In this document: piece after piece, positions 1 through 9,920 of the stretch | How the letters are laid out: every line of letters begins with the position of its first letter | Numbering within the stretch: position 1 is the first letter of the stretch | DNA from: Deltaproteobacteria bacterium RIFOXYA12_FULL_61_11 | Lineage (GTDB): Bacteria; Bdellovibrionota_F; JAHFAK01; YA12-FULL-61-11 | Direction of reading: 5' to 3' | DNA: 9,920 nt | Assembly: GCA_001799195.1 (NCBI GenBank) | Contig: MGSU01000141.1 | Coordinates: 1 to 9,920, forward strand | The notes under the pieces: generated by a model | What the model was told of the DNA's origin: nothing | What the model saw: the letters and a program-made list of their open reading frames with translations, nothing else | Database searches by the model: none | Translations under genes and position numbers: made by a program

Positions 1-2061
1 ATTTTCGATATGTGTCTGCTCGGCCTGGCCGGCCAACCAACCGGTGTTGGAGTAGAACAAGACCTTGAGGTCGACGTAGCCGCCGGCCGGCACGTCCTCG
101 AGCACCACCGTTTGTGGTGCCGAGACCGTGGTGCCGGGCAGTTGCCGCTCCTCGGTCCGGGCATAGGTGTGGCTGAAAGTGGCGATGACCTTGTAGTGCG
201 TGGCCGTGGCCGGGAATTGGTAGTCGTCCACGTCGTGCTTGATGGTGACCTCGAGGTCATGGGTCGGCGCGATGCGGTTGTCGATGATCCAGGGACTCAT
301 CGCGGTTTCCACCGAGGTCTGGGTCAAGGCCGAGACCGTGGCCGCCATGTCGAGCACGTGCAGGGCCCAACCGATGAAGGGGATGGCCTGTTCGAAGTTG
401 GCTTCCGTGATCTTCAAGATCATATAATTACGAATGGATTTGCTCTTCCAGACCACGTCGGCGGCGAGCCTGCCCAACTTGGCGGCCACATTGGCCATGT
501 CCCAGTCCGAGTGGCCCCAGGCCACCCCCAGGAAGAAGCTGACCACCGATGAGATCAGGCCCACATCGTCCCACATGCTCTTGAGCAGGGCCGACTCAAC
601 GCCCATGGCCGCATTGGCCGCGAGCAGCACGGTGGGGATGGCCAGCTCGAAGACCGAGGTCATGGTTGCGCCCATCAGCTCGACGTTCCAATCGCGGTAC
701 GTGCCGCCGTTGCCTAATCCGCCGGCGAGGAGCAGGGCGTAGCGGGCCTTGGGCGGCCAATGGAACCCGACCGTTACCTCGGTGTAATCGCCTGCTACGG
801 GGATACCCATGATCAGGGGAACCGGGTTGACGAGGCTGAGGAACTTGAGCGTGTCGGTGCCGAGCAGGTTCTGCAGGGTCAGGGAGTCGGTGGCGCTGCT
901 GGACCAGGAGTCCGGGGAGATGACGGTATCGTTCTCGTCGTAGAAGCGCACGTAGAGGGAGAGGTGACGTACCCAGTCGTTGCGGACCTTCAGCGTGACC
1001 GAGTTGCCGTCATAGGTCATGTTGGTGCGCAGGCCGTTGTGGAAACCTGTCTTGTCCAAGCTGAAGGCGAAGTTCTGGTTGTCGGTGAGCTGGTAGGGTT
1101 GCAGTTTTGCCATGTACCAAGAGGTGGCATCAGCACTGGGGTCCGGTTCCTCGAGGTGCGAGGTACCCTCCTGGACGTGCCAGGATTGCCCCTCGAGCGC
1201 CGGGTCGTTCTTGGTCGAGGTCAACACGTTCTGCAGGGCGGCTTGGCAGACCTTCTTGACCTCGTCGGAGATCTCATAGGCATAGAGCGGGTTGTGGTCG
1301 GGCTCGCCGTCGCCGTCGTGATCGGCCTGGGTGACGAGTTGGTCGCCGCTCTCGTCGATCAGGGGGCGCATAGAGTACCACTCGTGAGGACCCAAGTCTT
1401 GGATCTTCGAAACGATATTCGAAAAACCCGAGGAGCGCAGGATGTAGCGCATGATCCGCGAGGCATAGCGCGGGTTCATGTTCATCAGGTCGGGGTGATG
1501 GAAGAGGATGGTCTGGGCGATATCGGTCGGGTCGAAGACGCCGGACACCACATTGTCGGGGTCGCCCTGACGCAGGAACTTGGCCCCGTCGGCGCTCACC
1601 TCGTCGGGGATGTGCAACCCGACCAGGGCCAGGCCGTGCTCCACGTCTTCTTCGTGAGCCTTGTCGAGAGTGCCATGGTCGTCCGAGGTCTGGGTGAGGT
1701 GGAAGCGGGTCACCTTGTCCCTGGGCAATATCACGTCCTCGACGTAGTGGGTCGGTTCCGGCTCACTGTCCTCGCGCAGGAATTTCAAGGAACGCTGGAA
1801 CTTCGCGCGAGAGACCTCATCGTGTTTCTTGAGGGGGTAACTCGCCCCACCGGCGTGGACGATGTAATCCTCGTCGTGGTGCAGCAAGACCCCGTCGCTC
1901 CCGAGGTTGAAGTGCATGGTGTGATAGCCGTGCTGGGCAGAGGGCAGGGCCGCGATTTCGGTCGAGGTTTTCTTGTCGCTATCGCTCTCACACGAGGTGA
2001 GACCCCCTAGTACGACCCAGAGAACGGTGAGTAAAAGTACTCTTGGAATGTTCGACCTCAT
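1..2061 (-). CDS. Large lipoprotein of unknown family, C-terminus beyond the window edge
   Basis: The frame is open for 687 codons and runs off the left edge, so the protein is incomplete. The ATG at 2061 is preceded by a good Shine-Dalgarno sequence (GAGGAGG, 2066-2072, four bases away), which fixes the start. The N-terminus has Arg2 and Arg7, then a hydrophobic core, and ends in a lipobox (L-T-S-Cys24). This is a signal peptidase II signal, so the protein is expected to be anchored in a membrane on the periplasmic or surface side. Residues 247-255 read D-H-D-G-D-G-E-P-D, a calcium-loop pattern like those of thrombospondin type 3 or dockerin repeats. Residues from about 465 to 520 and near 545-580 contain hydrophobic or amphipathic helices. 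The visible end (about 590-687) alternates beta-like strands and resembles an Ig-like sandwich. I recognise no family and propose no enzymatic function. It is the last visible gene of a three-lipoprotein run. The large opposite-strand frames over it are shadows. Confidence 0.85.
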   Translation of the reverse strand, partial: MRSNIPRVLLLTVLWVVLGGLTSCESDSDKKTSTEIAALPSAQHGYHTMHFNLGSDGVLLHHDEDYIVHAGGASYPLKKHDEVSRAKFQRSLKFLREDSEPEPTHYVEDVILPRDKVTRFHLTQTSDDHGTLDKAHEEDVEHGLALVGLHIPDEVSADGAKFLRQGDPDNVVSGVFDPTDIAQTILFHHPDLMNMNPRYASRIMRYILRSSGFSNIVSKIQDLGPHEWYSMRPLIDESGDQLVTQADHDGDGEPDHNPLYAYEISDEVKKVCQAALQNVLTSTKNDPALEGQSWHVQEGTSHLEEPDPSADATSWYMAKLQPYQLTDNQNFAFSLDKTGFHNGLRTNMTYDGNSVTLKVRNDWVRHLSLYVRFYDENDTVISPDSWSSSATDSLTLQNLLGTDTLKFLSLVNPVPLIMGIPVAGDYTEVTVGFHWPPKARYALLLAGGLGNGGTYRDWNVELMGATMTSVFELAIPTVLLAANAAMGVESALLKSMWDDVGLISSVVSFFLGVAWGHSDWDMANVAAKLGRLAADVVWKSKSIRNYMILKITEANFEQAIPFIGWALHVLDMAATVSALTQTSVETAMSPWIIDNRIAPTHDLEVTIKHDVDDYQFPATATHYKVIATFSHTYARTEERQLPGTTVSAPQTVVLEDVPAGGYVDLKVLFYSNTGWLAGQAEQTHIEN

Positions 2062-2084
2062 GGTTCCTCCTCAGGGGTTACTAA

Positions 2085-2155
2085 GCGGAGAAGAGCCCCC
2101 ACCCGTAGTCCGGCATTCTGTTCGGACCGTTGGGGTGAAGACGTTCGCTCTCCGC
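2085..2155. repeat. Nested inverted repeat between two lipoprotein genes
   Basis: Three perfectly pairing arms nest around one centre: GCGGAGA (2085-2091) with TCTCCGC (2149-2155), CCCCA (2097-2101) with TGGGG (2131-2135), and GTCCG (2108-2112) with CGGAC (2123-2127, loop of 10). The inner two are separated by small unequal internal loops. The element fills most of the gap between the stop of the 2158-3057 gene and the Shine-Dalgarno of the next gene. No run of T follows on either strand, so it does not look like a standard Rho-independent terminator. An mRNA-stabilising or attenuating structure between operon genes is possible. Function is inferred only. Confidence 0.5.
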
Positions 2156-2157
2156 GG

Positions 2158-3057
2158 TCACTCGTAGCAATACACGCGCACGCTCTCGAAATAGCCGTCG
2201 AGTAGGAGTATTCGTCCTGTCGTGAGTCCCCCCTCACCGGGCCAGGTCGGTTCCGGCCGGCACAGCAAGGTCGGGTGGGTGACGGTCAACTCAACCTCCC
2301 CGGGTTCGAGGTTGAACCAGAGGATATCGTTGTCCTCGGGGCCCAACCCGCCCTCGACCAGGACGATGCCGTCCTCGGCGGATCGCAGGATCATGGGGCC
2401 TTCCCCGGAAGCCGGGGCCAACGTGAGGTTCGCTCCCTCGAGGGAGAGGTCGTCGTCGTTCGTTCGGAAGGACACCGAGAGGATGGGTTTCGCGGGGTCG
2501 AGCGTGAAGGGCAAGGTCGAGAGCAACTCTTCGTGCCCCATCTCGGCCAGGCTGACCAGGTGCGAAGGGTCGAGGGAGAGGTCGTGCTTGCCCAGGGCGA
2601 CGGTTATCGAGAGGGGACGATAGGCAGCGAGGTTGAAGGTTAACGTCACTTCGAGATTCTGCGGGAGGTCGGTGACGGCATAGTCGCCGCTGGCGTCGCT
2701 CTCAGCGCACGGGAGTTCGCTATGGCCGTGGACGCATACCTGGACCCCTTCCAGGGGGACCTCGGGTCCGAAGGCCGTCTTCGTGCCTTTCACCGAGCCG
2801 AGGATGTCCACGGTCGTCGGTGCTGTCTCATCGTCGCTGGGCTCGGTCGGTGGTTGGGGATCGGCGGAGTTGTCCGGGGTCACAGGTGGGACGGAGGGTT
2901 CGTGATAGAGCGGCACCGGGGTGTCGCCCCCTGCCCCCGTGAAGGGGAGTTCGATGCCCTCCTGCCAGGAAGCGGTTCGTTCCTCTTCTTCCCCGGCTTC
3001 GTCGCAGCCGAACAACCCCAACAGTAGGAACGCAACGCCGAGGCTTCGGAGGGGCAT
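2158..3057 (-). CDS. Lipoprotein with carboxypeptidase-regulatory-like domain
   Basis: This encodes 299 residues from the ATG at 3057. An in-frame ATG 60 bases upstream (3117) exists. I prefer 3057 because it places a short basic start and hydrophobic core right before the lipobox (L-F-G-Cys18), and AGAGG sits seven bases before it. Asp19 follows the lipidated Cys. In enterobacteria that favours inner-membrane retention, but the rule may not hold here. Residues 19-82 are an acidic, Pro-rich linker. Residues about 83-160 (V-D-I-L-G-S-V, V-P-L-E-G-V-Q-V, then S-D-A-S-G-D-Y and a following strand) match the pattern of a carboxypeptidase-regulatory-like beta sandwich, which in secreted proteins is usually a structural or binding module. 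The remainder (about 190-299) also looks all-beta, with Cys266 and Cys297 as a possible disulphide. No catalytic motif is visible. It lies between two other lipoprotein genes in the same direction (gaps of 86 and 96 bases). Confidence 0.85.
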   Translation of the reverse strand: MPLRSLGVAFLLLGLFGCDEAGEEEERTASWQEGIELPFTGAGGDTPVPLYHEPSVPPVTPDNSADPQPPTEPSDDETAPTTVDILGSVKGTKTAFGPEVPLEGVQVCVHGHSELPCAESDASGDYAVTDLPQNLEVTLTFNLAAYRPLSITVALGKHDLSLDPSHLVSLAEMGHEELLSTLPFTLDPAKPILSVSFRTNDDDLSLEGANLTLAPASGEGPMILRSAEDGIVLVEGGLGPEDNDILWFNLEPGEVELTVTHPTLLCRPEPTWPGEGGLTTGRILLLDGYFESVRVYCYE

Positions 3058-3143
3058 GGAGTAACCTCTAGGTGGTGACGTTTCCCAGCTCGGTGCAAGG
3101 ATATAACGCCAGAGCATGACCTATGCGAAGGTGGTGGTCGGTG

Positions 3144-5003
3144 TCAATCGAGAAAACCGGCCAGGAGGACGAGGTTCCGGCCTTCCATCTCAATCCGCGT
3201 GACCGCCGCTCTCCCGGAACGGGGGGCTTCCCCGGAAGTTCTCGCCCAATTGACGGTCAGCCAGGTGAGTTCGTCCGGTTTCGCTCGAGCAAGGAGGTCT
3301 TCGTTCCCCTTGATCTCGGAGAGGTTTGTTTCCCGCGCCAGCCCGGGGATGGCAGGCTCGACCAGGACGTCGCCCGAGGCATCGAAGACCAGGACCCGTA
3401 CCTCGTCCAGATTGTACCCGGCATGGGGTTGGTTCAACCGCTCGAGGCCCACGAGCAGGTGTTCTCGGAGCAGGGCCGTGGCCTGTTCCACGAGGTCTTC
3501 GACGAGGTGCTCGTCGGGGCGGAGGTCGAACTCGCCGCTGGCCACGAGTACCCGCTGTCCACCCTTCAGGGTCGCCTCCCGAGCGTAGGTGCTCTTCCAG
3601 GAAGCGAAGAGCTCGCCCGGAGCCGGGATGCGGTAGTGGACCCATCCTCCTCCTCTGGCCGCGGCCTCGAGCAACCACTGGCCGAAGGGTCGGCCATCGA
3701 CATCGGTCGTCTCGAGAGCGCTCGTGCCTTCGATGCTCGGATCCGGCGGATAGACCAAACGCTTGCCGTTGAGGTCCCAGACGAAGACGTAACGGTCTTC
3801 CTTGTACCAGGTTCCTTCCGGATCGCGCAGGTCGCTGAAGGCGGTCTGGCCCTTTGCTTCCAACAGGGTCACCGCCTCAGCGACAAAGTGCTCGAGGTCC
3901 TGTGCGGTGGTCGTGGCCACGGGATCGGCGCTGACCTCGCCGCGATAGAGTCCTGATCCTATGACGACGGCCTTACCTTCGAGTTGCAGGGCTTTGAGAT
4001 AGGTGTGTTTTTCCCGAAAGTTCGTGTCACCCGGGCTTGGCCAGAGGTGATCGTACCACACCCCGTCTTGGTGGGCCTGCACCGCCGCGACCGCCTCGGA
4101 GAACCAGGGGACTCCGTCCGGACCTTCGTACTCGGCATAGCTCTGTGCGTCACGTCCGGTGGTAAGATAAGGGAAGCCGGCCTCGAGGATGAGGATGGCG
4201 GTGAAGTCCATGATGAATAGATATTGATCGTTGTATTGGTACCCGGCGAGTGGGTCGAGGAACTCCGCGTAACCGTACTCTCCGACCTTCTGCACATGGG
4301 TCCTCGCGCTCTCGACCAAGTCCTCCACCATACCCTCGTCCGGAGGCACATCGAAGTCGTCGCAGCCCACGAGATAGGAGGTCCCGCTCGGGAGTTCCAC
4401 CTTCGTCAAGTAGAGCGATTTCCAACGGGGGAAGGGATCTCCGGCCGGGACCTGCTCGAAGTGGACCCAACCGGACCGGTCGGGATGGTCGGCCGTGGCC
4501 AGGATCAACGCGCCGAGCGGACGCCCTGCGGCATCGACGAGCGCCGAACCCTCGGCGCCGACGAGCGTCGGGGCCAGGGAGTCGGTAAGAATCTCTCCAC
4601 TCGGGCTCCAGACGATCACGTGACTGCCCCCCTTGGTCCACGGTTCGAGCGGCTTCGCGAAGGTTTGCAGGGCGGCTGCTCCCTTGTCCTCGAGGAGGGC
4701 TTTCGCCGAGGCGACGACGTCCCTCACGCCCTGGGCGTCCTTCCTCGCGTTGGCTGCAACAGGGGCAGGGGGGAGGGTGAGGCGCACCTCGTCCGACGAA
4801 GCCTCTCCGTCGGATGGTGGTCCGGAGTCGTGCGGCTCGCTCGTCGCATCCTTACCTCCGTCGGGCTTCTCGTCGGGTGTATCGCCGGAGGCATCTCCTC
4901 CTGTGGTCGTTTCAGAGGGGGGGGGTTCGTCATCGTTCTCCGTGCAGCCGGAGAGCAACGCAAGAAGGACTAGTACGAGGAGAAGGCTACGTTGCAGCAT
5001 CAT
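3144..5003 (-). CDS. Lipoprotein with four tandem Cache-type sensor domains
   Basis: This encodes 619 residues. Two adjacent ATGs (5003 and 5000) could both serve as start. The Shine-Dalgarno signal is weak. A strong lipoprotein signal peptide ends in L-S-G-Cys20. Residues 21-80 are a low-complexity linker rich in D, E, P, S, T and G. Four Cache-like units follow: about 92-216, 225-354, 367-492 and 500-619. Each has an N-terminal helix (for example V-T-L-L-E-A-K-G), a hydrophobic strand with an asparagine or serine turn (V-F-V-W-D-L-N-G-K), a G-W-V-H-Y or similar strand, a P-x-P-G-like loop, and a closing strand such as V-L-V-A-S-G-E-F. Cache domains normally bind small extracellular ligands for chemoreceptors or kinases. 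Here there is no transmembrane segment after the signal and no HAMP, kinase or MCP part. Units 1 and 3 both end in F-D-x-x-P-D-E followed by V-E-D-L-V, so a two-domain block was duplicated. A role as a lipid-anchored ligand-binding protein is inferred. It is first in a three-lipoprotein run. Confidence 0.88.
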   Translation of the reverse strand: MMLQRSLLLVLVLLALLSGCTENDDEPPPSETTTGGDASGDTPDEKPDGGKDATSEPHDSGPPSDGEASSDEVRLTLPPAPVAANARKDAQGVRDVVASAKALLEDKGAAALQTFAKPLEPWTKGGSHVIVWSPSGEILTDSLAPTLVGAEGSALVDAAGRPLGALILATADHPDRSGWVHFEQVPAGDPFPRWKSLYLTKVELPSGTSYLVGCDDFDVPPDEGMVEDLVESARTHVQKVGEYGYAEFLDPLAGYQYNDQYLFIMDFTAILILEAGFPYLTTGRDAQSYAEYEGPDGVPWFSEAVAAVQAHQDGVWYDHLWPSPGDTNFREKHTYLKALQLEGKAVVIGSGLYRGEVSADPVATTTAQDLEHFVAEAVTLLEAKGQTAFSDLRDPEGTWYKEDRYVFVWDLNGKRLVYPPDPSIEGTSALETTDVDGRPFGQWLLEAAARGGGWVHYRIPAPGELFASWKSTYAREATLKGGQRVLVASGEFDLRPDEHLVEDLVEQATALLREHLLVGLERLNQPHAGYNLDEVRVLVFDASGDVLVEPAIPGLARETNLSEIKGNEDLLARAKPDELTWLTVNWARTSGEAPRSGRAAVTRIEMEGRNLVLLAGFLD

Positions 5004-5117
5004 GGTGTTTGCTCAGTTGAGGTTTGTCGCGCTCCCGTTCGGAGCTTCAGGAGCCGCGGCAGGCTAGGCAACTTTTCGACGAGAGGCAAGGTCTTTCCGC
5101 TCACGATTGAGCACATC

Positions 5118-5137
5118 GGTCAGGTGACCAGGTGACC
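5118..5137. promoter_or_regulatory. Possible operator: overlapping GGTSACC palindromes
   Basis: The 8-mer AGGTGACC occurs twice head to tail (5122-5129 and 5130-5137). Each contains the near-palindrome GGTGACC, and the whole 20 bases begin with GGTCA and end with TGACC, an inverted pair. The site lies about 115-135 bases upstream of the lipoprotein start at 5003. The arrangement suits binding of a dimeric regulator, but no factor can be named and chance is not excluded. Confidence 0.3.
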
Positions 5138-5219
5138 TTCGAGGCGGTGCACCATGTGCTGTTGCGGTTGGCTGTCGTGGAGAGAAAGTTGAGGATGGCA
5201 AGATACGCAGGAACGACTG

Positions 5220-5327
5220 TGTAAATTCCCATGTTGGACTTCGAAGTAGCGAATCGCCTTTTCGAAAGGGAACTGTAAATTCCCATGTTGGACTTCGAAG
5301 TAGCGAATCGCCTTTTCGAAAGGGAAC
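5220..5327. repeat. Exact 54-bp tandem duplication with REP-like palindromes
   Basis: Copy 1 (5220-5273) and copy 2 (5274-5327) are identical over all 54 bases, and identity stops sharply at both outer ends. Each unit contains a perfect 10-bp palindrome ACTTCGAAGT (5238-5247 in copy 1). It overlaps a GTAG tetranucleotide (5246-5249), which is followed by GCG-AAT-CGC (5249-5257) and the hairpin CCTTT-TCG-AAAGG (5257-5269). A further hairpin, GGGAA (5268-5272) with TTCCC (5280-5284), forms across the junction. A GTAG next to a short palindrome is the known layout of REP sequences recognised by RAYT transposases, and a RAYT gene begins 84 bases downstream. Identification as its cognate REP pair is inferred from layout and position. 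Confidence 0.8.
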
Positions 5328-5342
5328 GATCGCCTTCAAGCA

Positions 5343-5348
5343 TACAAT
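5343..5348 (+). promoter_or_regulatory. Possible -10 box (TACAAT) of the transposase gene
   Basis: TACAAT lies in the only AT-rich patch (5341-5365) before the transposase start, 62 bases upstream of the ATG. No recognisable -35 box stands 16-18 bases further up, where the end of the second repeat copy lies. On the opposite strand TTGCAA (5364-5369) and TGTATG (5341-5346) are 17 bases apart and could drive a leftward transcript through the repeats. Both readings are weak. Confidence 0.22.
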
Positions 5349-5410
5349 AAAAATAACAAGCTATTGCAACGGCAAATGGGTGGCTCGATTTTTTCATTCC
5401 TTTCCCAACC

Positions 5411-6172
5411 ATGAGCCTGATCACCAACACCCGCATCCGCCGCGACCTACAACTTCACGACGGCGCCTTGGTCCACGCCTACTGGCAGTGTACCGACCAT
5501 GCTCGGCAGTACCTACTGCGCCACCCGAAATTCAAAGAACTGTACCTGAATATCTTGGCCGATAAGAAAAAGCACTATGGAATCAGCCTGATCGATGTCG
5601 CTCTTATGGACAACCACTTTCATTTCTTCATCCGCATTCGCACGGTGAGAGAGTTCTCTACCTACCTGCAGAGCGTGAATACCTCGTTCGCCAAGCTACT
5701 CAACCACGCCATCGGCAGGACCGGCTCGGTGGTGGAGCTGCGCGTCAAGGCTCAGGTGGTGGAAGAGACAGACGAGGCCGTGTTGGGGTTGCAGGTATAT
5801 CTGGCCCTGAACCGCTGGCATTGCGCGAAAAAGACGCGGCCGGAACACTATCGCTTCAGCGGATACCGGCATTATGCCGGGCTTGAACAGGACCCTCGAT
5901 TCGACTCCTCGGAAGCCTGGCTGAGCTTGGGTGAATCGGACGAAACACGCGCTGCGGCTTATAAAGACCTCGTTGAGGCCAAACGCCTGGAGGGAAGGGG
6001 CAACGATGAAGATCTCCTCGAACCCTCAAAACTGTATTTCGGTTCCCCGGAGTTCAGCCTCTCCCGCACCGAACGTCTGTTGATCGCGGTTCGCGAGCAC
6101 CACCGGGCGCTGCGCCAAGTCCGGAAACTGCGTCTCTTCGCTTCCGACGCTGCTACCTCGAAAAAAGACTGA
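5411..6172 (+). CDS. REP-associated tyrosine transposase (RAYT, Y1/HUH family)
   Basis: This encodes 253 residues, a usual length for the family. The protein should cut and rejoin single-stranded DNA at hairpin REP sequences through a transient 5'-phosphotyrosine bond. The metal-binding HxH motif is H69-F-H71 within M-D-N-H-F-H-F-F, equivalent to the common M-P-N-H-x-H-x-L. The probable catalytic Tyr130 lies in V-Y-L-A-L-N, at the place of the family's Y-I-x-L-N-P. After it comes R-P-E-H-Y-R-F-S-G-Y-R-H-Y, matching the usual P-E-D-Y-x-W-S-S-Y-R. The N-P-V-R of the common motif is N-R-W-H here, a divergence. The extra C-terminal part (about 165-253) is helical and charged, with a basic end. 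No Shine-Dalgarno is seen before the ATG, so expression may be low. Matching repeats lie on both sides. No frameshift or stop disrupts it. Confidence 0.9.
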   Translation: MSLITNTRIRRDLQLHDGALVHAYWQCTDHARQYLLRHPKFKELYLNILADKKKHYGISLIDVALMDNHFHFFIRIRTVREFSTYLQSVNTSFAKLLNHAIGRTGSVVELRVKAQVVEETDEAVLGLQVYLALNRWHCAKKTRPEHYRFSGYRHYAGLEQDPRFDSSEAWLSLGESDETRAAAYKDLVEAKRLEGRGNDEDLLEPSKLYFGSPEFSLSRTERLLIAVREHHRALRQVRKLRLFASDAATSKKD

Positions 6173-6220
6173 GCCGACCTCTCGGCCGTCTTGCGAGCGC
6201 CGCGCGAAGAGGGCCGAGGT
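6161..6220. terminator. GC-rich hairpin at the end of the transposase gene, possible terminator
   Basis: ACCTCTCGGCC (6177-6187) pairs with GGCCGAGGT (6212-6220) with a two-base bulge, and CTTGCG with CGCGAAG extends the stem inside it. On the plus strand no T tract follows. On the minus strand the hairpin is followed about ten bases later by a run of six T (6161-6166). That would suit a weak terminator for the convergent minus-strand gene ending at 6361. The spacing is longer than in a standard terminator. Confidence 0.35.
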
Positions 6221-6306
6221 GCGTCCGTGGTTTGGAACGAGTATCGGACCAATAGCATGTTCACTCGTTGGGCAACAAGGTGATCGTTGACCGAACAGCT
6301 CAGCGT

Positions 6307-6338
6307 GGCAATTCGAATACCCGAAGTCCAATGTGGGA
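6307..6338 (-). repeat. Diverged inverted copy of the 54-bp REP-like repeat
   Basis: Read on the minus strand, these 32 bases align without gaps to bases 8-39 of the 54-bp unit, with 23 identical positions. Two blocks are best kept: TTGGACTTCG and CGAAT-GCC. The stretch between them, which holds GTAG in the intact copies, is changed to GGTATT. The copy lies 135 bases after the transposase stop, inverted relative to the upstream pair. This is the expected position of the second flanking REP. The latter third of the unit is not recognisable. Confidence 0.6.
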
Positions 6339-6360
6339 GGTGGTGAGAAAGGTGTTGCAA

Positions 6361-7953
6361 TCACTGCTTGTTTGAGCGCTTCGGCTTTCGGCGCCGCTGT
6401 AGGACGCCGAGAAGCCCTATTACGACGAACACAAGGAAAACACCCGAATTGGCCGGTACAGTTCTTCCAGCAATCCCGCAACCCGAGGCCGCGTGCTCTT
6501 CTTGAGGTTGAGTTGCTTGAGATGTTTCGGTCTTGTCGGTAGTACTATCAGTGCGCGGAAGGTCATCAGCGTCCACGTTGTCTTCTGCAGAGGTCTCGAG
6601 AAGAGCAGGATTGGCTATACCTGCCTCAATGAGATCGTGTTGAAAGGCAGTTAACGTCGCAGCGTGATACTCATGGGTATTGGTAGGATCGATATACGCA
6701 ACTTCGTCGATGTTTCCTGTTTCCGGCGTATACCGCAAAATACGCACAGACGTGCTAAAACATCCTGGAAACGACCAATAGGCAATATTATCAGCGTTTT
6801 TAAAACGTGGTGTGGAAATGATGAATTGATCCCCCAGCGTCATGTCGCTGGGAACCCTCACGAGATCAATGGCAGGTGAACCTTTCCCCATTTTAATGAC
6901 TTCGCCAGGTGTCCCAGTTCCCACGTAACATTCAACGATTTCAGCGCGTACGAGTTTGTCATCGATTGAAATTATCTGAACCAGGAAAATATCAGTTCCT
7001 TTATGAAACTTGAAATCTTCGAAAAATGATCGTCGTATCCCATTATCCGGTGGACAATCACCTCTCGACGTACTCACCCAAATATTTCCGATTATCATAA
7101 GATAGATCAAGAGGATTGATGTCCGTCCTGGGATAACCTGGGTTTTCGTGGCCATTCTAAAATCGTTCTCGAATTCCACACGCCGGCGCCGCTGTAGACC
7201 AAAGAGAAGACCTATCATAACCCAAAAAAGGAATGCACCTGCATTGGCCGGTTCTGTCTTTCCCACCATCCCGCAACCCGAGGCTGCGTGCTCTGGGGAA
7301 GCATCGGATGGCACTTCCTCAGTTTGGTCGTTACTTCGCGTGGTAGTTGATGTGCTGCTAGATCCCTGCGGGTCAGTTTCGATCGAATTACCGACTCGCT
7401 GTGTCTCCAAAATAGAGGGATCCGCAATGCCCTCGGCCACGAGAAGTTGCTTGAAAGTGGCAATGGGCATACGTCCTTGATCCCCTCCACTTTTCGTGAT
7501 TCTCCCCAGGACAATACTATCCTGGACCGTGAGAAAGGTGTCCGCAGAATAGGTATCGTCAATCAATGGTCGTTCTGTAGATAACTGCAAATGAATCAAC
7601 GCGATATGTTCAGTACTCGTCAATTTGTTTGCGAAAAGATAACTCGGGCAGGTGGCATTCCAAGCTTCAGGTATAATAACGGTTATTTGTTCGATCTCAA
7701 TCTCATCAACAGGTTTATACCATTCGATAACTTCGACATGTCTAAATCGCCACCGTCGTTCTTTCGTAGCCTCTTCGATAATTCCCAATCGGATATGAGC
7801 GATTGACTGAGCGGATTGTGCGAATTCGATGAAAGCAGGACTGTTTTCAGATTTTACAGGTATCGCACAAGGAAGCACAGCTGTGCTGGACAATAGCAGG
7901 GTTACACAGACCAGTAGTTGAATATATCGCAGTGCATTACTCGTTGTACTCAA
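6361..7953 (-). CDS. Fused pair of secreted paralogues, each with a MYXO-CTERM-like tail
   Basis: This is one uninterrupted frame of 530 residues. The start is TTG at 7953, chosen because AAGGTG stands six bases before it and it follows the upstream stop by five bases. Unit 1 (1-266) has a Sec signal peptide (hydrophobic 11-28), a predicted beta-rich body, and a Ser/Thr-rich linker (196-218). It ends in a tail: A-S-G-C227-G, hydrophobic 239-253, then four Arg (255-258). Unit 2 starts at Met267 (7155) and repeats the plan: a new hydrophobic signal (278-293), a body with Cys300, Cys342 and Cys398, a linker, A-S-G-C492-G, a hydrophobic stretch (504-518) and a basic end. The units align in the tail and in x-G-I-A-x-P-x-x-L-E-T before the linker. 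MYXO-CTERM tails are processed by a myxosortase and leave the protein on the cell surface. The bodies faintly recall NTR/TIMP-like domains, a weak guess. Two genes fused by loss of a stop is the simplest reading. Confidence 0.8.
   Translation of the reverse strand: MSTTSNALRYIQLLVCVTLLLSSTAVLPCAIPVKSENSPAFIEFAQSAQSIAHIRLGIIEEATKERRWRFRHVEVIEWYKPVDEIEIEQITVIIPEAWNATCPSYLFANKLTSTEHIALIHLQLSTERPLIDDTYSADTFLTVQDSIVLGRITKSGGDQGRMPIATFKQLLVAEGIADPSILETQRVGNSIETDPQGSSSTSTTTRSNDQTEEVPSDASPEHAASGCGMVGKTEPANAGAFLFWVMIGLLFGLQRRRRVEFENDFRMATKTQVIPGRTSILLIYLMIIGNIWVSTSRGDCPPDNGIRRSFFEDFKFHKGTDIFLVQIISIDDKLVRAEIVECYVGTGTPGEVIKMGKGSPAIDLVRVPSDMTLGDQFIISTPRFKNADNIAYWSFPGCFSTSVRILRYTPETGNIDEVAYIDPTNTHEYHAATLTAFQHDLIEAGIANPALLETSAEDNVDADDLPRTDSTTDKTETSQATQPQEEHAASGCGIAGRTVPANSGVFLVFVVIGLLGVLQRRRKPKRSNKQ
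6388..6495 (-). other. C-terminal MYXO-CTERM-like sorting tail of unit 2
   Basis: Residues 487-522 of the fused protein: H-A-A-S-G-C-G, a spacer with A-N-S-G, a hydrophobic helix, and L-Q-R-R-R-K. The tail lies close to the true C-terminus, as expected for a functional sorting signal. Confidence 0.65.
7180..7290 (-). other. Internal MYXO-CTERM-like sorting tail of unit 1
   Basis: Residues 222-258 of the fused protein: H-A-A-S-G-C-G, a spacer with A-N-A-G, a hydrophobic helix, and L-Q-R-R-R-R. It is the same signal as at the C-terminus but placed mid-protein, eight residues before a second start methionine. These signals normally end a protein, so this supports two ancestral genes. Confidence 0.65.
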
Positions 7954-7958
7954 CTACA

Positions 7959-8165
7959 TCACCTTAGTAATTGCTCTTCACGTGCAGTTTCCGCCTCGTC
8001 GCCGACCTCTGCCGTTTGGTCGCGTTCAGCAGGGTGCTCAGGCATGCCGCCGTCTTCTCCCGTACAGGAAACAATCGCCATCAGCAGACAGAGTAGCGCA
8101 GCATACCCCATTTCTGCAACACCGTTGATGACTGTCGTGCGGGATGTACCAGGGCGGCTGTTCAT
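7959..8165 (-). CDS. Small lipoprotein, function unknown
   Basis: This encodes 68 residues from the ATG at 8165. Starts at 8171 and 8111 are also in frame. A hydrophobic segment ends in a lipobox (I-V-S-Cys), followed by a short hydrophilic, Glu-rich tail of about 35 residues, so the mature protein is tiny and acidic. I prefer 8165 because its ATG overlaps the TGA of the frame before it as ATGA, and because the start at 8111 would leave the signal peptide without a basic residue. None of the three starts has a clear Shine-Dalgarno. The stop at 7959 is five bases before the TTG start of the fused secreted protein, and the Shine-Dalgarno of that gene spans the stop, so the two are probably translated together. 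No family is recognised. Small lipoproteins like this can be lysis-type, scaffold or degenerate proteins; nothing here decides. Confidence 0.55.
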   Translation of the reverse strand: MNSRPGTSRTTVINGVAEMGYAALLCLLMAIVSCTGEDGGMPEHPAERDQTAEVGDEAETAREEQLLR

Positions 8166-8365
8166 ATCCATTGCCCGACAGCAATGATCGTGCAGTCGGT
8201 ACCGCTGACCGTAATGTCATAATCGAGCGTCGAGCTGGTCAATATAGCATTGAAAATAGTGGATTTAGTGATATCAGAATGATCCCCTACCTTCCCCGCT
8301 CTCGGCCCAAGGGTGACTTCGGTTGAGTCTCCTTCCAGTTGACTTCGCGGGCCGGTTGACGTCAC
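8162..8365 (-). CDS. Doubtful short ORF, possible remnant of a longer gene
   Basis: The frame holds 67 codons from the ATG at 8365, without a visible Shine-Dalgarno. The last 40 residues (T-K-S-T-I-F-N-A-I-L onward to V-G-Q-W-I) look like a plausible beta-rich protein end and share the AT-richer composition of the genes downstream. The first 25 residues are GC-rich and look unlike them. Its TGA overlaps the next ATG as ATGA. It may be the 3' end of a gene cut off by a rearrangement, or noncoding. No family is recognised. Confidence 0.25.
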   Translation of the reverse strand: MTSTGPRSQLEGDSTEVTLGPRAGKVGDHSDITKSTIFNAILTSSTLDYDITVSGTDCTIIAVGQWI

Positions 8366-8414
8366 TATTGGCGGCCCAGGGTGTACCTGGCACGACCTCC
8401 GAGGCCGTCCCTCG

Positions 8415-9920
8415 ATGATGTCCCGACCGGTGGTGCTGCTCCTGCAACTCTCCCCCCCTCGCGCCTATGCGGCCGAGGCTCACGACAACGAACCGCTCGG
8501 CCTGGGCAATCTCGCCGCGTGGTACCAGATCCATTCCCTCTCTCGGGCCTACGAAATCCGTATCGCTCCCGCCGATTGGAACGATCGGGCCGGGGATGCC
8601 GCTCTCCTCGCCAGGGTCGTCGCTCAAGCACCCGCCGTGGTCGGCCTGTCGCTTTTCTGCTGGAATCTCCTGCGCTCGCTCTCGCTGGCGTCGGCCTTGC
8701 GAGCCGTCCTGCCGGAAACCTTGCTCGTGGCCGGAGGACCGGAGGTCACCGCCGATAACGACGTGCTGCTCGGGTCCGGTAGCTTCGATTTCCTCGTGCT
8801 CGGTGAAGGAGAACGCCCCTTCACCGCGCTCCTCGATGCGCTCGCCGCGGGCACGAGCTGGCAACATTTCGTGCCCGACGGTCTGGTCGTCCGGGCGAAG
8901 GACGGGTATCGCTCGGCCTGGAAACCCGACCGAGGGGTGGCTCTTGACGAACTGCCTTCGCCCCATCTCCACGGTATCCTGCCGATCGGTACGACCGTGC
9001 GCATCGAGACCGCTCGGGGTTGCCACCGCCGCTGTGCCTATTGCTTCTACAGCCGGCATGCCTCCCAGCGCAGCACGCTGTCCTTGGAACAGCTTGCCAC
9101 CCTGTTCACCTACGCTCGGGCGCATGGCGGCCGAGAAGTCTTTCTCGCCGACCCCGAGCTCACCCAGCGTCAGGATCTCGACCACTACCTCAAGGGGCTT
9201 GCGGCAGCCAATAGAGGTTCGGAACTCTCGCTGTTCGCCGAACTCAGCGCCGAACAGATAACGCCGGCCAGAGCGGCCTTGTTGCGCGAGGCCGGGGTCA
9301 AGGGGGTGGAGGTCGGGTTACAGAGCACCAACCCCGAGGCCCTCCGGGCAGTCGGACGGAGCTGGCGCGAAAAACGGTTTTCGAGGGGGCTACACGCGCT
9401 GCGGGAAGCCGGACTTGCCGTGACCGTCGATGCGATCGTCGGTTTACCCCACGATGGCAGCGCGGAAATAGCCGCCACGATAGCGTATCTCGTCGGACTC
9501 GGTTTTCGGACAGAAACCCAGGTTTTCCCTCTCGCGCTCTTGCCGGGGACCAGGCTTCGAGCCGAAGCCCTGCGCCATGGGTATCGCCGCGAGCAGTTTC
9601 CGCCCTATCTGGTGGTCGAGAGTTCCTGGTTGGCACCTGCAGAGGTGTCCTGCGTGCTGGCCGAGTGCGACGACAAGCTCGGTGGAGGCTACGACTCGAG
9701 GCAGCCCCCGAGGCTATCGCCGCTGACCGGGGCAGAGGAGTCCGACGGGTGGTTGTTCGAAAGGGGGGGAGCAGGTTACCTCGAGCGGATCGTGGTCAAA
9801 GCAAAGGACCTCCGCTCGCGACCCTCGCGCCTCACGGCCGACCTCTCTTCCTTCCTGACCCTCTGGGTGCGAGGTCTTGTGGACGAGGAAGACCTCGAGG
9901 CAACCGGAGCCCTCGTCCGC
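8415..9920 (+). CDS. B12-binding-domain radical SAM protein, C-terminus beyond the window edge
   Basis: The frame is open for 502 codons to the right edge. ATGs at 8415 and 8418 are adjacent. An in-frame stop at 8340 and no other start between limit the choice. No strong Shine-Dalgarno is seen. Residues about 5-150 form a cobalamin-binding Rossmann-like domain: V-V-G-L-S-L-F-C-W-N, V-A-G-G-P-E-V near 105-111, and the diagnostic G-E-G-E-R-P-F at 130-136. The classical D-x-H-x-x-G cobalt-ligand motif is absent, as in many class B radical SAM enzymes. The radical SAM core follows with C203-x3-C207-A-Y-C210 for the [4Fe-4S] cluster, then V-E-V-G-L-Q-S near 298-304 and A-I-V-G-L-P at 340-345. The enzyme should cleave S-adenosylmethionine to a radical and may use cobalamin for methylation or rearrangement. 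The substrate cannot be told from the sequence. It is divergent from the secreted-protein cluster and GC-rich, so probably unrelated to it. Confidence 0.9.
   Translation, partial: MMSRPVVLLLQLSPPRAYAAEAHDNEPLGLGNLAAWYQIHSLSRAYEIRIAPADWNDRAGDAALLARVVAQAPAVVGLSLFCWNLLRSLSLASALRAVLPETLLVAGGPEVTADNDVLLGSGSFDFLVLGEGERPFTALLDALAAGTSWQHFVPDGLVVRAKDGYRSAWKPDRGVALDELPSPHLHGILPIGTTVRIETARGCHRRCAYCFYSRHASQRSTLSLEQLATLFTYARAHGGREVFLADPELTQRQDLDHYLKGLAAANRGSELSLFAELSAEQITPARAALLREAGVKGVEVGLQSTNPEALRAVGRSWREKRFSRGLHALREAGLAVTVDAIVGLPHDGSAEIAATIAYLVGLGFRTETQVFPLALLPGTRLRAEALRHGYRREQFPPYLVVESSWLAPAEVSCVLAECDDKLGGGYDSRQPPRLSPLTGAEESDGWLFERGGAGYLERIVVKAKDLRSRPSRLTADLSSFLTLWVRGLVDEEDLEATGALVR

Follow-up and report, generated by a model that had tools for sequence, protein, structure and literature searches.

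The window analysed here, a stretch of 9,920 nucleotides that makes up a whole contig, encodes a predicted lipoprotein with four consecutive Cache units and no output domain. Judged by its sequence, the protein carries an export signal, and its units represent a duplicated block of two. We tentatively propose that it is a lipid-anchored, ligand-binding accessory protein, most likely of a permease or channel; the binding of a ligand as well as the existence and identity of a transporter partner we infer. The gene, its parts and the adjacent lipoprotein genes are listed in Table 1.

Table 1. Features of the four-Cache gene and the two lipoprotein genes that follow it (residue numbers refer to the four-Cache protein)
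Feature	Position	Strand	Basis
Whole gene, lipid-anchored four-Cache protein, 619 aa	3144..5003	-	ORF; Pfam sCache_2 and dCache_2; AlphaFold
Lipoprotein signal peptide, residues 1-19, MMLQRSLLLVLVLLALLSG	4947..5003	-	Sequence read; precedes Cys20
Cys20, predicted lipidation site, lipobox LSGC	4944..4946	-	Sequence and pattern match
Acidic low-complexity linker, residues 21-84	4752..4943	-	Sequence
Cache unit 1 (A type), residues 85-222	4338..4751	-	Profile match 86-222; A versus B profile; AlphaFold
Cache unit 2 (B type), residues 223-360	3924..4337	-	Profile match 220-358; B versus A profile; 4k08; phmmer
Cache unit 3 (A type), residues 361-497	3513..3923	-	Best Pfam sCache_2 stretch; A versus B profile; 4k08
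Cache unit 4 (B type, diverged and without the pocket), residues 498-619	3147..3512	-	Profile match 495-619; AlphaFold; 3lif
Junction motif FDVPPDEGMVEDLV, units 1/2, residues 217-230	4314..4355	-	Sequence
Junction motif FDLRPDEHLVEDLV, units 3/4, residues 492-505	3489..3530	-	Sequence
Second lipoprotein gene, next on same strand, start probably near 3058	2158..3117	-	ORF; lipobox LFGC
Third lipoprotein gene, 687 aa visible, truncated by contig end	1..2061	-	ORF; no Pfam match

An earlier note on this DNA had placed the gene correctly at 3144-5003 and left its coding strand, the minus strand, unstated. The signal peptide leads into a lipobox read as L17-S18-G19-C20, from which lipidation is predicted; the Pfam model LPAM_1 matched with an E-value of 0.39, under its cut-off. 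By its signal peptide with a lipobox cysteine the protein would count as a bacterial lipoprotein. The linker from residue 21 to about residue 84 (~65 residues) is enriched in D, E, P, S, T and G. Only Cache domains follow it, and the ORF stops within unit 4 at residue 619. According to Pfam and hydropathy, the transmembrane helix and output domain of Cache receptors, kinases and cyclases are absent; the highest hydropathy window beyond residue 40 reaches 1.66 and lies within unit 2. The lipoprotein signal, the flexible linker and the lack of anything after the units are therefore as the earlier note had described them. A scan for sigma-70 promoters yielded no site.

Pfam sCache_2 (PF17200) matched the protein in three stretches (E = 2e-22, 80.1 bits for a cut-off of 25) and dCache_2 (PF08269) matched residues 251-475 (E = 2e-15, 57.3 bits for a cut-off of 26.5). 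A profile of nine units, seeded from the window protein and three other proteins, retrieved all four units with E-values from 1e-35 to 1e-52. Because this seed included the window units themselves, independent support for the number of units comes from structure. AlphaFold models built with four-sequence alignments displayed Cache topology in both members of each pair (units 1-2: pLDDT 83, pTM 0.82; units 3-4: pLDDT 86, pTM 0.80), so that the prediction gives four Cache folds and not fewer than three, as the earlier note had read from the sequence. Structural matches to 4k08 (Adeh_3718) had Z-scores of 16.2 for unit 2 and 16.7 for unit 3. Other top solved matches were PscD (5g4y) and a Vibrio sensor (4exo), both sCache_2 domains; the former was also matched by unit 2 in phmmer (E = 5e-7). 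Unit 4 gave the weakest match, e.g. to the histidine-kinase Cache domain 3lif with a Z-score of 11.0 (model residues 136-259). The models have the Cache fold with a long N-terminal helix that is expected of sCache_2, unit 4 matching it less well. By fold the window units belong to sCache_2 and dCache_2.

The relationship between the units was analyzed by pairwise alignment, profiles and trees. Smith-Waterman scores of 181 for units 1 and 3 (z = 31), 107 for units 2 and 3 (z = 15) and 81 for units 2 and 4 (z = 14) lay beyond those of every shuffle (maximum about 50), and units 1 and 3 are 35% identical. The near-identical motifs noticed earlier after units 1 and 3 are indeed present (Table 1). 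Trees paired unit 1 with unit 3 (support 88-93/68-70) and unit 2 with unit 4 (55-58/85). Since the tree tool flagged the joining of units 2 and 4 as a meeting of long branches, the units were typed by profiles. The A profile was built from the first and the B profile from the second units of 14 two-Cache proteins, the window protein being left out; when each test protein was left out in turn, all 28 of 28 held-out units were sorted correctly. Units 1 and 3 were assigned to type A with 85.6 versus 46.4 bits (margin 39) and 127.1 versus 70.1 bits (margin 57), units 2 and 4 to type B with 68.5 versus 58.6 bits (margin 10) and 39.8 versus 22.2 bits (margin 18). The order A-B-A-B from the profiles, with which the trees agree, thus supports an old A-B pair and a later tandem copy in the window protein (A-B to A-B-A-B), and with it the duplication of a two-Cache block put forward in the earlier note.

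In that note a Cache protein lacking a signalling domain was regarded as exceptional, which did not hold: many genomes encode secreted Cache proteins that stand alone and comprise one, two or four units. A sample of 1,883 genomes was searched; because the searches started from the A-B block, the relatives found are skewed towards window-like proteins. Other genomes of this sample contained 16 two-Cache proteins that have either a signal peptide or a lipobox but lack an output domain, together with two further secreted four-Cache proteins, G285 (568 aa) and G907 (583 aa), both of which stop at their last unit. Single-Cache secreted proteins of 150-180 residues were many, and one family has two or more copies per genome. 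The homologues have no membrane or signalling domain that was split off in the window: stand-alone Cache proteins are a real class and not an artefact of a lost signalling part. The closest two-Cache relatives of the window protein are G004 and G291; unit 3 is 43% identical to a unit of G004. A contig scan with a three-row alignment found two loci only, one in the UBP14 bacterium UBA6098 (the contig of G004) and one in a Duganella, and no relatives of the four-Cache protein were found among viral contigs. Two genomes were examined for the phylum of the host, whose own assembly comprises 4.6 Mb in 342 contigs (87% complete). The four-Cache protein was absent from the other one, which precludes a close comparison within the phylum. 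In a literature search that lay largely outside subscription journals we found no report of stand-alone secreted Cache proteins or of Cache-permease fusions. As a separate observation, the secreted GH3 glycosidase encoded by G175 (L040:34-1617, +) carries at its C terminus a Cache unit that is close to the A units of the window.

The other four-Cache proteins seem to have a different history. Unit 1 of G285 clusters with one two-Cache gene of G406 (tree support 91-95/80-86) and unit 3 with another one located about 7 kb away (100/91-99), while unit 4 departs from this paralogue pattern. Since units 1 and 3 each cluster with a different gene, the G285 protein looks like a fusion of neighbouring paralogues, unlike the window protein. 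G907 shares some unit groupings with G285 (unit 2 with unit 2, 99/94), and the two may be of common origin. Even if they have one origin, the window route differs, and the trees hence indicate that the four-Cache form arose at least twice.

A linkage to transporters was observed for part of the two-Cache relatives. In G103, G673, G674, G718 and G996 a two-Cache gene lies 7-13 bp upstream of an Xan_ur_permease (NCS2) gene. Four of these five Cache proteins (G103, G673, G674 and G718) contain a lipobox-like cysteine; the permease reading frame of G996 is broken. The five genes form one clade, which is far from the window protein in the trees. In G538 a two-Cache gene follows a Sugar_tr (MFS) porter by 13 bp and stands just before galactokinase in a galactose operon, and in G083 a two-Cache gene shares 4 bp with the gene of an MscS-type channel. 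In G980 (L096:6780-9194, +) two Cache units equipped with a signal peptide are joined to a complete L-lactate permease (PF02652, E = 1e-138) in a single chain. This fusion was seen once; among those loci of G980 relatives whose reading frame was inspected there was no second one. Counted as raw loci, seven stand-alone relatives and one fusion are associated with transporters in four different ways. No receptor or kinase recurred beside multi-Cache genes in any operon seen, so that the homologue search suggested by the earlier note found recurring transporters beside some relatives and no recurring receptors. The Cache relatives thus suggest transporters rather than receptors as partners. Many multi-Cache genes have no recurring neighbour; among these are the four-Cache genes and those of the nearest relatives G004 and G291, and the two-Cache genes of the latter have no transporter beside them.

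Two further loci were noted. G694 (L081:4055-5364, -) holds a decayed version of the pair of Cache lipoprotein and NCS2 permease, in which both genes are much shorter than those of their relatives through apparently in-frame internal deletions, possibly an assembly error. In G143 (L037:8079-14312, -) a two-Cache gene comes right after an apparent bamA-skp-lpxD-lpxC envelope-biogenesis operon (gene names assigned by eye).

We compared the pocket positions of the units with those of PscD, which binds C2-C3 carboxylates via Tyr90, His103, Tyr143 and Lys156, surrounded by Trp92, Trp145 and Phe126 (PMC5062169). In the alignment (PscD numbering) most A units of the family retain Tyr90, Tyr143, Trp145, Lys156 and often His103; B units mostly have Asn at position 103. 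At positions 90/103/143/145/156 the window units read H/D/F/Q/K (unit 1), Y/E/H/W/K (unit 2), Y/Y/Y/I/K (unit 3) and R/E/V/W/G (unit 4). Unit 1 has retained only Lys156 of these five residues and unit 4 only Trp145. The triad Tyr90/His103/Lys156, which marks carboxylate binders and is not required for membership in the sCache_2 fold family, is complete in none of the four units, His103 being replaced in all of them. The window pockets are more degenerate than those of the family. Units 2 and 3 could hold a ligand, which need not be a carboxylate, whereas unit 4 probably could not.

Based on these results we propose the following mode of action. The gene product would be exported and subsequently lipidated at Cys20. 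Its acidic tether of about 65 residues would keep the four Cache units away from the membrane. Small molecules would bind to one or two units with a partial pocket (units 2 and 3), while units 1 and 4 would more likely act as a scaffold. The protein would then work as the accessory subunit of a partner in the membrane, most probably a permease or channel, and either deliver the substrate to this partner or gate it according to supply. Next to the Cache gene itself there is no transporter in the window: it is followed by two lipoprotein genes, the last of which runs off the contig. The second lipoprotein (2158-3117) has a weak carboxypeptidase-regulatory-like domain (Pfam CarboxypepD_reg, E = 0.001, under the cut-off). 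The third (1-2061) contains hydrophobic stretches in its second half, and no homologues of its 687 visible residues were found in 97 other genomes. By analogy with the relatives a transporter is nevertheless the better guess for the partner in the host.

The earlier note had envisaged a ligand collector that passes its ligand to another receptor. The collector is a reasonable reading, whereas the receptor as recipient is not borne out, since the recurring partner among the relatives is a permease. In the form of a co-receptor, which would bind the ligand on behalf of a sensor histidine kinase and present it there, this idea can point to five dCache_1 matches in the host genome. Three of them exceed the cut-off and belong to proteins that read as histidine kinases, some of which adjoin response regulators, so that a kinase partner is possible; G291 also has a histidine kinase and a regulator nearby, on the opposite strand. 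A chemoreceptor as partner is unlikely, because no MCP signalling domain was found in the host genome at 87% completeness; the genome also has no other sCache_2 gene. Given in addition that kinases and receptors do not recur in the operons, we regard a co-receptor as unlikely, although it is the most probable of the alternatives. Next in probability, and likewise unlikely, is a protein at the surface or in the periplasm that buffers or scavenges small acids or related molecules and has no dedicated partner. The abundance of single-Cache secreted proteins, including the multi-copy family, and the many multi-Cache genes with no recurring neighbour would agree with such a role, but not the tight linkage of several relatives to permeases and the fusion of one.

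The degenerate pockets leave some room for the other proposal of the earlier note, a surface adhesin built on the Cache fold, or for a structural protein of this kind. The lipid anchor, the long acidic linker, the three lipoproteins in a row and the pocket residues missing from units 1 and 4 are consistent with it. It gained no positive support, however, pocket residues being kept in most family members and several also in units 2 and 3, and unit 3 is well conserved in comparison with G004. We consider an adhesin or structural protein with decayed pockets improbable. That the protein is the remnant of a receptor which lost its membrane and signalling part is very improbable. Cache domains are usually parts of receptors (PMC4822843), but in many genomes the relatives are stand-alone proteins that carry a signal peptide of their own, and each of the other two four-Cache proteins terminates at the last Cache unit.

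The accessory protein we favour can be compared with several known systems. The sCache_2 domains of chemoreceptors (PscD 5g4y, Adeh_3718 4k08, Vibrio 4exo, TlpB 3ub6) have the same unit fold (best Z-scores 13-17) and share the positions of several pocket residues with the window units. They occur, however, as a single unit on a transmembrane receptor, whereas the window protein carries four units behind a lipid anchor and lacks an output domain; the triad residue His103 is missing from the window protein. The dCache_2 domain has been described as a duplicated sCache_2 (PMC4822843). Its two consecutive sCache_2-like units correspond to those of each window block; the window protein differs in that it has two of these blocks in a row and lacks membrane and signalling parts.

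The nearest parallels as a working arrangement would be Dret_0059 and the alpha2delta subunits. According to PMC8694187 (citing Wu 2017), Dret_0059 (5ERE) joins a solute-binding module to tandem PAS-like/Cache domains in one chain. It resembles the window protein in that an extracytoplasmic Cache pair is connected with solute binding, with a Foldseek match over both units of each block, and differs by its separate solute-binding module, absent from the four-unit window protein, and by other Cache types. The metazoan alpha2delta calcium-channel subunits and Cachd1 contain four Cache units in two pairs (PMC9901441) and, like the window protein, combine these with a membrane anchor and no cytoplasmic domain; the window models matched 7vfs and 9eq6 with Z-scores of about 10. 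Alpha2delta is lipid-anchored and acts on a membrane channel with no cytoplasmic signalling domain of its own; in the window protein the anchor is predicted and the partner presumed. In alpha2delta and Cachd1 the Cache domains are of the dCache_1 class, a VWA domain is inserted into the first of them, and the GPI anchor sits at the C terminus. Pfam detected neither VWA nor dCache_1 in the window protein, which therefore, lacking a VWA domain and belonging to another Cache class, is not a member of the alpha2delta family. The likeness is one of arrangement and fold.

A more doubtful extension is that stand-alone multi-Cache lipoproteins as a whole form a class of bacterial transporter or channel accessory proteins, a functional parallel of alpha2delta, with independent assembly of the four-Cache form on at least two occasions. 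Cache domains are seen as the sensors of transmembrane receptors; a 2016 survey reported known output domains for all Cache families except one and makes no mention of transporters in its text (PMC4822843). If true, the linkage to transport would be a second bacterial role for the fold and would offer a simple picture of how the alpha2delta subunits of animals acquired their action on a channel. The permeases tied to such Cache proteins by operon or fusion are those for nucleobase-like compounds, lactate and sugar. The idea of an accessory subunit can be tested directly on the permease-linked clade and on the lactate-permease fusion.

The remainder of the window lies upstream of the Cache gene. 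A B12-binding radical SAM protein is encoded at 8415-9920 (+), truncated by the contig end and matched at cut-off by none of the listed NCBIfam models. Such a gene is found near a Cache gene in G040, too, but a functional link was rejected, because in the window a transposase and another gene separate it from the Cache gene, and because the Cache proteins of the two loci are remote from each other. A perfect 54-bp direct repeat is present in two copies at 5220-5327, with a partly complementary copy at 6307-6338. It stands in the presumed promoter region of the Cache gene, appears to be a REP-like element and has an IS200-like/RAYT-type transposase gene (5411-6172, +) next to it. The 530-residue ORF at 6361-7953 (-) consists of two paralogous halves with MYXO-CTERM-like tails at residues 190-258 and about 468-522; since the second half has its own signal peptide, the ORF reads as a fused tandem pair or as two genes that lost a stop codon between them.
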